From assembly GCF_003852705.1 (NCBI RefSeq), contig NZ_REFA01000016.1:1-59212 (forward strand): a stretch of DNA of 59,212 nucleotides, written 5' to 3'. Below the pieces are notes generated by a model. It worked only from the letters and a program-made list of their open reading frames with translations, ran no database searches and had not been told where the DNA came from. This DNA comes from Amniculibacterium aquaticum. Lineage in GTDB: Bacteria > Bacteroidota > Bacteroidia > Flavobacteriales > Weeksellaceae. Made by a program: the position numbers and the translations under genes. Below, piece by piece: positions 1 through 59,212 of the stretch (position 1 is its first letter; the number at the start of each line of letters is the position of its first letter).

Positions 1-189
1 TATTCTTTTGCATAGAGAAATTTGTAGTTATTTTTCCTCTAATATACTGAATACCAGTCTTTTAAACAAATAATTAACGCCTTTTTTTAAAGGTGTTTAT
101 CGATTTTTTTACTTTAAACAAGTTCATCATGTAAAATTAATGTTTTTTTTATTCTACTTAAAATATTTCATTCTTTTCTTTAATAAATT
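1..189. other. AT-rich intergenic stretch
   Basis: No gene is visible here. The stretch lies downstream of the minus-strand regulator that ends at 190. Around 77-97 there is an imperfect inverted repeat, CGCCTTT facing AAAGGTG, which could be a weak terminator for that regulator, but its stem is short and depends on G-T pairing. Nothing else stands out. Confidence 0.4.
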
Positions 190-1683
190 TTATGCCAAAC
201 TTGAGTTATTATCCATAGTTTCATCAAACGATTTTCTAAAAATTTGAACTGAGGTTTTCATTTCTTCTTCATTCATGTGTGCATATCCCAACCGAATGGC
301 TGAAGTGTTTTTGTCCTGATACAAGCAATATTTTGGAAGGTACAAACCGTTGGCTAAGCATTGGTCAACCCACTTTATAAGGGAGATTTTAGCATTTACA
401 TTCAACCATAAAGCCATTCCTCCATTGGGGATTTCTGTCTGAATTTCTTTAGGAAAATATTCATTCAAAAGTTTAACAAAAAGATTTTGTCGTTCACGAT
501 AGATTTTTTGAATTTTCCTTCGGTAACGGTGGATGTCGCCTTCTGCAATCATTTCGCCCAATGCCTGTTCTTTGTAATCGTCGGTATTGCCGTAAAAAGA
601 AAGGTATTTCTGTGCTTCGTGGATGATGTTTTCTGGGGCAACCATAAAATACGATTGAAATCCCGGAATCAAAAACCTTCCGAAGGCTCCCAAGTAGATG
701 ACCCATGCGTCATTTTTTTCTTTGTACAACGAGTGCAAGTTCTGTTTGTCATAAGAAATTTCAAAATCGGTATCGTCTTCAACAACCAGTATGTCCAATA
801 ATTTAGATAATTCCAAAAGTGATTTTCTGCGATTTTCGGACATATTTTCGCAAGTAGGATAGGAAAATTTTGAATTGAGGTACAACATTCTCACTTTTCC
901 TTTTTCAAAATTTTTAAGAATGTAATTCGTATCCAGACCTTCATGGTCCATGGGGATGGTGGTCACTTTAGCTCCTGCCTGTCGGAAAATCATGTTCGAG
1001 AAAAAATAACTTTTCTCACCCACCAAAACAACATCTCCTTTTTTGACGAACATTTGTGTGATGATGTTCAGGATGATTTCTCTACTGGATGATGTAATCA
1101 ATTGATTTTTGTTCAGATGAAGGTTTCTGCTTGTATTTAGGTAGTAACTCAATTGTTCCTTAAAGTACAAATTTCCTATTCTGTGAATGTTTTTTTGTTG
1201 ATGGTATTTGTTTTTTCTCTTCAATACACCGGAATAAAATCGAGCCAATTCATCACTTTGTATGATGCGAAAATCGGGAAGACCGTCGGTGAAAAAGTAC
1301 GGACAATCCATTTCATGAACCGGATTTTCTAAAATATAATTGCTATAAAAACGGATCGGAACCAAGTGTTTTTGAGAGTTAGATTTCTCCTGATAGGTTT
1401 TAAAGGAAGGGTTTTCATCGTTTTTTACAAAAGTTCCTACATTGGGGATGCTCTCTATCCAATCTTGAGCTTTCAACTCTTCCAATGCCGCCACAACTGT
1501 TCTTCGATGTATTTTCAATTCAGAAGCCCACAATCGACTCCCCGGCAGTTGGTTTCCGTGCTTTAAAGTACCTCTTTTTACCGCATTGATGAATTGGTAA
1601 ACCACCTGCAGATAGATGGGATCTTTGGCATTTCTGTCGATTTTTATGATGGATGTTATTGGATGTTCTACCGGACTACTCAT
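190..1683 (-). CDS. MocR/GntR-family regulator with a degenerate PLP site
   Basis: A 497-residue protein with the MocR/PdxR layout: an N-terminal GntR-type winged helix (about 15-87) joined to a class I aminotransferase-like domain (about 125-490). MocR regulators normally bind pyridoxal phosphate through a lysine in an FSK-x-x-x-PGxRxGY motif. Here the aligned stretch reads GAFGRFLIPGFQSYF, so the lysine is Arg336. The tyrosine of the usual VEDDYD motif is Thr305 (VVEDDTDFE). The C-terminal arginine motif AIRLGYAH is kept. The protein therefore probably does not form the internal aldimine and may sense a ligand other than PLP, or be redundant. It is transcribed divergently from the TonB receptor/bioB pair across a 83-bp gap, so that pair is its most likely target, together with its own gene. 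The -7 box TAAATTTG lies at 1703-1710 on the minus strand. The family call is firm; the ligand and target are inference. Confidence 0.85.
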   Translation of the reverse strand: MSSPVEHPITSIIKIDRNAKDPIYLQVVYQFINAVKRGTLKHGNQLPGSRLWASELKIHRRTVVAALEELKAQDWIESIPNVGTFVKNDENPSFKTYQEKSNSQKHLVPIRFYSNYILENPVHEMDCPYFFTDGLPDFRIIQSDELARFYSGVLKRKNKYHQQKNIHRIGNLYFKEQLSYYLNTSRNLHLNKNQLITSSSREIILNIITQMFVKKGDVVLVGEKSYFFSNMIFRQAGAKVTTIPMDHEGLDTNYILKNFEKGKVRMLYLNSKFSYPTCENMSENRRKSLLELSKLLDILVVEDDTDFEISYDKQNLHSLYKEKNDAWVIYLGAFGRFLIPGFQSYFMVAPENIIHEAQKYLSFYGNTDDYKEQALGEMIAEGDIHRYRRKIQKIYRERQNLFVKLLNEYFPKEIQTEIPNGGMALWLNVNAKISLIKWVDQCLANGLYLPKYCLYQDKNTSAIRLGYAHMNEEEMKTSVQIFRKSFDETMDNNSSLA

Positions 1684-1701
1684 TTTAAATATTCTGGACG
1701 A

Positions 1702-1732
1702 GCAAATTTAAATTTTTATTTCTAAAATTTGC
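1702..1732. promoter_or_regulatory. Divergent overlapping promoters / inverted repeat
   Basis: GCAAATTT (1702-1709) and AAATTTGC (1725-1732) form a perfect 8-bp inverted repeat with a 15-bp spacer. Read on the minus strand, the left arm contains an exact -7 box, TAAATTTG (1710 to 1703), for the MocR-like gene. The right arm gives a near match (AAAATTTG, 1724-1731) for the TonB receptor. The symmetry may be a regulator operator, or just two back-to-back -7 boxes. In either case the two promoters overlap and RNA polymerase could hardly occupy both at once. Confidence 0.55.
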
Positions 1733-1766
1733 AGACTTAAAATAGTAAATAAAGAAATTAAAATTC

Positions 1767-3629
1767 ATGAAGAAATCGTTAATGACGCTGAGCATGTTGG
1801 GATGTTTTGCTTTTTTTAGTGCACAAAACACGGATAAAGAAACTCAGGTAGAAGAAATCGTAGTACAAGGAAACCGTTTGGATACGCCATTTAGTCAATC
1901 CAGCCGTGATATACAACTGATCAGCCGTGAACAGATTGCTAAAATGCCTGCAAAGTCCATCAATGAACTTCTTTCTTTCGTCGGTGGTGTCGATGTTAGA
2001 CAAAGAGGACCGTTTGGTACACAAGCCGACATCAGTATTGATGGGGGATCTTTTGAGCAAACTTTGGTTTTGGTTAATGGTATAAAATTAATTGACTCAC
2101 AAACCGCTCACAATATGATGAACTTGCCCATAGCAATGGATGCCATCGACCATATCGAAATATTGAGAGGTGCAGCAGCGCGAATGTACGGAATAAATGC
2201 CCTGACCGGTGCCATCAATATTGTAACTAAAAAAGATAAAAAATCCTTTGTTTCTGCCGATTTATTTGCGGGTTCGTCGTTCAAATCCAAAGAAGAAGGG
2301 GATGAAGATGGTATTTATGCCGGTGGTGGAATACAGGTTACGGGAAATTACGGTACCGAAACACAAAACCATTTGTTCTCGGTCAATAAAACCAGCAGTA
2401 ACGGACAACGATACAACTCGGCGCAAGAAGGTCACAAATTTTTCTACAACGGAAATTATGATTTCAACGCCAATCACAGTATTTCTGCACTTGCAGGATA
2501 CACAAAAAATCAGTTTGGAGCCAACGGGTTTTATGCAGCTCCTGGAGATAAAAATTCTGAAGAAATTGTTAAAACCTCTTTGTTTAGCATTTCATCCAAA
2601 CATCAATTTGGGAATTTGATCCTTTCACCTAGAATTAGCGATCGTTACAACGAAGACGATTATCGCTACTTCAAAGACAAGTTGGATGTGGCCAGATCCA
2701 GACATTATACCAATGCGCTGATGTTGGAACTGAACGGTAGTTTGGCAACATCAATTGGTAAATTTGGCATGGGTTGGGAGTCGAGAATAGAAGAAATCAA
2801 CAGTACCAACATCGGAGATAGAAAAAGAAACAACCACGGTGCTTTTGCTGAATTCAAAACCAATCTTTCAGAAAAATTAATTGCAAACGCAGGTTTGTAT
2901 GTTAACTACAATACCGATTACGGTTGGAAAGTCTATCCGGGAATGGATGTGGCGTATTTAATAAACTCCAATTGGAAATTTTCTGCAAGTGTAGGAACGG
3001 GACAAAGAATTCCTTCCTTCACCGATTTGTACCTTAATCAAAAGCCTGGAAATGTGGGTAATCCTGATCTTCAACCGGAAAATGCTTGGCAATACGAAGC
3101 CAACATCCGATATGTTAAGAATAATTTCAATTTCCAAGCCGGATATTTCCAAAGAGACATTACCGATTTTATCGATTGGGTAAGACCAAACACAAGCGTT
3201 CCGTATTCGCCAATTAACTTTGGTAAAAATAGGGTGCAAGGTATGTATGCTCGTATCCAACAGCAATTTTACCTAGGAGAATCTCAAAGTATTGGTTATA
3301 AATTGAGTTACAATTACCTTAATCCTGAACTGATCAGTAACGGAAGTGTTATTTCAAAATACACCTTAGAATCGCTGAAGCATCAACTGATTGCCGGACT
3401 ACAGTACAAATACAAAAACTTTTCGGCACAAGTAGAAAATCGTTGGTTGAAAAGAGAATTGAACGATGCCTATACCATCACCGATCTCCGTCTGAATTAC
3501 CAATGGAAATCGTTCACGGTGTACAGCGATGTTACCAATATTTTTGATACGAAGTATAGAGAATCCGGAGCCGTTCCAATGCCAACGAGATGGTTTAGTC
3601 TTGGTTTCAAATATGTATGGACCAAATAA
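1767..3629 (+). CDS. TonB-dependent outer membrane receptor
   Basis: A 620-residue outer membrane receptor. Residues 1-19 form a signal peptide ending in FFSAQ. The plug domain (about 28-155) has the usual elements: a TonB-box-like VEEIVVQG near residue 30, INELLSFVGGVDVRQRG, and the end-of-plug EILRGAAARMYG followed by GAINIVTKK. The rest is a 22-strand-type barrel rich in aromatic/polar alternation, with the C-terminal strand motif FSLGFKYVW. It resembles the BtuB/vitamin and siderophore receptor type rather than SusC, because it lacks the carboxypeptidase-like N-terminal domain. It sits 18 bp upstream of bioB on the same strand with no terminator between them, so the two are probably co-transcribed. 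A role in uptake of biotin or a precursor is a reasonable guess from context, but no substrate signature can be read from the sequence. Iron uptake remains an alternative because BioB needs iron-sulfur clusters. Confidence 0.88.
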   Translation: MKKSLMTLSMLGCFAFFSAQNTDKETQVEEIVVQGNRLDTPFSQSSRDIQLISREQIAKMPAKSINELLSFVGGVDVRQRGPFGTQADISIDGGSFEQTLVLVNGIKLIDSQTAHNMMNLPIAMDAIDHIEILRGAAARMYGINALTGAINIVTKKDKKSFVSADLFAGSSFKSKEEGDEDGIYAGGGIQVTGNYGTETQNHLFSVNKTSSNGQRYNSAQEGHKFFYNGNYDFNANHSISALAGYTKNQFGANGFYAAPGDKNSEEIVKTSLFSISSKHQFGNLILSPRISDRYNEDDYRYFKDKLDVARSRHYTNALMLELNGSLATSIGKFGMGWESRIEEINSTNIGDRKRNNHGAFAEFKTNLSEKLIANAGLYVNYNTDYGWKVYPGMDVAYLINSNWKFSASVGTGQRIPSFTDLYLNQKPGNVGNPDLQPENAWQYEANIRYVKNNFNFQAGYFQRDITDFIDWVRPNTSVPYSPINFGKNRVQGMYARIQQQFYLGESQSIGYKLSYNYLNPELISNGSVISKYTLESLKHQLIAGLQYKYKNFSAQVENRWLKRELNDAYTITDLRLNYQWKSFTVYSDVTNIFDTKYRESGAVPMPTRWFSLGFKYVWTK

Positions 3630-3647
3630 TTAAAAACGATTTATCTC

Positions 3648-4715
3648 ATGAAATCAATATCCAAAGACGAAATTCGAGAAATCTATAATTTGCCTCTGAT
3701 CACGCTGATCCATAGAGCTTCAGAAATACATAGAATGCATCATTGTCCGGAAGAAGTGCAAATAAGTACTTTGGTTTCTATAAAAACGGGAGGCTGTCCG
3801 GAAGATTGTGCCTACTGTCCACAAGCTGCAAGATACCACACCAAAGTGAATGTGGATGAAATGTTGTCCGTAGATGATGTGGTGAAAGCGGCTGAAGAAG
3901 CCAAAGAATTGGGCAGTTCTAGACTTTGCATGGGGGCAGCTTGGCGAAATGTCAAGAACAACAAGGACTTCGACCGGGTTTTAGATATGGTAAAAACCGT
4001 AAATTCTATGGAAATGGAGGTCTGTTGTACCTTAGGAATGATTACAGAAAACCAAGCCAAACGATTGGCAGCCGCTGGTCTGTACGCATACAACCACAAT
4101 ATTGACACTTCCGAAGAGTATTATAAAGAAATTATTTCGACCCGAAGTTATGATGATCGCTTGAAAACCATTGATAACGCCAGAAATGCAGGAATAACCA
4201 TCTGCTCTGGAGGGATTATTGGAATGGGCGAATCGGCAGAGGATCGTATCGACATGTTGTTTACTTTATCCCTTCTTAACCCATTGCCGGAATCGGTTCC
4301 TATCAATGCCTTGGTTCCGGTAGAAGGGACACCTTTGGAAAATCAAACAACGGTTTCTTCTTGGGAAATGATCCGTATGATTGCCACAGCCCGTTTGGTA
4401 CTTCCTAAAACTCAAATTCGATTATCTGCCGGTAGAAAACAGATGAATCATGAAGCTCAAGCCTTGTGTTTCTTGGCCGGAGCAAATTCAATTTTTTCTG
4501 GTGAAAAATTATTGACAACACCAAATCCTGAATTAAATGAGGATAAAATACTTTTGGACACCTTGGGGCTTAAGCCCAAAAAGCCTTTTGAAGATCATAA
4601 GAAACCCGAAGTATATGATTTGGATTTGTCAGAATTCAATGATGAAGAAATTATTCGATGGTCAAGGCCGAAACACAAAATCGAAAAAAACATTATGGCT
4701 TCACAAAAGAAGTGA
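3648..4715 (+). CDS. bioB: Biotin synthase
   Basis: A radical SAM enzyme (355 residues) that inserts sulfur into dethiobiotin in the last step of biotin synthesis. The 4Fe-4S ligands are Cys50, Cys54 and Cys57 in GGCPEDCAYCPQ. Other family hallmarks are YNHNIDTS, CSGGIIGMGES and LSAGRKQM, the last near the 2Fe-2S arginine. Length fits the family, with a C-terminal acidic tail of about 30 residues. The ATG at 3648 follows the receptor stop by 18 bp. No bioA, bioD or bioF is in the window, so the rest of the pathway is elsewhere or the cell imports precursors. A hairpin terminator follows at 4723. Confidence 0.96.
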   Translation: MKSISKDEIREIYNLPLITLIHRASEIHRMHHCPEEVQISTLVSIKTGGCPEDCAYCPQAARYHTKVNVDEMLSVDDVVKAAEEAKELGSSRLCMGAAWRNVKNNKDFDRVLDMVKTVNSMEMEVCCTLGMITENQAKRLAAAGLYAYNHNIDTSEEYYKEIISTRSYDDRLKTIDNARNAGITICSGGIIGMGESAEDRIDMLFTLSLLNPLPESVPINALVPVEGTPLENQTTVSSWEMIRMIATARLVLPKTQIRLSAGRKQMNHEAQALCFLAGANSIFSGEKLLTTPNPELNEDKILLDTLGLKPKKPFEDHKKPEVYDLDLSEFNDEEIIRWSRPKHKIEKNIMASQKK

Positions 4716-4722
4716 CAATGGG

Positions 4723-4751
4723 AAAGCTGTTCTTTTACGAACGGCTTTTTT
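4723..4751 (+). terminator. Intrinsic terminator after bioB
   Basis: AAAGCTGTTC (4723-4732) pairs with GAACGGCTTT (4739-4748) with one G-U pair and a 6-base loop, and runs straight into a T-tract. It ends the receptor-bioB unit. Confidence 0.8.
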
Positions 4752-4799
4752 TAGCGGTAAATACACTACGATTTCTACATCAAAAAGCATTAAATTTTG

Positions 4800-4807
4800 T
4801 AAATTTG
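4800..4807 (+). promoter_or_regulatory. -7 promoter box of the thiolase gene
   Basis: TAAATTTG matches the Bacteroidetes consensus TAnnTTTG exactly and ends 19 bases before the thiolase ATG. No clear -33 TTG is seen at the expected distance. Confidence 0.6.
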
Positions 4808-4826
4808 GAACTTTACAAAATCAAAA

Positions 4827-6044
4827 ATGAAACAAGCGTATATTATTGATGGGGTGCGTACCGCCATCGGAAATTTTAAAGGCAGTTTGTCGGCGGTGCG
4901 AACCGACGATATGCTGGCCACTGTACTGAAAAAAATTGTTGAAAAACAACCTCAAATTCCCACAGAAAAAATTGATGATGTCATCATAGGATGTGCCAAC
5001 CAAGCAGGAGAAGACAATAGAAATGTGGCAAGAATGGGACTTTTGTTGGCCGGGCTTCCGGTAGTGGTTCCTGGCGAAACGGTGAACAGGTTGTGTGCTT
5101 CCGGAATGTCTGCCATTGCCCAAGCTTCCAGAGCTATAAAATCCGGCGAAGGCGATCTTTTTATTGCCGGTGGTGTCGAGGGAATGTCTCGTGGCCCTTT
5201 TGTGATTTCTAAAGCCGAATCTTCTTTTGCAACCGATCAAAAAATGTTCGATAGCAGCTTTGGATGGAGGTTTGTCAATGCCAAAATGGAGAAAATGTAC
5301 GGTACAGAAGCCATGGGAAAAACGGCCGAAAATCTAGCCGAAATGTTTTCCATTTCCAGAGAAGAGCAGGATCTTTTTGCTCTAAACTCTCAGCTGAAAG
5401 CTAAAAAAGCTCAAGAAAGTGGGAGATTGGCAGAGGAAATATGTACGGTTGAAATCCCACAAAGAAAAGGGGAAGCCGTTCTTGTAAATCAGGATGAATT
5501 TATAAAACCCAATACTTCGCTAGAAGGTTTGGCCAAGTTGAAACCGGCTTTTGTAAAGGAAACCGGATCGGTAACAGCAGGCAATGCCTCCGGATTGAAC
5601 GATGGTGCTGCTGCAGTTTTGGTGGCTTCTGAAGATGCTGTGAAAGAATATGGACTAAAACCTTTGGCTAGAATTGTAACTTCTGCCGTAACAGGTACCG
5701 AACCTAGGATTATGGGGATTGGTCCTGTTGAAGCAACAAAATTGGCCTTGAAAAGAGCAGGGTTAACTCTGGATCAGATCGACATCATCGAACTGAATGA
5801 GGCATTTGCAGCTCAGAGCATTGCCTGTCTAAAAGCTTTAGGTTTGGCCAATGATGATCCTCGTGTTAATGTCAATGGTGGAGCGATTGCTCTAGGACAT
5901 CCACTTGGGATGAGTGGTGCTAGAATTACCTATTCTGCAGCGTTGGAATTGCAAAAAAGAGGAAAACGATACGCCTTGGCTACCATGTGCATCGGAGTTG
6001 GACAGGGGTATGCCATCGTACTTGAAAATGAAAATGCTAGATAA
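4827..6044 (+). CDS. Acetyl-CoA acyltransferase, PaaJ/PcaF-type thiolase
   Basis: A 405-residue thiolase. The nucleophile is Cys90 (VNRLCASG). His358 in GGAIALGHPLG and the general-base Cys388 in CIGVGQG complete the active site, and NEAFAAQ is also present. Several stretches (CANQAGEDNRNVARM, AGGVEGMSRGPFV, GWRFVN) are characteristic of the 3-oxoadipyl-CoA / 3-oxo-5,6-dehydrosuberyl-CoA thiolases PaaJ and PcaF rather than plain FadA. No other phenylacetate, adipate or fatty-acid degradation gene is next to it, so the physiological substrate is open. It has its own promoter and ends at a bidirectional terminator. Confidence 0.88.
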   Translation: MKQAYIIDGVRTAIGNFKGSLSAVRTDDMLATVLKKIVEKQPQIPTEKIDDVIIGCANQAGEDNRNVARMGLLLAGLPVVVPGETVNRLCASGMSAIAQASRAIKSGEGDLFIAGGVEGMSRGPFVISKAESSFATDQKMFDSSFGWRFVNAKMEKMYGTEAMGKTAENLAEMFSISREEQDLFALNSQLKAKKAQESGRLAEEICTVEIPQRKGEAVLVNQDEFIKPNTSLEGLAKLKPAFVKETGSVTAGNASGLNDGAAAVLVASEDAVKEYGLKPLARIVTSAVTGTEPRIMGIGPVEATKLALKRAGLTLDQIDIIELNEAFAAQSIACLKALGLANDDPRVNVNGGAIALGHPLGMSGARITYSAALELQKRGKRYALATMCIGVGQGYAIVLENENAR

Positions 6045-6080
6045 ATGAGCCTGTTCATTTTTAACAGGTTCTAAGGATAA

Positions 6081-6115
6081 AAAAGGCTGCTTGAATATTT
6101 CAAACAGCCTCTTTT
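6081..6115. terminator. Bidirectional terminator between thiolase and gap
   Basis: AAAAGGCTG-c-TTGAA faces TTCAA-a-CAGCCT, giving a stem of about 11 bp flanked by A and T tracts. It serves the plus-strand thiolase and the minus-strand GAPDH gene that converge here. Confidence 0.8.
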
Positions 6116-6132
6116 TATCATAATATTGACGA

Positions 6133-7578
6133 TTAATAGTAAGTGTATCTTCTTACTTTCGCAATATGTTTTGCTAAACGCATAACTTGGTGGCTGTATC
6201 CGTACTCGTTATCGTACCAGATGTACAATACCACATTGTTTCCGTCTGCACTTACGATGGTTGCTTTGCTATCGTAGATGGATGGGGCAGAAGAACCTAT
6301 GATATCCGAAGATACCAATTCGTTGCTTACAGAATATTTTATTTGTTCTACCAATTCGCCTTCCAATGCATATTTTTTCATAACATTGTTGATGTCTTCA
6401 ATGCTTGTTGTTTTGTTAAGTTCAAGATTCAAAACAGCCAAAGATCCGTTTGGTACAGGAACACGGATGGCGTTAGAAGTTAATTTTCCAGCCAATTGAG
6501 GCAATGCTTTAGCAACCGCAGAACCAGCTCCTGTTTCTGTAATTACCATATTTACACCGGCTGCTCTACCTCTTCTGTATTTCTTGTGCATGTTATCTAC
6601 AAGATTTTGATCGTTGGTATAGGCGTGGATGGTTTCCAGGTGTCCGTGTTTTACACCATAAGCATCTTCCATAACTTTCAAGATTGGAGTGATGGCATTG
6701 GTGGTACAAGATGCGGCAGAGAAAATTTTAACTTCGTCTGGATTGTATTCTTCGTGGTTCACACCATATACGATGTTCGGAACTCCTTTTCCTGGAGCCG
6801 TTAGCAATACTTGGTCGGCACCAATGGATTTTAGGTGAAGGCTCAAGGCTTCCTCATCTCTGAAAACACCGGTGTTGTCGATAATCAAAGCATTGTTGAT
6901 CCCGTATTGTGTATAGTCGATTTCTTCTGGACTTTTAGCAGAAATCATTCGAACGCTGTTTCCGTTGATGATTAGGGATTGGTTTTCCAAATCTGCTTTT
7001 ACCGTACCTGGAAAAGCCCCGTGTACAGAGTCGTCTTGCAATAATGCAGCTCTTTTGTCCAAAGATTTTTGATCGTTGGCATCTCTGGTAACAATAGCAC
7101 GAAGTCTTAGTTGTCCACCTTTTCCAGCCATAGAGATTAATTCTCTGGTAAGGAGACGGCCGATTCTTCCAAATCCGTAAAGAACAACATCTTTAGGAGC
7201 AATGTTTTGGTCTTTAGCATCTTTTAATTTATGAGAAACAAAATCTACAGCGTTAGAGAATTGGTCTCCTTCCATCTGGTACTCATAAGTTAGTTTTCCG
7301 ATGTCGATTCTTGCAGGGCACAAATCAATTGATTGGATTGCTTCAGCAATTTCTAAAGTTTTGTAGATGGAAATAGGTTTTCCTACAAATTCTTCTGAAT
7401 AATCATGAAGTCTTAGGGTTTGGCTTACACTTCTGTCCACCAATTGGTTACGGAAAATTACCAATTCTATGGATTTTTCATACCACAGATTGCTCACGAT
7501 TCTGATTAATTCAACAGTTGCTTTTTTGCGATCTGTTTGTTCGGATAGTTGTTGTTCAAAAGTTCCTTCGAAACTCAT
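6133..7578 (-). CDS. Glyceraldehyde-3-phosphate dehydrogenase, long form
   Basis: A 481-residue member of the phosphorylating GAPDH family. The NAD(P)-binding loop GFGRIG lies at 135-140, and the catalytic motif SAASCTTNAITP places the nucleophile at Cys291. About 130 residues precede the Rossmann fold, whereas ordinary GAPDH (about 335 residues) starts there. The extension has no motif I recognise, although this long form is common in Bacteroidetes annotations as far as I recall. It would act in central carbon metabolism, either glycolytic or gluconeogenic. It is transcribed alone: the 179-bp gap to uvrA is long enough for its own promoter, although I see no exact TAnnTTTG box there. Confidence 0.93.
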   Translation of the reverse strand: MSFEGTFEQQLSEQTDRKKATVELIRIVSNLWYEKSIELVIFRNQLVDRSVSQTLRLHDYSEEFVGKPISIYKTLEIAEAIQSIDLCPARIDIGKLTYEYQMEGDQFSNAVDFVSHKLKDAKDQNIAPKDVVLYGFGRIGRLLTRELISMAGKGGQLRLRAIVTRDANDQKSLDKRAALLQDDSVHGAFPGTVKADLENQSLIINGNSVRMISAKSPEEIDYTQYGINNALIIDNTGVFRDEEALSLHLKSIGADQVLLTAPGKGVPNIVYGVNHEEYNPDEVKIFSAASCTTNAITPILKVMEDAYGVKHGHLETIHAYTNDQNLVDNMHKKYRRGRAAGVNMVITETGAGSAVAKALPQLAGKLTSNAIRVPVPNGSLAVLNLELNKTTSIEDINNVMKKYALEGELVEQIKYSVSNELVSSDIIGSSAPSIYDSKATIVSADGNNVVLYIWYDNEYGYSHQVMRLAKHIAKVRRYTYY

Positions 7579-7757
7579 TTTTACTTAGATTTAAAGGTTG
7601 TAATTATTAGCGTATAAAAATAATCAAATTAATGAAATGATCATCATGAGATGTTTCATGTTTTAAGTGGTTGGAATTGATTGAGTTAATGTTTTTTCAA
7701 TAAATAATTTTCACAGTTGGTATTTCCCAAAAAACAATTCTAACTCCACTTTTTTTG

Positions 7758-10547
7758 TTAAATTTTTAATTTTTCTTCAACATATTTTGCCGTTCTAGAA
7801 GTTTTACAATTCACAATGTCTTCTGGTGTTCCTTCAAAAACGATTTCTCCGCCGTATTTTCCAGCATCTGGACCGATATCAATAATCCAGTCGGCCGATT
7901 TGATGATGTCGGGTTGGTGCTCGATAACAATCACCGAATGACCCAAGTTGATCAAGGCTTGCAAAGATTTCATCAGTTTGTTGATGTCGTGAAAGTGAAG
8001 TCCAGTGGAGGGTTCATCAAAAACGAAAAGGGTTTTGTCGGTTGTCACCCCTTTTACCAAAAACGAAGCGAGTTTTACCCTTTGAGCTTCGCCACCAGAA
8101 AGGGTAGAGGAGCTTTGTCCCAGCTGCAAATATCCCAAGCCAACATCGTGCAAAGGTTGCAATTTGTGTGCAATTTTTTCTTCTCGTATTTCATGGAAAA
8201 ACTCCAATGCTTCGTCCACCGTCATGTGCAGGATGTCCGAGATGTTTTTACCATCGACTTTTATTTCCAGAATTTCATTTTTGAAGCGTTGTCCTTTACA
8301 TACATCGCATTCCAGTTCGATGTCGGCCATAAATTGCATGGAAACATTGATTACGCCTTCGCCTTTGCACTCGTCGCATCTACCGCCATCGACATTAAAG
8401 GAGAAGTGCTTGGGTTTGTATCCGTGCAATTTTGATGATTTTTGTTTGGAGAAAAGATCTCGGATATCGTCGTACGCTTTCAGATAAGTTACCGGATTGG
8501 ATCTGGACGATTTCCCTATTGGGTTTTGGTCAATCAGCTCTATGTTTTTAATAAGTTTTTTTGGGAATTCAACCTCGTCATAATCGCCTTTTTTCCCACC
8601 CATTCCCAGTTGGATTTGGATGTCGTTAACCAAAATTTCCTTCATCAAAGTCGATTTTCCAGAACCCGAAACTCCGGTTATCACAGTTAAATTTTCAAGT
8701 GGAATGTCAACAGAAATGTTTTTCAGGTTGTTTTGTCTTGCTCCTTTTATTTTTATGAATTCTTTGGCGGATCTTCGTTTCTTTGGAACTTCAATTTCCA
8801 ATCGTCCATTTAAATAATCCGAAGTTAAAGTGTGTGCATTTTTTAGTTGATCGTAATCGCCTGAAAATACCAATTCGCCACCCAGATTTCCTGCTTCTGG
8901 ACCGATATCGATGATGTAATCTGCGGCATGCATCACATCTTCATCGTGTTCCACAACAATTACGGTATTTCCCAAATCCCTGAGACTTTTTAATACTTCG
9001 ATGAGATTTTCGGTGTCTTTAGAATGCAAACCAATCGATGGCTCGTCTAAAATGTAAATAGAACCCACCAATGAACTTCCCAAACTGGTGGCCAGGTTAA
9101 TTCTCTGACTTTCGCCTCCGGAAAGGGTGTTGGAGGTTCTGTTTAAAGTTAGATAACCTAGGCCAACTTTGATCAGGAACTCCAATCGAGTGGTGATTTC
9201 GTAGGTCAATCTTTTGGCGATTTCCGCTTCGTGTTTGTTTAGTTTCAATGATTTTATGATGGGCAAGACCTCATCCAAAGGAAGATCAACCAAAGACTGT
9301 ACGGTATGTCCGTCAATTTTCACATAATTGGCTTCTGGTCTCAAGCGGTTTCCTTCGCAGTCCGGACACTCGGTTTTTCCACGATAGCGAGAGAGCATCA
9401 CGCGATATTGTATTTTATAGAGGTTTTCCTCTAACATCCTGAAAAAATTATTGAGAGACGGGAAGTTTTTGGTATCATCGCCCTTCCATAAAAGATTTTT
9501 CTGATCTTTAGTCAGTTCAAAATACGGTTTATGAATGGGGAAATCTTTGGCTTTTTTTATGAATTCTTTTTTCCATTCTTGCATGGTTTCGCCTTTCCAA
9601 CAAGATGCCGCATCTTCAAACAAAGAGAGGTTTTTGTTAGGGATCACCAAATCTTCATCAATACCAATAACTTTTCCATAGCCTTCACAGGTCGGACAAG
9701 CTCCGTACGGGTTGTTAAAGCTGAAGAAATGAACGGTCGGTTCTAGAAAATCCATGCCGTCCAATTCAAATTTATTGGAGAAGGATTTTATTTTATTGGT
9801 ATCCGTATTTTTTAAAGAACACAAACCATGACCTTCGTAAAATGCCATCTGAACCGAGTCTGCCAATCGTTGAAGGAAACTCTCGTCCTCTTCATAAGTA
9901 AATCGGTCGATGACCAAATGGATGTCCATATCTTCGGTCGGACTAAATCCGAAACTTTCCAAATCTTCTATGCTTGCGACATTTCCATTGATTTCTAATC
10001 GTGTAAATCCTGAAAGTTTTAAAGTCTTTAGATTTTCTTTAAACAAATGGATGTCAAAGGAAAGAGGGCAACGAAGTAGAAAGGAATTTTTAGAATTTTT
10101 CTGTATAAAATCGATTACATCGGTTACGCTATCCTTTTTTACCTCTTCACCAGAAATTGGGGAGTAAGTCCTGCCGACTCTTGCAAATAAGAGTTTCAAA
10201 TAATCGTAGATTTCTGTAGAAGTACCAACTGTAGATCGAGGGTTGGAAGAAATAACCTTTTGCTGTATGGCGATGGATGGAGCCAATCCTTTGATGTCAT
10301 CTACTTTTGGCTTTTCTAATTTTCCTAAAAATTGTCGTGCGTAGGAACTTAGAGATTCTACATATCGCCTTTGTCCTTCGGCATAAATGGTATCAAATGC
10401 CAAAGACGATTTTCCCGAACCGGATACTCCTGTTATTACAATCAGTTTATTTTTTGGGATAACGACATCCAGGTGTTTTAAATTATTAAGATGGGCATTT
10501 TTTACAAAAATTTCTTTCTTTATGTCGATGCTTTCCACTGTAATCAT
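7758..10547 (-). CDS. uvrA: UvrABC excinuclease ATPase subunit A
   Basis: A 929-residue damage-recognition subunit of nucleotide excision repair. It has two ABC ATPase modules. Walker A motifs are near residues 40-47 (GVSGSGKS) and again near 635 (GVSGSGKST). The signatures are [13 protein letters not shown] and [13 protein letters not shown], and the Walker B stretches are [10 protein letters not shown] and VFDEPSTGL. The zinc modules are visible: CPTC paired with CPDC in the first half, and CDEC paired with CDVC in the second. Length is normal for a full UvrA. A perfect -7 box, TATATTTG, lies at 10566-10573 on the minus strand, 18 bases before the ATG. Bacteroidetes often carry more than one UvrA paralogue and I cannot tell from this window which copy this is. 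Confidence 0.95.
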
Positions 10548-10565
10548 TGATAAATTTTAACCCTA

Positions 10566-10573
10566 CAAATATA
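10566..10573 (-). promoter_or_regulatory. -7 promoter box of uvrA
   Basis: On the minus strand this reads TATATTTG, an exact TAnnTTTG match. It is divergent from the small transcription unit that starts near 10643. Confidence 0.6.
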
Positions 10574-10605
10574 CTTAATTTACTTGTTAATTTTTTTGAT
10601 TTCTA

Positions 10606-10636
10606 TTTGTAGATTTCATAAAAATAATTAACTTTG
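10606..10636 (+). promoter_or_regulatory. Complete promoter of a small transcript
   Basis: TTTG at 10606-10609, a 19-bp spacer, and TAACTTTG at 10629-10636 together match the Bacteroidetes promoter consensus (TTG, about 19 bp, TAnnTTTG). This is one of the best-formed promoters in the window. Transcription should start around 10643, and only about 90 bases later comes a strong terminator. Confidence 0.65.
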
Positions 10637-10668
10637 TCCTATCAATAACCAATTAAATGTAACTGATC

Positions 10669-10719
10669 ATGATTAGATTATTCAAAGATTTAGTTACACA
10701 TCTGATGAAAAAGAGATAG
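10669..10719 (+). CDS. Possible 16-residue peptide or part of a small RNA
   Basis: An ATG frame encodes MIRLFKDLVTHLMKKR and then a stop. It is the only ATG frame in a transcript bounded by the promoter at 10606-10636 and the terminator at 10732-10763. The peptide would be cationic and could form an amphipathic helix (hydrophobic at I2, L4, F5, L8, V9, L12, M13). No clear Shine-Dalgarno sequence precedes it, which is normal for this phylum. The transcript (about 120 nt) could instead be a non-coding RNA with a fortuitous frame. I recognise no family. Confidence in transcription is greater than in translation. Confidence 0.3.
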   Translation: MIRLFKDLVTHLMKKR

Positions 10720-10731
10720 TTTTACGAATAT

Positions 10732-10763
10732 AAGGACTCAGAAATGAGTCCTTATTCTTTTTT
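10732..10763 (+). terminator. Strong terminator of the small transcript
   Basis: AAGGACTCA (10732-10740) pairs perfectly with TGAGTCCTT (10745-10753) around a GAAA tetraloop, followed by a T-rich tract. The ATG at 10744 lies inside this hairpin, so the longest menB frame, which begins there, is not the real menB start. Confidence 0.85.
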
Positions 10764-10845
10764 AGATCCTCTAAACATCGCTGTTATAAGAGGTTTTTAT
10801 TTTTCTATTAAAAGTTTATCTTTACGCAAAAATTATTATAAAGTT

Positions 10846-11679
10846 ATGGATTGGATTACCGTAAAAGAATACGAGGATATTACCTACAAAAAATGCAACG
10901 GCGTAGCAAGAATTGCAATTAACAGACCCGAAGTGAGAAACGCCTTTAGACCCAAAACGACTTCCGAATTGTACGATGCTTTTTATCATGTGTCCGAAGA
11001 TGCGTCTGTGGGTGTGGTTTTGCTAACAGGAGAAGGGCCAAGTCCAAAAGACGGAGGTCATGCTTTTTGTAGCGGTGGCGATCAAAATGCCAGAGGACAC
11101 CAAGGTTATGTAGGCGAAGATGGAAGACACCGTTTGAATATTTTGGAAGTTCAACGATTGATCCGTTTTATGCCCAAAGTGGTAATCGCTGTGGTGAACG
11201 GTTGGGCTGTAGGTGGAGGACACTCTTTGCATGTGGTATGCGACCTTACTTTGGCCAGCGAAGAACATGCAATCTTCAAACAAACCGATGCCGATGTTAC
11301 CAGCTTTGACGGAGGTTATGGATCGGCTTATTTGGCGAAAATGGTCGGTCAGAAAAAAGCGAGAGAAATTTTCTTTTTAGGAAGAAATTATTCCGCTAAA
11401 GATGCCGAAGCAATGGGAATGGTAAACGCCGTAATTCCTCATGCAAAACTGGAAGATACCGCTTACGAATGGGCTCAAGAAATTTTAGGAAAATCACCTT
11501 TGTCCATCCGAATGTTGAAATTCGCGATGAATCTGACTGACGACGGAATGGTGGGGCAGCAAGTTTTCGCAGGCGAAGCTACCCGATTGGCCTATATGAC
11601 AGAGGAAGCCAAAGAAGGTAGAAATGCTTTCCTTGAGAAGAGAAAACCGGATTTCGGTGACGACAAGTGGATTTCATAA
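10846..11679 (+). CDS. menB: 1,4-dihydroxy-2-naphthoyl-CoA synthase
   Basis: A crotonase-fold enzyme (277 residues) that cyclises o-succinylbenzoyl-CoA in menaquinone synthesis. MenB hallmarks are present: SGGDQNARG, the oxyanion region GWAVGGGHSLHVVCDLTLAS, and TDADVTSFDGGYGSAYLA. The frame stays open back to an ATG at 10744, but that codon sits inside a terminator hairpin. The ATG at 10846 gives the usual N-terminus MDWITVKEYEDITYKK and the normal length. A near-consensus -7 box, TATCTTTA (10817-10824), precedes it. menA follows three genes later, with two PH-domain membrane proteins in between. Confidence 0.95.
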   Translation: MDWITVKEYEDITYKKCNGVARIAINRPEVRNAFRPKTTSELYDAFYHVSEDASVGVVLLTGEGPSPKDGGHAFCSGGDQNARGHQGYVGEDGRHRLNILEVQRLIRFMPKVVIAVVNGWAVGGGHSLHVVCDLTLASEEHAIFKQTDADVTSFDGGYGSAYLAKMVGQKKAREIFFLGRNYSAKDAEAMGMVNAVIPHAKLEDTAYEWAQEILGKSPLSIRMLKFAMNLTDDGMVGQQVFAGEATRLAYMTEEAKEGRNAFLEKRKPDFGDDKWIS

Positions 11680-11700
11680 AATGTTATAATTGAATGTTTT

Positions 11701-12294
11701 ATGAACGAAAGTAGATTTGAAAACAATCAGATTTTTGTTGATGATTTGCCCAATTTTGAAAATGTAGAAATGCAATCGATTTCTCGTGATTATCTAAAAG
11801 TAAAAATGATAAATGCTGGGATACTCTCGGCGTTTTTCATTTCAATAACGATAGCGGTATTTTTTATCTGGCAAGAAATTTTTTACGAATATTCCATTTA
11901 TATATTTTCGACCTTGTTTTTATTGGTCGCATTTGTTGTGGTGTATCACTATTTTTCTTTTTTTACGATAAAGTATGCATTTCGGGAAAAAGATGTGGTT
12001 TGCCAAAAAGGGTTATTCCTGAAAACCATAGAGTTGTTGCCTCTCAGTAGGATACAGCACATTGATTTGGAAGAAGGTTGGATCTCGAGAAGCTATGGGC
12101 TGAAATCTCTTGTTTTTTATACCGCAGGCTCAATTTCGGAAATTCGTATCGCTGGGCTTCCAAAAGATGTTGCAGAACAATTCAACCAATTTGTACTTCA
12201 GAAAATTAATGAGGAAACAATGGATAATGCTCTTTTGGAAGATGAAATAAGTGAAAACAAGTTAAGAGAAAATCAGGATGGACCAACAGAATAA
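11701..12294 (+). CDS. Membrane PH-domain protein, YdbS type
   Basis: A 197-residue protein with two hydrophobic segments (about 40-60 and 65-90) followed by a bacterial PH domain of the DUF304/bPH2 type. The domain is recognisable from YAFREKDVVCQKGLF, the turn LLPLSRIQHIDLEEGWISR and the end YTAGSISEIRIAGLP. This is the YdbS arrangement and it pairs with the longer YdbT-like protein whose start overlaps it by 17 bp. The function of such pairs is poorly defined; a membrane-bound scaffold or a role in export stress has been suggested for Gram-positive relatives. It starts 21 bp after menB, so it probably belongs to the men operon. Confidence 0.8.
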   Translation: MNESRFENNQIFVDDLPNFENVEMQSISRDYLKVKMINAGILSAFFISITIAVFFIWQEIFYEYSIYIFSTLFLLVAFVVVYHYFSFFTIKYAFREKDVVCQKGLFLKTIELLPLSRIQHIDLEEGWISRSYGLKSLVFYTAGSISEIRIAGLPKDVAEQFNQFVLQKINEETMDNALLEDEISENKLRENQDGPTE

Positions 12295-13777
12295 GCCGTC
12301 GCAAAGCAATGTGTTCCAAAAAAACAGATTGTCCAAAAAAGGAATCGTACTGTTTTCACTCATTCATTTTTTGCAAGTACTAAAAGCAATTTGGCCTTTA
12401 TATATCCTGGCTTTATTTAAGAAATCATCAAAAATTGAGTTATTAGTGGGTATTTTGATCGTTGTATTTCTGTTTCTGGTTGTAAATGCAATCTTAGAAT
12501 TTATTAATTTCTCGTATTTTGTTGATGAAAAAACAGGTGAATTGATCATTAATAAAGGACTGATCAACAAGAAAACGACAAAAATAGAAGTTGAAAAAAT
12601 TCAGGAAGTAAACATTCAGCAACCTTTTATCCATCGGATTTTAGATCTGTATAAATTGGAAGTAGACAGTCCTGGCGGCGACAAAAAAGAAATGCAAATT
12701 CATGCCATTTCTCATGAAAATGCAATGGCTTTAAAAGAGTATTTACTCGGACATCGTGTTGAAAATAAATCTGTTGTCTTTGAAAATAACCCTTCTCAAA
12801 AAACGATAATAATTTCGAATGCCTCTTTGTTAAAGTATGGATTTACAGCGAATTATGTAAGTGGTTTTTTTGCGATTTTTGGTTTCATTTTTTACATTTA
12901 TGATAAATTAAAAGATTTTTTTGACCAAAAAGAAATTGACGATTTTGTCTTGGGGTATCAAAAACAACTGTCCAAGCATTGGGAAGAAGTAGTCTATACT
13001 TTAGGTTTTCTAAGCATGGCTTTGGGGCTTTTCCTTTTAGTGGTACTCATTCGTGCGGTGATGATTTTTATAAAATTTTATCAGTTTGAGATTGTGAAAA
13101 CACCCAGACATTGGACCATGAAGTACGGATTGTTCCATACCAAAAACACCACAGTTGGGCTATCTAAAGTACAAATGATCACAGCGTCTCAGAATTTTTT
13201 TCAGAGAAAATTGGATGTTTGGCAATTGAAAATTCAACAAATAGAAACGGATGAAGTCAAGGAGAATGCAGAGGTAATTCCGGGTTGCAACCAAAGAGAA
13301 AAAGAAGAAATAGTGTACGATATTTGGGGCGATTTGGGCGATTTTTTAATGACTATCAAACCGAATATTCGAAAAATAATCCTGACCAATGTTTTATTCA
13401 TTTTAGTCCCGATAATTATCAGTATTTTTGCACTTTCTATTTTTGAAAAATATACCATTGGGGTTCTCATTTATGCTTTGTTGATGGAAGTGGTCATTCT
13501 TATTTCCTTCAGAAATAACAAGTTGCAAATCAACAATCAATTTGTAAAAGTCGATTCTGGATTTTGGGATGTTAAAACAAAAATCATCGATTTGGAAAAA
13601 GTTCAAAGCATACGACTGACCCAATTTTTTTGGCAAAAGGAAAGTGATTTGGGAACGATTACTCTAAACACTTCCGGCGGAAACTTGAAGCTGAAAACAA
13701 CCTCGTTTTCTTCATTAAAAAAAATAGCCAATTTTTGTCTTTTCAAAATAGAAAACTCTAAGAAAAATTGGTTTTAA
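12278..13777 (+). CDS. Membrane PH-domain protein, YdbT type
   Basis: A 499-residue partner of the preceding gene. It has pairs of transmembrane segments near 22-45 and 50-72, 185-210, 235-265 and 365-405, each followed by a bPH2 repeat. The repeats share a similar core: KIEVEKIQEVNIQQPFIHR, NTTVGLSKVQMITASQNFF and TKIIDLEKVQSIRLTQFFW. Three such repeats fit the YdbT family. The start codon overlaps the previous gene by 17 bp, suggesting translational coupling. The function is not established. Confidence 0.8.
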   Translation: MDQQNKPSQSNVFQKNRLSKKGIVLFSLIHFLQVLKAIWPLYILALFKKSSKIELLVGILIVVFLFLVVNAILEFINFSYFVDEKTGELIINKGLINKKTTKIEVEKIQEVNIQQPFIHRILDLYKLEVDSPGGDKKEMQIHAISHENAMALKEYLLGHRVENKSVVFENNPSQKTIIISNASLLKYGFTANYVSGFFAIFGFIFYIYDKLKDFFDQKEIDDFVLGYQKQLSKHWEEVVYTLGFLSMALGLFLLVVLIRAVMIFIKFYQFEIVKTPRHWTMKYGLFHTKNTTVGLSKVQMITASQNFFQRKLDVWQLKIQQIETDEVKENAEVIPGCNQREKEEIVYDIWGDLGDFLMTIKPNIRKIILTNVLFILVPIIISIFALSIFEKYTIGVLIYALLMEVVILISFRNNKLQINNQFVKVDSGFWDVKTKIIDLEKVQSIRLTQFFWQKESDLGTITLNTSGGNLKLKTTSFSSLKKIANFCLFKIENSKKNWF

Positions 13778-13801
13778 TTATAAAAATATTTTATAAAATA
13801 C

Positions 13802-14734
13802 ATGATATCTAATTGGATACAAGCAGCACGACTCAGGACGCTACCACTTTCGCTCAGTGGGATAATAATGGGGTCTTTTATAGCAAGATGGAGGCTGGTG
13901 AAGGAAGGCGAAATTTGGGATTGGAGCATTTTGGTTTTGGCATTGGTGGTAACTTTATTTTACCAAATTCTTTCCAACTACGCCAATGATTATGGCGATG
14001 GCGTGAAAGGCACCGATGCGCAAAGAATCAGCGAAGCCGAGTCCAGAGCTGTAGCTTCAGGCAAAATTACAGCTCAACAGATGAAAACCGCAGTCATCAC
14101 GATGGCCATACTTTCTCTTTTGGCAACCGTACTCTTGTTGTACATAGCTTTTTTTCCAAATTTCATGCAAGAATTTTGGATTTTTATAGGCTTGGGTGTT
14201 GCTTGTATTCTTGCAGCAATAGGTTATACCGTTGGTAAAAAACCGTATGGATATTTGGGATTGGGAGATCTTATGGTTTTCCTTTTCTTCGGTTGGGTTT
14301 CTGTGGGAGGTTCTTATTTTTTATTCACAAAAATGTGGTCTTGGGATATTTTATTACCAGCAACTGCAGTTGGGATGATGAGTACCGCCGTGCTTAACCT
14401 AAACAATATGAGGGATATAGAAAGCGATAGAGCCAGCGGAAAAAAGACCTTGGCTCTGCGATTGGGCTTTAGAAATGCGATGGTCTATGAAGTGGTTTTG
14501 TTGATGCTGCCTCTAATTTTATTGCTTGCATTTTTAGGGTACAACGGCTTTTTAGAAACCGGAAAATACTATCCATTCATCGTGATGGTTTTGTTGTTGC
14601 CAATGACCGGACTGAGAAGGAAAATTATGAAAGTCTCCGAACCCAAAGAGCTGGATCCTTTCCTGAAACAAGTAGGCATCATGACTTTGGTTATGTCTTT
14701 ATTACTGGCAGCTGGTCTCAATTTGTTTCAATAA
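13802..14734 (+). CDS. menA: 1,4-dihydroxy-2-naphthoate polyprenyltransferase
   Basis: A UbiA-family integral membrane enzyme (310 residues) that attaches the polyprenyl chain to DHNA. The first prenyl-diphosphate/Mg motif is NYANDYGDGVKGTD (about 60-73) and the second is NNMRDIESDRASGKKTLA (about 200-217). Eight or nine hydrophobic helices are visible. Length is typical. It starts 24 bp after the YdbT-like gene, closing a menB-PH-PH-menA cluster, so regulation is probably shared with menB. Confidence 0.93.
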   Translation: MISNWIQAARLRTLPLSLSGIIMGSFIARWRLVKEGEIWDWSILVLALVVTLFYQILSNYANDYGDGVKGTDAQRISEAESRAVASGKITAQQMKTAVITMAILSLLATVLLLYIAFFPNFMQEFWIFIGLGVACILAAIGYTVGKKPYGYLGLGDLMVFLFFGWVSVGGSYFLFTKMWSWDILLPATAVGMMSTAVLNLNNMRDIESDRASGKKTLALRLGFRNAMVYEVVLLMLPLILLLAFLGYNGFLETGKYYPFIVMVLLLPMTGLRRKIMKVSEPKELDPFLKQVGIMTLVMSLLLAAGLNLFQ

Positions 14735-14760
14735 GGAGCTGAAAACTTAAAATATTATGT

Positions 14761-14782
14761 TAAATTTGCCTAAATAACTTTG
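14761..14782 (+). promoter_or_regulatory. Two tandem -7 boxes before the UPF0173 gene
   Basis: TAAATTTG (14761-14768) and TAACTTTG (14775-14782) are both exact TAnnTTTG matches, 14 bp apart. The gene may use either start or both. The ATG is at 14826. Confidence 0.5.
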
Positions 14783-14825
14783 TGAAGTCCTTCACTAAAA
14801 GACAAAAAAAAATTAAGTTAGAACT

Positions 14826-15506
14826 ATGCGTATAAAATTCTTAGGTCAAAATTGTTTTTTATTTTCATACCAAGGTAAAACGATACTGTCGGATCCTTTC
14901 TATACTTTACAAAAAGAAAAAACAGGATTTGATATCGCTGCTCAAAAAATCGATTATGTCCTAATTACTCATGCACATGGCGATCATATTGCAGATGTGG
15001 CAGAGGTTTTGTCCCTGCATCCAGAAGCAGTCGTTATTGGACAGCCCGAGATTTGTGCCTATTTCAAACATCCCAAATTTATAGATATTAATTTTGGAGG
15101 ATCTGCCAAGATTGATGATCTTAAAATCTCCATGGTGCCTGCATCACATACCAGTTCATTCCCCGACGGAACTTACGGCGGCGAACCTTGTGGGTACATC
15201 TTCAGATTTATGGACAGAAATCTCTATTTTGCTGGAGACACCGGAGTGATGAGCGATATGGCGATATTCCCACAGCTTTACGGGCCTATAGATACTGCAA
15301 TATTACCCATCGGCGGTCATTATACCATGTGTCCTAGAAAAGCCAGTTTTGCCGCTTCTGATTTATTGAATACAACGAAAGTAATCGGTTGTCATTTCGA
15401 TACTTTTCCCGCGATAAGCATCGATCACGAACAAGCTAAAATTGCTTTTGAAGATAAAAATGTCGAATTGATATTACCCAATCTAGGCGAAGAATTTGAA
15501 TTTTAA
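14826..15506 (+). CDS. UPF0173 metal-dependent hydrolase (metallo-beta-lactamase fold)
   Basis: A 226-residue beta-lactamase-fold protein. The metal-binding motif THAHGDHIAD gives His49, His51, Asp53 and His54. Later ligands are in VPASHTSS, FAGDTGVMSD and GCHFDTFP. This matches the UPF0173 family, whose substrate is not known. Two -7 boxes lie upstream, so it is not simply an extension of the menA unit. The HNH-like gene follows after 20 bp. Confidence 0.88.
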   Translation: MRIKFLGQNCFLFSYQGKTILSDPFYTLQKEKTGFDIAAQKIDYVLITHAHGDHIADVAEVLSLHPEAVVIGQPEICAYFKHPKFIDINFGGSAKIDDLKISMVPASHTSSFPDGTYGGEPCGYIFRFMDRNLYFAGDTGVMSDMAIFPQLYGPIDTAILPIGGHYTMCPRKASFAASDLLNTTKVIGCHFDTFPAISIDHEQAKIAFEDKNVELILPNLGEEFEF

Positions 15507-15526
15507 AAAATATTAATTGTTAAGAT

Positions 15527-16348
15527 ATGGATAAAAGAGGTGAAACATGGAGAGAATATCCACTTGATGAAAATAGAACAAACAAAGAGTTTCGATTGTT
15601 TTTTTCTAATCTGGGTCGTGTAAAATCGGTCAGCTACCTTTGTCCTGAAGGCAGGATTATTAAAGGCTCTCTCAGAGAAGGATACCCAATAATTTCTGCA
15701 AAAGTGATGTTGGAAAGACCCAAAAGAATTCAAAATAAAATCGATGAATTTAACTTGAAAATTAATCTGTTACAGCAAGAACTTAAAGAGCTTAAAAACA
15801 TTCAAGATTTACCGGAAGAGGTCGTAGAATCCAGAATGCTGATCCTAAACGACAGAAGAGACGAGATTGTACAAAAAAGGTCAGAATACACGAAGAAAAC
15901 CGAAAAGAAAAGGACCTCAAATGTACATATCTTGGTACACAGAGCCATTGCCGAACTTTTTTTGAGAAAGGGAGAAGCCGATGAAGTCGTTATACATAAA
16001 GATTTTGTAAAAACGAATAATGAGTTAGCGAATCTAGAATGGATGTCCAAAGAAGAGGCTTTCAATAGGTACAAAGAAGCACCTTATTTCAAAAAGAAAA
16101 CCTACATAACAGACAGAAAAAATGCTCCAAGAAAAACTCCGAAACATCAAAAATTGACAGAATCGGATGTATTGTACATCAAAGAAAGACTATCTAAAGG
16201 TAAAACTTTGAAAGAATTGGCAAAGAAATTTGGCGTTTCGGATATGCAAATCCACCGAATAAAAACCGGAGAAAATTGGAGTCATGTAAAAACCGTTGCC
16301 GAACTAAATAATCTGAATAATAGAAACAAAAAATGGCAAGCTACCTAA
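15527..16348 (+). CDS. NUMOD4/HNH-like protein with coiled coil and HTH
   Basis: A 273-residue protein with parts that recall homing endonucleases. Residues 7-36 look like NUMOD4 (TWREYP ... FFSNLGRVKSVS). Residues 64-125 are a charged, coiled-coil-like insert. Residues 133-172 resemble the HNH_3 fold: VHRAIAELFL, then VIHKDFVKTNNELANLEW, with His157 and Asn164/Asn165 in the positions of the catalytic His and Asn. Residues 208-252 form a helix-turn-helix (LKELAKKFGVSDMQIHRIKTG). No intron or intein surrounds it. It may be a free-standing nuclease or a domesticated DNA-binding protein. Its last 14 bases overlap the 3' end of the oppositely transcribed SRP RNA gene. Domain assignments are my reading of motifs and are moderately sure. 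Confidence 0.65.
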   Translation: MDKRGETWREYPLDENRTNKEFRLFFSNLGRVKSVSYLCPEGRIIKGSLREGYPIISAKVMLERPKRIQNKIDEFNLKINLLQQELKELKNIQDLPEEVVESRMLILNDRRDEIVQKRSEYTKKTEKKRTSNVHILVHRAIAELFLRKGEADEVVIHKDFVKTNNELANLEWMSKEEAFNRYKEAPYFKKKTYITDRKNAPRKTPKHQKLTESDVLYIKERLSKGKTLKELAKKFGVSDMQIHRIKTGENWSHVKTVAELNNLNNRNKKWQAT

Positions 16349-16428
16349 ATCACACCGCTACAACCGATTACCTTTGCTGCGTTCCCACCCTGGAGGATTC
16401 TCAGGAGCTGGTTGTTTAGGACTTGCCG
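16334..16428 (-). ncRNA. ffs: Signal recognition particle RNA (small, 4.5S type)
   Basis: Reading the minus strand gives the conserved SRP Alu-less hairpin. GGCAAGTCC leads to AACCAGCTCC, the apical region includes CCAGGGTGGGAACGCAGCAA, and the return strand is GGTTGTAGCGGTGTG. The 5' GGCAAG (16427-16422) pairs with a 3' CTTGCC (16340-16335), closing the stem, and a run of six T follows, acting as terminator. The -7 box TATATTTG lies at 16432-16439 (minus), about 5 bases before the 5' end. The RNA pairs with Ffh for co-translational membrane targeting. Its 3' end overlaps the stop region of the HNH-like gene. Exact ends are plus or minus a few bases. Confidence 0.93.
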
Positions 16429-16431
16429 GTG

Positions 16432-16439
16432 CAAATATA
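16432..16439 (-). promoter_or_regulatory. -7 promoter box of ffs
   Basis: TATATTTG on the minus strand is an exact consensus match, placed so that transcription starts at the first paired base of the SRP RNA stem. Confidence 0.7.
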
Positions 16440-16529
16440 GGAAAATTATTTATTTAAAAAAGAGAATATTCATTTAAAATAACAAAAAAGCCTTTGTATA
16501 AAAGGAAATAGAAAATTTAAAATAAAATT

Positions 16530-17120
16530 ATGACAACTAAAAGCCCTGTAAATCTTGGACTTATCCTTTTCGCCATCACCATGGTTATTTTCTTCATTGT
16601 TTATTATTTTTTTGGTGGAAGCCAATATTATGATGTAACATTGAAGGTCAATTCATTTATTTTACCAATACTTTACTGTGGTGTGGCCTTCGTTTCGGTA
16701 AGAAGCTTTTGGAAATCCAACCCTGTAGTTCGTTTTAAAGAAGCCTACAAAAGAGCTTTTGTACCCATGTTTGTCGGTGGCGGCCTATCCATGTTAAGCA
16801 TATTTGCGTTCTTAAATTTTGTCGATACAGAAGCTAAAGATTTACTCAATCATCAATATGTTGAAAGACAAAAAGTGGAGTTGGACAAGGAATACAAAGA
16901 TGCCTTGGTCTTTGTAAAAGACGATGCCGAAAGAAAAGATTTGGATAAAAAATACCAAGACCGATTGAAAGGTTTTGCTCCGGACCAAGTTCAGGATAAA
17001 GACATGCTCAACTTCAAATTTTTTGCCGGATATTTTGCTGCAATCCTTATTTTTTATGTTATTTTGTCCTTCTTTTTTGGATCGTTCTTTAGAACGAGAA
17101 ATCCGGAAACCAATTTGTAA
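16530..17120 (+). CDS. DUF4199 membrane protein
   Basis: A 196-residue protein with four predicted transmembrane segments: near 7-30, 42-58, 75-95, and 165-185. A charged soluble stretch lies between the third and fourth (about 96-160). It matches the DUF4199 family, of unknown function, found mainly in Bacteroidetes and often beside a GT2 glycosyltransferase as here. The glycosyltransferase follows after 17 bp. A helper role for the glycosyltransferase is only a guess from that pairing. Confidence 0.75.
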   Translation: MTTKSPVNLGLILFAITMVIFFIVYYFFGGSQYYDVTLKVNSFILPILYCGVAFVSVRSFWKSNPVVRFKEAYKRAFVPMFVGGGLSMLSIFAFLNFVDTEAKDLLNHQYVERQKVELDKEYKDALVFVKDDAERKDLDKKYQDRLKGFAPDQVQDKDMLNFKFFAGYFAAILIFYVILSFFFGSFFRTRNPETNL

Positions 17121-17137
17121 TTTTAAGAACAATAATT

Positions 17138-18103
17138 TTGAACAATATCCTACATCTATCCGTTGTTGTCCCTTTGTTGAATGAAGAACAAAGCCTAAAC
17201 GAACTCTATTCTAGAATCGATACGGTTTGCAAAAACCATCAGATCCACTATGAAATCTGGTTTGTTGATGACGGTAGTACCGATTCTTCTTGGAGCATCA
17301 TCGAGATGTTAAAAACTCAAAATCCCAATGTTCATGGGATAAAATTTTCCAGAAATTATGGAAAATCTCAAGCCTTACACGCTGCTTTTGAACGAACAAA
17401 AGGAGAGGTGGTCATTACCATGGATGCTGATTTGCAGGACTTTCCAGAAGAAATTCCGGAACTCTACAAAATGATCGCTCAAGACGGATACGATTTGGTG
17501 TCTGGCTGGAAAAAGAAAAGAATGGACAATGTGATGACTAAAAATTTACCGTCCAAACTCTTCAATGCGGCTGCAAGAAATCTCTCTGGAGTTCAACTCA
17601 ACGACTTCAATTGTGGATTAAAAGCCTACCGAAAACAAGTGGTAAAATCGGTGGACATCTACGGCGATCTTCATCGATGGATTCCGGTTTTGGCAGCCAA
17701 TGCAGGGTTCAAAAAAATTACTGAAAAACCCGTACAACACCAAGCCAGACCTTACGGAACTTCGAAATTCGGAGCCGAAAGATTTATTCGAGGTTTTCTG
17801 GACCTGATCACGCTTTGGTTTGTGAGTAAATTTGGCGGAAGACCCATGCATTTTTTTGGAGCTGTGGGAACGGTGATGTTTATTTTGGGGTTTCTATCGG
17901 CACTTTGGCTGGGGATTTCCAAACTTATAGATGTTTATATACACCACATCTACGGAAATATGATTGCTGAAAACCCTTGGTTTTTCATCTCTCTTACACT
18001 GATGATTTTAGGAACATTGCTTTTTGTTGCAGGTTTCTTGGGCGAACTCATCATCCGCACCAACAGAGGTCATAAAAATTATCTTGTAGAAGAAGTTATT
18101 TAA
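17138..18103 (+). CDS. GT2 glycosyltransferase, DPM/ArnC-like
   Basis: A 321-residue membrane-anchored glycosyltransferase. The GT-A domain has VVVPLLNEEQSLNEL, VDDGSTDSSW and the DXD-type DADLQDFPEE. Two C-terminal transmembrane segments lie near 240-265 and 285-310. This is the polyisoprenyl-phosphate glycosyltransferase architecture, which transfers a sugar from a nucleotide to a lipid carrier or onto lipids. The start is TTG at 17138; no ATG is available near the conserved N-terminus LSVVVPLLNEE. It is probably co-transcribed with DUF4199 upstream and the DUF2807 lipoprotein 12 bp downstream. Confidence 0.88.
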   Translation: MNNILHLSVVVPLLNEEQSLNELYSRIDTVCKNHQIHYEIWFVDDGSTDSSWSIIEMLKTQNPNVHGIKFSRNYGKSQALHAAFERTKGEVVITMDADLQDFPEEIPELYKMIAQDGYDLVSGWKKKRMDNVMTKNLPSKLFNAAARNLSGVQLNDFNCGLKAYRKQVVKSVDIYGDLHRWIPVLAANAGFKKITEKPVQHQARPYGTSKFGAERFIRGFLDLITLWFVSKFGGRPMHFFGAVGTVMFILGFLSALWLGISKLIDVYIHHIYGNMIAENPWFFISLTLMILGTLLFVAGFLGELIIRTNRGHKNYLVEEVI

Positions 18104-18115
18104 ACAAGAATCCCA

Positions 18116-18826
18116 ATGAAAACCATAGATTATTTATTTCTTTTCATCGCCTCATCACTCTTGTTTTCTTGCGGAAAAATCTCTCCAAAAGGGAAGATAG
18201 AAACCAAAACTGTAGAAGTTTCTGATTTTTCAGCTGTTGATCTTCAGGGCAAATTCAGAGTGTTTTATGTTAAAGATCCCAAAACCAGAATAGAGCTGGA
18301 AACCTATCCCAACCTGATGGATAATTTGGACATTTCTGTTTCTGATCATGTTTTGAAAATCCATGAAAAAAGAGGTGTAAAAGGAGTGGATTTCTATAAC
18401 TTAACCCTCTATTCCCAAAAAGACATTCAGCATATTTCTATTTCAGATTCAGTTGAATTTAACGGTTCTTCAGAGATTAAGGCAGAAGATTTTAAGTTGA
18501 AAATTAACAAGTCGGCTAAATTTATTGGAGCTATAAGAACGAAGAAGGCTCTGGTTGAAATGAACAATCATGCTTTAGCCAACATCAAGGGATTTAGTGA
18601 CGAAGCGACATTCAAACTTACAGATTCAGCAAGTATTATTGCTCCGTTTTGGAAAGTAGAAATCTTGGATCTGCAAGCGAATAAAAATTCGTATGCAGAA
18701 ATCGGTGTTGACCAAGAAATTAAAGGAAATTTGCTTAATAATGCACAATTGCTATACTACAACTCGCCGGCATTAACTATAAAAAAGGATAAAACAACCA
18801 AAGTCAAAAATAAAATTCAACCTTAA
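18116..18826 (+). CDS. DUF2807 lipoprotein
   Basis: A 236-residue protein with a lipoprotein signal (LLFSCG, Cys about 19). The mature part is beta-rich and starts with the DUF2807 pattern VSDFSAVDLQGKFRVFYVK ... LEIYPNLMDNLDISV-like text, then repeating short strands (IHISISDSVEFNGSSEIKAEDFKL-like periodicity), as in the putative adhesin-head GIN domain family. It likely sits on a membrane surface. Function is not known. A weak terminator (18842-18876) follows and merges with the promoter of the next gene. Confidence 0.75.
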   Translation: MKTIDYLFLFIASSLLFSCGKISPKGKIETKTVEVSDFSAVDLQGKFRVFYVKDPKTRIELETYPNLMDNLDISVSDHVLKIHEKRGVKGVDFYNLTLYSQKDIQHISISDSVEFNGSSEIKAEDFKLKINKSAKFIGAIRTKKALVEMNNHALANIKGFSDEATFKLTDSASIIAPFWKVEILDLQANKNSYAEIGVDQEIKGNLLNNAQLLYYNSPALTIKKDKTTKVKNKIQP

Positions 18827-18841
18827 TTTTTAGAATTAAAT

Positions 18842-18877
18842 AGGTATTTGGTATTCAATTTTAATACCTTATTTTTG
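18842..18877 (+). promoter_or_regulatory. Overlapping terminator and pgm promoter
   Basis: AGGTATT (18842-18848) and AATACCT (18863-18869) can form a 7-bp terminator stem followed by TTATTTTT. The same bases hold the next promoter: TTTG at 18847-18850, a 19-bp spacer, and TATTTTTG at 18870-18877. The message of the DUF2807 gene would end where the phosphoglucomutase promoter sits. Confidence 0.55.
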
Positions 18878-18900
18878 GACTTTTAACCTCAATAAAAAAC

Positions 18901-20613
18901 ATGAAGACCATAGAAAAAGCACAACTTTGGCTCAGTGATACTTTTGATGCTGAAACCAGAGACAAAGTAAGAAAATTAATCGACAGCAACAACTCCGATT
19001 TAGAAGATGCCTTTTACCGAGAATTGGAATTCGGAACCGGTGGAATGCGCGGTATTATGGGTGTTGGCACCAACAGGCTCAACAAATACACCCTTGGACA
19101 AGCCACACAAGGTCTTGCCAATTATTTGTTGCAACAATTCTCTGGCGAATCCATAAATGTTGCCATTGCATACGATGTTAGAAAAAATTCAAAAGAATTT
19201 GGAAAACTTTGTGCAGATGTTCTTACCGCAAACGGAATAGGGGTTTTGCTTTTCAAAAACCACAGACCAACTCCGGAATTATCGTTCACGGTGCGTGACA
19301 AAAAATGCAACGCAGGAATTGTACTTACCGCATCACACAATCCACCGGAATACAACGGTTACAAAGTGTATTGGAATGATGGAGCGCAGGTTGTACCTCC
19401 ACACGACGAAAACATCATCCGAGAGGTCTATGCAACACCTTTTGATCAAATAAAATTTGACGGAAACGACGAGCTTATCGAATGGATAGACGAAACCCAA
19501 GACGAGGTCTATATCGATGCTTGTATGGAAAATTCTCTGTATCAAAATGTGGGGAGGGACAATGTAAACATCGTTTTTACCTCCATTCACGGGACAACAT
19601 ATACGACCATTCCACGAGCATTGGAGAAAGCAGGATTCAAAAAAGTAGATTTTGTAACCGAACAAATGATCCCAAGCGGAAACTTCCCAACCGTGGAATC
19701 TCCCAATCCTGAAGAACCTGCAGCGCTTTCCATGGCGATGGATCTTGCCAACATTACCAATGCCGATATTGTCATAGGAACCGACCCGGATGGCGATAGA
19801 TTAGGGATTGCAGTGAGAAATTTGGAAGGCGAAATTCAATTGCTAAACGGTAACCAAACCAATACCATCCTTACCTATTATATGTTGGAGCAATGGAAAA
19901 AAGCAGGAAAATTATCCGGAAATGAGTTCATCGGATCCACCATCGTAACTTCAGATATTTTCTATGATATTGCCGAAAAATTCGGTATCGAATGCAAGGT
20001 TGGTCTTACCGGTTTCAAATGGATTGGGAAAATGATCCGCGAGGCTGAAGGAACTCAGAAATTTATCTGTGGTGGCGAGGAAAGCTTTGGCTTTATGACC
20101 GGAGATTTTGTAAGAGATAAAGATTCTTGTGGTTCCATACTTTTAGCTTGCGAGATTGCAGCGGTATGTAAGGCCAACGGAAGCTCGATATTTCAGTACA
20201 TGATCGATATTTACAAAGACTTAGGAATGTACTATGAAGGACTTGTAAATGTGGTAAGAAAAGGTCGTTCTGGAGCGGAAGAGATTGAACAAATGATGAA
20301 AGATTTCCGAGAAAACCCACCAAAAGAAGTGTCTGGTTCTCCAATTTCCATTATCAAAGATTATAAATTGCAAACGAAGACTTTGGTAAAAAATAATGAA
20401 ACTCTGGTAATGGACGACATTCCAAAATCCAATGTATTGATTTATTATACCGAAGACGGAACAAAAATCTGCATCCGACCTTCGGGAACCGAACCGAAAA
20501 TTAAATTTTACATTTCAGTAAAAGATACGGTAGATTCCGAAAGGGATTTCACACACAAAGTATTTGTCCTGAATCAAAAAATAGAAAAAGTAAAAGAAAA
20601 TCTTCATCTTTAA
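18901..20613 (+). CDS. Phosphoglucomutase/phosphomannomutase
   Basis: A 570-residue alpha-D-phosphohexomutase of the PGM2-like long type. The phosphoserine loop is TASHNPPEYNGYK, with Ser145. The metal loop is GTDPDGDRLG (near 299-308), the sugar-specificity loop GGEESFGFM (near 391-399), and the phosphate-binding loop RPSGTEPK near 530. It interconverts glucose- or mannose-1- and 6-phosphates, feeding nucleotide-sugar and glycogen pathways. It has its own promoter and ends at the hairpin terminator at 20625. Confidence 0.93.
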   Translation: MKTIEKAQLWLSDTFDAETRDKVRKLIDSNNSDLEDAFYRELEFGTGGMRGIMGVGTNRLNKYTLGQATQGLANYLLQQFSGESINVAIAYDVRKNSKEFGKLCADVLTANGIGVLLFKNHRPTPELSFTVRDKKCNAGIVLTASHNPPEYNGYKVYWNDGAQVVPPHDENIIREVYATPFDQIKFDGNDELIEWIDETQDEVYIDACMENSLYQNVGRDNVNIVFTSIHGTTYTTIPRALEKAGFKKVDFVTEQMIPSGNFPTVESPNPEEPAALSMAMDLANITNADIVIGTDPDGDRLGIAVRNLEGEIQLLNGNQTNTILTYYMLEQWKKAGKLSGNEFIGSTIVTSDIFYDIAEKFGIECKVGLTGFKWIGKMIREAEGTQKFICGGEESFGFMTGDFVRDKDSCGSILLACEIAAVCKANGSSIFQYMIDIYKDLGMYYEGLVNVVRKGRSGAEEIEQMMKDFRENPPKEVSGSPISIIKDYKLQTKTLVKNNETLVMDDIPKSNVLIYYTEDGTKICIRPSGTEPKIKFYISVKDTVDSERDFTHKVFVLNQKIEKVKENLHL

Positions 20614-20624
20614 TACCAATTTAA

Positions 20625-20657
20625 TAAGGCTTTACCATCGTGAAGCCTTATTTTTTT
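20625..20657 (+). terminator. Terminator after phosphoglucomutase
   Basis: TAAGGCTT (20625-20632) pairs with AAGCCTTA (20643-20650) and seven T follow. A GTG at 20640 lies in the loop, which rules it out as the start of the downstream gene. Confidence 0.85.
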
Positions 20658-20661
20658 AATT

Positions 20662-20669
20662 TATATTTG
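20662..20669 (+). promoter_or_regulatory. -7 promoter box of the urea-transporter-family gene
   Basis: TATATTTG is an exact consensus match lying five bases after the terminator T-tract and 18 bases before the ATG at 20688. Confidence 0.65.
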
Positions 20670-20687
20670 AAGGTTATTAAATTAATC

Positions 20688-21557
20688 ATGAATTCATTAC
20701 TCCCAAAATTTTTCGAAAGCTGTTTAAGAGGTCTTGGACAAATCATGTTACAAAATAATCCCATAACCGGGCTTTTATTTTTGATAGGAATATTTGTAGG
20801 TTCGGTCCCAATGGGATTTGCGGCACTGTTGTCCGTGGTTGTGGGTACTTTAACCGCAAAAATTTTGAAATTTAATTCTCAAGAAACAGAAGCCGGACTC
20901 TATGGATTTTCAGCTGCTTTGGTGGGTGTTGCGTTGCTGATATTTCTTAAAAATGAGTGGGTTGCTTGGCTTTTGATGGTTGTAGGAAATTTTTTCTCTG
21001 CATGGATTCAGAATTTTTTTAACCAAAGAAAAATAAGCGTTTATACTTTACCTTTTGTTCTGGTCACTTGGGGAATTTTGTTTTTTTGCAATCATTTTCT
21101 CCCCGAATTGATAAGCGTTACAACGACCACAAGTGTAGAAAAATTAGATTTTTATTCGTTTATTTTGAGGGATTTTGGGCAGGTGATTTTTCAGAATCAT
21201 TTGGGGGCAGGAGCTTTATTTTTATTGGGAATTGTCGTGAATTCTCCGAAATCGGCTGTGTACAGTTTGGTTTTCTCAACCGTAGCAGCAGTTTTATCGT
21301 GGAAATTTTTTTCCAATACCATCGATTTTCAACAAGGATTGTTGGGGTACAATGTGGTTTTGTGTACCATCGCTTTGATGAACGATAAAAAATGGAATTT
21401 TGCTTGGATTGCCTTTTCTACGGTAATTTCAATGCTGATTTCTTATATTTTCATTCAGTTCCAGTGGATTCCGTTAACTTTTCCATTTGTATTATCAACA
21501 GTATTTTCGTTGAAGATAAAAGAATTTTTTTCATTAAAAACAGAAAATTACAGTTGA
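20688..21557 (+). CDS. Urea transporter family membrane protein
   Basis: A 289-residue, highly hydrophobic protein with about ten transmembrane segments. It has the internal two-fold repeat of the UT family. The first half reads LRGLGQIMLQNNPITGLLFLIG and LYGFSAALVGVAL; the second half echoes this with RDFGQVIFQNHLGAGALFLLG and LLGYNVVLCTIAL. These are the half-repeats that line the urea pore. The frame is open upstream to a GTG at 20640, but that lies inside the preceding terminator, and the promoter at 20662 points to the ATG at 20688. No urease gene is in the window, so urea may be used elsewhere or the true substrate may be a related small amide. Confidence 0.85.
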   Translation: MNSLLPKFFESCLRGLGQIMLQNNPITGLLFLIGIFVGSVPMGFAALLSVVVGTLTAKILKFNSQETEAGLYGFSAALVGVALLIFLKNEWVAWLLMVVGNFFSAWIQNFFNQRKISVYTLPFVLVTWGILFFCNHFLPELISVTTTTSVEKLDFYSFILRDFGQVIFQNHLGAGALFLLGIVVNSPKSAVYSLVFSTVAAVLSWKFFSNTIDFQQGLLGYNVVLCTIALMNDKKWNFAWIAFSTVISMLISYIFIQFQWIPLTFPFVLSTVFSLKIKEFFSLKTENYS

Positions 21558-21631
21558 ATTTTAACAGTAAAAAATAAAAATTTTTCTACTGATTTTTTTA
21601 TCTTTAACCCTTTAAAAAAGGAAATCATTTT

Positions 21632-21979
21632 ATGAATATTCAACGATTGAATTATTTGAATTGGATCATGCTTGTCATGTTGTGTTTGGTTTTTGGAGGC
21701 AAACTTTCAACTTGGTTTATCGACTATTCCGATGAAACGAAAAACTCCATAGCCTCAGCAATGTTTGTTGTAATAGGCATTTGTTATCTTTCAAATACAA
21801 CAAAATACAGTAAAAATTGGATGAAAATTCTTGGTTTCTTATCCGGTATCTTTGTTATTGTTTTTAAGTTTTTAGATCAAAATACAATGATTTTTATTTT
21901 AGCTTTTACAAGCCTTATTACACCATTTGTATTGAACAAGATCGATAAAAATACATGGTCTTTTTTTCAGAATAATTAA
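21632..21979 (+). CDS. Small four-helix membrane protein, unknown
   Basis: A 115-residue protein with four hydrophobic segments: about 12-30, 40-55, 64-82 and 85-102. It ends in a polar tail. I recognise no family. It lies between the urea-transporter gene (74 bp upstream) and an aminotransferase that starts 15 bp downstream, so it may be co-transcribed with the latter. A run of A and G (AAAAAAGGAAATC) precedes the ATG and may serve as ribosome binding site. Confidence 0.6.
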   Translation: MNIQRLNYLNWIMLVMLCLVFGGKLSTWFIDYSDETKNSIASAMFVVIGICYLSNTTKYSKNWMKILGFLSGIFVIVFKFLDQNTMIFILAFTSLITPFVLNKIDKNTWSFFQNN

Positions 21980-21994
21980 TAAATCTATATAAAA

Positions 21995-23248
21995 GTGAAA
22001 GTTTCAAAATTAGCAGCCCATCTCGTTGGCTCCGAAATCGTAAAAATCGGTAACGAAGTCAATGACATGAAGGCAAAAGGCGCTCAAATTGCCAATCTAA
22101 CCATTGGCGACCTCGACTCTAATCTCTATCCGATTCCAACTTTGTTGAAAGAGGAAATCCAAAAGGCGTATCAAAATAATTTGACCAATTATCCACCAGC
22201 CAATGGACTTTTGACCCTTAGAAAAGCGGTGTCCAAAGACTTAAAATCCCGCTGGAATTTGGATTATTCTCCAGACGATATCTTGATAACCGCAGGATCC
22301 AGACCCTTAATCTATGCAACTTACAAAGTAATAGTGGATGAAGGCGATAAAGTGATTTTCCCCATTCCATCGTGGAACAACAACCATTATTGTTATCTGA
22401 CGGGTGCCAATGGTGTAGAAATAGCCACCACTCCGGAAAATAATTTCTTGCCAACAGCAAACGATATTCGTCCGCATATCGAAGGTGCAGTGCTTATTTC
22501 GCTTTGTTCGCCTCTCAATCCGACAGGAACCATGTTTACCAAAGATCAACTTTCAGAAATTTGCGAAATGATTTTAGAGGAAAACAAAAAAAGAGGTGAG
22601 GATGAAAAACCTCTGTATTTGATGTACGATCAGATTTACAGCAACTTAACTTTTGATGCCGTTCATCACGATCCGGTTTCTTTGTTTCCGGAAATGAAGG
22701 AATATACCATCTACATCGAGGGTATTTCTAAATGTCTTGCTGCAACAGGTGTGAGAGTGGGATGGACATTTGGTCCAAAACACATTATGGATCGTATGAA
22801 AGCTCTTAATACCCATATTGGAGCTTGGGCACCCAAACCGGAACAAGAAGCTACGGCTAAATTTTATGAAAATAAAGATGCCGTTGACACTTTCGTTAAC
22901 GATTTCAAAGGCAAGCTTCAGAAAAGTTTGGTTACTTTACACAACGGCATTCAGGATCTAAAAGCCAAAGGATTAGCGGTGGACAGCATAGTTCCGATGG
23001 GAGCTTTGTACCTTACCATACAATTGGATTATGTTGGAAAAACAAAACCGGATGGTAGCAAAATTGAAACATCATCAGATTTGGTTTTCTACTTGATTAA
23101 CGAAGGTGGGATTGCCTTGGTTCCGTTCTCATCTTTTGGGGATACCAAAACTCAACCTTGGTTCAGAGCTTCTGTTGGAGGACTTTCCATCGATGAAATA
23201 TTGGATTGTTTGCCAAAATTGGAAGCCGCTTTAAATAATTTAAAATAA
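21995..23248 (+). CDS. Class I/II aminotransferase, aspartate-aminotransferase-like
   Basis: A 417-residue PLP enzyme. The PLP lysine is in [17 protein letters not shown] (near 246), the ring-binding residues are in YDQIYSNL, and SPLNPTG is the substrate-side loop. The C-terminal arginine is in WFRASVGG. It resembles aspartate/aromatic aminotransferases of fold type I; the exact amino acid cannot be read. The start is GTG at 21995. kdsB begins 8 bp downstream, so the two are likely co-transcribed. Unlike the MocR-like protein at 190-1683, its lysine is intact. Confidence 0.88.
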
Positions 23249-23256
23249 TTTTGTTG

Positions 23257-23988
23257 ATGAAAATCATTGCGGTAATTCCTGCTCGATACAATGCCAGTCG
23301 ATTTCCGGGTAAGTTGATGCAAGAACTTGGCGGTAAAACAGTTATTGCAACAACCTATAAAAATGTGTTGGAAACAGGGCTTTTTTCTGATGTTTTTGTA
23401 GCAACAGATTCCGAAATTATCTTTGACGAAATTAAAAATATCGGGGGAAATGTTGTGATGACAGGCGAACACGAAACCGGGAGTGATCGAATAGCTGAAT
23501 CAGTGCAAAGTATTGATTGTGATATTGTTGTAAATGTACAAGGAGACGAACCTTTCCTGAAAACAGAACCTCTAAAACAATTGATGGAGGTTTTTGAAAC
23601 GGATGATAAGAAAGAAATTTCTTTGGCTTCTTTAAAAATTAAACTTCATGAAAAAGAAGAAGTTGAAAATCCCAATAATGTTAAGGTTATTACTGACTTA
23701 CAGGGATTTGCACTTTATTTTAGCCGTTCTGTAATTCCGTATCATAGAGAAACTTCGTTGCAAGCAGAGTATTATAAGCATATTGGTGTTTATGCCTTTA
23801 GAAAAGAAGCATTACTCAAATTTTCTAAGTTAGAAATGACTCCTTTGGAAAAATTAGAAAAGATAGAATGCATACGATACCTGGAAAACGGAATGAAAAT
23901 CAAAATGATAAAAACCGATTTTGTTGGTGTTGGTATTGATGTCCCGGAGGATTTGGAAAAAGCCAAAAAAATTATTGAAAATCTATAA
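23257..23988 (+). CDS. kdsB: 3-deoxy-manno-octulosonate cytidylyltransferase
   Basis: A 243-residue CMP-Kdo synthetase that activates Kdo for LPS inner core assembly. The signature [14 protein letters not shown] is at the N-terminus, and [10 protein letters not shown] and the later [11 protein letters not shown] are typical. Two TTG codons precede in frame (23251, 23254), but ATG at 23257 gives the usual [11 protein letters not shown] start. A hairpin terminator follows immediately. Confidence 0.95.
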
Positions 23989-24026
23989 AAAAAAGCTTTG
24001 CAAATTGATTTTTGCAAGGCTTTTTA
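23988..24026. terminator. Bidirectional terminator between kdsB and the SGNH gene
   Basis: AAAAAGC-t-TTGCAAA faces TTTTGCAA-g-GCTTTTT with a short loop and one mismatch. It has A and T tracts on both sides and serves the converging genes. Confidence 0.8.
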
Positions 24027-24049
24027 ATATTAAATTCACAAAGGATTTT

Positions 24050-25312
24050 CTATTCTTTTATGAATTTGCTTGATAAAATAATCTTCTGATTTCGATCTTT
24101 CAATTGTAAAAAGTAGTTTCCAGGATTTAATTCATCTATTTTAATGGTGTTATTATTTAATTTATTTTGAATGATTAGTCTTCCACTTGCATCGAAAATT
24201 TCAAAATTATCTATGTTTTTTCCATTTTTTATTTGGATAAAATCTTTAACAGGATTGGGATATATACTCAATTCTGGATTTGCTATTTCTTCAGTTTTCA
24301 AGCTGTTAACGGTAATGTTCATGGTTTTTACAGAAGTTTTTCCACATCTGGACACCTTCAGTTCTACAGGAAATATCCCGGGGCTGTTAAAGTTATGAAG
24401 CGGATTTTTATCAGTTGAACTTTGTCCATCTCCAAAATTCCATAAAAACTGAACTCCACTGTAGGGATAATCAGCATAAAATTGAATGTTTTGTGGATTA
24501 TTGGCATCTACAGATGAAGAAAAATTTGAATTAAGATCGTATTTTCCCACATTCCAAGTCAATAATTGATCGAAAACAACCGTTTTTGCAGCCTCACGAA
24601 TTTGTGATGCCGTTGTAGGATCCAAGTTAGCCGTATAGGGAATAAGACTTGGATTTTCTCTAAAAATAACGGTATAAAACGCACAAGCAGCCGCATACGA
24701 ACCGGCAAGTGAAGGGTGGCTTTCGTCTGAAGAATACAATTCGATGTTTGGATAATTGTTTCTGATGTACCTCCAAACTGCTCCAACAGGAGACACAATG
24801 CCGTTGTTTTGAAGAGCCATCATTTCATAACGCGTTTTTATAGCATTGTCCATTCCTTGATAAGTGCAAACTACAGGGTTGGCTGCGCAGTTGCCTGCAT
24901 CTCCATTTTTTCTTCCCCAAGTCATATAAAAAATAGTTTCTGCGCAAGGATTGTTTTTATTAATCAATGAATCCAGTTTTTTTGCATAAGGAAACATGTT
25001 ATTATTCACATAGTTATCCGGAAAAGAAGGAATTTGACTTTGCTCCTGAAGAACGACAAAATCCCAATTTCCCTGTTCGATTTTTGATTTCGAAATACCA
25101 TTTCCCCAATGTCCTTGTAGGGTATGTCCGCCAGGAGTATTGGAATCAAAATTGACCGTATTTCCAACAGAAATGGCCATATTTTTAACCAAATTGGGCA
25201 AATTGTTTACTTCTGTATAACTATTTCCCAAAAAAAGAACATTTTTGGTTGTTTGTGCAGAAATGTAAATTGATAACAGATTGATAAATAGTAAGATATA
25301 GATTTTCTTCAT
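24050..25312 (-). CDS. Secreted SGNH hydrolase with PKD domain and T9SS tail
   Basis: A 420-residue exported protein. Residues 1-20 are a signal peptide ending SAQ. An SGNH-type catalytic domain follows: the GNSYT motif gives Ser31, and SDESHPS gives Asp196 and His199. A PKD-like module (about 262-335, FLWNFGDGQSSTDKNP) comes next, then a type IX secretion C-terminal sorting domain (about 345-420: LSIYPNPVKDFIQI ... GNYFLQL). It would be secreted or surface-attached and deacylate or hydrolyse an ester, possibly on polysaccharide. The substrate is not evident. It is transcribed alone. Confidence 0.88.
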   Translation of the reverse strand: MKKIYILLFINLLSIYISAQTTKNVLFLGNSYTEVNNLPNLVKNMAISVGNTVNFDSNTPGGHTLQGHWGNGISKSKIEQGNWDFVVLQEQSQIPSFPDNYVNNNMFPYAKKLDSLINKNNPCAETIFYMTWGRKNGDAGNCAANPVVCTYQGMDNAIKTRYEMMALQNNGIVSPVGAVWRYIRNNYPNIELYSSDESHPSLAGSYAAACAFYTVIFRENPSLIPYTANLDPTTASQIREAAKTVVFDQLLTWNVGKYDLNSNFSSSVDANNPQNIQFYADYPYSGVQFLWNFGDGQSSTDKNPLHNFNSPGIFPVELKVSRCGKTSVKTMNITVNSLKTEEIANPELSIYPNPVKDFIQIKNGKNIDNFEIFDASGRLIIQNKLNNNTIKIDELNPGNYFLQLKDRNQKIILSSKFIKE

Positions 25313-25382
25313 AGATAAATTTTGATGCCTAATGTAGAAAAAAAATGATGATTATCATAGAAATTAATAAAAAATAATTTGT

Positions 25383-25390
25383 TAAATTTG
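25383..25390 (+). promoter_or_regulatory. -7 promoter box before the 25415 gene
   Basis: TAAATTTG is an exact match 24 bases before the ATG at 25415. It shows that the upstream TTG start in the longest frame (25379) cannot be on the message. Confidence 0.6.
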
Positions 25391-25414
25391 AATCCGATTA
25401 AACGAAATTATTTC

Positions 25415-26083
25415 ATGAAGAAACTATTGATATTTTCATTATTATTTATATTCTCATCTTTATTTTTCAGCCAAACAGCAAAAGAAATTATCGGAAAAAA
25501 TATCGAACTATCTGGAGGCTTAACGCATTGGAAGTTGTTGAACTCCGTGCAATTACAAGGTAAGGTTGTTTTGGGGGTGAACGATGAATATCCCATAAAA
25601 ATTTACCAAGAAAGACCCAACCTAACAAAAACCATTATCGTCATTAACAAAAAAGAAATTCCAACTGCCGGTTATGATGGAAAACAAGGTTATGGTATGA
25701 ATTATGCAACCAATAAATTGGAAGTTTATAAAGATTATTTACCAGAAAGTTTTGATAATGATTTTATTGATTGGGAAAATAAGGGCTTTGTAGCAGAATT
25801 ATTGGGCAAAGAAAAAGTAGAAAATGTAGATTGCTTTAAGGTCGAACTAACGAAGAATGTGAATAAGACAATCTATTATTTTGATGCTCAAAATTATAGA
25901 TTATTAAAAGAAATTAAAAAGGACGAAACTCTACAATATTCTGATTATAAGAAAGTTGGAAATCTATTTTTCCCCTTTAGAATTGAAAGTTTTAGTCCAA
26001 AAAAAGATGGAGATTTTGTAATGATTTTTAATAAAATAGAAATCAATAAGGTGCTTCCTGAAAATACTTTTAAGTTCAAATAA
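25415..26083 (+). CDS. Exported beta-rich protein, LolA-like fold guess
   Basis: A 222-residue protein with a signal peptide (MKKLLIFSLL ... FFSQ, cleavage near 20) and no lipobox. The mature part reads like the LolA/outer membrane lipoprotein-sorting superfamily: KEIIGKNIELSGGLTHWKLLNSVQLQG, then DGKQGYGMNY, VDCFKVELT, TIYYFDAQNYRLLKE and a final FNKIEINKVLPENTFKF. These features are shared with many Bacteroidetes exported proteins of unknown function. It is followed after 10 bp by the YvlD-like gene. Function is not assigned. Confidence 0.65.
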   Translation: MKKLLIFSLLFIFSSLFFSQTAKEIIGKNIELSGGLTHWKLLNSVQLQGKVVLGVNDEYPIKIYQERPNLTKTIIVINKKEIPTAGYDGKQGYGMNYATNKLEVYKDYLPESFDNDFIDWENKGFVAELLGKEKVENVDCFKVELTKNVNKTIYYFDAQNYRLLKEIKKDETLQYSDYKKVGNLFFPFRIESFSPKKDGDFVMIFNKIEINKVLPENTFKFK

Positions 26084-26093
26084 AACACAAGAT

Positions 26094-26447
26094 ATGAATT
26101 TTATTATCCGACTTATTATTACAGCTGCAGTTGCTTTTGGCTTAACAAAATTTTTGTCAGGAGTTCATTTTGATAACTTTGCAACAGCAATCATTTTTGC
26201 AATTGTTTTGTCCTTGCTTAATGGATTTGTAAAACCCATATTCAAAATTATCGGCTTTCCATTAACCATCATTACTTTAGGATTTTTCTCCTTGGTCATC
26301 AATGCCGTTATTATTTTAATGGCCGATTATTTTGTTTCTGAAATGAATGTTGATGGTTTTTGGTGGGCATTTATTTTCTCAATTGCATTGTCATTTTTTA
26401 CTTCTATTTTAAACTCAATTTTTACCAGTTCAGAAGAAAAAGATTAA
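26094..26447 (+). CDS. Phage-holin-4-like/YvlD family membrane protein
   Basis: A 117-residue protein with four transmembrane segments. It matches PF04020 by LLNGFVKPIFKIIGFPLTIITLGFFSLVINAVIILMADYFV-type text: the pattern NxxxKPIxxxxxFPxTxxTxGxFxxxxN is visible at about 43-72. Despite the Pfam name it is a chromosomal family with no known lysis role. It is probably co-transcribed with the preceding exported protein. Confidence 0.82.
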   Translation: MNFIIRLIITAAVAFGLTKFLSGVHFDNFATAIIFAIVLSLLNGFVKPIFKIIGFPLTIITLGFFSLVINAVIILMADYFVSEMNVDGFWWAFIFSIALSFFTSILNSIFTSSEEKD

Positions 26448-26459
26448 CATCAATTTAAT

Positions 26460-26975
26460 TTAAGGCTCATAACTTTCAAATTTTCCATTTTCATAAAAGA
26501 TTACAATCTTTTTAATTCTAACATCCTGATTTTCAGTTTTTTGAATATCTTGATATTTTTCTTTGTTTTCTAATCGCTGAGAATCGGCTGTTTCAAATTT
26601 ATTTGATAAAAGTACATCTGTATTCAAATCTCGAGGTACTTCTTTTAGGATACGATCTTCACTTTCCGTTTTACCGTAGATGTCATCATCAATCAGTGTG
26701 AATAAATCGGGTAGGGAAGTTGTACTTAATTTTGCATTTTCTTCAGCTTCATTTTTTTCTGAAGCCAACATTTCACCTTCATTTTTAATTAACCAATCCC
26801 ATTGCAATTCCGGAAAGCGATCTTTTACTTTAATTAAAAAATCAAGTGAAGGTTTATTTCTTCCCGAAGTAATGTGAGAGATGGATGATCTTTGCACATC
26901 AATTTCGTCAGCAAATTCTGAAAGACTAAACTGTGAGTACTCGATAATTTTTGAAATTCTTTCGTTCAGAGTCAT
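26460..26975 (-). CDS. XRE-family transcriptional regulator
   Basis: A 171-residue protein with an N-terminal helix-turn-helix (about 5-62: SLSEFADEIDVQRSSISHITSGRNKPSLDFL). A linker and low-complexity C-terminal half rich in Glu, Lys and Asp follow, with no known domain. Such proteins are common as single-copy regulators in Chryseobacterium relatives. A perfect 18-bp palindrome overlaps its -7 box, which strongly suggests it represses its own gene. Its last bases come 12 bp from the end of the convergent YvlD-like gene. Confidence 0.85.
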   Translation of the reverse strand: MTLNERISKIIEYSQFSLSEFADEIDVQRSSISHITSGRNKPSLDFLIKVKDRFPELQWDWLIKNEGEMLASEKNEAEENAKLSTTSLPDLFTLIDDDIYGKTESEDRILKEVPRDLNTDVLLSNKFETADSQRLENKEKYQDIQKTENQDVRIKKIVIFYENGKFESYEP

Positions 26976-26990
26976 GGTTTAACATTGTAA

Positions 26991-27008
26991 TTACATTTAC
27001 AAATGTAA
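26991..27008. promoter_or_regulatory. Palindromic operator over the XRE promoter
   Basis: TTACATTT-AC-AAATGTAA is a perfect 8-bp inverted repeat with a 2-bp centre, 15 bases upstream of the XRE start codon. Its minus-strand reading contains the -7 box TACATTTG (27007 to 27000). A bound repressor would block the promoter. Confidence 0.65.
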
Positions 27009-27466
27009 CAAAAGATTTTTAAGTAAGAACCAACAAATGTAAACTAGCATCTTCTTTAGTTAGTTACAAGTGTAAAATTGATGTAACTATCTAATATACA
27101 AATTATTATATGTCAAAATGTTAATAACTTACGAATTCTGACCATAAAATTCATATTTTCCGTTGTTTTTCCACACGAAAGAGGTTTATATTGATTATTA
27201 TTGTGAATAAAGGATTATCCTCATCGTTGATAACCTCGTATGGTATACATTTATAGTGTGTTATACTTATTAACATTAAGTTTGTGGATTACAATTTATT
27301 CGTGTAATTTTTTGTTTATCATAATTTTCATAAAGTATAATATACATTTGTAAAGTGCTTTTTTTTACGGTTTGTAAGTCATAATCTGAAGCATTATGAT
27401 CCAATAAAGTTAGATCTAAACGCTTCGTATTTTATTTCAGATACTATCGTTTGATGGATATAATTC
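27009..27466. other. Long AT-rich intergenic region with operator half-sites
   Basis: About 460 bp with no convincing gene. Further TGTAA half-sites follow the XRE operator at 27038-27042, 27071-27075 (inside TTACAAGTGTAA, 27064-27075) and 27082-27086. An exact -7 box, TACATTTG, occurs at 27343-27350 on the plus strand. Downstream, CATAAT and ATTATG (near 27381-27400) could form a short hairpin, so an unannotated small RNA is possible but not shown. The remainder is featureless. Confidence 0.4.
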
Positions 27467-27494
27467 AAAAAAAACTCAGCCAATTCGGCTGAGC
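27467..27494 (-). terminator. Terminator of the TerC-family gene
   Basis: On the minus strand CTCAGCC and GGCTGAG form a 7-bp stem with a 5-base loop, followed by eight T. It lies about 40 bp after the TerC stop. Confidence 0.8.
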
Positions 27495-27535
27495 TTCTAT
27501 CGTATTAAAGAATAATTCGCATTAAAGAATACTTG

Positions 27536-28630
27536 TTAATGTCTCGGAAAATTCTTTTTCTCGTCCTGCTGTGGATGCAATTTTCTTTCTTTTTTTCTCT
27601 CTGGAAATAACAAAGAAGTTATAACGCTAAGCCCCAGTATAAAGACGATAATCAGTAAAGAATGACTCGTTTTGAAGCCCATTTCTTCTAAATAATGATG
27701 GGCCAGCATTTTGATACCGATAAACACCAATAATGCAGCCAATCCTATTTTTAAGAATCTTAATTTATCCACTACACTGGCCAATAAGAAGAACATGGAT
27801 CTAAGTCCCATAATCGCAAAAATATTGGAAAAGAAAACGATGTACGGATCGTGAGTAACCGAAAATATTGCGGGGATAGAATCTACAGCAAAGATAAGAT
27901 CGGTAAATTCGACAATGATAAGTACTAAAAATAAAGGAGTCATTTTCTTAATTCCGTTTACCACAACAAAAAATTTATCCTCTACAAAATGGCTGTGAAT
28001 CTTAAAATATTTATTGGCCAACCGAACAACAGGGTGGTGTTGTATATCGATTTCTTCGTGTTTATTTCTTTCCAAATACATCTTAACCCCTGTATAGATC
28101 AGGAATGCACCAAATACATATAAGATCCATCCAAATTTGGTGATCAATGCTGCTCCAACAAAAATGAAGACAAAACGCATCAATATGGCTCCTAAAATTC
28201 CCCAAAATAAGACCGGATGGTAATTGTACTTATCCACTCTAAATGAGGTGAATATGAGCATGATTACAAAAATATTATCTACTGAAAGCGCATATTCTAC
28301 AATATAACCGGTTAAAAATTCCATTCCCAGGTTGTAGTTATACCTCACAATGTTTTCATTAAAATCGGTACCGATAATGCGGATAGGGTGGTGGTGCTTG
28401 TTGATCACGGTTTGCAATGTTTCAAGACTGTTTATGCCATGAATGAGGTGACCGTATTGTGTGATTATAAAGTAAAATGTCATGGCTAAAGCAACCATTA
28501 AGAAACTCATCAGTCCAGCCTGCTTCAGAGAAACATCTTGATTTTTTTTGTGGAATAAGCCCAAATCCATTGCGAGAATAACGCCGATAAACACGATGAA
28601 TCCGAGAAGAAAAAGTACTTCGTTTGTCAT
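27536..28630 (-). CDS. TerC-family integral membrane protein
   Basis: A 364-residue TerC/Alx-type protein with about nine transmembrane segments. Family hallmarks are the acidic membrane residues in EFLTGYIVEYALSVDNIFV and EFTDLIFAVDSIPAIF. These proteins are linked to tellurite resistance or manganese export in other bacteria; the ion cannot be read here. The longest frame begins at a TTG (28648), but the -7 box TATATTTG at 28646-28653 (minus) places transcription start after it, so ATG at 28630 (MTNEVLFLLGF) is used. I looked for a yybP-ykoY manganese riboswitch upstream and saw none. Confidence 0.88.
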   Translation of the reverse strand: MTNEVLFLLGFIVFIGVILAMDLGLFHKKNQDVSLKQAGLMSFLMVALAMTFYFIITQYGHLIHGINSLETLQTVINKHHHPIRIIGTDFNENIVRYNYNLGMEFLTGYIVEYALSVDNIFVIMLIFTSFRVDKYNYHPVLFWGILGAILMRFVFIFVGAALITKFGWILYVFGAFLIYTGVKMYLERNKHEEIDIQHHPVVRLANKYFKIHSHFVEDKFFVVVNGIKKMTPLFLVLIIVEFTDLIFAVDSIPAIFSVTHDPYIVFFSNIFAIMGLRSMFFLLASVVDKLRFLKIGLAALLVFIGIKMLAHHYLEEMGFKTSHSLLIIVFILGLSVITSLLFPERKKERKLHPQQDEKKNFPRH

Positions 28631-28645
28631 TGAAAAAATTTTTGT

Positions 28646-28653
28646 CAAATATA
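28646..28653 (-). promoter_or_regulatory. -7 promoter box of the TerC gene
   Basis: TATATTTG on the minus strand, 15 bases before the ATG at 28630. It decides the start codon of the gene. Confidence 0.65.
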
Positions 28654-28964
28654 ATAAAATTGACTTTTAAAAACACAGAATTTAACAGATGTAAATAGGA
28701 TTTTACAACCAGAAATAACTTCAAAAATAATGTTTAAAAAAAGTTTCAATAAATGGGAGAAAATACAAAAAATTTACTTAAAGCAATGTTAAAGTCTTTT
28801 ATGAAGTAAAATATGTAACTATTTGATTTTTAACAATATAGCAAAATAAAATAAAAATAATTCAATCCACAAAATTACCAACAGACATTATGACAATCTG
28901 TCTTGTTTAATGAGTTAACAAATGTGAATAGTATGATTTGTTAGTCAGATTGAATGTTTTGGAT
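28654..28964. other. AT-rich divergent intergenic region
   Basis: About 310 bp between the promoters of TerC (minus) and the M14 peptidase (plus). It is very AT-rich with several A-tracts. ACAGA and TCTGT near 28883-28904 could pair weakly. I see no gene, riboswitch or strong hairpin. Confidence 0.4.
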
Positions 28965-28972
28965 TATATTTG
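28965..28972 (+). promoter_or_regulatory. -7 promoter box of the M14 peptidase gene
   Basis: TATATTTG, exact match, 19 bases before the ATG at 28992. Confidence 0.6.
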
Positions 28973-28991
28973 AGAAATGTAAATTTTAACG

Positions 28992-30101
28992 ATGTCAAAT
29001 TTTCAACTCAATTACTGTTCAAATCCTAATTTCCCTAACCGCTATATTCCTTACTGTAAGCTTGAAAAATTTCTACAGGAGAATCTCAGCGATTGTATTT
29101 CCCTAATTGGTACTTCGACTCAGGGAAGGAATATTTATATGGCGCGATTTGGGAGTGGTGGTACCAAAGTGTTGGCGTGGTCGCAGATGCATGGGAATGA
29201 GTCCAATGCTACGCATGCAATGCTGGATCTGTTAGAATCTTTTAAATATTCTGAAGGATTGGCTGAAGATCTGTGGTCGAAAATTCAATTGGATTTTATT
29301 TTTATGCTTAATCCTGATGGTTCACAGGTTTGGACCAGGAGAAATGCTCTAAATATTGACTTGAATAGAGATTATAATATGCTGTCCAGTAAAGAATTTC
29401 CGTATCTGAAGGATGTAGCAGAGAATGGGAATTATGATTATGCACTTAATTTGCATGAGCAACGAACGCTGTTCTCGTCGGATGGGGTTTATCCTGCTAC
29501 TCTATCTTTTTTGGCTCCGGCTGAGGATGTTGATCGGACATTGACGGATACCAGGAAAAAAGCAATGGCTGTAATTTCTAGAATTGTTGAAAAGATGAAG
29601 CTTGAAATTCCAAGCCAAATTGCGAGATACAACGATGAGTTTTATCCAACTTCAACAGGTGATAATTTTACAAAAATGGGTTTGCCTACGGTCTTGTATG
29701 AGGGTGGGCATTTTCCTGAGGACTATCTTAGGAAAGGGACAAGGAAATGTTTTACAATTGCGTTGTATGAAGGGTTGGTGGCGATTGCTGATCTGGCTGG
29801 CAGTATGGACGGTTGGGAGAAATATTTGGAAATTCCAGAAAATAAAGAAGATCATTACGACATTATATATAGGAATGTGAAATTGGATACCAATTATCCT
29901 TGCGTTTTGGATATTGCTGTTCAGTATAAAGAGCAAATTTTGGAGGGACAGGACGAAATTACATTTGTACCTGTGGTGGTAGAGGTTGGTGATTGTGGGA
30001 AAAAGAAAGGTTGGAAAGAGGTGGATTGTCGCGATAAAAAATTCATCTCCAAGGACTTGTTTCCAAAGTTGGATGAAGTTCAGAATTTTCAAATTTTGTA
30101 A
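28992..30101 (+). CDS. M14-family zinc carboxypeptidase
   Basis: A 369-residue metallopeptidase-like protein. The zinc motif HxxE is QMHGNESNAT (His67, Glu70). The third ligand is probably the histidine in ALNLHEQR, and the catalytic glutamate is likely in VLYEGGHFPEDY. NPDGSQVWTRRNALNIDLNRDYN is the substrate-binding stretch typical of M14. No signal peptide is seen, so it is probably cytoplasmic, where it could act on peptides or amino-acid conjugates. It is expressed from its own promoter. Confidence 0.87.
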   Translation: MSNFQLNYCSNPNFPNRYIPYCKLEKFLQENLSDCISLIGTSTQGRNIYMARFGSGGTKVLAWSQMHGNESNATHAMLDLLESFKYSEGLAEDLWSKIQLDFIFMLNPDGSQVWTRRNALNIDLNRDYNMLSSKEFPYLKDVAENGNYDYALNLHEQRTLFSSDGVYPATLSFLAPAEDVDRTLTDTRKKAMAVISRIVEKMKLEIPSQIARYNDEFYPTSTGDNFTKMGLPTVLYEGGHFPEDYLRKGTRKCFTIALYEGLVAIADLAGSMDGWEKYLEIPENKEDHYDIIYRNVKLDTNYPCVLDIAVQYKEQILEGQDEITFVPVVVEVGDCGKKKGWKEVDCRDKKFISKDLFPKLDEVQNFQIL

Positions 30102-30102
30102 T

Positions 30103-30201
30103 TGTGGATAACTTATTTTCATAAAAGTTTACAAATTTTTAATGTTAAATAATTACGAATGAGTTAGTTAATGTTTTTCATTTCTATAAAAGTTTACAAA
30201 T
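30103..30201. promoter_or_regulatory. DnaA-box-like site and 16-bp direct repeats upstream of nrdJ
   Basis: TGTGGATAA (30103-30111) is a perfect DnaA box on the minus strand. ATAAAAGTTTACAAAT occurs twice exactly, at 30121-30136 and 30186-30201, 65 bp apart. They lie between the peptidase stop and nrdJ, in the likely control region of the reductase. They do not look like the NrdR box pattern I know. Perfect DnaA boxes also occur inside three coding regions of this window, so the single box could be chance. Confidence 0.4.
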
Positions 30202-30263
30202 AATGTAAAAATCATTTTTCTATTTGAGAAATTTATTTACCTTTAATCCATAAAATTTTGGAT

Positions 30264-32819
30264 ATGGAAATTTCTACAATGGAAAGAAAAACAACAACAT
30301 ACACATCTAAAGAAGCTAATGATGCAACTTTAGAATATTTCAAAGGCGACGATTTGGCTGCAAAAGTTTGGGTTACCAAATATGCTTTGAAGGATTCGGA
30401 TGGTAATCTTTATGAGAAAACTCCGGACGATATGCATCGCCGTATTGCGTCAGAAATCGCAAGAATAGAGAAAAAATATCCCAACCCACTGACTGAAAAT
30501 GACTTGTTTGATTTGATCAAAGATTTCAAATACATCATTCCTCAAGGCAGTCCGATGACGGGAATTGGAAATCATTTTCAAATTGCCTCTTTGTCCAATT
30601 GTTTTGTGATAGGAAACGGTTCGGATAGCGATTCTTACGGAAGCATCATGAAAATTGACGAAGAGCAAGTGCAGCTCATGAAAAGAAGAGGTGGTGTGGG
30701 ACACGACCTGTCTTTTATCCGACCAAAAGGTTCGGCAGTGAAAAATTCTGCACTCACTTCTACCGGTTTGGTACCGTTTATGGAAAGGTATTCCAACTCG
30801 ACTCGTGAGGTTGCCCAAGACGGAAGACGGGGTGCTTTGATGCTTTCCGTTTCCATCAATCATCCTGATGCCGAAGATTTTATCGATGCCAAATTGGAGC
30901 AAGGAAAAGTAACAGGGGCCAATGTTTCGGTAAGGATTGATGACGATTTTATGCAAGCGGTTAAAAACAACTCAGAATATCTTCAGAAATACCCTATCCA
31001 CAGCGCTAAACCCAAATTTACAAAAACCGTTCAGGCTCATAATATTTGGAATAAAATTGTACATAACGCTTGGAAATCTGCCGAACCTGGCATTCTGTTT
31101 TGGGATACCATTGTCAAAGAATCCCTACCGGATTGTTATGCCGACTTGGGCTTCGAGACGGTTTCTACCAATCCTTGTGGCGAGATTCCGCTTTGTCCGT
31201 ACGATTCGTGCCGATTAATTGCTCTTAATTTGTACTCGTATGTTGAAAATCCATTTACCAAAGAAGCAAAATTCAATTTTGAATTGTTCAAAAAACATGC
31301 TGCAATCGCACAAAGAATGATGGACGACATCATCGATCTTGAAATGGAAAAAATTGATGCCATTTTGCAAAAAATAAATTCGGATCCTGAAGATCAAGAA
31401 ATAAAACATACGGAAAAACATCTTTGGGAAAAAATTCAGAAAAAAACCTTGCAAGGCCGTCGTACCGGTGTGGGCATCACTGCAGAAGGCGATATGTTGG
31501 CGGCTTTAGGTTTGCAATACGGAAGCCAAGCGGCTACGGATTTTTCAGTTTTAGTACATAAAAATATGGCTTTGGCGTGCTACCGATCGTCTGTGGTTTT
31601 GGCCAAAGAAAGAGGCGCATTCGAAATTTTTGATGCTAAAAGAGAGGAGAATAACCCGTTCATGCTTAGGCTAAAGGCTGCCGATGCCGATTTGTATGAG
31701 CAAATGAAAATCTACGGACGCAGAAATATTGCCTTACTTACCATTGCACCAACAGGGAGTACGAGCCTGATGTCGCAAACAACTTCCGGTATTGAGCCGG
31801 TTTTTCTTCCGGTTTATAAAAGAAGAAGAAAAGTTAATCCGAACGACAAAGATGTTCGTGTTGATTTTGTTGACGAAGTGGGAGATTCTTGGGAAGAATA
31901 CATCGTTTTTCACCACCATTTCAAAACTTGGATGAAGGCGAATGAACTGGATACCGAGAAAAATTACACCAATGAAGAAATTCAAGAACTTATCGCTCAG
32001 TCTCCATATTATAAAGCCACTTCCAACGATATCGATTGGCTCAGTAAAGTGCAAATGCAAGGCGAAATCCAAAAATGGGTCGATCATTCCATTTCTGTAA
32101 CCATCAACATACCGAACGAAGCAACGGAAGAATTGGTCAATCAACTTTATGTAAAAGCTTGGGAGTCTGGTTGTAAAGGAGTTACGGTCTATCGTGACGG
32201 CTCTCGAGCTGGAGTTTTGGTGGCAGCAGATGATAAAAAAGAAGAGAAAACTGAAGAAATTCTTTCTCATTTTCCAACAAAAAGACCTCAGATTTTGGAG
32301 GCCGATGTGGTTCGATTTCAAAATAATAAAGACAAATGGGTAGCTTTTGTAGGTTTGATTGATGGAAAACCGTACGAAATCTTTACCGGTTTGGCCGATG
32401 ATGACGAAGGTATATTATTACCAAGATGGGTGAATGAAGGTCTGATCATAAAAAATAAAGATGAAAACGGACTATCCAGATACGATTTCCAATTCAAAAA
32501 CATCAAAGGCTATAAAACCACCATCGAAGGACTTTCTCATAAGTTTAGTCCAGAATTTTGGAACTATGCCAAATTGATTTCCGGAACTTTAAGACACGGG
32601 ATGTCCATAGAAAAAGTAGTAGATCTGGTGAACCAAATGGAACTGGACTCCGAGTCCATCAACACTTGGAAGGCCGGTGTAGCTCGTGCTTTGAAACGAT
32701 ATATCCCCGACGGAACCGAAGCCAATGGTCAAAAATGTTCCAATTGTGGCACCGACCAAGTCATCTACCAAGAAGGATGCTTGATTTGTAAAAACTGTGG
32801 CAGTTCAAAATGTGGTTAA
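30264..32819 (+). CDS. nrdJ: Adenosylcobalamin-dependent ribonucleotide reductase (class II)
   Basis: An 851-residue class II reductase that makes deoxyribonucleotides using a B12 radical. Visible hallmarks are SLSNCFVIGN, RRGGVGHDLSFIRPKGS, NPCGEIPL (the radical-site cysteine and glutamate), and TIAPTGSTSLMSQTTSGIEPVF. The C-terminal tail holds a cysteine cluster, CSNCGTDQVIY ... CLICKNCGSSKCG, likely for redox turnover or metal binding. No cobalamin riboswitch is seen upstream. The longest frame starts at TTG 30258; ATG at 30264 is preferred, although ATG 30279 (MERKTTTYTSKEAN) is also plausible. A strong terminator follows. Confidence 0.93.
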   Translation: MEISTMERKTTTYTSKEANDATLEYFKGDDLAAKVWVTKYALKDSDGNLYEKTPDDMHRRIASEIARIEKKYPNPLTENDLFDLIKDFKYIIPQGSPMTGIGNHFQIASLSNCFVIGNGSDSDSYGSIMKIDEEQVQLMKRRGGVGHDLSFIRPKGSAVKNSALTSTGLVPFMERYSNSTREVAQDGRRGALMLSVSINHPDAEDFIDAKLEQGKVTGANVSVRIDDDFMQAVKNNSEYLQKYPIHSAKPKFTKTVQAHNIWNKIVHNAWKSAEPGILFWDTIVKESLPDCYADLGFETVSTNPCGEIPLCPYDSCRLIALNLYSYVENPFTKEAKFNFELFKKHAAIAQRMMDDIIDLEMEKIDAILQKINSDPEDQEIKHTEKHLWEKIQKKTLQGRRTGVGITAEGDMLAALGLQYGSQAATDFSVLVHKNMALACYRSSVVLAKERGAFEIFDAKREENNPFMLRLKAADADLYEQMKIYGRRNIALLTIAPTGSTSLMSQTTSGIEPVFLPVYKRRRKVNPNDKDVRVDFVDEVGDSWEEYIVFHHHFKTWMKANELDTEKNYTNEEIQELIAQSPYYKATSNDIDWLSKVQMQGEIQKWVDHSISVTINIPNEATEELVNQLYVKAWESGCKGVTVYRDGSRAGVLVAADDKKEEKTEEILSHFPTKRPQILEADVVRFQNNKDKWVAFVGLIDGKPYEIFTGLADDDEGILLPRWVNEGLIIKNKDENGLSRYDFQFKNIKGYKTTIEGLSHKFSPEFWNYAKLISGTLRHGMSIEKVVDLVNQMELDSESINTWKAGVARALKRYIPDGTEANGQKCSNCGTDQVIYQEGCLICKNCGSSKCG

Positions 32820-32865
32820 TGAACATGTAGATTTCAACTAAACTCCTTAAATATTTTATTAACGA

Positions 32866-32901
32866 AGGGCTGTTTTATATTTTTTATAAAGCAGCTTTTT
32901 T
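32866..32901 (+). terminator. Terminator after nrdJ
   Basis: GCTGTTTTATA (32869-32879) pairs with TATAAAGCAGC (32885-32895) with one G-U pair, then six T. Confidence 0.8.
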
Positions 32902-32943
32902 AGATTTACAACGGTCAAGTAGTTTTCTAACAATTTAAAATTT

Positions 32944-32951
32944 TATCTTTG
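32944..32951 (+). promoter_or_regulatory. -7 promoter box before the HAD-like gene
   Basis: TATCTTTG, exact TAnnTTTG match, 22 bases before the ATG at 32974. It probably drives both the HAD-like gene and map. Confidence 0.6.
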
Positions 32952-32973
32952 CATCGTTTTTTAAAATACAAAC

Positions 32974-33408
32974 ATGATCAAAAGCAATAAAAAATTAGCT
33001 ATCGATTTTGATGGAACCATCGTAGATGATGCGTATCCTGGAATTGGTAAACCCAAAATATTCGCATTCGAAACCTTAAAAAAACTACAAGCAGAAGGGT
33101 ATAGACTTATTCTGTGGACCTATAGACACGGAAGATCTTTAGAAGAAGCCGTTGAGTTCTGCTCAAAAAACGGAATCGATTTTTATGCGGTTAACTCCAG
33201 TTTTGAAGGAGAAATTTTCGACTCAGAAACTCAATCCAGAAAGATCGATGCCGATTTGTTCATTGATGATAGAAACTTGGGCGGCTTTCCAGGTTGGGGC
33301 GAAATCTATAACATCATCAACGATAAAATTGAATTTAGAGTAGATGGAAAAGAAGTTCTGGCCTATTCAAAATTAAAAAAAGAAAAGAAAAAGGGACTTT
33401 TCTGGTAG
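32974..33408 (+). CDS. Small HAD-like hydrolase, BT_0820 type
   Basis: A 144-residue protein. The HAD motif I is AIDFDGTIVDD (Asp10, Asp12), and a late acidic motif DADLFIDDRNLGG is motif IV-like. It lacks a large cap domain and is short for the family, as in the BT_0820-like group of Bacteroidetes. The substrate is not known. map follows after 25 bp and is probably co-transcribed. Confidence 0.82.
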   Translation: MIKSNKKLAIDFDGTIVDDAYPGIGKPKIFAFETLKKLQAEGYRLILWTYRHGRSLEEAVEFCSKNGIDFYAVNSSFEGEIFDSETQSRKIDADLFIDDRNLGGFPGWGEIYNIINDKIEFRVDGKEVLAYSKLKKEKKKGLFW

Positions 33409-33433
33409 TTTTTTCTCAATTTTTATATACAGT

Positions 33434-34243
33434 ATGATACAACTAAAAACAATAGAAGAACTCCGACTGATGCGTCAATCTGCACAATTGGTTTCTAAAA
33501 CTTTAGGAGAGATTGCTAAAATTATTCAGCCCGGTGTCACCACTTTACAGTTGGATAAATTGGCACACGATTACATCAAAGATCACGGTGGCGAACCTGC
33601 ATTTTTAGGAATGTACGGCTTTCCAAACTCTTTGTGCATCTCTCCAAATGCCGAAGTGGTACACGGCATCCCAAACAACCAACCACTGCAAGAAGGCGAT
33701 ATCCTTTCTGTGGATTGTGGGGTTTATATGAATGGTTTCTACGGAGATCATGCCTACTCTTTCGAGGTGGGAGAAGTGGCTGCCGAAACAAAAAAATTAT
33801 TGCAAATAACCAAAGAATCCTTATACAAAGGGATAGAGCAATGTGTGCGAGGTAAAAGAGTTGGAGACATCTCCAATGCGATACAAACTTATTGCGAAGC
33901 CCACGGTTATGGGGTTGTAAGAGAATTGGTGGGACACGGTTTGGGTAAAAAAATGCACGAAGATCCACAAGTTCCGAATTATGGAAGAAAAGGAAGTGGT
34001 AAAGTCTTAAAAGACGGCATTGCTTTGGCCATTGAACCCATGATCAATCTTGGTACTCATGAGGTGAAATTTCATGACGATGGATGGACAGTAACTTCTA
34101 AAGACAACTCGCCTTCGGCTCATTTTGAACACGATGTTGCCATCATCAACGGGAAGCCGGTTTTGCTTTCTACATTCCAGTATATTTACGATGCATTGGG
34201 TATAGTAAGTGACGAGGAAAAACCATTTACCCAAGATTTTTAA
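33434..34243 (+). CDS. map: Methionine aminopeptidase, type I
   Basis: A 269-residue pita-bread-fold enzyme that removes initiator methionine. The metal ligands are visible in order: two aspartates (SVDCGVYMNGFYGDHAYSF), a histidine in LVGHGLGKKMHEDP, and two glutamates in AIEPMINLG and HFEHDVAI. Length is typical for the type I enzyme. Here it sits with a HAD-like gene rather than in the ribosomal-protein operon, so another copy may exist there. A 13-bp terminator hairpin follows. Confidence 0.94.
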   Translation: MIQLKTIEELRLMRQSAQLVSKTLGEIAKIIQPGVTTLQLDKLAHDYIKDHGGEPAFLGMYGFPNSLCISPNAEVVHGIPNNQPLQEGDILSVDCGVYMNGFYGDHAYSFEVGEVAAETKKLLQITKESLYKGIEQCVRGKRVGDISNAIQTYCEAHGYGVVRELVGHGLGKKMHEDPQVPNYGRKGSGKVLKDGIALAIEPMINLGTHEVKFHDDGWTVTSKDNSPSAHFEHDVAIINGKPVLLSTFQYIYDALGIVSDEEKPFTQDF

Positions 34244-34262
34244 AATTTTTTAAAAAATAGTC

Positions 34263-34306
34263 AAGATACGGTTCAGAAATTTTTATTTTTGAACCGTATC
34301 TTTTTT
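34263..34306 (+). terminator. Terminator after map, with a -7-like box in the loop
   Basis: AAGATACGGTTCA (34263-34275) pairs perfectly with TGAACCGTATCTT (34290-34302), followed by a T-tract. The loop and first paired bases contain TATTTTTG (34284-34291), an exact -7 match 26 bases before the GTG of the methyltransferase gene. No -33 box is seen. Confidence 0.75.
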
Positions 34307-34317
34307 AAATTCAAAAA

Positions 34318-35088
34318 GTGAAAAAAAAAATCACTCAGATTGCCCTGAATGTCATACCAAGACCTTTACTAATAAAATTTAGTCTTTGGATTCGTCCTGT
34401 TCTTTATCAATATTATAAAGGAGATCAATTTACCGATCCTATTGATGGAAAATCCTATCGTAAATTTTTACCCTACGGATACGGAAAGCAAAGAGAAAAT
34501 GCACTGTCTCCCGGGACTTTAAGTTTGGAAAGGCACCGTCAAATGTGGTTGTACCTTCAGAATGAAACCGATTTTTTCATCAAAAATTTAAAGGTTTTGC
34601 ACATCGCACCCGAACAGGAATTTCTAAAAAGATTCAGGAAAATGTCCAATTTGGATTATACTTCTGCCGATCTGTACTCTCCAATTGTCGATGTAAAAGC
34701 CGATATTTTAGATCTGCCTTTTGCCAGTGAAAGTTTTGATGTGGTCATTTGTAACCATGTCTTGGAGCATATTGCGGACGATAGAAAAGCCATGTCCGAA
34801 CTTTTCCGAGTGATGAAACCGGGTGGTTGGGGTATTTTTCAGGTTCCCATGAAAAATTCATTAGAGAAAACTTACGAAGACTTTTCCATTATTGACCCCA
34901 AAGAAAGACAAAAACATTTTGGACAATACGATCATGTCAGATGGTACGGAATGGACTATTTCGATAGATTGTCCGAAGTGGGTTTTGAAGCACAAGCCTT
35001 GTTCTATTCACAACGATTTGCAGATGAAGATATTAAACGATTTGGACTTAACAAAAATGAAATACTTCCCGTTGTAAATAAAAAATAA
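34318..35088 (+). CDS. Class I SAM-dependent methyltransferase
   Basis: A 256-residue methyltransferase with GTG start at 34318. The SAM-binding region is VLHIAPEQEFLKRFRKMSNLDYTSADL, followed by DILDLPFASESFDVVICNHVLEHIADD and FRVMKPGGWGIFQVPM, which are Rossmann motifs I to III. The first glycine motif is atypical (APEQEF in place of GxGxG). The target is not known. It may be transcribed from a promoter embedded in the preceding terminator, or depend on readthrough. Confidence 0.83.
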   Translation: MKKKITQIALNVIPRPLLIKFSLWIRPVLYQYYKGDQFTDPIDGKSYRKFLPYGYGKQRENALSPGTLSLERHRQMWLYLQNETDFFIKNLKVLHIAPEQEFLKRFRKMSNLDYTSADLYSPIVDVKADILDLPFASESFDVVICNHVLEHIADDRKAMSELFRVMKPGGWGIFQVPMKNSLEKTYEDFSIIDPKERQKHFGQYDHVRWYGMDYFDRLSEVGFEAQALFYSQRFADEDIKRFGLNKNEILPVVNKK

Positions 35089-35147
35089 GACATTTTCATC
35101 TTAATAAATATTTCCTTAACTCAATAGTAAATTGTACGATTGGTAGA

Positions 35148-35176
35148 TTGTTATTTGTATAGTTTTAATATATTTG
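35148..35176 (+). promoter_or_regulatory. Promoter of hppD
   Basis: TTG at 35148-35150, an 18-bp spacer, then TATATTTG at 35169-35176. The 5' untranslated region would be about 32 bases. Confidence 0.6.
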
Positions 35177-35214
35177 TAAAAAATAATACAGAAACAATAA
35201 TCTAAAAAATAAAA

Positions 35215-36345
35215 ATGTCAACACTCACATTTGCAGAGAAAATCGCACAGGCAGAAAATTTTTTGCCCATTAACGGTACCGATTATATTGAGTTTTATGT
35301 AGGAAATGCTAAGCAATCCGCACATTATTATAAAACGGCTTTTGGTTTTCAATCCGTAGCCTACGCAGGACCAGAAACCGGAGTTAGAGACAGAGCGTCT
35401 TATGTTTTGCAACAAGGAAAGATCAGGTTGGTATTAACTTCCGGTCTTAACTCAGACTCTCCCATTTGCGAACACCAAAGAAAACACGGCGACGGTGTAA
35501 AAATCCTTGCTCTTTGGGTAGATGATGCCTACAAAGCGTTTGAAGAAACCACTAAAAGAGGTGGAAAACCATACATGGAGCCTAAAACCCTTACCGACGA
35601 ATTTGGAGAAGTTAGAATGTCAGGGGTTTACACTTACGGAGAAACCGTACACATGTTTATCGAAAGAAAAAATTATACGGGTGCTTTCATGCCGGGTTAT
35701 GAGAAATGGGAAAGCGACTACAACCCATCCGATGTTGGTCTTTTGTATGTAGATCATTGCGTAGGAAATGTAGATTGGGACAGAATGTTGCCGGTTGTGA
35801 AATGGTACGAAGATGTAATGGGATTTGTAAACATCCTTAGCTTTGATGACAAGCAGATCAACACAGAATACTCTGCTTTGATGTCCAAAGTAATGTCTAA
35901 CGGTAACGGTTATGCCAAATTCCCAATTAACGAACCTGCTGAAGGTAAGAAAAAATCTCAGGTAGAAGAATATTTGGATTTTTATGAAGGCGAAGGTGTA
36001 CAACACATTGCGGTGGCCACCAAAGACATCATCAAAACGGTTACAGAACTTAAAGCAAGAGGGGTCGAATTCCTTTCTGCACCACCAGAAGCGTATTACA
36101 ATATGGTGCCGGAAAGAGTAGGTCATATTGACGAAGATATTAAGAAATTGCAAGATTTAGGAATCCTAATTGATTGCGATGAAGAAGGTTATCTGCTACA
36201 AATCTTTACTAAACCCGTAGAAGACAGACCAACATTATTCTATGAAATTATCGAAAGACACGGAGCGCAAAGCTTTGGAGCAGGTAATTTCAAAGCTCTT
36301 TTCGAAGCCTTGGAAAAAGAACAAGAAAGAAGAGGGAACTTGTAA
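35215..36345 (+). CDS. hppD: 4-hydroxyphenylpyruvate dioxygenase
   Basis: A 376-residue VOC-fold iron oxygenase that turns 4-hydroxyphenylpyruvate into homogentisate in tyrosine catabolism. The two-domain fold is visible. The iron ligands are probably the histidines in YVDHCVGNV and GVQHIAVAT and the glutamate in FYEIIERHG, followed by the conserved C-terminal FGAGNFKALFEALE. Homogentisate dioxygenase is not in this window. It has its own promoter and a terminator. Confidence 0.93.
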   Translation: MSTLTFAEKIAQAENFLPINGTDYIEFYVGNAKQSAHYYKTAFGFQSVAYAGPETGVRDRASYVLQQGKIRLVLTSGLNSDSPICEHQRKHGDGVKILALWVDDAYKAFEETTKRGGKPYMEPKTLTDEFGEVRMSGVYTYGETVHMFIERKNYTGAFMPGYEKWESDYNPSDVGLLYVDHCVGNVDWDRMLPVVKWYEDVMGFVNILSFDDKQINTEYSALMSKVMSNGNGYAKFPINEPAEGKKKSQVEEYLDFYEGEGVQHIAVATKDIIKTVTELKARGVEFLSAPPEAYYNMVPERVGHIDEDIKKLQDLGILIDCDEEGYLLQIFTKPVEDRPTLFYEIIERHGAQSFGAGNFKALFEALEKEQERRGNL

Positions 36346-36371
36346 AATTGAATGAATTTTTTAACACTTTT

Positions 36372-36406
36372 GGACTGGTAAGTTTTGCTTATCAGTCCAT
36401 CTTTTA
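36372..36406 (+). terminator. Terminator after hppD
   Basis: GGACTGGTAA (36372-36381) pairs with TTATCAGTCC (36389-36398) with one G-U pair; the T-tract is short. Confidence 0.6.
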
Positions 36407-36419
36407 AAACACATAAAAA

Positions 36420-36884
36420 ATGAAAAAAATAATTTACACTCTTGTTTTTGGAGCCTCTGTCATGGGCTTCAAAGCTCAGTACGGAACGCTGAACGCTATT
36501 TTGGATAAATTAGAAACTCAAAAAGGCATTAACCAAAAAGTGGACAATGTTAATTTTGATGATAAAAAATTTATTCAGATCAAAGAATTTGATGATCATA
36601 CCGAGAGAATGTTCATCATCATCAAAGGAAAAAATGCCAATTTTGTAGAAGTTTTTGATGATAAATCCCGTGGCGATAGCTCATCCAATGTCTTTTCAGG
36701 GGATGTTGTGAAAACCGGAAAAAATGTAGTTTCGCTTCGTTTTGATAAGTTGGAAGGGAAAAAAATAGCCGTTCCCATCACCAAAGTGATGCTCTTGACC
36801 AAACAAGACGATATCCTGTACCTTTTAGACTCCAACAACAAGGATCGTTGGATAGACGAAACCGCTGTAAATAAAAAGAAATAA
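36420..36884 (+). CDS. Exported protein of unknown function
   Basis: A 154-residue protein with a signal peptide (MKKIIYTLVFGASVMGFKAQ, cleavage after 20). The mature part is soluble with alternating strands (FIIIKGKNANFVEVFDD, KNVVSLRFDKLEGKKIAVPI). No family is recognised. A small periplasmic role is likely. It lies between the hppD terminator and a bidirectional terminator, so it is probably its own unit, though I see no exact -7 box in the short gap. Confidence 0.65.
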   Translation: MKKIIYTLVFGASVMGFKAQYGTLNAILDKLETQKGINQKVDNVNFDDKKFIQIKEFDDHTERMFIIIKGKNANFVEVFDDKSRGDSSSNVFSGDVVKTGKNVVSLRFDKLEGKKIAVPITKVMLLTKQDDILYLLDSNNKDRWIDETAVNKKK

Positions 36885-36922
36885 AAAAATCCCGGATCAA
36901 CTTAGACGATCCGGGATTTTTA
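36884..36922. terminator. Strong bidirectional terminator
   Basis: ATCCCGGATC (36890-36899) pairs perfectly with GATCCGGGAT (36909-36918), flanked by an A-tract and a T-tract. It serves the plus-strand exported protein and the minus-strand alcohol dehydrogenase. Confidence 0.85.
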
Positions 36923-36926
36923 AATT

Positions 36927-38090
36927 TTAGTAACTCATTTTTACAATTTCCAAAACCTCATCGGGGCCGATGTTTTTCCTTTCGCCCAAGATCCAATTTC
37001 TTTCGGTAAACGATTGTTGAATTTTTTCAGCAGTTCCTTCATATTCTTCAACATAGCCCGATAATCGGGTAGGAATGCCCATTCCTTGGAAAAATTCTTC
37101 CATTTTTTTAATTCCAAATTCTGCTTTTTCTTTTGCATTTTCCCCAGAGATATTCCAAACTCTATCTGCGTACTGACAAAGTTTTCCTATTTTATTTTCC
37201 ATATTGAAACGATAATGCGACGGAGCAATTATTGCTAAAGTTCTGGCATGATCTATACCAAAGAGTGCTGTCAACTCGTGTCCCATCGAATGTACCGCCC
37301 AATCTGTAGGTACCCCTTTGCTGATCAAACCGTTGAGAGCCATGGTGCAACACCACATAAAATTGGCTGCAGCATCGTAATCAAATTCATCTGCCAAAAC
37401 TTTAGGAGCAACTTCTTGCAGGGTAATCATAATGCTCTCCATAATTCTTTCTTGTAATGTGGCAGCGGTTGGATAGGTCATGTATTGTTCCAAGACATGA
37501 GAGTAGGCATCGGCAATTCCGTTGGCAATTTGTTTTTTCGGAATGCTGCGAATGACTTCCGGATCCATAATAGAAAATTGAGGAAATAATCCTGGGCCAC
37601 CACTGGAAAGTTTTTCTTTGGTTTCTCTTCTGGAAATGACATAACCCGAATTCATTTCAGAACCTGTTGCGGGGAGTGTAAGCACCGTTGCGAAAGGCAA
37701 AGCATCGCCTTCAAAAAATCTAATTTTTTGGGTTAAAATATCCCAAGGTTCATCTCCATCGTATTTTGAAGCAGCCGCTAAAAATTTAGTTCCATCAATT
37801 ACAGAACCACCGCCAACTGCCAAAAGATAATCGATGTTTTTCTCCTGGATCACCTTCAGGGCATCCAATAAAACAGAATATTCTGGATTGGCAGGTATGC
37901 CTCCAAATTCGGACAAATCAAAGTCTGAAAGTGCCGATTTTACTTGGTCGTAGATGCCGTTGGATTTTATACTTCCACCGCCATAAAGCATTAATATTTT
38001 AGCATTTTGAGGGATCTCTTTGGATAGTTTATGGATTTCTCCTTTTCCAAAAATAATTTTGGTAGGATTTTTAAATTCAAAATTGAGCAT
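36927..38090 (-). CDS. Iron-containing alcohol dehydrogenase, YqhD-like
   Basis: A 387-residue group III alcohol dehydrogenase. The nucleotide-binding loop is AVGGGSVIDGTKF (near 92-104). Metal ligands are visible as Asp and His in GIADAYSHVLEQY, and two more histidines in AVHSMGHELTALFGIDHARTL. This resembles YqhD/butanol dehydrogenases, which reduce many aldehydes with NADPH and serve in aldehyde detoxification. The specific substrate is not known. It is transcribed alone. Confidence 0.9.
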   Translation of the reverse strand: MLNFEFKNPTKIIFGKGEIHKLSKEIPQNAKILMLYGGGSIKSNGIYDQVKSALSDFDLSEFGGIPANPEYSVLLDALKVIQEKNIDYLLAVGGGSVIDGTKFLAAASKYDGDEPWDILTQKIRFFEGDALPFATVLTLPATGSEMNSGYVISRRETKEKLSSGGPGLFPQFSIMDPEVIRSIPKKQIANGIADAYSHVLEQYMTYPTAATLQERIMESIMITLQEVAPKVLADEFDYDAAANFMWCCTMALNGLISKGVPTDWAVHSMGHELTALFGIDHARTLAIIAPSHYRFNMENKIGKLCQYADRVWNISGENAKEKAEFGIKKMEEFFQGMGIPTRLSGYVEEYEGTAEKIQQSFTERNWILGERKNIGPDEVLEIVKMSY

Positions 38091-38157
38091 ATCTATTTTT
38101 TAGAGGATAAATTTATGTTTTTATATTTCAATAAAAAACAATTTGTATTATTGATAA

Positions 38158-38187
38158 AAAAAATCACTTCCAACGAAGTGATTTTTT
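38158..38187. terminator. Terminator of the SPFH gene
   Basis: ATCACTTC (38163-38170), CAAC loop, GAAGTGAT (38175-38182), with A and T tracts on both sides. On the minus strand it ends the SPFH-protein message. Confidence 0.8.
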
Positions 38188-38192
38188 AGGTG

Positions 38193-38987
38193 TTAATCAA
38201 CTGATTTGAAGAAGGAAGGAGCGTTGCCGTAAATAGCGGTTTTGCCGTCCCATTTTTCAATAAATTGTTGTTGGATAAGTAAATTGTTAAGCGATTGTTT
38301 TCTTAGTTCGTTGGCTTTAGCCTCTGCTTCAGCTTGTACGATAAGTTTTTTAGCATTGGCCTCAGCAACTTTTAATTCGTTTTCCACTCGTTGTGCTTCT
38401 TGTATCGCTGCATTTTTTGCATTAATGGCTTTGGTAATGGCATCTGGATATTGTATTCCGGAGGTCAATTGCTCCATGGCAAAACCTTCTTTCTCCAAAA
38501 ATTTATTCATTTTATCTTGAACCCCGTTTTCAAAAGCTTCTCTACGACTGATGATGGAATCGGTTGTGTACTTGTTGAATTCAATTCTATATACATCTTT
38601 AATGTGGTTAACCAAAGTGTTTTGTAATACTTCGTCAATGTTTTTTCTGTACTTTTTAAATATTTTAGGCGATTGTCCATCTATAACTTTCAGAGACATG
38701 GTGGGATCTACAGTAAATACCGATCCGTCTTTGGCATTCACGGTAAAGGGTTGATAATTAATGGTCTGAACATAAGTTGGCACCTCGAAAACCTGTTCTG
38801 TAAGTGGGTTATACCAAACGCGACCTGTAACCAACGCTACATCTTGCACCCCTTTGTCGGATCCGTACATTTTTACCAAAAGACCTTCGTGTCCTGCATC
38901 AATTCTTTCGGTACAGGTGAGTACAATAATTAGCATTATAAAACTTAACGCTCCGCCAATAGCTAGGCTGATTTTGTTTTTATTCAT
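38193..38987 (-). CDS. SPFH/prohibitin-family membrane protein
   Basis: A 264-residue protein with one N-terminal transmembrane helix (about 8-26) and the SPFH/band-7 domain (about 30-190), ending in an Ala/Glu/Lys-rich coiled coil (VENELKVAEANAKKLIVQAEAEAKANELRKQ-type, here split by position). The N-terminal helix ends in VLTCTERID, so a lipoprotein is possible though the lipobox is poor. The usual partner NfeD is absent. A 64-residue membrane protein overlaps its start by 8 bp. The start is ATG at 38987; the longer frame to 39029 runs into the upstream gene. Confidence 0.85.
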   Translation of the reverse strand: MNKNKISLAIGGALSFIMLIIVLTCTERIDAGHEGLLVKMYGSDKGVQDVALVTGRVWYNPLTEQVFEVPTYVQTINYQPFTVNAKDGSVFTVDPTMSLKVIDGQSPKIFKKYRKNIDEVLQNTLVNHIKDVYRIEFNKYTTDSIISRREAFENGVQDKMNKFLEKEGFAMEQLTSGIQYPDAITKAINAKNAAIQEAQRVENELKVAEANAKKLIVQAEAEAKANELRKQSLNNLLIQQQFIEKWDGKTAIYGNAPSFFKSVD

Positions 38988-39174
38988 TTGTAAAATATAT
39001 TTTTTTGATGATGAAATATGTTGAAACAAAAAGTAAACTCAGTGAAACAACACCCAGAATAACAGAATTGTTATCGGCTTCGGATAACCACCCGAAAATA
39101 ATCTGAAGTGCATATAGAAATAAGGCCAATAAAATGGGTACCAATGCAATTTTGAATATAGAATTTGCGCTCAT
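38980..39174 (-). CDS. Small two-helix membrane protein coupled to the SPFH gene
   Basis: A 64-residue protein with two transmembrane segments (about 5-27 and 35-57) and a short positive C-terminus. No family recognised. Its stop codon lies 8 bp past the SPFH start codon, so translation is probably coupled and the two proteins may interact. ATG at 39174 (MSANSIFKIALV) is preferred over the upstream frame start at 39216. Confidence 0.65.
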   Translation of the reverse strand: MSANSIFKIALVPILLALFLYALQIIFGWLSEADNNSVILGVVSLSLLFVSTYFIIKKIYFTNE

Positions 39175-39204
39175 TATCTTTGTGTTCGATTTGTACAACG
39201 GTGC

Positions 39205-39232
39205 TAAAATAACCATTAATAGATGGTTTTCA
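39205..39232 (-). terminator. Weak terminator of the subtilase gene
   Basis: On the minus strand AACCAT (39228-39223) and ATGGTT (39216-39211) form a 6-bp stem followed by ATTTTA. It lies just after the subtilase stop and probably overlaps the promoter of the 64-residue gene. Confidence 0.4.
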
Positions 39233-39239
39233 AAATAAT

Positions 39240-40838
39240 TTAATTTTTTTTGATGAACTTCTTAATGGTAAAGTCTTGGTTTATGAAAATTTTTAAATAA
39301 TAGATGCCATTGTCTAAAGAATGTATATTTATAGACTTTTCATTTTCATTTTTCAATATTAATCTTCCAAGCTGATCGTAGATTTCTACCTTATCGGGAG
39401 TTAAATCACTGTTGATGTTTACCGTTTCATGGGCCGGATTTGGATAGACGGTAACTGGAGTTTTTACTGAAAATTCTTCGGCACTCAAGGTGTTCAGTAA
39501 CAATCCGAAATTCAAGATACCATATCCAATTTGGTTGGTATAATTTGGAAATAACGAAGCGGTTTCTCTCAATTTTGTTCTCATAAGATCACGGTTCATA
39601 TTGGGGAATGCTTGTATTAGACAAGCCACTCCACCAGCTGCAACCGGTGTTGCAAGAGAGGTTCCGCTGGATGTGGTTGCACCCGTTCCGTTTACAGAAG
39701 CCGTAGCTGTACCTCTGGCACTGGCATCCGGTTTTACAATTCCTAAAGAATTGGGACCAAATGATGAAAAATTAGAGGAAACTCCCAAGTTATCCACAGC
39801 ACCAATGGTGAAAACCTTTGCATTGTCCGCCGGTGTCATGATGTAATGCCAGCTTTGCTGACCGGCATTTCCTGCAGCTGCCAATACAAAAATTCCTTTT
39901 TCTGTAGCAATTTGTGCACCTCTGGCAATAAAAGAAGTAGTACCGTTCATGTCACTGTATTGCAAATTGTATCTCGGGTCGTCAAAAACATTGTAGCCCA
40001 AAGAAGTGGTGATGATGTCCACACCTTTTCTATCGGCTTCTTCCGCGGCTTCTATCCAATAGAGTTGTTCTTCTGGGATTTCTTGGTTATAACTTTCGGT
40101 TGCGTACAGATAAAAATCGGCATCTGGAGCAGACCCTACAAAAGTTCCGTCGATATAACCGCCTATGGCTCCTAAAACCACAGTGCCGTGTGCATAGAGG
40201 TTGGTATTGTAAATGTCAGTATTTTTCGAAATAAAATTGTAGCCGCCTTTTATTTTGTTGTTGGTCCACAATCTGGAAAACGGTGTCCCGCTATCAACTT
40301 GCGGAAAACCGGTGTCTATAACAGCAATTGTGGTTCCGTTGCCTGTGTATCCGGACAAATGCAGGTTTCTAAGATTAATTTGGTCAATCTGTGCTAAGCC
40401 ATTCCCATAATTAAAATTGATTAATGAGGCTTTGTTGGTATTTTCCCATTTGTTGAATGTGGAATTTTTAGTTGAAGGATTCGTATTTTTTGCAAAACTT
40501 TCCACCGATTGTACAAAAGTTTGGCTTTGTAATACAACCTTTTCTGCTGCTGTAGCGTTTACGGCAACTCCATTTAACCATTTAGAATAATCGGTAACGG
40601 TAAATCCTAAATTCTGAATATTCTGAATATAAGAAGGCTCAATAGGAGCATCTTGATCGTTTAGCGAAATGCCTAGAGCCAATCGACGGTTTAGGGACTT
40701 TTGTGTAAGTTCGGACAAAGGATTGGCGTAGAATGCGGCTTTATTGGGTTTATCTTTAAAAAAAACAAAGACCAACTCTGTCTGTGCCGACATTTCAAAA
40801 CTTATGGTTGCAAATAGAAGAAGTATGGTTTTTTTCAT
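39240..40838 (-). CDS. Secreted S8 subtilisin-like peptidase with T9SS tail
   Basis: A 532-residue secreted protease. Residues 1-19 form a signal peptide (SAQ). A propeptide-like region runs to about 145. The catalytic triad is Asp175 (AVIDTGFP), His217 (YAHGTVVLG) and Ser394 (SGTSLATPVA), with Asn324 in AAGNAG as oxyanion residue. The C-terminal 75 residues are a type IX secretion sorting domain (VTVYPNPAHETVNI ... GIYYLKIF). It is probably surface-bound or released. The preceding small basic exported protein ends 3 bp before its start, so they form an operon. Confidence 0.93.
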   Translation of the reverse strand: MKKTILLLFATISFEMSAQTELVFVFFKDKPNKAAFYANPLSELTQKSLNRRLALGISLNDQDAPIEPSYIQNIQNLGFTVTDYSKWLNGVAVNATAAEKVVLQSQTFVQSVESFAKNTNPSTKNSTFNKWENTNKASLINFNYGNGLAQIDQINLRNLHLSGYTGNGTTIAVIDTGFPQVDSGTPFSRLWTNNKIKGGYNFISKNTDIYNTNLYAHGTVVLGAIGGYIDGTFVGSAPDADFYLYATESYNQEIPEEQLYWIEAAEEADRKGVDIITTSLGYNVFDDPRYNLQYSDMNGTTSFIARGAQIATEKGIFVLAAAGNAGQQSWHYIMTPADNAKVFTIGAVDNLGVSSNFSSFGPNSLGIVKPDASARGTATASVNGTGATTSSGTSLATPVAAGGVACLIQAFPNMNRDLMRTKLRETASLFPNYTNQIGYGILNFGLLLNTLSAEEFSVKTPVTVYPNPAHETVNINSDLTPDKVEIYDQLGRLILKNENEKSINIHSLDNGIYYLKIFINQDFTIKKFIKKN

Positions 40839-40841
40839 TTT

Positions 40842-41297
40842 TTAGTGGATATAGGTTTTATTTCCGTTTTTGTTGATGTAGTATCGTCCACCATTTGGGC
40901 CGGTGTAGATGGTACGGTTCTTATATTTTTTGTTTGTACTATTTTTTGAAACGGATGTTTTTTGTGACGATTTTTTTCCAAATAGCCAAGACCAAAAGGA
41001 CGACTCTGATTTTTTTGGACTGTCTTTTTTTTCAATTCTTTCGATAATGCTCGGTTCGTTGTTTGTTTTCGGCCCCAAGTCTTTATCTTTCTTATCTGCC
41101 AATTCTGCTTTTATGGGCTTGGTTGCGTAGGTTCTTTCGGGTTTTATATTTTGGTTGGTAGTACCCGTATTCAACTCTTCTTTTTTTGTATAAGTTCTTT
41201 TGTGAACGACCTTGGTATCGGTGTTTTGAGTGTAGAAATGCGTATATCCGAAAAATAGAAATACAAGACTTAGGGTTGTGGTTATTTTCATTTTCAA
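40842..41297 (-). CDS. Small basic exported protein with PBCV-adaptor-like tail
   Basis: A 151-residue protein with a signal peptide (about 1-23, ending YTQ), then a Lys/Thr/Ser-rich low-complexity stretch. Its last 23 residues resemble the PBCV-specific basic adaptor motif (PF08789): TGPNGGRYYINKNGNKTYI. That motif is known from chlorella viruses and from many bacterial exported proteins; its function is not known. It lies 3 bp upstream of the subtilase. A WSWLFGKK segment around residue 100 is unexplained. The -7 box is TATTTTTG at 41324-41331 (minus). Confidence 0.7.
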   Translation of the reverse strand: MKMKITTTLSLVFLFFGYTHFYTQNTDTKVVHKRTYTKKEELNTGTTNQNIKPERTYATKPIKAELADKKDKDLGPKTNNEPSIIERIEKKDSPKKSESSFWSWLFGKKSSQKTSVSKNSTNKKYKNRTIYTGPNGGRYYINKNGNKTYIH

Positions 41298-41323
41298 ATG
41301 TTGTGTTTTGTATATATTTAATT

Positions 41324-41331
41324 CAAAAATA
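41324..41331 (-). promoter_or_regulatory. -7 promoter box of the basic protein/subtilase operon
   Basis: TATTTTTG on the minus strand, 26 bases before the ATG at 41297. Confidence 0.6.
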
Positions 41332-41537
41332 ACAATACTTTTTCAATTGAATTCAATTTATGATAAAGTTGTATTTAAAATTTGTTTTGAATGAACCCAA
41401 GATCCCTTGAATAAATTTTTCATACTGAAAATAGGCGAATTAAATACGATATGGAAAAAATATTAAAGTTTATTTAGTAATATAAGTTAAAGTTTTTAAA
41501 TTTTTTTTACTTTCGTGAATTGTAAAAATATATTTAT

Positions 41538-43082
41538 ATGTCGAATATTTGGATTAAAAAACCCATGGAAGCTTATGAAGCAGACATCAAAAAAAGTCAG
41601 CTGAAAAGGGTATTGGGTAAATGGAGTTTAACAGCCATTGGGATTGGTGCCATTATCGGTGGCGGTATTTTTGTACTTACCGGAACCGGAGCTTATTATA
41701 ACGCAGGACCTGCATTGGCGCTATCTTTTGTAATAGCCGGAATAGCTTGTGTTTTTGCAGCTTTGTGTTATGCCGAGTTTGCCTCAATTCTCCCCGTAGA
41801 AGGTTCTGCTTACGCCTATGCTTACGGAACTGTAGGAGAAATTTTTGCGTGGGTTATCGGTTGGGGGCTTATTCTGGAATACGCCATGGGATCGATGACG
41901 GTAGCTGTTTCTTGGTCCGGATATTTTGGTAAGTTACTTAAAATGTTTGGCCTGCATCTTCCGGATTGGCTGACGACAGATCCACAAACTTACGCTGCGG
42001 CAGGTAACTCAGGATTTGCCATGAATTTACCCGCATTATTAATCGTTTTGTTTGTCATCGGTATTTTGCTGAATGGAACTAAAGGAGCTGCAAAAGCCAA
42101 TAATTTTATAGTAATGCTTAAGGTTTCTGCAATTATTTTTGTAATTATTGCGGGAGCATTTTTTATCAATATGGACAATTGGGTACCGTTCATCCCTGAG
42201 CCAACAACCATTACAGAAAATGGTGTTTCGCATTCAGCATACGGGATTGGAGGAGTCATTGCCGGTGCTTCGGCCATATTTTTTGCTTATGTTGGTTTCG
42301 ATGCCGTTTCTACACAAGCCGGAGAAGCCATCAATCCGAAAAAAGATGTACCTTTTGCCATCATCGCTTCATTATTAATCTGTACAGTACTTTATATCTT
42401 GGTGTCTTTAGTATTAACCGGGATGATGCATTATTCAGATTTCAATCCATTAGGAAAATATCCGGATGCCATAAAAGCTCCTGTAGCCTATGCCTTTGAT
42501 ATTGCAGGTCAACAATGGGCAGGTTATATCATTACCATTGCTGCAACTGTTGGTCTGATCTCAGTTTTGATGGTACTGATCATGGGACAATCCAGAATAT
42601 TCTTAGGTATGTCTAAAGATGGTCTTATTCCTTCGACTTTCTCAAAAGTGAATCCATTGTCAGGAGTTCCTAGAAAAAATCTAATTATTGTAGGGATTGT
42701 TATTGCAGTGGTGGCTTCTTTAACGCCCATTAACGATTTGGCACACATGACCAGTTTCGGAACTTTGTTTGCCTTTACCATGGTTTGTGTTGCCGTTTGG
42801 ATCCTAAGAGTGAAAGAACCGAATTTGCAAAGAAACTTTAAAGTACCTGCTTTACCAGTTATTGCTGTATGTGGGATACTGATCAATATTTACCTTATTT
42901 TTAACCTGAGTTTAGAAGCTAAAACATACTCAGCAATTTGGATGGTTTTGGGATTGATTATCTATTTTATGTACAGTAAGAAAAACTCTAAATTACAAAA
43001 ATCAGGTGGTTTTGGAGAGACTTTTAAAGCAGAACAAGAACCCTTAGAAGAATACGATATCGATCTTGACAATAAAGATTAA
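41538..43082 (+). CDS. APC-family amino acid permease
   Basis: A 514-residue transporter with about 12-13 transmembrane segments. The family signatures include GIGAIIGGGIFVLTG (first helix break), YAEFASILPVEGSAYAYAY, and FFAYVGFDAVSTQAGEAINPKKDVPFAI. It matches cationic-amino-acid-type permeases (CAT/YfnA). The substrate is not readable. It ends at a hairpin terminator at 43093, beyond which the next gene has its own promoter. Confidence 0.9.
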   Translation: MSNIWIKKPMEAYEADIKKSQLKRVLGKWSLTAIGIGAIIGGGIFVLTGTGAYYNAGPALALSFVIAGIACVFAALCYAEFASILPVEGSAYAYAYGTVGEIFAWVIGWGLILEYAMGSMTVAVSWSGYFGKLLKMFGLHLPDWLTTDPQTYAAAGNSGFAMNLPALLIVLFVIGILLNGTKGAAKANNFIVMLKVSAIIFVIIAGAFFINMDNWVPFIPEPTTITENGVSHSAYGIGGVIAGASAIFFAYVGFDAVSTQAGEAINPKKDVPFAIIASLLICTVLYILVSLVLTGMMHYSDFNPLGKYPDAIKAPVAYAFDIAGQQWAGYIITIAATVGLISVLMVLIMGQSRIFLGMSKDGLIPSTFSKVNPLSGVPRKNLIIVGIVIAVVASLTPINDLAHMTSFGTLFAFTMVCVAVWILRVKEPNLQRNFKVPALPVIAVCGILINIYLIFNLSLEAKTYSAIWMVLGLIIYFMYSKKNSKLQKSGGFGETFKAEQEPLEEYDIDLDNKD

Positions 43083-43092
43083 AAATAAACCC

Positions 43093-43130
43093 AAATCCGC
43101 TACAGCAATGAAGCGGATTTTTTATTTTTG
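43093..43130 (+). promoter_or_regulatory. Terminator merged with the next promoter
   Basis: AAATCCGCT (43093-43101) pairs perfectly with AGCGGATTT (43112-43120), ending the permease message in a T-tract. The T-tract continues into TATTTTTG (43123-43130), an exact -7 box only four bases before the ATG at 43135. Confidence 0.65.
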
Positions 43131-43134
43131 TGTT

Positions 43135-44154
43135 ATGAAGAATTTTATACTTGCTTTTTTAGTAGCGAATGGGATTGCTATCCAAGCTCAAAAATTGAGT
43201 TTCTCACCTTTGCTGAATGAAAAGATCAGCATTAGAGCGATAACCTTAGATCAGGATAAAATTTGGTATTCCGGTACCGATTCCAAAATTGGATTTGTTT
43301 CTCTAAAAGATTCAACACAAAATAAACAAGTGTTGGTTTCGGACAAAAAGTTGCAATTTCGAACCATCGCTGCAGATAAAAAATCTGTTTTTGCCATCAA
43401 CATAGAAAGTCCAGCGTATTTTTTTAAAATTAACAAAAACGATTTGTCTTACACTATCGTTCATACAGATTCAGATAATAAAGCGTTCTATGATGCATTG
43501 TATTACGATGATAGTGATTTTTATGTTTTTAGTGATCCGGAACCAAATAAAAAACTTAAATGGGGGTATTTTAATAATGATAAGGAAATAAAAATTAATT
43601 ATTTCACAAAAACGATCATTTTAAATGAAGGTGAAGCAGCATTTGCAGCCAGCAATTCCAATATTGCATCATCCAAAGATTATGTATGGCTGGTTACGGG
43701 AGGCATGTCTTCTAAAATATACAGATACAGTAAATTTACTAGAATTGTAAAAGCAATAGAAACTCCATTTGTACACGGAAAAGCCTCGCAAGGGATGTAT
43801 TCTATTGATTTTTATAATAATAATTTTGGTATTGCTGTAGGTGGAGATTATACCGATCAAAAGGCCAATATCAACAACATTGCAACCACAAATGATGGTG
43901 GGGAAACATGGCAAATTCAAGCATCTGGAAATAATGCCGGGTATATGACCTGTGTAAAAATTCGTCCAAAATCAAAAGGTAAAGAGATGATTGCTATTGG
44001 AGATCAACACATTTCATATTCTAAAGATTTTGGTAAAACCTGGATGAAGATTTCCGATGAAAAAAATCTTTATACTTGCCTTTGGGTAGATCGAGATCGT
44101 TTGGTGTTTGCAGGTAAAGATAGGATTTTGAAAGCCCATTTTACCGAACAATAG
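43135..44154 (+). CDS. Exported BNR/Ycf48-like beta-propeller protein
   Basis: A 339-residue protein with a signal peptide (MKNFILAFLVANGIAIQAQ). The mature part has propeller blades with the BNR/Asp-box motif: TTNDGGETWQIQ and SYSKDFGKTWMKIS near 245 and 300. Such folds occur in sialidases and in Ycf48-like assembly factors; no catalytic residue points to an enzyme. The frame extends upstream to 43066, overlapping the permease, but the promoter at 43123 and the signal peptide fix the start at 43135. The message may be leaderless. Confidence 0.78.
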   Translation: MKNFILAFLVANGIAIQAQKLSFSPLLNEKISIRAITLDQDKIWYSGTDSKIGFVSLKDSTQNKQVLVSDKKLQFRTIAADKKSVFAINIESPAYFFKINKNDLSYTIVHTDSDNKAFYDALYYDDSDFYVFSDPEPNKKLKWGYFNNDKEIKINYFTKTIILNEGEAAFAASNSNIASSKDYVWLVTGGMSSKIYRYSKFTRIVKAIETPFVHGKASQGMYSIDFYNNNFGIAVGGDYTDQKANINNIATTNDGGETWQIQASGNNAGYMTCVKIRPKSKGKEMIAIGDQHISYSKDFGKTWMKISDEKNLYTCLWVDRDRLVFAGKDRILKAHFTEQ

Positions 44155-44213
44155 CAAGAGGCTTCGCAGATGCTTAATTTTAGTATAAATTCAAAAGACT
44201 CAAAAAAAAGTTC

Positions 44214-44221
44214 TATTTTTG
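44214..44221 (+). promoter_or_regulatory. -7 box four bases before the lolD ATG
   Basis: TATTTTTG, then AAAC, then ATG at 44226. With a start about seven bases after the box, the message would begin at the start codon. The same arrangement, with the same AAAC, precedes holB at 54747. Confidence 0.55.
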
Positions 44222-44225
44222 AAAC

Positions 44226-44888
44226 ATGATAAAAGCAAAAAATATTCATAAATACTACGGCGACCTCGAAGTTTTGAAAGGGGTTGATGTTCATATTAAA
44301 AAAGGTGAGGTGGTCTCTATTGTTGGAGAATCGGGAGCCGGAAAATCGACTTTGTTACAGATTTTGGGCACCTTGGATTTGCCTTCGCGACCGCAGCATT
44401 ACCAAACCGAAATTTTGATTGACGGTCAGTCTTTTGTGAACATGAAAGATAAAGAATTGTCAAAATTCAGAAACCAAAACATCGGTTTTGTATTTCAGTT
44501 TCATCAATTGTTACCGGAATTTACCGCTTTGGAAAATGTACTTTTGCCCACAAAAATATCCGGTAAAAACGAAGATTATCATTCCAAAGCCTATTCGCTT
44601 TTTGAGGATCTTAAAATAATTGATCGCCTGCACCACAAACCCAATGAACTGTCCGGAGGCGAAGCCCAAAGAGTGGCGGTTGCCAGAGCTTTGATCAACT
44701 CTCCAAAAATTATCTTTGCCGATGAGCCTACAGGAAATTTGGACTCCAAAAACGCCGATGATCTGCATCAATTGTTTTTTGATTTGAGGGACAAATACCA
44801 ACAAACCTTTGTCATTGTGACACACAATACCAAATTGGCAGAAGTGACCGATAGAAAATTGGTGATGAAAGACGGTTTAATTATCTGA
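44226..44888 (+). CDS. lolD: Lipoprotein-releasing ABC transporter ATPase
   Basis: A 220-residue ABC ATPase. Walker A is [12 protein letters not shown] (near 35-46), Q-loop [19 protein letters not shown], signature [15 protein letters not shown], Walker [16 protein letters not shown] and H-loop VTHNTKLA. The [10 protein letters not shown] and GTLDLPSR text fits LolD, the ATPase that releases lipoproteins from the inner membrane. MacB-type ATPases are close relatives, but no permease is adjacent. radC starts 22 bp downstream. Confidence 0.85.
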
Positions 44889-44910
44889 TAATTAAATAAA
44901 TAGAAGAAAA

Positions 44911-45588
44911 ATGTCCATAAAATTTCTAGCTGAAGACGACAGACCTCGGGAAAAATTTTTACTGAAAGGTAAAGCGTCTCTTTCCGATTCCGAATTGTTG
45001 GCCATAATTATGGGAAGTGGCAATAGGGAAGACTCGGCGGTCGAGTTGGCTAGGAAAATTTTGGATTCTGTGGATAACAATTGGCACCACTTGTCCTTGC
45101 TTACTACAGCAGATCTTATGAAATTTAAAGGAATAGGAGAGGCCAAAGCCATAGCCATAGCAACCGCATTGGAAATTGGCAGACGAAAAGCAGCTCAGGA
45201 ACTTCCAGAAAAGACTCAGATTAGCTCTGCAAATGATGTTTTCAAACTTTTACATCCCTATTTAGGCGATTTGAGAACCGAGGAATTTTGGGTGGTTTTT
45301 GTTAATCAACACAACAAGGTTTTGTTAAAAGAAAAAATATCACAAGGTGGGATTTCCGGAACGGTGGTCGATGTTAGAATAATTTTAAAAAAAGCTTTGG
45401 AACAGATGGCTACAGGGATTTTCATCGCTCACAATCATCCTTCTGGAAATTTGAAACCCAGCCAAGAAGATCTAAAAATTACCAAACAGATCTCGGATGC
45501 CGGAAAGTTGATGAATATTGTTTTGATCGATCATCTTATCATTACTCAAACTTCTTTTTATAGCTTTGCCAACGAAAATTTATTATGA
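44911..45588 (+). CDS. radC: RadC/JAB-domain DNA repair-like protein
   Basis: A 225-residue protein. A helix-hairpin-helix is near FKGIGEAKA (72-80). The JAMM metal motif is FIAHNHPSGNLKPSQED: His174, His176 and Asp187. The role of RadC is unclear despite its name; the JAB fold suggests a metallo-hydrolase. It overlaps the next gene by 4 bp (ATGA), so they are translated together. Confidence 0.92.
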   Translation: MSIKFLAEDDRPREKFLLKGKASLSDSELLAIIMGSGNREDSAVELARKILDSVDNNWHHLSLLTTADLMKFKGIGEAKAIAIATALEIGRRKAAQELPEKTQISSANDVFKLLHPYLGDLRTEEFWVVFVNQHNKVLLKEKISQGGISGTVVDVRIILKKALEQMATGIFIAHNHPSGNLKPSQEDLKITKQISDAGKLMNIVLIDHLIITQTSFYSFANENLL

Positions 45589-46493
45589 TAAAAGAGGTTG
45601 AATATAAAAATATAGATTTTACAAAATATACCCACTGCATCAACCAATCGGCACAAAAAAAATATTCAGTTTCTAAAGAATTTTTAGACATTACAACGGG
45701 TAAAAAATGGAATATTTTGGTGGAAGGCGATTATGATGCTGTCATGCCTTTGCCTTTTGTCAAGAAATTTGGCTTGAAATTGATTGTTAATCCCAGGTTG
45801 TGTCAGCAATTGGGCGTTTTTTCTAAAAAAGACGATTTAAAAGTGAACGATGAGTTTTTAGAGTATTTAGACAAAAACTATTGGGTCTGGAATTACAACT
45901 TCAATGAGTACAATAAATTCTCTAAAACTTTAAAATCAAAGAGAAATTACATTATTCCCAAAAATGATTACGATTTGGTTTACCAAAAATATTCGCCCAA
46001 AAGAAAAAGAAAAATTAGACAAGACGAAGAGATAAAACAACATTCCGAAATCAAAAATATTGAAAACAAAACCGAGGCACTCTTGTTTATCCAAGAAACA
46101 GCAATAGGTGCTTCGGATAGCAATGATACGAAGTTGTATGTAAAATTATTCTCTGATTTTCACGATGCCGGATGTTTGACTTTTTATGGCTTTTACCACC
46201 ATCAGAAATTAATAAATCTTATCGCAATCTATGAAAACCATGATGTAGCCGTGCTTTTGGGAACATTTAACCAAAAAGAAAAACTGAAAATTAGTGGATC
46301 TTCTGTATTGATTGATTCTGTGATTCGTGAAAAAATAGGAAATAAAGATTTCGATTTTGAAGGCAGTGAGGTGGCCAGTGTCGAGGAGTTTTTTAGAGGC
46401 TTTAGACCTGAAAATCATCCGTACACCAATTTTGAAAATCTTTCCAATCATTGGGCAATGAAATTCTATACAAGATTGAAAAAGATTATTTAA
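45585..46493 (+). CDS. GNAT/FemAB-like acyltransferase-fold protein
   Basis: A 302-residue protein. The C-terminal half has a GNAT-like ending (DFEGSEVASVEEFFRGFRPENHP, like the FemAB/peptidoglycan-bridge group). The N-terminal half is less defined. It might transfer an amino-acyl or acyl group, but no substrate can be read. It overlaps radC by 4 bp, a pairing I do not know to be functional. Confidence 0.6.
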   Translation: MIKEVEYKNIDFTKYTHCINQSAQKKYSVSKEFLDITTGKKWNILVEGDYDAVMPLPFVKKFGLKLIVNPRLCQQLGVFSKKDDLKVNDEFLEYLDKNYWVWNYNFNEYNKFSKTLKSKRNYIIPKNDYDLVYQKYSPKRKRKIRQDEEIKQHSEIKNIENKTEALLFIQETAIGASDSNDTKLYVKLFSDFHDAGCLTFYGFYHHQKLINLIAIYENHDVAVLLGTFNQKEKLKISGSSVLIDSVIREKIGNKDFDFEGSEVASVEEFFRGFRPENHPYTNFENLSNHWAMKFYTRLKKII

Positions 46494-46569
46494 TTATTCG
46501 ATTTGGATGTCCATGATGAGAAAGTCATTAAAAAAAAACAAATAATGAATGGAAAATACAATTAATCAT

Positions 46570-46577
46570 TATATTTG
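46570..46577 (+). promoter_or_regulatory. -7 promoter box before the 46601 lipoprotein
   Basis: TATATTTG, exact match, 23 bases before the ATG at 46601. The frame start at 46577 overlaps the box and cannot be the real one. Confidence 0.6.
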
Positions 46578-46600
46578 TGCAACAAATATCAAATTTAATA

Positions 46601-47104
46601 ATGAAAAAACTTCTATTCTTATTTTTGGGGCTTTCAACTCTTTCAATCGCAACATCGTGCAGAAATGAAGAGGATACAGAAAACCCGCCTTTATATACCA
46701 ATGCCGATCGATACATAAAAGATAGTGATGGGGCTAGATATGTCATCAATTCTGCTCAATTAATTGGTAAAAAAGCTAAAAACTCTTCAGAAACCAATGA
46801 ATATACCATCATTCTAACAGGGACCGAAGACGGAGTTACCAGAACGGTAAAACTGTATCAAACTTTTCCTTTTAATGATAAATTGGACGGCGGTTTTAGT
46901 ACAACAAGCTCTATAAGAAACCTAAGCGATTCTCAATCCAAATTTACCAGAGGTACCACAGAAATTACCGATTTCGAATTCGGTAGCAGCAGTATTGTTG
47001 ATCTGGATGCCCATAATTTTAGAGTGATTTTTAATTTGAAATCTCAAGGTGGCGAAACAATTACCGGAACCTACACCGGGCAATTTCAGTACGATGTCAA
47101 TTAA
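46601..47104 (+). CDS. Small lipoprotein of unknown function
   Basis: A 167-residue protein with a lipoprotein signal (MKKLLFLFLGLSTLSIATSC; Cys20). The mature part begins acidic (RNEEDTEN) and is beta-rich, with TIILTGTEDGVTRTVKLYQ and EITDFEFGSSSIVDLDAHNF. No family recognised. It probably sits in the outer or inner membrane facing the periplasm. It is monocistronic. Confidence 0.65.
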   Translation: MKKLLFLFLGLSTLSIATSCRNEEDTENPPLYTNADRYIKDSDGARYVINSAQLIGKKAKNSSETNEYTIILTGTEDGVTRTVKLYQTFPFNDKLDGGFSTTSSIRNLSDSQSKFTRGTTEITDFEFGSSSIVDLDAHNFRVIFNLKSQGGETITGTYTGQFQYDVN

Positions 47105-47231
47105 AGTTAATCTTTTGAAAATAAATGAATTGTTTCTCTTTTTGGGAAACATTTTTTTTTAGGAAAATGCGTTTCATTAAGGATTTATTAACTTTTGAAA
47201 AGATACTGCCCGAAAAAACAAAGTTTTTTCT

Positions 47232-47239
47232 TATTTTTG
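47232..47239 (+). promoter_or_regulatory. -7 promoter box of pdhA
   Basis: TATTTTTG, exact match, 20 bases before the pdhA ATG. It is probably the promoter of the pdhA-pdhC unit. Confidence 0.6.
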
Positions 47240-47259
47240 CTCACTAATTTCGATCAACT

Positions 47260-48261
47260 ATGAAAGAATTTTCCAAGGAAGTTTACCTAAAATGGTACGC
47301 AGATATGACAATGTGGAGACGATTTGAAGACAAATGTCGTTCTCTATACTTGAAACAAAAAATCAGAGGATTTTTACATCTTTATAACGGTCAAGAAGCC
47401 ATTCCAGCAGGTTTTACCCATGCAATGGATCTTTCCAAAGACAGTATGATTACCGCATATCGTTGTCACATCCATCCAATGGCTATGGGAGTAGATCCTA
47501 GAAGAATTATGGCCGAATTGTGCGGAAAAGCAACAGGAACTTCTGGCGGAATGGGTGGATCTATGCATATTTTTAGTAAAGAACACCGTTTTTATGGAGG
47601 TCACGGTATCGTTGGTGGACAAATTCCTTTGGGTGCGGGTATTGCCTTTGCCGATAAATTTTTTGACAGAAAAGCAGTCAATATCTGTTTCTTTGGCGAT
47701 GGTGCAGCAAGACAAGGTTCTCTTCACGAAACCTTCAACATGGCAATGAATTGGAAATTACCCGTAATTTTTGTGGTAGAAAATAACCAATACGCCATGG
47801 GAACTTCTGTGAAAAGAACAGCCAACCACGAAGATATTTATAAACTAGGTTTGGGCTACGAGATGCCGTGCATGCCGGTAGATGCTATGGATCCCGAAAA
47901 AGTAGCAGAAGTAGCTTATGAAGCTATTGAGAGAGCTAGAAGAGGTGATGGGCCAACTTTTATTGAAGCAAGAACTTATCGCTTCAGAGGTCACTCCATG
48001 TCTGATGCAGAGCCGTACAGATCCAAAGAAGAAGTAGAAGCACACAAACAAGAAGATCCAATTGAATTGGTAAAACATAGAATATTGGAAAACAAATGGG
48101 CTACCGAACAAGAATTGGAAACCATGGACAACGAATCCAGAGCTTTTGTTGATGAATGTGTAGAGTTTATGGAAAACTCACCGTATCCAACCGAAGAAAA
48201 AATATACGAGTATGTATATGCACAAGACAATTATCCATTCTTGGATCAATTAGAAAACTAA
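47260..48261 (+). CDS. pdhA: Pyruvate dehydrogenase E1 component, alpha subunit
   Basis: A 333-residue thiamine-diphosphate-dependent subunit. The ThDP motif is FFGDGAARQGSLHETFNMAMNW-type (GDGAA ... N), with ENNQYAMGTSVKR and the phosphorylation-loop-like YRFRGHSMSDAEPYR. Together with E1 beta it decarboxylates pyruvate and passes acetyl to the lipoyl arm. pdhC follows after 85 bp; no pdhB (E1 beta) or lpd (E3) is in the window, so they must lie elsewhere. Confidence 0.94.
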   Translation: MKEFSKEVYLKWYADMTMWRRFEDKCRSLYLKQKIRGFLHLYNGQEAIPAGFTHAMDLSKDSMITAYRCHIHPMAMGVDPRRIMAELCGKATGTSGGMGGSMHIFSKEHRFYGGHGIVGGQIPLGAGIAFADKFFDRKAVNICFFGDGAARQGSLHETFNMAMNWKLPVIFVVENNQYAMGTSVKRTANHEDIYKLGLGYEMPCMPVDAMDPEKVAEVAYEAIERARRGDGPTFIEARTYRFRGHSMSDAEPYRSKEEVEAHKQEDPIELVKHRILENKWATEQELETMDNESRAFVDECVEFMENSPYPTEEKIYEYVYAQDNYPFLDQLEN

Positions 48262-48346
48262 AAAGAAGATGTTTTGAAAATTCTAAATGTTTACTGGATT
48301 TTCATTTCAATAAATTATTAATTATTATAGCATCATATAAAAAATT

Positions 48347-49924
48347 ATGGCAGAAGTAGTAACCATGCCTAGACTTTCGGATACAATGACCGAAGGAAAA
48401 GTAGCAAAATGGCATAAAAAACTTGGAGATTCTGTAAAAGAAGGCGATATACTGGCCGAAATAGAAACCGACAAAGCGGTACAAGATTTCGAAACCGAGT
48501 GGAACGGAACTCTTTTATACATCGGTGTAAACGAAGGCGACTCGGCTCCTGTTGATAGTATATTAGCCATCATCGGTCAAAGTGGAGAAGATATTTCTGC
48601 ATTAATTGGCGGACAGGCTCCCGTTGAAACTGCAAGCCCAGAACTAAAAGTCGAAACAACTGCTCCTGTAGAAGTTGCAACAACGGCTGAAATGCCTGCT
48701 GGTGTTGAAGTGATCAATATGCCTAGACTTTCGGATACCATGACGGAAGGTAAAGTTGCAAAATGGAATAAAGCTGTTGGTGATGCCGTAAAAGAAGGTG
48801 ATATTATTGCAGAAATCGAAACCGATAAAGCGGTACAAGATTTCGAATCCGAATTTAACGGAGTTTTACTTTACCAAGGGGTGCAAGAAGGCGAAGCTTC
48901 TCCTGTTGATAGTATTTTGGCTATTATTGGCCCTGCTGGAACCGATGTTTCAGCCATCGTGGCAAGTGGTGGAAAAATACAACCCGTAGCTGAAACCAAA
49001 GCGGTTGCAGAAACGAAAGTTGTTGCAAGTGCACCACAGGTTGTCGCTACAACTGGTCAAAGATTGGCCGTTTCTCCTTTGGCAAAGAAAATGGCTCAAG
49101 ATAAAGGAATAGATTTATCCACAGTAAAAGGTTCTGGTGAAAATGGAAGGATCATTAAAAAAGATATTGAATCCTACAGTCCTCAAGCAAAACCAGCTCA
49201 GGCAGTTGCAGTTGCTTCTCCAGTTGTAATGAATATTTCCGGTGGTGAAAATACAGAAACGCCAAATTCACAAATGAGAAATGTGATTGCAAAAAGACTG
49301 GCAGAAAGCAAGTTCACAGCACCACATTATTATTTGATGGTCGAAATTTCTATGGATAAAGCCATTGAAGCAAGAAAAGAAATCAATACTCTGCCGGATA
49401 CTAAAATTTCGTTTAACGATATGGTCATCAAGGCGGTAGCGATGGCTCTAAGAAAACATCCACAAGTAAATTCTTCTTGGGCAGGCGATAAAATCGTACA
49501 CCACGGCGATGTTAATGTAGGAGTTGCGGTTGCCGTGCCGGATGGATTGGTGGTTCCGGTGTTGAAGAATACCGATTTCATGAACTATAACCAGATTTCT
49601 GCTTCGGTGAAAGATATGGCTTCTAGAGCCAAATCAAAACAATTGAAAGCTAACGAAATGGAAGGATCTACTTTCTCTGTGTCCAATTTAGGAATGTTCG
49701 GGATAGAAACCTTTACTTCCATCATTAACCAACCCAATTCAGCAATTTTATCTGTAGGGGCTATTATTGAAAAGCCTGTGGTTAAAAACGGTCAGATTGT
49801 CGTTGGTAATACCATGAAATTGTCACTTGCATGCGACCATCGTGTGATTGATGGAGCAACAGGTGCAGCATTTTTACAAACACTAAGAACTTATCTAGAG
49901 CAACCCTTAACATTGTTACTCTAA
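48347..49924 (+). CDS. pdhC: Pyruvate dehydrogenase E2 with two lipoyl domains
   Basis: A 525-residue dihydrolipoamide acetyltransferase. Two lipoyl domains (about 2-78 and 121-198) each carry the ETDKAVQDFE lysine site. They are near-identical and are duplicated at DNA level as well (ATGCCTAGACTTTCGGATAC occurs at 48365 and 48719). An Ala/Pro-rich linker follows, then the E1/E3-binding domain (about 240-275, VSPLAKKMAQDKGIDLSTVKGS with GRIIKKDIE) and the catalytic domain with the acyltransferase motif DHRVIDGATG. The complex feeds acetyl-CoA into the TCA cycle. A terminator follows. Confidence 0.94.
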   Translation: MAEVVTMPRLSDTMTEGKVAKWHKKLGDSVKEGDILAEIETDKAVQDFETEWNGTLLYIGVNEGDSAPVDSILAIIGQSGEDISALIGGQAPVETASPELKVETTAPVEVATTAEMPAGVEVINMPRLSDTMTEGKVAKWNKAVGDAVKEGDIIAEIETDKAVQDFESEFNGVLLYQGVQEGEASPVDSILAIIGPAGTDVSAIVASGGKIQPVAETKAVAETKVVASAPQVVATTGQRLAVSPLAKKMAQDKGIDLSTVKGSGENGRIIKKDIESYSPQAKPAQAVAVASPVVMNISGGENTETPNSQMRNVIAKRLAESKFTAPHYYLMVEISMDKAIEARKEINTLPDTKISFNDMVIKAVAMALRKHPQVNSSWAGDKIVHHGDVNVGVAVAVPDGLVVPVLKNTDFMNYNQISASVKDMASRAKSKQLKANEMEGSTFSVSNLGMFGIETFTSIINQPNSAILSVGAIIEKPVVKNGQIVVGNTMKLSLACDHRVIDGATGAAFLQTLRTYLEQPLTLLL

Positions 49925-49942
49925 TTCTTTCTGAGTTAATAT

Positions 49943-49980
49943 AAAAAAGGCTGTTTAGATTGCTAAACAGCCTTTTATTT
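49943..49980. terminator. Bidirectional terminator after pdhC
   Basis: AAAAGGCTGTTTA (49945-49957) pairs perfectly with TAAACAGCCTTTT (49964-49976). It also serves the minus-strand thioesterase gene. Confidence 0.85.
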
Positions 49981-50017
49981 TTAATAAATTAATAGAGAAT
50001 ATCAATTTATCATAATG

Positions 50018-50440
50018 TTAATAAATTTCAGTATTTAGCCATTTATCCTCAATTAGTTGCATTAAATAGTCTGGACAAGAAGTTATTTTGTTTTTAATGG
50101 AATCTAAGAAGTATAAAGTTACTTGGGCTTCAGTAATCTTTTGTTTAGATTCATTATAAATTTCATAATCGAAAACGATCCTAACTCCTGGCTTTTTTCT
50201 AACAAAAGTGTGTATTTCTAGCATTTCATCGTATAGTGCAGGTTTTAGATATTTTATTTTGTATTCAGAAACAGGAAGCCAAATGCCTCGAAGTTCGATC
50301 TCGTTATAGGACATGCCAAGCTCACGGAAAAGTTCGACTCTTGCAACTTCCAGATATTCAGCATAGTTGCCGTAATATACATATTTCATCGGGTCTGTCT
50401 CTCCGTAACGCACTCGTAATCTGTGTGTTGTGTGTATCAT
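50018..50440 (-). CDS. Hotdog-fold acyl-CoA thioesterase, YbgC-like
   Basis: A 140-residue thioesterase. The catalytic stretch is VRYGETDPMKYVYYGNYAEYLEVAR, in which Asp replaces nothing: the conserved ETDxM ... YxxY pattern is kept. It hydrolyses acyl-CoA thioesters of undetermined chain type. The longest frame starts at 50461, but that ATG lies one base after the -7 box TATATTTG (50463-50470, minus), so it cannot be on the message; ATG at 50440 (MIHTTHRLRVRYGETD) is used. Confidence 0.87.
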   Translation of the reverse strand: MIHTTHRLRVRYGETDPMKYVYYGNYAEYLEVARVELFRELGMSYNEIELRGIWLPVSEYKIKYLKPALYDEMLEIHTFVRKKPGVRIVFDYEIYNESKQKITEAQVTLYFLDSIKNKITSCPDYLMQLIEDKWLNTEIY

Positions 50441-50462
50441 TTTAAGTTTATTCTTATACATA

Positions 50463-50470
50463 CAAATATA
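50463..50470 (-). promoter_or_regulatory. -7 promoter box of the thioesterase gene
   Basis: TATATTTG on the minus strand, divergent from dnaA. It places the thioesterase start at 50440. Confidence 0.6.
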
Positions 50471-50571
50471 TTTTTAAATAATCAATAGTCCAAAGATTTT
50501 TTTATCAATATTAAATTATGCATTTTTGCTTTCCCGATAAAGTTTACTCATCTTGTAAAACATTCCTTGTT

Positions 50572-52029
50572 ATGAACGAAAATTTAATGTTGGTTTGGGA
50601 GAATTGTCTTCAATTTATGCGAGACAATTTGAACGCCGCCGAAGAACAGTCTGACCTTAAGAAACTGGAAAATTCTTTCAACCTTCTCTTTGAAAAGGTT
50701 CAGCCTATCTCGTTGGTGGATAACAACCTAACATTGATGGTTCCAAGTGATTTTTATAAGGAATATATTGAAGACAATTACTTGTCTTTACTTTCGGCTT
50801 CACTCAAAAAAAATATCGGGAAAGGAGTAAAGCTTTGGTATTCGGTTATGGAAAATAAACCGGTCGGGAAAGAAAATCCTATTACGGTTAAGGTGAAGGG
50901 AAATTCCATACCGACACCTAAAGTACAAGCAACCATGCCTGCACAGTCTTTGGCTTCTAATATTGTGAATCCATTTGTTGTTCCGGGAATTAAAAAAGTA
51001 AACATCGATTCTAACCTTAAATCTGATTTTTCATTTGATAATTATGTAGAAGGTGAGAGCAACAAGTTTGCATCTACAGTGGCCAAATCCATTGCGAAAA
51101 GACCAGGCGCAACTGCATTCAACCCTTTGTTTTTACACGGTGGTTATGGGGTAGGAAAAACCCACTTGGGACACGCTGTAGGATTGGAAGTTAAAGCTCA
51201 GTTTCCTGACAAAATTGTTTTGTACATTTCTTCAGAAAAATTTATTCAGCAATTTGTTTCTTCAGCTAAAGCTCATAAACAAACAGAGTTTGCCAATTTT
51301 TATCAAATGGTGGATGTATTGATCATTGACGACATCCAATTCCTTTCCGGTAAGCCGGCTACTCAGGACAGTTTCTTCCATATTTTTGATTATCTACATC
51401 AAAATGGAAAACAAATTATCCTAACTTCCGACCGTGCTCCTGTGGATATTATGGACATCCAAGAAAGGATTGTGTCCCGTTTTAAATGGGGATTGACTGC
51501 CGAAATTAAGTCTCCGGATTTTGATACTAGAAGAAAAATTATTGTTGATAAATTGAGCCGAGATGGCATACAACTTTCAGTGGAAATGTTGGATTTCCTA
51601 GCTAATGAAGTGAACAGCAGTGTAAGAGATTTGATAGGTGTTATCAATTCTGTAATAGCCTATTCAACGGTATATAAATCCGATCTTTCCTTAGAATTAT
51701 TAAAAGATACGATCAGTAAAATTGCATCGACCAAGAAAAAAGTAATTGATGTAGTCTATATCCAAGAAGTGGTTTGCGATTATTTCGGAATAAAAAGAGA
51801 TCAATTGTTGTCCAAAACTAGAAAAAGAGAAATCGCACTTCCAAGACAGTTGGCCATGTATTTTGCTAAAGAATTTACCAACTCTACTTTTGCAAAAATT
51901 GGTGAAGAAATGGGAGGTAAAGACCATTCGACTGTTATGTACGCATGCGACCAAATAAAAGACATGTCGAAATTGGATAAGGAAGTTAAAAAATATGTAA
52001 AAGAACTTTCTGAAAAATTGAAAAGCTAA
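50572..52029 (+). CDS. dnaA: Chromosomal replication initiator
   Basis: A 485-residue initiator AAA+ ATPase. Domain I is at 1-85, a linker follows, Walker A is GYGVGKT (191-197), Walker B VLIIDD (249-254), sensor region RFKWGL, and the C-terminal DNA-binding domain IV ends in EEMGGKDHSTVMYACDQI. ATG at 50572 (MNENLMLVWENCLQFMRDN) fits the family; the upstream frame to 50518 has no initiator character. No cluster of DnaA boxes lies in the 100 bp upstream, so oriC is not shown to be here. dnaN is not adjacent. Confidence 0.95.
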   Translation: MNENLMLVWENCLQFMRDNLNAAEEQSDLKKLENSFNLLFEKVQPISLVDNNLTLMVPSDFYKEYIEDNYLSLLSASLKKNIGKGVKLWYSVMENKPVGKENPITVKVKGNSIPTPKVQATMPAQSLASNIVNPFVVPGIKKVNIDSNLKSDFSFDNYVEGESNKFASTVAKSIAKRPGATAFNPLFLHGGYGVGKTHLGHAVGLEVKAQFPDKIVLYISSEKFIQQFVSSAKAHKQTEFANFYQMVDVLIIDDIQFLSGKPATQDSFFHIFDYLHQNGKQIILTSDRAPVDIMDIQERIVSRFKWGLTAEIKSPDFDTRRKIIVDKLSRDGIQLSVEMLDFLANEVNSSVRDLIGVINSVIAYSTVYKSDLSLELLKDTISKIASTKKKVIDVVYIQEVVCDYFGIKRDQLLSKTRKREIALPRQLAMYFAKEFTNSTFAKIGEEMGGKDHSTVMYACDQIKDMSKLDKEVKKYVKELSEKLKS

Positions 52030-52045
52030 TAATTCGTTTAGAAAT

Positions 52046-52077
52046 AAAAAAATCCGGAAATCTTTCCGGATTTTTTT
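52046..52077. terminator. Bidirectional terminator after dnaA
   Basis: AAATCCGGAAA (about 52050-52060) pairs with TTCCGGATTT (52064-52073), with long A and T tracts. It serves dnaA and the converging minus-strand operon. Confidence 0.85.
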
Positions 52078-52096
52078 GTGACCTATTTTTTGGGTT

Positions 52097-52561
52097 TTAA
52101 TTCACCCAGAAGGTATTTTCTTCTTTGGATTTTTGGTACGGATACCATTTCCCTTTGAACTCAATTTTTTTGTTAGTAACTTGTTTGGTATCCTTGTCCC
52201 AATCAAAACTGAATATAAATTTACCTTTATAGATTCCGGAGTTATTCCCGGTATTTTCTTCGGCAAATTCATAATTTCCAAATAATTTTCCTCTTTTTTT
52301 GAAGTCTTTATATTTTTTTACCGTCATCGATCCTTCCAATTTAGCATCGGTATTCTCTTTGGTAGATTGTCCGGAAACAAAATATTCTTGATCGTTTTTT
52401 TTATTTTGCTCAGAGGTTAGAAGCATGATTTTTAGTGGAGATTTTTCACCAAAACCACCGTTGTATGGGAGGTTGTTGTTGGTCCAAACCTTTGAAATAT
52501 TCGGCATTTGTGCAATAACAAATCCCGAACAAAAAACGAGTAGTGCAAATAATTTTTTCAT
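52097..52561 (-). CDS. Exported protein of unknown function
   Basis: A 154-residue protein with a signal peptide (MKKLFALLVFCSGFVIAQ). The mature part is beta-rich and basic, with no family recognised. It is the last gene of the holB operon, 17 bp after the DUF1569 gene. ATG at 52561 is used because the longer frame (to 52636) lies inside the DUF1569 gene. Confidence 0.65.
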   Translation of the reverse strand: MKKLFALLVFCSGFVIAQMPNISKVWTNNNLPYNGGFGEKSPLKIMLLTSEQNKKNDQEYFVSGQSTKENTDAKLEGSMTVKKYKDFKKRGKLFGNYEFAEENTGNNSGIYKGKFIFSFDWDKDTKQVTNKKIEFKGKWYPYQKSKEENTFWVN

Positions 52562-52578
52562 AGTATTTTTTTTAAAAT

Positions 52579-53034
52579 TTATACTCCAAATTGTGAAAGG
52601 TGATGGTTCAGGTGTTTTGCCATCATGTTGTTCCATTCTTTAGCACTAAGCTTTCCAAAAGAAAGACTTACTTTTCCTTCGAAAGCCGATGGTCCCAACT
52701 GTTGCACTTTTTGCAAATATCCGATGAGCTTTTTTTGTTCTTCTTCAAATTGTCTTTCGTCGTGGATTAAGAAAGCCGGTCCTGTAGGAATACTTTGTTT
52801 ATAGGGTTGTTCGTTTACAACTTTGTCTTTTACAAATTGTTTGAGCAAAAAGGAAGCGATCATTCCGGGTTTTTTATGCTTCTCGGGTTCGAAAATCATA
52901 GAATAGGTGATGTTGCAATGAGCCAACATCTGATCGACAGACATTTTCCCCCATTTTCCTTTGGTATTGGCATTCAGTTGTTGTATTCTATCGATATAAT
53001 TCTGAACCGTTTTGGCATCAAATATATTTTCCAT
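52579..53034 (-). CDS. DUF1569 (DinB-like fold) protein
   Basis: A 151-residue protein with the DUF1569 pattern: KMSVDQMLAHCNITYSM at 31-47 and AKHLNHHLSQFG at the end, whose histidines are the usual metal sites of the DinB-like fold. The function is not known; related proteins bind metal and may be thiol-linked enzymes. It begins 1 bp after the glutathione peroxidase stop, so it is translated in one operon with it. Confidence 0.78.
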   Translation of the reverse strand: MENIFDAKTVQNYIDRIQQLNANTKGKWGKMSVDQMLAHCNITYSMIFEPEKHKKPGMIASFLLKQFVKDKVVNEQPYKQSIPTGPAFLIHDERQFEEEQKKLIGYLQKVQQLGPSAFEGKVSLSFGKLSAKEWNNMMAKHLNHHLSQFGV

Positions 53035-53035
53035 G

Positions 53036-53611
53036 TTAATGTGTTAGATGTTGGGTTATGGACTCGTCTGTTGGCAGGGTAGAGCTGATGTACGAATCGA
53101 TGATGAAGCCGTTTTCGTCCAATAAAATTTTGGTGAAATTCCAAAGGATTGAAGTGTTTTTCACACCATTGAGTTCTTTTTTGGTTAAAAACTCGAATAC
53201 GGGTGCGATATCATCTCCTTTTACCGAAACTTTGGAAGCCATTGGGAAGCTTACTCCATAATTTTTTTTGCAAAACGAAGCGATTTCTTGGTTGGTTCCA
53301 GGCTCTTGACCTCCAAAATTATTGGCAGGAAAACCTACGACAACCAATTGGTTTTTATAAGTTTCGTACAATTTCTCCAGGCCTTCATATTGTGGGGTAA
53401 AACCACATTCTGAAGCCGTATTGACAATCAGTATTTTCTTTCCTTTGAAGGTGGAAAAATCGATGATTCCTCCGTTTAATCCTTCAACTTTAAATGTGTG
53501 AATTGATTTTTTCATCGCAATTGTATTTTTATTCAAATTCGATTTTCTATTGCTGCAATTTTGAAAAATGGCAGTTAAAGACAGCATCAATATAAAAAGT
53601 CTTTTCAGCAT
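53036..53611 (-). CDS. Glutathione peroxidase-family lipoprotein-like enzyme
   Basis: A 191-residue peroxidase with the catalytic set Cys69 (NTASECGFTPQY), Gln102 (FPANNFGGQEPG) and Trp157/Asn158 (LWNFTKI). Cys114 could be the resolving cysteine of the thioredoxin-dependent type. The N-terminus (FILMLSLTAIFQNCSNRK) ends in a cysteine like a lipoprotein signal, which would place it in the periplasm. Most cytosolic glutathione peroxidases lack such an extension; the internal ATG at residue 33 would give a cytosolic form. It reduces peroxides. Confidence 0.88.
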   Translation of the reverse strand: MLKRLFILMLSLTAIFQNCSNRKSNLNKNTIAMKKSIHTFKVEGLNGGIIDFSTFKGKKILIVNTASECGFTPQYEGLEKLYETYKNQLVVVGFPANNFGGQEPGTNQEIASFCKKNYGVSFPMASKVSVKGDDIAPVFEFLTKKELNGVKNTSILWNFTKILLDENGFIIDSYISSTLPTDESITQHLTH

Positions 53612-53622
53612 TTTTTTTAATT

Positions 53623-54747
53623 TTAAACATTAATTTTTCTGTGCAAATATCGGGTGAGCTTAATCCCCGTATCGGTCCAAACGATCTTGGCGTTGGCATT
53701 TCTTTCCAGATGATAATCGGCAGTAGATAGCTCGGTAAGGATGTCCTCAATATTAGCACCGTGTATGTAGTTTGAAAATTTTTCCCACTTGAAACCGTTA
53801 AGTTCTATTTTTTTGTAAACCATGTCCGGATGTGCATAACTTTGCATGAGTGCCAATCTGAAGATTTCTGCACAATAGTCCAAAAAACTTTTTTGTTTCT
53901 CCCGATTCCATGAGGCGATATCACGACTCCATTGTATGATGTACCTTAGATACTCTGGCTTCGTTTTCACCATAAATGCATTCCTGACCCATGCAATAAA
54001 AAGCTCTTCAAATTCCAAATGAGCTTCTTGGTTTTGAATTAATTTTCTTGCCTCGTTCCAATTTCCTTGAGTTTGGTGGCTGATGGATTTTGCCACTTGG
54101 GAGTCCAAACCATGATGCGAAATGAGTTGTTGTTCAATTTCGTTTTCGTCAATTCTAGAAACATCAACAATTTGTGTTCTCGAAAGTATGGTGGGCAGCA
54201 TGTTGTCTGCATTTTCAGCAGTAAGAAGAATGATGGTTTTAGCTGGTGGTTCTTCTAAAAATTTCAAAAACTTATTGGATGCAGCAACATTCATTTTATC
54301 AGCACGCCAAACGATGAGTATTTTTGTTCCGTTTTCATAACTTTTTAGGGAGAATTTCTGACTGATATCTTCCATTTCGCCTGCCGAAATCATGAGTTGT
54401 TTGTTGTCGGACTCTAAAGTTTTGGTCCATTGGTTGTAATCGGCATAGGGATTTTCCAATATCATTTCTCGGAACTCATCAAAAAATCGCTTGCTGCTGG
54501 AGTCGCTTTTTTCAGAATAAACAGGGAAAGAAAAATGCAAATCCAAATGGTTAAGGTGTTCGATTTTGGAGGCTGCATGTGGATTTTCTTTTGAGAAAAT
54601 TTCTTTGGCATAGGCCAGTACCAAAGGGAGAACGCCGTATCCTTCCTTGCCCACAAACAATTGTGCATGGCTTATCCTGTTTTCTAAAATACTGTCTTTT
54701 AGTATTTTTTTTAATTTTTCTTGGCCTACGATATTGTCCCAATTCAT
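53623..54747 (-). CDS. holB: DNA polymerase III delta-prime subunit
   Basis: A 374-residue clamp-loader subunit. The N-terminal AAA+ domain starts with WDNIVGQEKLKKILKDSI, and the Walker A position reads GKEGYGVLPLVLAYA, lacking GKT, as expected for delta-prime, which does not hydrolyse ATP. FLKFLEEPPAKTIILLTAE and ILSRTQIVDV are typical. The message may be leaderless: -7 box TATATTTG (54752-54759, minus), then AAAC, then ATG. It leads an operon with the peroxidase and DUF1569 genes. Confidence 0.88.
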   Translation of the reverse strand: MNWDNIVGQEKLKKILKDSILENRISHAQLFVGKEGYGVLPLVLAYAKEIFSKENPHAASKIEHLNHLDLHFSFPVYSEKSDSSSKRFFDEFREMILENPYADYNQWTKTLESDNKQLMISAGEMEDISQKFSLKSYENGTKILIVWRADKMNVAASNKFLKFLEEPPAKTIILLTAENADNMLPTILSRTQIVDVSRIDENEIEQQLISHHGLDSQVAKSISHQTQGNWNEARKLIQNQEAHLEFEELFIAWVRNAFMVKTKPEYLRYIIQWSRDIASWNREKQKSFLDYCAEIFRLALMQSYAHPDMVYKKIELNGFKWEKFSNYIHGANIEDILTELSTADYHLERNANAKIVWTDTGIKLTRYLHRKINV

Positions 54748-54751
54748 GTTT

Positions 54752-54759
54752 CAAATATA
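54752..54759 (-). promoter_or_regulatory. -7 box four bases before the holB ATG
   Basis: On the minus strand TATATTTG-AAAC-ATG, the same layout and spacer as lolD at 44214. It predicts a leaderless holB message. Confidence 0.55.
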
Positions 54760-54920
54760 GTCTTTTTTCGAGATTGATTTTTGCAAAATTGAACTCTAAT
54801 TTTAACTTAATTATGCTATGATTTATAAAATTTTAAGGCTTAACAAATTTTAACCTCAGTAAATTTTTACAATTCGTTAATAATTTAGATATTTGCCAAT
54901 CATTTTTCTAAAACTCAAGA

Positions 54921-56195
54921 ATGAAAAAAGTACTAGGTATATCTTTTATCACAGCAGGTTTTTTTCTGCATGCACAAAGTATCGGTAACTCTCCATATGC
55001 CGCATTTGGATTGGGAGATACACAATATAATAATAATGTAGAAATATCTGCCATGGGAGGTGTTTCTACCGCATACATTTCGGATATTAATAACAGTTTT
55101 AATTTCGATAACCCTGCGAACAATAAAAACTTGGAGCTGACTTCTTTTAAATTAGAAGCCAATAATGAGAATAATTTCTTCAAATCCAATTACAACAATT
55201 TGGATGTTAAAAAACATTCTACTTATCTGTCCAATATTTCTATTGCTTTTCCTCTTTCTTCAAAAGTAAAATTTGGATTGGGCTATCAACCGTACAGTTC
55301 CAAAAGATACAATTTGGTGATGAGTAAAACCTTGAGTGACGGAACTTTGGAGGCTCAAAGTTTTCGTGGAGAAGGGTCTTTGAATACCGTTCAGGCTGCG
55401 TTGTCGTACACCATTGTTCCTGAATTTTCATTAGGGGTAAAAGCCAATTATTATTTCGGAAACTTGTACGATATTAATGAGCTTACCTACAGCAATGCAG
55501 AGCTGATCAACGGTTATGAAACCCATAACAACATCAGAAATTTTAACTTTACCTTAGGCGCTAACTATCAAAAAACATTCTGGAACGATCATAAACTTAC
55601 CGTTGGTGCTACATCAACACTAGGGAATACCGATACCATGAAAACGGAATACCTGAACAGCACCTATTATTACAATTCTAAAAGTGAAAAAGTTTACGAA
55701 TCCGTTATCGAGAAAAAAAGCCAAGAATCTGATAATTTAATACCAATGGAAGCTTCTTTTGGTCTAGGATACGGACACGGTTATAAGTGGTTTGTAGGTA
55801 CGCAAGTGGATTATAAGAAAGGAGAAAATGTATTGTTCTTAGGAAAACCTTTTGCATATCAAGATTCGTATAAATTTTCTGCAGGTGGTTGGGTATTGCC
55901 CAATTCCAACAACTTTAGAAACTACCTTTCAAGAGTCATTTACCGTTTTGGAGCGTATTATGAAAAAGGGAATTTGCACATCAACAACAAAGACATCAAT
56001 GCTTTTGCAGTAACTGCCGGTGCATCCTTGCCATTCAAAAACAATTCCATCAATAAAATGTCGTCCATCGATTTAGGAATTGAAGTCGGAAAAAGAGGAA
56101 CAGTACAAAATAACCTAATCAGTCAGACCTTTGTGAACTTGAAAATAGGAATCAATTTTGCAGATAAATGGTTTGGTAAGAGATTGTATAACTAA
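54921..56195 (+). CDS. FadL/OmpP1-like outer membrane protein
   Basis: A 424-residue outer membrane protein with a signal peptide (MKKVLGISFITAGFFLHAQ) and a long beta-barrel with alternating residues. It starts the mature part with SPYAAFGLGDTQYNNN, and has VKFGLGYQPYSSKRYNLV and a C-terminal strand GINFADKWFGKRLYN. It resembles the FadL/OmpP1 family rather than TonB receptors. It shares its last base with the lptC start codon (TAATG), so they are translationally coupled. Confidence 0.72.
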   Translation: MKKVLGISFITAGFFLHAQSIGNSPYAAFGLGDTQYNNNVEISAMGGVSTAYISDINNSFNFDNPANNKNLELTSFKLEANNENNFFKSNYNNLDVKKHSTYLSNISIAFPLSSKVKFGLGYQPYSSKRYNLVMSKTLSDGTLEAQSFRGEGSLNTVQAALSYTIVPEFSLGVKANYYFGNLYDINELTYSNAELINGYETHNNIRNFNFTLGANYQKTFWNDHKLTVGATSTLGNTDTMKTEYLNSTYYYNSKSEKVYESVIEKKSQESDNLIPMEASFGLGYGHGYKWFVGTQVDYKKGENVLFLGKPFAYQDSYKFSAGGWVLPNSNNFRNYLSRVIYRFGAYYEKGNLHINNKDINAFAVTAGASLPFKNNSINKMSSIDLGIEVGKRGTVQNNLISQTFVNLKIGINFADKWFGKRLYN

Positions 56196-56788
56196 TGATA
56201 GACCAGCAAAATATCAATATTAAAAGTATAGCATCCGCATTTGTGGGAGCTATATTTTTTTTGGTTTCGTATTCTTGTGAAGAAGATTTGGCAAAAACCA
56301 ACAGCAAAAACAATAAAAATTTTCCTTCACAGATCATTTACGATGCACACATCATCCAAAGAGATTCTGGATTTATTAAACTAAAAGCAACGGCTCCGAT
56401 TATTGAAAAATATGAATTGATCGATACGCCGTATATCGTTGCAAAAAAAGGAGTAAAAATCGAATTTTACGATCCTAAAAAGCCAAAAGTTCCGGGTAAA
56501 ATTACAGCCAAATACGCCAAATTTTCCGAGTTGAAAAAATTCTACGAAGCCAAAGGCAATGTAAGAATTGTAACCAATGAAGGACAAATGTTTGCCATGC
56601 AATCTGTGTTTTGGGATCAGGCCAATCGATTAATTTATACCAAAGACACGGTATTTGTAACCGACAAGGACGGATCAACCCTTATCGGAAATCACGGCAT
56701 GAAAGCCAAAGACGATTTTTCAGAATATACTTTTTTCAACAATACAGGCGATTTTTCTGGTGGAAAAATTCCGGCTTCTTCAAAATAA
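56195..56788 (+). CDS. lptC: LPS export protein LptC
   Basis: A 197-residue protein with an N-terminal membrane/lipoprotein-like anchor (AIFFLVSYSCEED; Cys about 28) and a beta-jellyroll LptC/YrbK fold: YDAHIIQRDSGFIKLKATAP, GVKIEFYDPK, AKFSELKKFYEAKGNVRIV and VFVTDKDG. It bridges LptBFG to LptA in LPS export. The start overlaps the previous stop (TAATG). Confidence 0.88.
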   Translation: MIDQQNINIKSIASAFVGAIFFLVSYSCEEDLAKTNSKNNKNFPSQIIYDAHIIQRDSGFIKLKATAPIIEKYELIDTPYIVAKKGVKIEFYDPKKPKVPGKITAKYAKFSELKKFYEAKGNVRIVTNEGQMFAMQSVFWDQANRLIYTKDTVFVTDKDGSTLIGNHGMKAKDDFSEYTFFNNTGDFSGGKIPASSK

Positions 56789-56794
56789 ATTTGA

Positions 56795-57853
56795 ATGAAA
56801 AGCGAGACACTTTATGCCATAGGATTGATGTCCGGTACCAGTTTGGACGGGCTGGATATTTGTTTCGTTTCGTTTTGTCAGGATCATTGTTCTCAATGGA
56901 ATTATGAAATTCTAGAAGTAGAAACCATCGTTTATCCCGAAACATGGGAAGAAAAACTAAAAAATGCCATCCACCTAAATTCTGAAGATCTTTTGGCCTT
57001 GAATGCAGAGTATGGTTTTTATTTGGGGGATAAAGTTCGGGAGTTTATCATTAAAAACAACATCAAAAAACTTGATGTAATCTCATCTCACGGGCATACC
57101 GTTTACCACCAGCCTCACCGAAAATTTACCCTTCAGATTGGTGACGGAAGAGCCATAAAAATCATCAATAATTTCCCAATAGCTTACGATTTTAGAAGTC
57201 AAGATGTGCTTATGGGTGGCAACGGAGCACCGCTGGTCCCGATTGGAGATCAGTTGCTTTTTTCAGATTATGATGCCTGCATCAATCTCGGGGGCTTCTC
57301 CAATATTTCTTTTCAAAAAGACAATAATCGTTTGGCTTTTGATATTTGCCCGGTCAATATTGTTTTGAATCTTTATGCTCAAAAATTAGGAAAACCGTTT
57401 GATGAAAATGGCGATTTTGCTAAAAAAGGGAATGTAAATGATTGTATTTTGAATGAATTAAACAATTTACTATACTACAAGTCTGATTTTCCTAAATCTT
57501 TGGGAGTGGAATGGGTGAACCAAGAAATTCTTCCAATTTTGAAATCCATTTCTGATATCGATGTTCTGGCTACGGTAACCGAGCATTCTGCAGTACAAAT
57601 TGCCCAAGTCATTAACGGATTCGGATTTCAACAGATTTTGGTAACCGGTGGTGGAGCCTACAACTGCTTTCTGATTGAAAAAATTCAGAATAAAATTGAA
57701 GGACAGATCGTCATTCCAAAGGATGAAATTATCAATTTTAAAGAAGCTTTAATTTTTGCTTTTATGGGAGTGCTAAGACTGAAAAACCAGAACAATGTCC
57801 TTGCCTCGGCAACAGGATGTTTTCAGGATCATTGTTCCGGAATATTAATTTAA
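56795..57853 (+). CDS. anmK: Anhydro-N-acetylmuramic acid kinase
   Basis: A 352-residue sugar kinase of the ASKHA fold for cell-wall recycling; it opens anhydroMurNAc and phosphorylates it. The ATP-binding motif is GLMSGTSLDGLDICFV at the N-terminus, SSHGHTVYH is the substrate region, and VTGGGAYNCF is a later motif. It starts 6 bp after lptC. Its stop overlaps the 3' end of the opposing kinase pseudogene by 4 bp. Confidence 0.93.
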   Translation: MKSETLYAIGLMSGTSLDGLDICFVSFCQDHCSQWNYEILEVETIVYPETWEEKLKNAIHLNSEDLLALNAEYGFYLGDKVREFIIKNNIKKLDVISSHGHTVYHQPHRKFTLQIGDGRAIKIINNFPIAYDFRSQDVLMGGNGAPLVPIGDQLLFSDYDACINLGGFSNISFQKDNNRLAFDICPVNIVLNLYAQKLGKPFDENGDFAKKGNVNDCILNELNNLLYYKSDFPKSLGVEWVNQEILPILKSISDIDVLATVTEHSAVQIAQVINGFGFQQILVTGGGAYNCFLIEKIQNKIEGQIVIPKDEIINFKEALIFAFMGVLRLKNQNNVLASATGCFQDHCSGILI

Positions 57854-58776
57854 TTTTTCTCTGAAAGATAAGTCTGAAGTCCTTTCAAAAGGTTGATTTG
57901 ATTTTTGGTTCTGTCCAAATTGTGTTTCTCGTATTTTGTTGAGTAATAAGTGCTTCCATTAAGATAATCGGTGAGAAATCGAACGGCTTGTATGTAAATT
58001 ACCACCTGGGCTGCATAGTCCAAATTTTCTTTTTCAATATCGGTCAATGTGCCGTTTAGAGCATCCGAAAATCCTTTTTTTACGGCTTCAAAAAGCTCAG
58101 GATTAAAATTGTTTTCCTCACTAGCCTTGTCTTCGTCCAAAATGTTGGTGTAAGAACGGATCATATCTCCAAAATCGTATAGTAAAGAAGCATTCATTAC
58201 GGTGTCCAAGTCAATGATAAACAAAGGATTATCTTCTTGGTCAAATAAAATATTAGAAATTTTAGGATCGGCATGAATGACTCTTTCAGGAAGTAGATGT
58301 TCATGGTGTAATCCAATCCATTTCAATGGAAGTTCGGATTGTGCAACCACGAATTCTATTTCGATTTTGGCATTTTCTAATAAATTTATTTTTGAATTTT
58401 TCAAAGATTTATCAAAATCTGACATTCTTTTTCCGAAATCAGTAAATCCTGGTAATACCTCTTCCAAAACCAATTTTTCGCGATTTAGGAATTTATAAAA
58501 TTCACCAAAAGCTTGAGCTGCTTTTCTCGCTAAATTTGGACAAGAGGTTTTTAGATAAGTTTTACTGTTTTCAACAAAATCCATCATGCGCCAAACTTCT
58601 CCACTGTTGTCAGTAGTCAACAGTTCGTTTGTGTTGTTGGGTACCAAATGTATGACTTCTTTTGGATATTTATTTTTCTCCAAAGTTGTATTGACCGAAA
58701 TCTGATTTTTAACAAGACCTTCTGGATTTTTGAATATAGAAATGTTTATTTTTTGAAGTATAAATTTTTTCTGATC
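57850..58776 (-). pseudogene. 5'-truncated NahK-like sugar kinase (APH fold)
   Basis: An aminoglycoside-phosphotransferase-fold kinase like N-acetylhexosamine kinase. The catalytic loop HADPKISNILFD (HxDxxxxN) and the metal motif FIIDLDTVMNAS are intact. The open frame has only a TTG start at 58683, but translation of the upstream DNA in the same frame still gives family sequence (KKFILQKIN, IFKNPEGLV) up to about 58771, followed by a stop (58777-58779) at the edge of the IS30-like element. The ATP-binding N-terminal lobe is therefore cut off; 50-60 residues are missing. It converges on anmK, consistent with amino-sugar recycling. If no other start exists, the protein is not functional. Confidence 0.7.
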
Positions 58777-58812
58777 TTAGATTCAACTAATAAATGCAAC
58801 AGCATTTAAAAT

Positions 58813-58859
58813 AACCAAGGGAAGTGTTTTGCCCCAGGGGCAAAACACTTCCCTTGGTT
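58813..58859. repeat. 47-base perfect palindrome in the IS30-like element
   Basis: Arms of 23 bases, AACCAAGGGAAGTGTTTTGC plus CCC, run to a single central A (58836) and their exact reverse complement. It is the longest perfect inverted repeat in the window. On the minus strand it is followed by TTATTTTAAA, so it could terminate transcription coming from the kinase side. It could also block readthrough into the transposase gene. Confidence 0.9.
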
Positions 58860-58907
58860 GGCGAAAAAAAATCACCTTATTTTGTGGTCACTACACTACA
58901 AAAAAGG

Positions 58908-59212
58908 ATGGGACATTTAACGCTTGAACAAAGATACAAAATTGAGGCTTACAAAAGTCTGGGAAAAGGAATAACTGAAATTGCAAATTATCTTGGTAGG
59001 GATAAATCTGTGATTTCAAGAGAAATTAAAAGAAATGCTGATGGAAGAAGTGGTTTATATAAAGCTGATTTAGCACAACGAAAAACCAATCAAAGACATC
59101 AAAATAAGCGTAAAATGTGTAAGTTTAATCCTGAAGTGGAAGCTAATGTTTTACACCATTTAAAACAAGATTACAGTCCCGAACAGATTGTCGGAAGAGC
59201 TACGATAGACGG
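58908..59212 (+). CDS. IS30-family transposase, N-terminal part
   Basis: At least 101 residues in frame to the window end. The N-terminal HTH_38-type helix-turn-helix is clear: LTLEQRYKIEAYKSLGKGITEIANYLGRDKSVISREIKRNADGRSGLY-like text at residues 4-52, followed by a basic stretch (RKTNQRHQNKRK) and YSPEQIVGRATIDG, which leads to the DDE catalytic domain outside the window. The start ATG at 58908 is preceded by AAAAAAGG, a possible ribosome site. Confidence 0.9.
   Translation, partial: MGHLTLEQRYKIEAYKSLGKGITEIANYLGRDKSVISREIKRNADGRSGLYKADLAQRKTNQRHQNKRKMCKFNPEVEANVLHHLKQDYSPEQIVGRATID

Follow-up and report, generated by a model that had tools for sequence, protein, structure and literature searches.

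Does a regulator built on the aminotransferase fold still need PLP once the lysine that forms the aldimine has been replaced? The question is raised by the first gene of the window, i.e. the whole 59,212-nucleotide stretch of Amniculibacterium aquaticum DNA analysed here, a mocR gene that lies divergent to a TonB-dependent receptor gene (Table 1). Only 18 bp separate the receptor gene from bioB, and the neighbourhood is thus the one described in the earlier note on this DNA. That note had treated the MocR protein as a single odd case, but the pattern is family-wide. Judged by alignment and tree position, the window protein is part of a broad, repeated lysine-less pattern among BioL-type regulators of Bacteroidota. 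A family in which many members have replaced the lysine while the genes mostly stay near biotin or uptake genes suggests an aminotransferase-shaped sensor whose cofactor has been changed or abandoned.

Table 1. Features of the mocR locus, with positions in the window
Feature	Position	Strand	Basis or remark
BioL-family MocR regulator, 497 aa, without PLP lysine	190-1683	-	ORF, ATG start
GntR-type winged HTH, residues 24-86	1426-1614	-	PF00392
R50, equal to EmBioL R50	codon 1534-1536	-	
Aminotransferase class I/II-like sensor domain, residues 160-479	247-1206	-	Pfam stretch PF00155 (Aminotran_1_2)
Arg336, at Schiff-base lysine position (GabR K312, EmBioL K340)	676-678	-	codon AGG
Thr305, at GabR Tyr281 position	769-771	-	codon ACC
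Gln343, at PLP-phosphate arginine position (GabR R319)	655-657	-	codon CAA
Arg464, small domain, aligned to Arg of 1x0m RLNF motif	292-294	-	HMMER alignment
Operator-like half-site 1, CCGGACTA, overlapping mocR codons 2-5	1671-1678	+	
Operator-like half-site 2, CTGGACGA, 23 bp from half-site 1	1694-1701	+	
Divergent intergenic region mocR/TonB receptor, 83 bp	1684-1766	none	
TonB-dependent receptor, BtuB-like by profile	1767-3629	+	177 bits, cut-off 599.7
bioB, biotin synthase	3648-4715	+	402 bits, cut-off 225

A MocR protein without its aldimine lysine

The window protein has the two parts of a MocR regulator, a GntR winged HTH (36.5 bits, cut-off 27) and a C-terminal domain of fold type I (54.3 bits, cut-off 19.7), while the PdxR equivalog NF052282 scores 257.4 bits, below its cut-off of 320. 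The fold is predicted to be intact by an AlphaFold2 model built from 23 sequences (pLDDT 79.7, pTM 0.68, with a weak linker), in which the sensor domain gives Z about 35 and an rmsd of 2.5 against GabR and PdxR, values that ordinary aminotransferases tie. This architecture is shared with GabR of Bacillus subtilis and PdxR of Bacillus clausii; both are solved PLP-binding MocRs with an aldimine lysine, whereas the window protein lacks that lysine and the phosphate arginine.

The earlier reading of Arg336 as the substitute for the Schiff-base lysine holds in two alignments. HMMER places FGR(336) on the FSK found both in PdxR (7pq9) and in the aminotransferase 1x0m, and a 110-row alignment including a GabR fragment that ends at residue 401 places GabR K312 on R336, Y281 on T305 and R319 on Q343. 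The same alignment shows what is kept, namely the pyridine-nitrogen aspartate (D279, here D303) and Y205 (Y226), with Y275 at the position of F250; Arg464 we take to be the equivalent of GabR R430. Arginine does not form a PLP aldimine, and we infer that none exists at residue 336. An assembly error at this codon can be set aside, since a residue other than lysine occupies the position in 63 of 99 family members.

Not all of these substitutions weigh the same. The earlier note had called the tyrosine replaced by Thr305 an O3'-contacting residue; the substitution is there, but Table 2 of PMC6917764 lists GabR Tyr281 as stacking on the PLP ring. According to PMC6677901, MocR proteins retained PLP binding after catalysis was lost, every MocR cluster of its set keeps Lys312 and Asp279, and position 281 often varies, with Ala, Val or Ile frequent in other MocR groups. 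T305 alone is therefore weak evidence, and the losses of the lysine and the phosphate arginine are the telling ones. Gln343 had been overlooked in the earlier list of lost PLP residues; the loss of the phosphate arginine is stronger evidence than T305.

Membership in the BioL family

In Elizabethkingia meningoseptica the MocR protein BioL is described as repressing bioEFD and bioBA and is said to sense 8-amino-7-oxononanoate (AON). Its R50A and K340A variants are reported to behave like the deletion strain when the medium contains no biotin, with derepression of about 4-fold; repression is lost in K340A, so that the lysine matters in this protein (PMC12915131). Two Elizabethkingia regulators, L141 of E. 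argenteiflava and L043, have the FGK lysine at residue 340 and an arginine at residue 50, which fits the EmBioL numbering, and window residues R50 and R336 align with these two positions. The DNA-contacting R50 is thus present in the window protein, as in 99/99 members, and the link to biotin genes is present as well, while K340 is replaced.

A maximum-likelihood tree with the trait columns masked recovered the BioL family as 75 of 83 rows with support 100/100, leaving outside only seven outgroup rows and the distant locus L172. The clade of the window protein comprises 23 of the 83 rows, again with support 100/100, and unites proteins of Kaistella, Sphingobacterium, Albibacterium, Arenibacter, Aequorivita, Gelidibacter, Bizionia and Xanthomarina. 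Left out of the tree are 27 of the 110 rows, namely the partial L144 and near-duplicates of other rows; its long branches include L069, L032 and L170, as well as GabR and L089, which it joins to each other. When nine named genomes were queried with the Elizabethkingia BioL, six returned a single match, while in three, all Sphingobacterium, one or two additional MocRs matched this BioL at 35-37%.

The likeness to EmBioL thus covers the family assignment by the tree, R50, the divergent arrangement towards a biotin locus and, in Elizabethkingia relatives, operator-like repeats in the corresponding position. In contrast, EmBioL has K340 and reported AON sensing where the window protein has R336, T305 and Q343, and the window genome has no detected bioE or bioD and no bioA above the cut-off. 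BirA, BioR and BioQ are biotin-gene regulators of other architectures, so the parallel with them is confined to the control of biotin genes, and the biotin ligase of the window genome has no HTH, its frame of 237 aa being nearly all ligase domain with no room for one. Titles and the beginnings of abstracts in the literature searched describe no MocR without its lysine; an earlier mention in the BioE/BioL paper (PNAS 2025, PMC12704756) or the PdxR structure paper (PMC10450172) is conceivable. In the main text of a MocR regulon study (PMC5320631) the word biotin never occurs.

Repeated loss of the lysine

Relatives were sought at three taxonomic levels, giving any match at 1e-20, paralogues included, in 94 of 197 genomes of the window's family, matches at 1e-85 in 58 of 395 genomes of its order and matches in 11 of 395 genomes of its class. 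Contigs of named genomes scanned with alignment A1 yielded 31 loci, while the same kind of scan with the single window protein gave no match. Residues were read in 99 loci, which are a sample and not a census: the further family-level matches mostly belong to one genus (g20), in which 15/15 copies read have lysine. These counts leave out L114, L115, L123 and L141 as duplicates of L031, L032, L034 and L044, as well as the partial L144 and the distant L172.

Whether Arg336 is conserved among orthologues has a mixed answer, as residue 336 is R in 40 of the 99 members, K in 36, Q in six, H in five, S in five, D in three, N in three and C in one. Presence of the lysine varies with the gene neighbourhood. 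Beside bioE it is kept in 23/23 loci and the full K-Y-R set in 22/23, compared with 13/76 and 3/76 elsewhere, where bioE was named by similarity to the head gene of the bioF-D-B-A operon beside lysine-type regulators and not by a published sequence. Fisher's test gives p 1.2e-13 with kinship ignored; the pattern is strong but represents few independent events, because the bioE-linked rows form nearly one clade. At least 11 changes between lysine and other residues are needed on the tree, counts that give no direction by themselves. Since the outgroup MocRs all have lysine (8/8), it is probably the ancestral state, and some of the lysines inside arginine clades look like returns. The gene's stay near TonB and biotin genes, proposed earlier as a check, is borne out by 95/99 loci, in which a relative of TonB, bioB, bioA or bioE lies no more than 4.5 kb away.

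Several other positions are nearly immobile. R50, R464, W426, L454 and Q456 are identical in 99/99 members, with Arg50 and Arg464 present in 63/63 lysine-less copies, and P450, D303 and Y275 are each kept in 98/99. Throughout the window clade residue 343 is Gln (34/34) and G365 is also fixed, and given this invariance the pocket looks rebuilt rather than eroded.

A second lysine three residues upstream (K-3, position 333) occurs in 15/63 lysine-less rows, in two separate parts of the tree, vs 0/36 lysine rows, whereas members of the window clade carry A, S or T at position 333. It lies within the motifs GKFG[HND] (mocR of L059-L066 and L068) and GKLGQ (L167, L176, L178, L180, L183 and L184). 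The PLP lysine may thus possibly have been relocated to K-3 in two branches. Phylogenetically independent pairs have little power here: in nine pairs differing in lysine loss, K-3 differs in only 0-2, and for loss of Arg343 against lysine loss 0-2 pairs go the same way and one the other way.

Selection on the regulator and its relatives

The ratio dN/dS was estimated for 14 hand-chosen pairs, 11 of them within the window clade. In 10 of these 11 the mocR value is 0.048-0.131, close to the 0.025-0.144 found for bioB and TonB of the same pairs, and the eleventh gives 0.28 on very little divergence (pS 0.018). In these comparisons, relatives of the window MocR are under purifying selection. In its own genome, the window protein is the only match to itself.

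An operator-like direct repeat

The start of mocR carries a sequence that seems to be maintained as DNA. The codon for Ser3 is AGT in 90/92 and that for Pro4 is CCG in 89/92 mocR rows, while elsewhere in the same genes AGT makes up 24% of Ser codons and CCG 21% of Pro codons. The result is conditional on an M.SP-like start, with 9 of 101 rows that lack one omitted, and a codon bias of this kind suggests that selection acts on the DNA. The second half-site is CTGG or TCGG, mostly with ACTA next, at a distance of 23 bp in 33/35 window-clade rows; lysine-type rows show CTGG or GTGG at that place (22/24), and a third, CCGG, follows 18 bp beyond in 19/24.

An exact copy of the paired site is found only once in the window genome, at the mocR locus, and the predicted regulon therefore consists of mocR itself and TonB-bioB; matches with three mismatches are at control level (seven vs five in a reversed control). 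In seven loci of genus g21, CCGGACTA with CTGG or GTGG 23 bp on is found upstream of an unlinked bio operon or bioB, before bioE, bioD or bioB (L099, L100, L101, L102, L103 (4870), L104 and L105 (4744)); five of the seven fit the strict pattern, and the other two were recognised by inspection of the sequence. By visual judgement these sites precede the predicted starts and are thus not explained by protein constraint. At the lysine position, four of these seven genomes have a BioL with H, and one each has N, D and K (L103).

Two further observations concern this region. CCGGACTA...AACTGG also occurs near the start of the distant MocR of L172 (G521, 7603-9075, minus strand), which comes from another family and has the PLP lysine. 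The divergent promoter of the window also contains an inverted pair, GCAAATTT (1702-1709) and AAATTTGC (1725-1732), and CAAA...TTTGC recurs there across the window clade.

Biotin genes and uptake

The window genome is 99.8% complete, and among bioA, bioB, bioD, bioE and bioF only bioB is convincing in it. There is no match to bioE or bioD, and bioA-like matches of 266 and 248 bits fall far under the cut-off of 405. Two bioF-like matches, which in our own reading are of the Kbl and serine palmitoyltransferase types, lie on other contigs and have scores like those in relatives without a bio operon. The absence of bioF rests on gene position, because the bioF profile reached its cut-off in 0/48 genomes. 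Since bioE and bioD went undetected, the bioA-like matches stay below the cut-off and neither bioF-like gene is linked to other bio genes, the organism is not expected to make AON, and dethiobiotin or biotin taken up from outside would then be the natural signal.

Loss of the lysine cannot be put down simply to the end of AON synthesis: when checked, that link breaks down both ways. In Sphingobacterium, lysine-less copies stand next to bioB-A-F-D at most loci, and five g21 genomes have bioE yet lysine-less copies (H or N), while three g28 genomes have no bioA above the cut-off and no bioB, bioD or bioE, yet keep the lysine.

The best NCBIfam profile for the TonB receptor is the B12 receptor, at a score well under its cut-off (Table 1). 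Among 48 genomes bioB is absent in 24, and the MocR-TonB pair is seen in 20 of those 24, a persistence that argues for import of biotin itself. We put the BtuB-like receptor forward as a candidate biotin or dethiobiotin importer that annotation may call a B12 receptor.

What the regulator may sense

That the window protein is a functional regulator of its biotin locus is very probable, and it probably needs no PLP aldimine. Putting the parts together, we lean towards a working BioL-type repressor of TonB-bioB that operates without the aldimine and senses biotin or dethiobiotin. In such a mechanism, a dimer of the MocR protein would occupy the CGGAC direct repeats that cover the start of its gene and the TonB promoter, and with enough biotin present it would repress both its own gene and the TonB-bioB pair, the carboxylated ligand being held directly in the aminotransferase-like domain by Arg464 and the L-Y-Q motif. 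Biotin and dethiobiotin are the most likely ligands because they are the sole pathway compounds that the organism should contain; the choice itself is tentative. The repurposed sensor domain suggested in the earlier note gains from the family membership beside a biotin gene, the purifying selection in relatives and the conserved operator-like element, but any simple tie between lysine loss and pathway loss does not stand. A wider version, in which a whole branch of MocR regulators left PLP, is about as tentative: the window-clade fold would sense biotin or dethiobiotin directly and without a cofactor, and in the GKFG[HND] and GKLGQ branches the lysine would have moved three residues upstream, maybe as a new contact or aldimine.

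The chief rival keeps the vitamin. Because D303, Y275 and Y226 are retained in the window MocR, B6 could be bound without an aldimine, and the pocket might hold PLP or PMP non-covalently and sense a keto or amino compound of the pathway through the B6 vitamer, as might be modelled on the 3-dehydratases ColD and E1, which share the aminotransferase fold with the PLP lysine replaced but are PMP enzymes with His in its place (PMC8987622). The near-invariance of D303 and Y275 in the family speaks for this reading, and so does genus g21, where 11/13 copies have His, Asn or Asp at the lysine position (five His) and most other PLP contacts remain in most rows (D in 12/13, Y205 in 10/13, R319 in 9/13 and Y281 in 8/13). 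It sits poorly with the window clade, which lacks the phosphate arginine and the stacking tyrosine, and with the Asn found at the Tyr205 position in seven lysine-less rows, and we regard it as unlikely. Still less probable is an apo domain that senses nothing and serves as a constitutive DNA-binding scaffold; such a protein could well lose several cofactor residues, as happened here, but the conservation of the small-domain residues (P450, L454, Q456, R464) and of Q343 and G365 suggests that a pocket is maintained. The decaying paralogue proposed in the earlier note is hardly credible and already contradicted: cofactor-residue loss alone could hint at decay, but the gene has no second copy in its genome and an open frame of 497 aa, its relatives evolve at dN/dS values near those of bioB and TonB, and orthologues and operator are conserved.

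In the preferred reading of a BioL-type repressor working without the aldimine, the interest of the locus lies in the contrast with the sole tested BioL, which needs its lysine: within the same family and with the same kind of operator, the lysine appears to have been lost naturally, repeatedly and under selective maintenance. Lysine-less BioL copies therefore allow a direct question about the dependence of MocR sensing on PLP and the route from a PLP fold to a plain ligand sensor, and the operator motif may be used for mapping the biotin regulon of Bacteroidota.

Other features of the window

PADLOC gave no match in the window, and Rfam and tRNA scans found nothing at the mocR locus and no tRNAs. 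Elsewhere, a Bacteroidales-type small SRP RNA lies at 16330-16435 on the minus strand (Rfam RF04183, 96.9 bits), and type IX secretion sorting tails occur in the proteins encoded at 39240-40838 and 24050-25312, both on the minus strand, one of which is a subtilase.
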